5,922 bases of DNA from an uncultured Pseudomonadales bacterium (GTDB taxonomy: Bacteria > Pseudomonadota > Gammaproteobacteria > Pseudomonadales > IMCC2047): the NCBI GenBank assembly GCA_947258895.1, contig CAMYKE010000100.1, forward strand, positions 1-5,922, given 5' to 3'. Below the pieces are notes generated by a model that was not told the origin of the DNA, did no database searches, and saw nothing but the letters and a program-made list of their open reading frames with translations. Shown here piece by piece: positions 1-5,922 of the stretch; positions within the stretch are counted from its first letter, which is position 1; each line of letters opens with the position of its first letter. A program made the position numbers and the translations under genes.

Positions 1-20
1 GAGTGAGATTTGTTCCGTTG

Positions 21-60
21 AAAGCCGGGATCAATGTATCACTTACTCCCGCCCGGCTTT
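21..60 (-). terminator. Hairpin, probable (bidirectional) transcription terminator
   Basis: A perfect 9-base inverted repeat pairs AAAGCCGGG (21-29) with CCCGGCTTT (52-60) across a 22-base loop. It lies about 50 bases beyond the stop codon of the minus-strand pentapeptide channel gene. Read on that strand, the stem ends in TTT. The symmetry means it could also stop transcription entering from the left. The long loop and short U run make it weaker than a textbook terminator. The rest of bases 1-110 shows no gene. Confidence 0.45.
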
Positions 61-110
61 AGGGGTGGGACTTTCGTGACGTTCCTGGAGGTGGGCTAGC
101 CGCCATATGT

Positions 111-1277
111 CTAGCTTCGCCTCGCCACCTTGGTTGCCAGAATCGATATGAGTATCCCGAGCATCACGTAACCGATGATAACCTCCAGCATCACCAGACT
201 TGCAGCCAGGGGGGTACGGGGTGTGACATCGCCGAATCCGAGCGTAGTGAAGGTAACGACGCTATAGTAGATCGTAGTAAAAGGACTCCAGCCAAGGGTC
301 TCCTGCTCCGCAATCGCAAAAGCCGCTTCTCCCAGACAGTAATAAATCACACCAAATCCGAGTGAGATCGCCAATGACCACAATACCACGCGAAACATCG
401 AACGGCCGCAATCGGTTACCCACAACCATAGATAGTAATTGGCCGGGTGCGCCTCCTTGTATTCCTCGATAAAATCCTGGTCCAGCGCCGAACGCCGAAA
501 TACGGTACTGCCATGGCAACTGGCCACGCGAATGCCGCGATAACAGGCTTTTCGATCGAATTTGATTCCGCCTACCTCGGCGTCGTTGAAGTTAGTGGCT
601 TTAAGACTCGCACCACACACGTTCGCGTCATGCATTATGGCACCGCTTACATTGGCATGATCCAGATCGGCGGCTGAAAAGTCTGCGCCAGTCAGATCGC
701 TGCCGCTAAGGTTGGCACGCCTCAAATTGGCCAGGGAGAGGTTCAACCCGATCAACTTGTTGTTGGAAAGATTCGCCTGTTCGAGAACCGCGCCGCAGAA
801 CTGAACCCCTTCAAGATTAGCGCCGCAAAAATCGGAGGCATAACAATAGGCGTCGGACAGGTTGGCATCTCGCAGATCGGCATCCAGGAAACGCGGGCCC
901 TGGCGTGCCGCTCCCAGCTTTTTGCTGTTTGCGGCGCAGGTACCCGATAAGTCCGCGCAACACAGATCGGCACCGGTAAAATCTGCCAGCATCAGATTAC
1001 TCTTGCAGAGTATCGCGTTCTCCAGGTTGGCGTCTCGCAGGTCGGCATGGACCAGTTGTGCACCTACCAGGCGCGCCTGTCGCAGCGACGCACCATGCAT
1101 GATGGCACCGCTTAAATCAGCGCCCGAAAGGTCGATTCCATCGAGCTTGGCGCCGGATAAATCCGCGCGCTTCCCCCTCACCTCATTGGATAGTAGCCAG
1201 TCGCGGTGTGATGCCAGAATTTGTGTAAGTTCGTCTCTACGCCCCATTGAATGAATTTGCTCGTACGCAGTTAACAA
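111..1277 (-). CDS. Pentapeptide-repeat protein fused to a C-terminal two-TM potassium-channel pore
   Basis: This is a predicted inner-membrane cation channel with a large cytoplasmic solenoid. Residues about 36-240 are tandem A(D/N)Lxx pentapeptides, such as ADLSG and ANLSG, which fold as a right-handed quadrilateral beta-helix. A short non-repeat break sits near residues 113-129. Residues about 294-314 form the first membrane helix, 331-343 the pore helix, TLGFGD at 345-350 the selectivity filter (a variant of TVGYGD) and about 358-380 the second helix. This matches the Ion_trans_2 type of pore. The solenoid-pore fusion recurs in bacteria, but its ligand and role are not established. The protein has 12 cysteines, mostly in the solenoid, which is many for a cytoplasmic domain. 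The 388-residue reading uses a TTG start (1277-1275). An ATG at 1247, giving a start MGRRDELTQ and a 378-residue product, is equally plausible; neither has a strong ribosome binding site. It is transcribed divergently from the FHA gene, so a functional link to the plus-strand cluster is uncertain. Confidence 0.93.
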   Translation of the reverse strand: MLTAYEQIHSMGRRDELTQILASHRDWLLSNEVRGKRADLSGAKLDGIDLSGADLSGAIMHGASLRQARLVGAQLVHADLRDANLENAILCKSNLMLADFTGADLCCADLSGTCAANSKKLGAARQGPRFLDADLRDANLSDAYCYASDFCGANLEGVQFCGAVLEQANLSNNKLIGLNLSLANLRRANLSGSDLTGADFSAADLDHANVSGAIMHDANVCGASLKATNFNDAEVGGIKFDRKACYRGIRVASCHGSTVFRRSALDQDFIEEYKEAHPANYYLWLWVTDCGRSMFRVVLWSLAISLGFGVIYYCLGEAAFAIAEQETLGWSPFTTIYYSVVTFTTLGFGDVTPRTPLAASLVMLEVIIGYVMLGILISILATKVARRS

Positions 1278-1528
1278 AACCAGCTCGATCTAATAGTACC
1301 GATGGGCGCGGTTGAATACTAGGCCGCTACCGGGCTCGCACGTTAGGCACCGCGGTTGGTTCCGCGCTTTACCGTTGTACGGCCGACCGTTGGCATCGAG
1401 CTGGAACGCCGGGGTAGAATCGTGTGTATGGAAGTTTGGTTGCCGATGGCTTTATACTCTATGAGTGCACAAAGCTGGCATTGCGATAGCAGGTCCCCCA
1501 TTTTTCAACGGATTAAGACGCCCCTTAC
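1278..1528. other. Divergent intergenic region
   Basis: This 251-base gap separates the minus-strand channel gene from the plus-strand triple-FHA gene and must hold promoters for both. I see no RNA gene in it. The only recognisable control signals are a sigma-54-like element at 1476-1491 and an isolated TATACT at 1453-1458, which has no good -35 at the right distance. I could not identify a convincing promoter for the minus-strand gene. A small plus-strand reading frame starting at 1356 runs through here into the FHA gene, but it has no coding character. Confidence 0.6.
1476..1491 (+). promoter_or_regulatory. Sigma-54-like (-24/-12) promoter candidate
   Basis: The sequence TGGCAT, five bases, then TAGCA matches the RpoN consensus TGGCAC-N5-TTGCA at 9 of 11 fixed positions. 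It also has the required GG (1477-1478), ten bases, GC (1489-1490) spacing. The predicted transcription start is near base 1502, giving a leader of about 27 bases before the ATG at 1529. I did not identify an upstream activator site. Match and location are good, but a single short motif can arise by chance. Confidence 0.4.
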
Positions 1529-2770
1529 ATGCTTAAGTTACAGTATCGCGGTCAACCTGACCGGTACGCCAAGTTGGTACCACCCACGGTAACAATTGGT
1601 CGAGATCCCAAGAATCAACTCGTGGTCGATGATCCCACCGTGTCAGACTTCCACGCAGAGATCAGCCTGAAGGACCAACAGATTTTTGTCATGGATCTAC
1701 TGAGTAGTTCCGGGACCTTCGTGAACGACAAGCTGATCAAAGGCCCTCAGCGGCTGCAAGCCTGGGACGTCATTCGGGTGGGTACTGTGGACCTGGAGAT
1801 CAACGATCCAAACCAGCACAGACCCGGTGAGTGGGCGTTACTGGCTGATTCAGAGCTGCTTGGTGGGCAACAATTCGTATTACTTCCAAAAACCACCGTG
1901 GGTCGCGAACGCGGCTGCGATTTCGAAATTAACTCCCAGCACCTGTCGCGACGCCATGCGGAAATCCATATCGAAGATGAGCGGTTACGGATCGTGGACC
2001 TGGAATCGCGCAATGGAACCTTTATCAATGGAGAAAGAATTACCGAAGCCTACGCCAGACCGGGAGACGAGATACGCTTCGACCAGCAAAAGTTCATCAT
2101 CGCCGGACCAGTAACTCAAGAACCTGAAAAATCTGCGACGGAGGACGAAAACACGCAGTTGCGTACCGAGATCGAGGTACAGGATGAAACCCTGGTGCAG
2201 ATGATTGACGGCGATGCCACCCAGATACTGTATGAAGAGGAGACGCAAATTCTCCCCTCGATGGCCTCACAGCGGACCTTTCTGGTTGAGCTGGATTCCG
2301 CATCCGGGGATGAATTGCGCTATTCGCTGGACCGGCCCGGATACAGCATCGGTCGTAGTGGCGAAAATGATCTCGTACTGGCAGACGCCAGTGTGTCCAA
2401 GCAGCACGCAGTGCTTATCCAAACCGATGGCCAATGGAGCGTCGAAGATCGGGAATCTCGCAATGGTGTGTTTGTCAACGGCGAGCAGGTAACCCGGGCA
2501 TCACTCAGTGATGGCGACCTGTTACGGCTGGGTAAGCACGAACTGCGGTTCGAGCGGGAACAGACGGCAACGCAGCTCGAAGTCGAGAATACCGACCGCA
2601 CGATGGTCTTCACCGCCCCCCAGATGAATCCTTCACCCTCGAGCCCGGGGCTCAGCGCAAAACGCAAAGACCGGACAAGGCTCCCCACCTGGTTTCTTGG
2701 CAGCCTGCTATTTGCGCTTTGCCTTGCGGCTGCCCTGTTCATTTTTCTTCGGCGCGCGGGCACGCTCTAG
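1529..2770 (+). CDS. Triple FHA-domain protein with C-terminal membrane anchor
   Basis: The 413-residue protein has three forkhead-associated domains, which bind phosphothreonine peptides. FHA1 (about 2-92) shows GR at 24-25, SxxH at 39-42 and SSGT at 60-63, where the usual asparagine is Ser61. FHA2 (about 105-192) is canonical: GR 125-126, SRRH 140-143, SRNGT 160-164. FHA3 (about 250-342) has GR 275-276, SKQH 290-293 and SRNGV 310-314, with Val replacing Thr. The linker 195-245 is acidic and holds repeated Thr-Gln motifs (ENTQL, DATQI, EETQI); another, ATQL, lies near 347-350. These could be kinase targets. After a Ser/Pro/Lys-rich stretch, one hydrophobic helix (about 386-407) is followed by RRAGTL, so the protein is probably tail-anchored with all FHA domains in the cytoplasm. 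There is no enzymatic domain, so it is likely an adaptor or scaffold responding to a Ser/Thr kinase not seen here. The start ATG is the best available, but the ribosome binding site is weak. Confidence 0.93.
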   Translation: MLKLQYRGQPDRYAKLVPPTVTIGRDPKNQLVVDDPTVSDFHAEISLKDQQIFVMDLLSSSGTFVNDKLIKGPQRLQAWDVIRVGTVDLEINDPNQHRPGEWALLADSELLGGQQFVLLPKTTVGRERGCDFEINSQHLSRRHAEIHIEDERLRIVDLESRNGTFINGERITEAYARPGDEIRFDQQKFIIAGPVTQEPEKSATEDENTQLRTEIEVQDETLVQMIDGDATQILYEEETQILPSMASQRTFLVELDSASGDELRYSLDRPGYSIGRSGENDLVLADASVSKQHAVLIQTDGQWSVEDRESRNGVFVNGEQVTRASLSDGDLLRLGKHELRFEREQTATQLEVENTDRTMVFTAPQMNPSPSSPGLSAKRKDRTRLPTWFLGSLLFALCLAAALFIFLRRAGTL

Positions 2771-2813
2771 TGCGTACGAAAGTCGATTGCTACCATCCTA
2801 CGGTCCCGGGAAT

Positions 2814-2840
2814 TTGCACTATCCCACTGGCCGCCATAAT
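2814..2840 (+). promoter_or_regulatory. Weak sigma-70-type promoter candidate for the peptide gene
   Basis: TTGCAC (2814-2819) and CATAAT (2835-2840) lie 15 bases apart, shorter than the preferred 17. They lie 45 bases upstream of the peptide start, in the 114-base gap after the triple-FHA gene. No terminator is visible after that gene, so read-through from it is an alternative source of transcript. A 9-base direct repeat, TGCTACCAT, occurs at 2788-2796 and 2842-2850 around this site. Confidence 0.3.
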
Positions 2841-2871
2841 CTGCTACCATTTACTTAGATTTCCAACCTAT

Positions 2872-2878
2872 GGAGGAA
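2872..2878 (+). promoter_or_regulatory. Strong ribosome binding site that fixes the peptide start
   Basis: GGAGGAA is a near-perfect Shine-Dalgarno sequence, six bases before the ATG at 2885. An in-frame ATG at 2870 overlaps this site and would add five residues (MEEYQ), so it is very unlikely to be the real start. It is by far the strongest ribosome binding site in the window, consistent with a highly translated small product. Confidence 0.85.
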
Positions 2879-2884
2879 TATCAA

Positions 2885-3067
2885 ATGGCGAAGATTGTAA
2901 TCAATGACCTGGCAGAGAGCGTCGATCTCGACCAACAAGCATTAGCCAGCATCTACGGGGGTGCCAGCGCGAGCGTGCAAAAACCTGATCCGATTGCAAC
3001 CCTGATCGGCAAGGGCAAACTGAATCTGCTTGAACTGGCGCGCGCCAAGCGGCTGCTGCGCAGATAA
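2885..3067 (+). CDS. Double-glycine leader peptide precursor, putative secreted cationic peptide
   Basis: This 60-residue precursor has two parts. Residues 1-26 form an acidic leader, MAKIVINDL then ESVDLDQQALASIYGG, ending in Gly25-Gly26. This fits the double-glycine leaders that C39-peptidase ABC exporters cleave, as for class II microcins and bacteriocins, with hydrophobic residues spaced before the GG. The predicted core (27-60, 34 residues) has no cysteine. It carries eight Lys/Arg against one Asp and one Glu, for a net charge of about +6. A Gly/Lys hinge (IGKGK, 41-45) leads into an amphipathic C-terminal segment ending in RLLRR, which resembles membrane-active peptides. No modification enzyme is visible and the lack of Cys argues against lanthionine bridges. 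The gene sits between the triple-FHA gene and a NodT-type outer-membrane channel gene, supporting export. Antimicrobial, signalling or other roles cannot be told apart from sequence, and I saw no separate immunity gene. Confidence 0.85.
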   Translation: MAKIVINDLAESVDLDQQALASIYGGASASVQKPDPIATLIGKGKLNLLELARAKRLLRR

Positions 3068-3115
3068 ACTCGCCGCCAACACGATCCTGTTCCGAACGTA
3101 ATCCCTGCAATTGAC

Positions 3116-3152
3116 GCGCCCCCTGATTCGGGGGCGCTGGAGCCGTCTTTTT
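3116..3152 (+). terminator. Probable intrinsic terminator after the peptide gene
   Basis: GCGCCCCC (3116-3123) pairs perfectly with GGGGGCGC (3130-3137) around a six-base loop, making a very stable 8-bp stem 48 bases after the peptide stop codon. A run of five T follows at 3148-3152. The gap of ten bases between stem and T run is longer than usual, so termination may be partial, or the hairpin may mainly protect the 3' end of the short peptide mRNA. Confidence 0.5.
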
Positions 3153-3236
3153 GTTGGGCTTCGCACAACTACATCTCCCCATTGGTGGGTCAGCACCGTA
3201 ACCCGCTGCGTGAATCGCGTCTGCACAGTCGATATC

Positions 3237-3261
3237 TGTTTACATTTTTTTATAATAAACA
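3237..3261 (+). promoter_or_regulatory. AT-rich promoter-like element with flanking inverted repeat
   Basis: A perfect TATAAT (3251-3256) follows a run of seven T. The six-base inverted repeat TGTTTA (3237-3242) and TAAACA (3256-3261) brackets it and could be an operator. No good -35 hexamer lies 16-18 bases upstream (GTCGAT at 17), so this would be a weak or activator-dependent promoter. If used, it would give the NodT-type gene a leader of about 420 bases. Confidence 0.3.
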
Positions 3262-3686
3262 ACATCTTAGCTATATTCATATGCCCGAGCTCTATTTCTG
3301 GCCTATATCTTGCTGTATCGCTAATGAGTACAGACGCAGCGGGACTGCGACGATTGCATTCTGCAGGGTTGATTTCATCTAAACTCCACGTTCAAGTTAG
3401 CGAGGCGAATGTCTATGGATTTTCAAGAGCTATATCCTGCCGTGAAGCGGTATTTACAAACGGGAAAACACCTTGGCCCAGGTAGCATTTGGATGCACCC
3501 GTTCGCAACCATGCGCGATAGACGGCTCTGCAAGGATGAGGCTCGAGAAGCGCCCGCTGCGGGAATATTGACTTCACCAAAGCGTTCCAGTACTTTTCAC
3601 ACGAAATCAACAGTGCCAACCAACTATGCCCCCGCCCTCCTCGTGTATGCGGAAAATCACAACCACATATCTCGAGGTAAGCAGCT

Positions 3687-5144
3687 ATGCTCGCGCTGAT
3701 TGAATTGCCACAACAAAGAAATAGCCCCGCAAATCCCGGCATGACACTTCCAGCACACGCGTGTTTCCAGGCATTGTCGACGCTGTTGTTCGCAATGATA
3801 CTCCTGATGAGCGGCGGCTGCGGCAACCTCTCGGGCCCCGACTATCAAGCGCCCACGGCGCCCGGCAAAACTACCTGGTCGAGCGATAACCTGGTACTCG
3901 ATGAAGTGATTCGGCCTGACTGGTGGAAATCGTTTCAAAATCCGGTGCTGGATCGACTGATTACGAAGGCCATAGAGAACAATGCCGATCTGAGCGTCCT
4001 CGCCGCGCGCGTCGATCTGGCAGAAGCATCGATTAGCCAGGCAAACGCCACCCGCCTGCCTACACTCGATGCCGCAATCGGGAGCACCGTACAGGGCTTC
4101 AAGGGCGCTGACGCGTCGAATCAGCAAAGCTATTCCACCGCCATCGGTTGGGAACTGGATATTTGGGGCAAACTCAAGAAAGACGTAAAAGCACAAAAAG
4201 CGGCCGTACAGGCTAGCGAGGCCGAATGGCGGGCGGGCTATCTGGAACTGGTGTCCAACGTTGCAGACGCCTATTTCACGTTAAGCCAGTATGACGAACA
4301 GATACAGTCGCAGGAGGCAGCGCTCGAGAACGGCGAACGAGTTCTGGTTATCTACCAGTCGCTGTATAAGGAGGGCATGATCCCCCAGACGCAGCTCGTG
4401 CAACAACAGGCCGAAACGAACCAATTACAAAAGGATTTGATTGAACTGCAACGACTGCGACGACTGGCAGAAAATTCCCTGGCAACGTTAACTGGCACAC
4501 CTGCTGGCGATCTGTATCTGCCCGCCCAGAAAATGCGTGACTCGGTGCGGCTGATCGATGTTCCTGCGGGGCTGCCCTCTGACCTGCTCAAACGCAGGCC
4601 GGATATCGTTGCCGCAGAATATCGAGTACTGCAAGCTCACCACCTCCTGGGCCAGGCACAGTTAGCCAAGCTGCCTTCGATCCGGCTGACCTCCAATTTT
4701 GGCAGCACCAGCAGTGCGCTTTCCGATCTCCTGAACGGTTGGAATTTTGGTGTAACGCCCATCTCGACGATACCCATCTTCGATCCCAATGTCCGCGCCC
4801 GTGCAAGAGTGAGCAAGGCGCAAGCACAGCTCTCCGAGGAGGAATACCGCCGCGCGGTCATCAGAGGTTTCGAGGATGTCGAAAATGCCCTGGTTAATCT
4901 GTCCAGCCGCAAACTGCAGCATGCAGAACTCGAATCACGGCACGCCAAGCTGAATATGGTTTCGCAGCAGATCAATCTGCAATTGCGCGAGGGCATGGTT
5001 TCACAACTGGACGTATTCGAGTCCGAGCGCTCGCTATTGGCGGCGCAGCTCGCGCTCATCGCCAATCACCGACAGATTCTTTCCGATACAGTGGTATTAT
5101 TCAAGGCACTTGGTGGGGGATGGCCGACCGTTACAGTTGAATAA
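3687..5144 (+). CDS. NodT-family efflux/secretion outer-membrane lipoprotein (TolC-like)
   Basis: The 485-residue product is a trimeric outer-membrane channel subunit that works with an inner-membrane pump and a periplasmic adaptor. A signal sequence covers residues 1-44; if the alternative ATG at 3741 were used it would be a more usual length. SGGC with Cys45 as the probable lipidated residue is a loose lipobox. It is followed by the family hallmark GPDYQAP at 50-56. Two outer-membrane efflux repeats follow, at about 80-265 and 295-480. Typical signatures are GWELDIWGKL (154-163), AYFTL (195-199), KRRPDI (302-307) and LPSI (329-332, often FPSI in relatives). Length is normal for the family and there is no frameshift. 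GAGGT at 3674-3678, eight bases before the ATG, supports the 3687 start. No adaptor or pump gene lies beside it in the window, which is unusual for RND operons, and the nearby GG-leader peptide suggests it may serve peptide export instead. The substrate is not determined by the sequence. Confidence 0.95.
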   Translation: MLALIELPQQRNSPANPGMTLPAHACFQALSTLLFAMILLMSGGCGNLSGPDYQAPTAPGKTTWSSDNLVLDEVIRPDWWKSFQNPVLDRLITKAIENNADLSVLAARVDLAEASISQANATRLPTLDAAIGSTVQGFKGADASNQQSYSTAIGWELDIWGKLKKDVKAQKAAVQASEAEWRAGYLELVSNVADAYFTLSQYDEQIQSQEAALENGERVLVIYQSLYKEGMIPQTQLVQQQAETNQLQKDLIELQRLRRLAENSLATLTGTPAGDLYLPAQKMRDSVRLIDVPAGLPSDLLKRRPDIVAAEYRVLQAHHLLGQAQLAKLPSIRLTSNFGSTSSALSDLLNGWNFGVTPISTIPIFDPNVRARARVSKAQAQLSEEEYRRAVIRGFEDVENALVNLSSRKLQHAELESRHAKLNMVSQQINLQLREGMVSQLDVFESERSLLAAQLALIANHRQILSDTVVLFKALGGGWPTVTVE

Positions 5145-5165
5145 GATTCACAATATCTGTATAAC
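5137..5165 (+). promoter_or_regulatory. Sigma-70-type promoter for the FHA-FHA gene
   Basis: TTGAAT (5137-5142) and TATAAC (5160-5165) are separated by exactly 17 bases. The -35 matches consensus at four of six positions and the -10 at five of six. The -35 overlaps the stop codon of the NodT-type gene. The predicted start near 5172 leaves a leader of about 55 bases before the ATG at 5228. No hairpin terminator is visible between the two genes, so read-through is also possible. Confidence 0.45.
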
Positions 5166-5227
5166 GCGCACCAACCCTGTTTTTCTCAGTTGTTACAGAC
5201 CTATCGCCCGCTGCAGATCAGAATTAG

Positions 5228-5922
5228 ATGCTCATCACGCTAAAACCCATTGCTCCGGGTCAACACGCTGAAATTCGCATCGAAGAGGCGCTATTCCCAC
5301 TGGGTCGAAGCGAGCCCTGCTTCGCCGACTACGACTCCAGGTCACTCGCTTTTCTTTCGCGGCGCCACGCGCGAATTTTCAGCGAGAACGGCAAAATCTA
5401 TGTCGCCGACCTGGGCAGTCGCAATGGCACGCAACTCAACAATCGCAAGGTAGAATTCAAACCCGAACGCCTGCGATCAGGCGACGAACTGAGCCTCGCC
5501 AACACCCTGCGGTTTGAGGTATGCATCAGCGATGCCCTCGAAGATAGCAGCGCCGATCAAAGCCCACCCCAGCCACTGACACTTCTCCCTGCAAGCCCTG
5601 CACTCGGCGACCGGGCGCTCACGATTGCAGACTATCCCTTTCTGGTAGGAAATGCAGAAGACAATCCAGTTCATACGGGCGCCCAAAACGGGGAACCGAG
5701 AAAATTCCTGTCGCGCCGTCACGCGCACTTTTTTATCAGCGGCGATGACGTTTTCCTGGAGGATCTCGGCAGCACCAACGGCACCTTCGTCAATAACGAC
5801 CGGTTGACGGAGGATCCGGTGCGTGTAGCCAGCGGAGACCTGATTCAGTTCGGGAGCCCCCATTGCCGATTCGAGGCGAGACTCGAGGGTGCCGAGGGTG
5901 AGCTTGCGAGCGCGGATGAGCA
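5228..5922 (+). CDS. Tandem FHA-domain protein, N-terminal part (runs off the window)
   Basis: An open frame of 231 codons starts at the ATG at 5228, directly after an in-frame TAG (5225-5227), and is still open at the window edge. FHA1 (about 2-100) is canonical: GR at 26-27, SRRH at 44-47 and SRNGT at 64-68. FHA2 (about 117-217) keeps SRRH at 162-165 and STNGT at 182-186 but has Gly-Asn (141-142) where the phosphate-contacting Arg of the GR motif is expected, so its phosphothreonine binding may be reduced or altered. A Ser/Pro-rich linker (about 102-117) joins them. The end, after residue 217, is acidic and low in complexity, suggesting a linker to a further domain. Two N-terminal FHA domains occur in ABC exporters of the Rv1747 type, in kinases and in adaptors; which applies here depends on sequence beyond the window. 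The ribosome binding site is weak. Confidence 0.9.
   Translation, partial: MLITLKPIAPGQHAEIRIEEALFPLGRSEPCFADYDSRSLAFLSRRHARIFSENGKIYVADLGSRNGTQLNNRKVEFKPERLRSGDELSLANTLRFEVCISDALEDSSADQSPPQPLTLLPASPALGDRALTIADYPFLVGNAEDNPVHTGAQNGEPRKFLSRRHAHFFISGDDVFLEDLGSTNGTFVNNDRLTEDPVRVASGDLIQFGSPHCRFEARLEGAEGELASADE

Follow-up and report, generated by a model that had tools for sequence, protein, structure and literature searches.

A 60-Residue Double-Glycine Leader Peptide Gene and Its Probable Link to a C39 Exporter Cluster with Phospho-Signaling and Sigma54 Parts

Results

The open reading frame at 2885..3067 (+ strand) of the window, i.e., of the whole stretch of 5,922 nucleotides that was analyzed, is a real gene with the coordinates and length originally described. 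It encodes a 60-residue peptide with a double-glycine (GG) leader. The leader family, the synteny of an export cluster and the co-occurrence of leader and cluster led to the assignment of this peptide as a GG precursor belonging to a peptide export system that has phospho-signaling and sigma54 parts. On sequence grounds, the C39 exporter of the cluster is quite probably its cognate exporter; since the window itself holds no exporter gene, cognacy was derived from synteny and from relatives. A hypothetical 60-residue gene is thus tied to an export system of Burkholderiaceae and scattered other Gammaproteobacteria that joins eukaryote-like phosphorylation parts, sigma54 control and export of GG peptides.

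The Precursor Gene

Translation of 2885-3067 gave the leader MAKIVINDLAESVDLDQQALASIYGG followed by the core ASASVQKPDPIATLIGKGKLNLLELARAKRLLRR. The leader (26 residues; 2885..2962, + strand) is acidic with a net charge of -3 and ends in GG. The core (34 residues; 2963..3064, + strand) carries eight Lys/Arg, two acidic residues and no Cys, and thus a net charge of +6; its mature form is predicted to start at Ala27. A strong Shine-Dalgarno sequence, GGAGGAA (2872..2878, + strand), was read 6 nt upstream of the ATG at 2885. Re-reading of 2885-3067 and 2872-2878 confirmed the original prediction with respect to coordinates, length, sequence, ribosome binding site and the composition of leader and core. 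A longer frame of 65 residues from the in-frame ATG at 2870 was rejected, because the Shine-Dalgarno sequence would fall inside it and because the relatives P0002, P0003 and P0004 all begin at MAK. These three relatives, obtained by protein search, are each 60 residues long and 72-98% identical to the window precursor: P0002 (98%) stems from a Halioglobus sp. MAG and is listed by NCBI as 'hypothetical protein', P0003 shares 73% and P0004 72% identity.

A weak sigma70-like promoter match (9/12; 2813..2840, + strand) lies between the upstream FHA gene and the peptide gene. Since 2600-3800 contained three such matches and shuffled sequence contained 1.1 on average (sd 1.3), this match was not taken as evidence by itself. 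No intrinsic terminator was found in 2600-3800, and an RNA element was discarded since there was no Rfam match with an E value of 1 or better. In Pfam, no family scored above its cut-off with the window peptide (GTP-bdg_N, 13.1 bits vs. 25.4), and no NCBIfam model matched it.

A Conserved Leader Precedes Variable Cores

A leader profile was built from 11 Burkholderia and Caballeronia leaders, with the window and its close relatives left out. This profile, whose leaders share conserved columns, scored 37.7 bits with the window ORF, as compared to 4.2 bits for the next-best frame of the window and 10.3 bits for the best of 200 mononucleotide-shuffled windows. From 2162 candidates, a family profile search retrieved 158 proteins with E values of 1 or better, and the best 120 of these 158 were combined with the window's own for family statistics. 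The leader and GG were kept in 121/121 of this set, which was selected partly by the leader. In the same set (best 120 of 158 plus the window), the leader was net negative in 120/121, the core was net positive in 120/121 (mean +5.2) and neutral in one, and Cys occurred in the core of 3/121.

Diversity was determined for 45 family representatives sharing less than 75% identity. Mean pairwise identity was 0.72 for leaders, a figure inflated because the profile used to gather the family covers the leader, 0.40 for cores and 0.34 for shuffled cores; entropy was 0.73 bits for leaders vs. 2.72 bits for cores. Thus, leaders were kept and cores varied at family scale, as anticipated, and a short GG-ending leader was common to different cores, as in double-glycine precursors. 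Among close relatives, the anticipated diversifying core was seen only in part. By eye, P0004 matched the window in 22/26 leader and 20/34 core positions, i.e., with the core less conserved, whereas P0003 matched in 18/26 and 26/34 positions, with the core as conserved as the leader.

The core had been described as ending in an amphipathic segment and as possibly membrane-active. For AMPHIPATHICITY, the maximal helical moment of the window core was 0.39, a value reached by 57% of shuffled cores. None of the 45 representatives exceeded core shuffles at 0.05, proline was present in 45/45 representative cores, and the AlphaFold2 model of the window peptide yielded a pLDDT of 59.5 and a pTM of 0.23. 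Since the helical moment is ordinary, proline occurs throughout and model scores are low, a membrane-active helix is not supported, and this part of the original prediction was abandoned.

The Export Cluster in the Window and in Related Genomes

Directly upstream of the peptide gene, the window encodes a protein with three FHA domains (1529..2770, + strand; FHA 2.1e-59, three stretches) and a C-terminal hydrophobic segment read from its translation. As its relatives were only single-domain, scattered matches in 5/6 genomes, it was assigned to the system by position. Downstream follow an outer-membrane channel of NodT type that belongs to the export cluster (3687..5144, + strand; TIGR01845, 287.6 bits, cut-off 210) and a dual-FHA protein of the cluster, which is cut by the window end (5228..5922, + strand). 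The window contains no kinase gene, and its - strand encodes, at 111-1277, a region of pentapeptide repeats in fusion with an ion-channel domain (Ion_trans_2).

The 15 ORFs of at least 30 amino acids overlapping 2772-3689 were compared with the fetched loci. The precursor ORF matched in 36 loci, NodT in 35 and an antisense shadow of NodT in 9 (best 2.7e-6); the remaining ORFs were unmatched there. The gap of about 620 bases (3068-3686) that separates the peptide gene from NodT contains no ORF with a match in these loci.

In plasmids, tblastn found two places, both aligning to residues 1-27 only. Gene callers had been supposed to miss the family easily: no feature is annotated at these two places, in records with only 2 and 3 features, but P0002 is listed by NCBI, so that the supposition held only partly. 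At the Burkholderia stagnalis place (L002), NodT and dual-FHA genes are arranged as in the window; the cut NodT of this locus, compared over 245 residues, shares 53% identity with the window NodT, and the dual-FHA proteins share 43%. Identity to the other Burkholderiaceae cluster NodTs was 45-50%. The B. stagnalis cluster continues with HlyD, a PpiC-type isomerase, an ABC exporter and a sigma54 activator, along with a divergent PP2C. The cluster exporter combines two cNMP stretches with Peptidase_C39 and ABC domains, the activator of L002 carries a Sigma54_activat domain, and the family nearest to the cluster PpiC is TIGR04500 (86.6 bits, cut-off 180).

In a scan of genome contigs, NodT, FHA, HlyD, PpiC and C39ABC occurred together in 14/29 loci, all from Burkholderia, Caballeronia or Trinickia. 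The NodT-HlyD-PpiC-C39 cluster was absent from the other 15/29 scanned loci, which were left out of the cluster count. The cluster is often accompanied by PP2C and a Ser/Thr kinase; PP2C was present in 9/14 cluster stretches, several of which end early. Two further genomes, G199 and G166, share the cluster gene order and encode NodTs 54-55% identical to that of the window. Named exporter relatives come from Halioglobus (P0135, 79%) and Parahaliea mediterranea (P0197, 76%). Extension to the family or order to which G199 and G166 belong contributed no more than 3 and 5 genomes and no new finding. At L121 (G236:C272), a cNMP-C39 exporter of greater distance was observed together with PP2C, sigma54 activator, PpiC, HlyD and FHA relatives, and an adjoining ORF resembles an ATP-grasp enzyme by eye; judging from this locus, other types of peptide may use the same chassis.

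Leader and Cluster Occur in the Same Genomes

Co-occurrence was analyzed in 369 genomes drawn from the class. In 3/369 genomes (G001, G166 and G199), which were counted as cluster genomes, the NodT match was accompanied by an exporter of the C39 type that was at least 74% identical to a query taken from G199; the searches scored only the best few candidates per genome and could miss weak matches. G369 was not counted, since its NodT passed the threshold (44%) on a contig without the rest of the cluster. Leader matches at E 0.001 or better were obtained in four genomes, G001, G166, G199 and G208, i.e., in 3/3 cluster genomes vs. 1/366 others (hypergeometric p 4.8e-7). Without the center genome G001, the leader was matched in 2/2 vs. 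1/366 (p 4.4e-5). Seven further genomes had exporters at 35-40% identity and no leader match. Thus, the predicted link between the GG-leader precursor and a C39 exporter cluster was supported by leader family, cluster synteny and co-occurrence in relatives.

G208 possesses leader peptides, and neither NodT nor the exporter was matched in it at the applied thresholds; no cluster gene was found in the first 12,000 of the 43,593 bases of its leader contig. One of its leader-like peptides (L119:1132-1338) has a proline-rich core. In G166, the cluster is present and no class A peptide, i.e., none of the short, basic class to which the window peptide belongs, was found among three leader matches at E 0.5 or better.

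Companion Peptides and Sigma54-Like Sites

In cluster genomes, the same leader fronts several unrelated core types. Class A peptides are short and basic; the other classes are N/Q-rich (13-29% N+Q) with charges of -2 to 0. Relatives thus combine a single basic peptide with several that are N/Q-rich, and no N/Q-rich companion was found in the window, where the next-best leader score was 4.2 bits. In the mapped stretches, for which part of the leader matches was translated, each genome or record of Burkholderia, Caballeronia or Trinickia showed one class A gene, as did G199. Nine loci (L001, L002, L003, L075, L076, L077, L078, L096 and L097) contain both a class A gene and the Ser/Thr kinase gene. 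In all nine, the two are about 300-1350 bases apart, with transcription of the class A gene directed away from the kinase gene. In L001, L075, L076, L077 and L078, three peptide genes follow one another and the class A gene is the last of them; in G199, it comes after PP2C.

The sigma54 -24/-12 consensus was used for scoring promoter matches in stretches of at most 300 bases preceding 42 genes chosen among those fetched. In counts that are not independent, since the scored loci are related, a match of at least 13/16 preceded 22/27 N/Q-rich genes, at -49 to -89, and 1/11 class A genes (L003, at -257). Against shuffles of the same stretch, p was <0.05 for 18/27 N/Q-rich genes and 0.06 for four; the five N/Q-rich genes without a match are second genes of peptide runs. 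The background rate of matches of at least 13 was 2.5e-4 per position. The 16 stretches scanned contained 16 sites of at least 15/16, of which 11 lie before N/Q-rich genes, 4 before LRAT-like genes and 1 before a class A gene (L003). Upstream of the window peptide gene, the best match was 11/16 (p 0.64), with none at 13/16. The best site before any gene of the window was 13/16, upstream of the triple-FHA gene (p 0.07), and is not claimed; one 14/16 match lies at 3121 on the - strand.

Two types of gene were observed beside class A genes. An LRAT-domain gene adjoins the class A gene in L002 (L002:12536-13069), where the domain was tested with Pfam, and has counterparts by ORF similarity in L075, L096 and L097. 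In four loci, a near-perfect sigma54-like site precedes the LRAT-like gene, which is a possible further member of the regulon. In addition, a small ORF of about 80-100 amino acids lies beside class A at L096:869-1111, L097:2768-3010, L002:12250-12552, L076:2995-3240 and L077:3367-3654. Of the eight loci compared, five others gave matches to it, with the frame uncertain in GC-rich DNA, and no counterpart was found in the window.

Discussion

According to the proposed mechanism, the C39-peptidase ABC exporter, which would be encoded just past the window end, recognizes the leader and cleaves the precursor after GG. Together with HlyD and NodT, it would then release the 34-residue basic core from the cell. 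Kinase, phosphatase, FHA proteins and the cNMP domains of the exporter probably gate secretion, as their domains suggest, and the sigma54 activator of the cluster probably turns on the N/Q-rich companion substrates. For the mature core, a role as an extracellular accessory, i.e., a tether or cap, of an N/Q-rich and possibly fibrous matrix is favored, if only tentatively. The model of an N/Q-rich peptide was very poor (pLDDT of 45.2), so the idea of a fiber was drawn from composition. It is somewhat more doubtful that these genes represent a distinct Gram-negative system, in which a type I exporter gated by kinase, PP2C, FHA and cNMP parts serves a sigma54-switched, N/Q-rich extracellular assembly of multiple peptides, with the basic, single-copy peptide of the window acting as cap, tether or secretion signal.

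The position of class A genes bears on another role, that of a signal by which the exported core informs the membrane Ser/Thr kinase and its FHA readers of secretion or cell density. In 9/9 mapped loci of Burkholderia, Caballeronia and Trinickia with both genes, the location of class A near the kinase gene and its transcription away from it would fit such a self-read signal, as would the location after PP2C in G199 and after the triple-FHA gene in the window. However, the window has no kinase gene, and in 5/9 loci the class A gene ends a run of three peptide genes instead of standing alone with the kinase; this role is considered rather unlikely. An antibacterial function like that of class II microcins, with the basic core disrupting or entering competitor cells, appears less likely still. 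The GG leader, the C39 exporter of related clusters and the net-basic core agree with it, and the small ORF beside class A could be an immunity gene, although overlapping antisense frames match as well in this GC-rich DNA. Yet no ORF beside the window peptide matched in the fetched loci, mapped genomes have a single class A gene, near regulatory genes, companion peptides are N/Q-rich and near neutral, and the cores show no amphipathic excess and have proline in 45/45 representatives.

A cytosolic basic protein with an incidental GG is highly improbable. Its basic C-terminus could bind nucleic acid, but the leader and GG persisted through the whole partly leader-selected set of 121 (best 120 of 158 plus the window), and one leader fronts unrelated cores and co-occurs with the exporter. 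If export of the precursor by the cluster holds true, the system would offer a genetically tractable example of type I export that is phospho-gated and acts on several peptide substrates, and its peptides would be candidates for a new matrix or signaling peptide family.

Class II microcins combine a GG leader, a C39 exporter, a HlyD-type adaptor and an outer-membrane channel, and all of these have counterparts in the present system, those of exporter and adaptor in the related clusters. It differs from them by the addition of phospho-signaling, cNMP and sigma54 parts and of N/Q-rich companion substrates, and no candidate immunity gene was found in the window. NHLP bacteriocin export (TIGR03796, TIGR03794) shares the C39-ABC and HlyD architecture. 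Assignment to an NHLP precursor and export system was rejected because NCBIfam cut-offs were not reached: the L002 exporter scored 531 vs. 853 and the adaptor 68 vs. 156, and the window peptide had no NCBIfam match. Likewise, GG rSAM-modified RiPPs (TIGR04149) were rejected, since the window peptide was unmatched and two N/Q-rich relatives scored 17.7 and 20.7 bits vs. 25. In the parts consulted of a graspetide survey (PMC8939145), FHA, PP2C and cNMP never occur and a TIGR04500-type isomerase is included. Among the titles and abstract openings listed from the openly available part of the literature, none describes the NodT-FHA-HlyD-PpiC-C39/ABC cluster.

Among the papers compared, as far as their accessible text goes, the nearest characterized precedent appears to be EbfG1-4/PteB of Synechococcus elongatus, where secretion of small GG-motif proteins requires a C39 peptidase transporter (PMC4997328, PMC9981879). 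According to the same excerpts, EbfG1-3 form amyloid and EbfG4 does not; here, a possible likeness to a matrix or amyloid was drawn from the composition of the N/Q-rich peptides. Unlike the present cluster, EbfG/PteB comes without kinase, FHA, PP2C and sigma54 parts in the portions of text consulted, and, as far as these portions go, both systems appear to pair several small GG-motif proteins with a C39 transporter.
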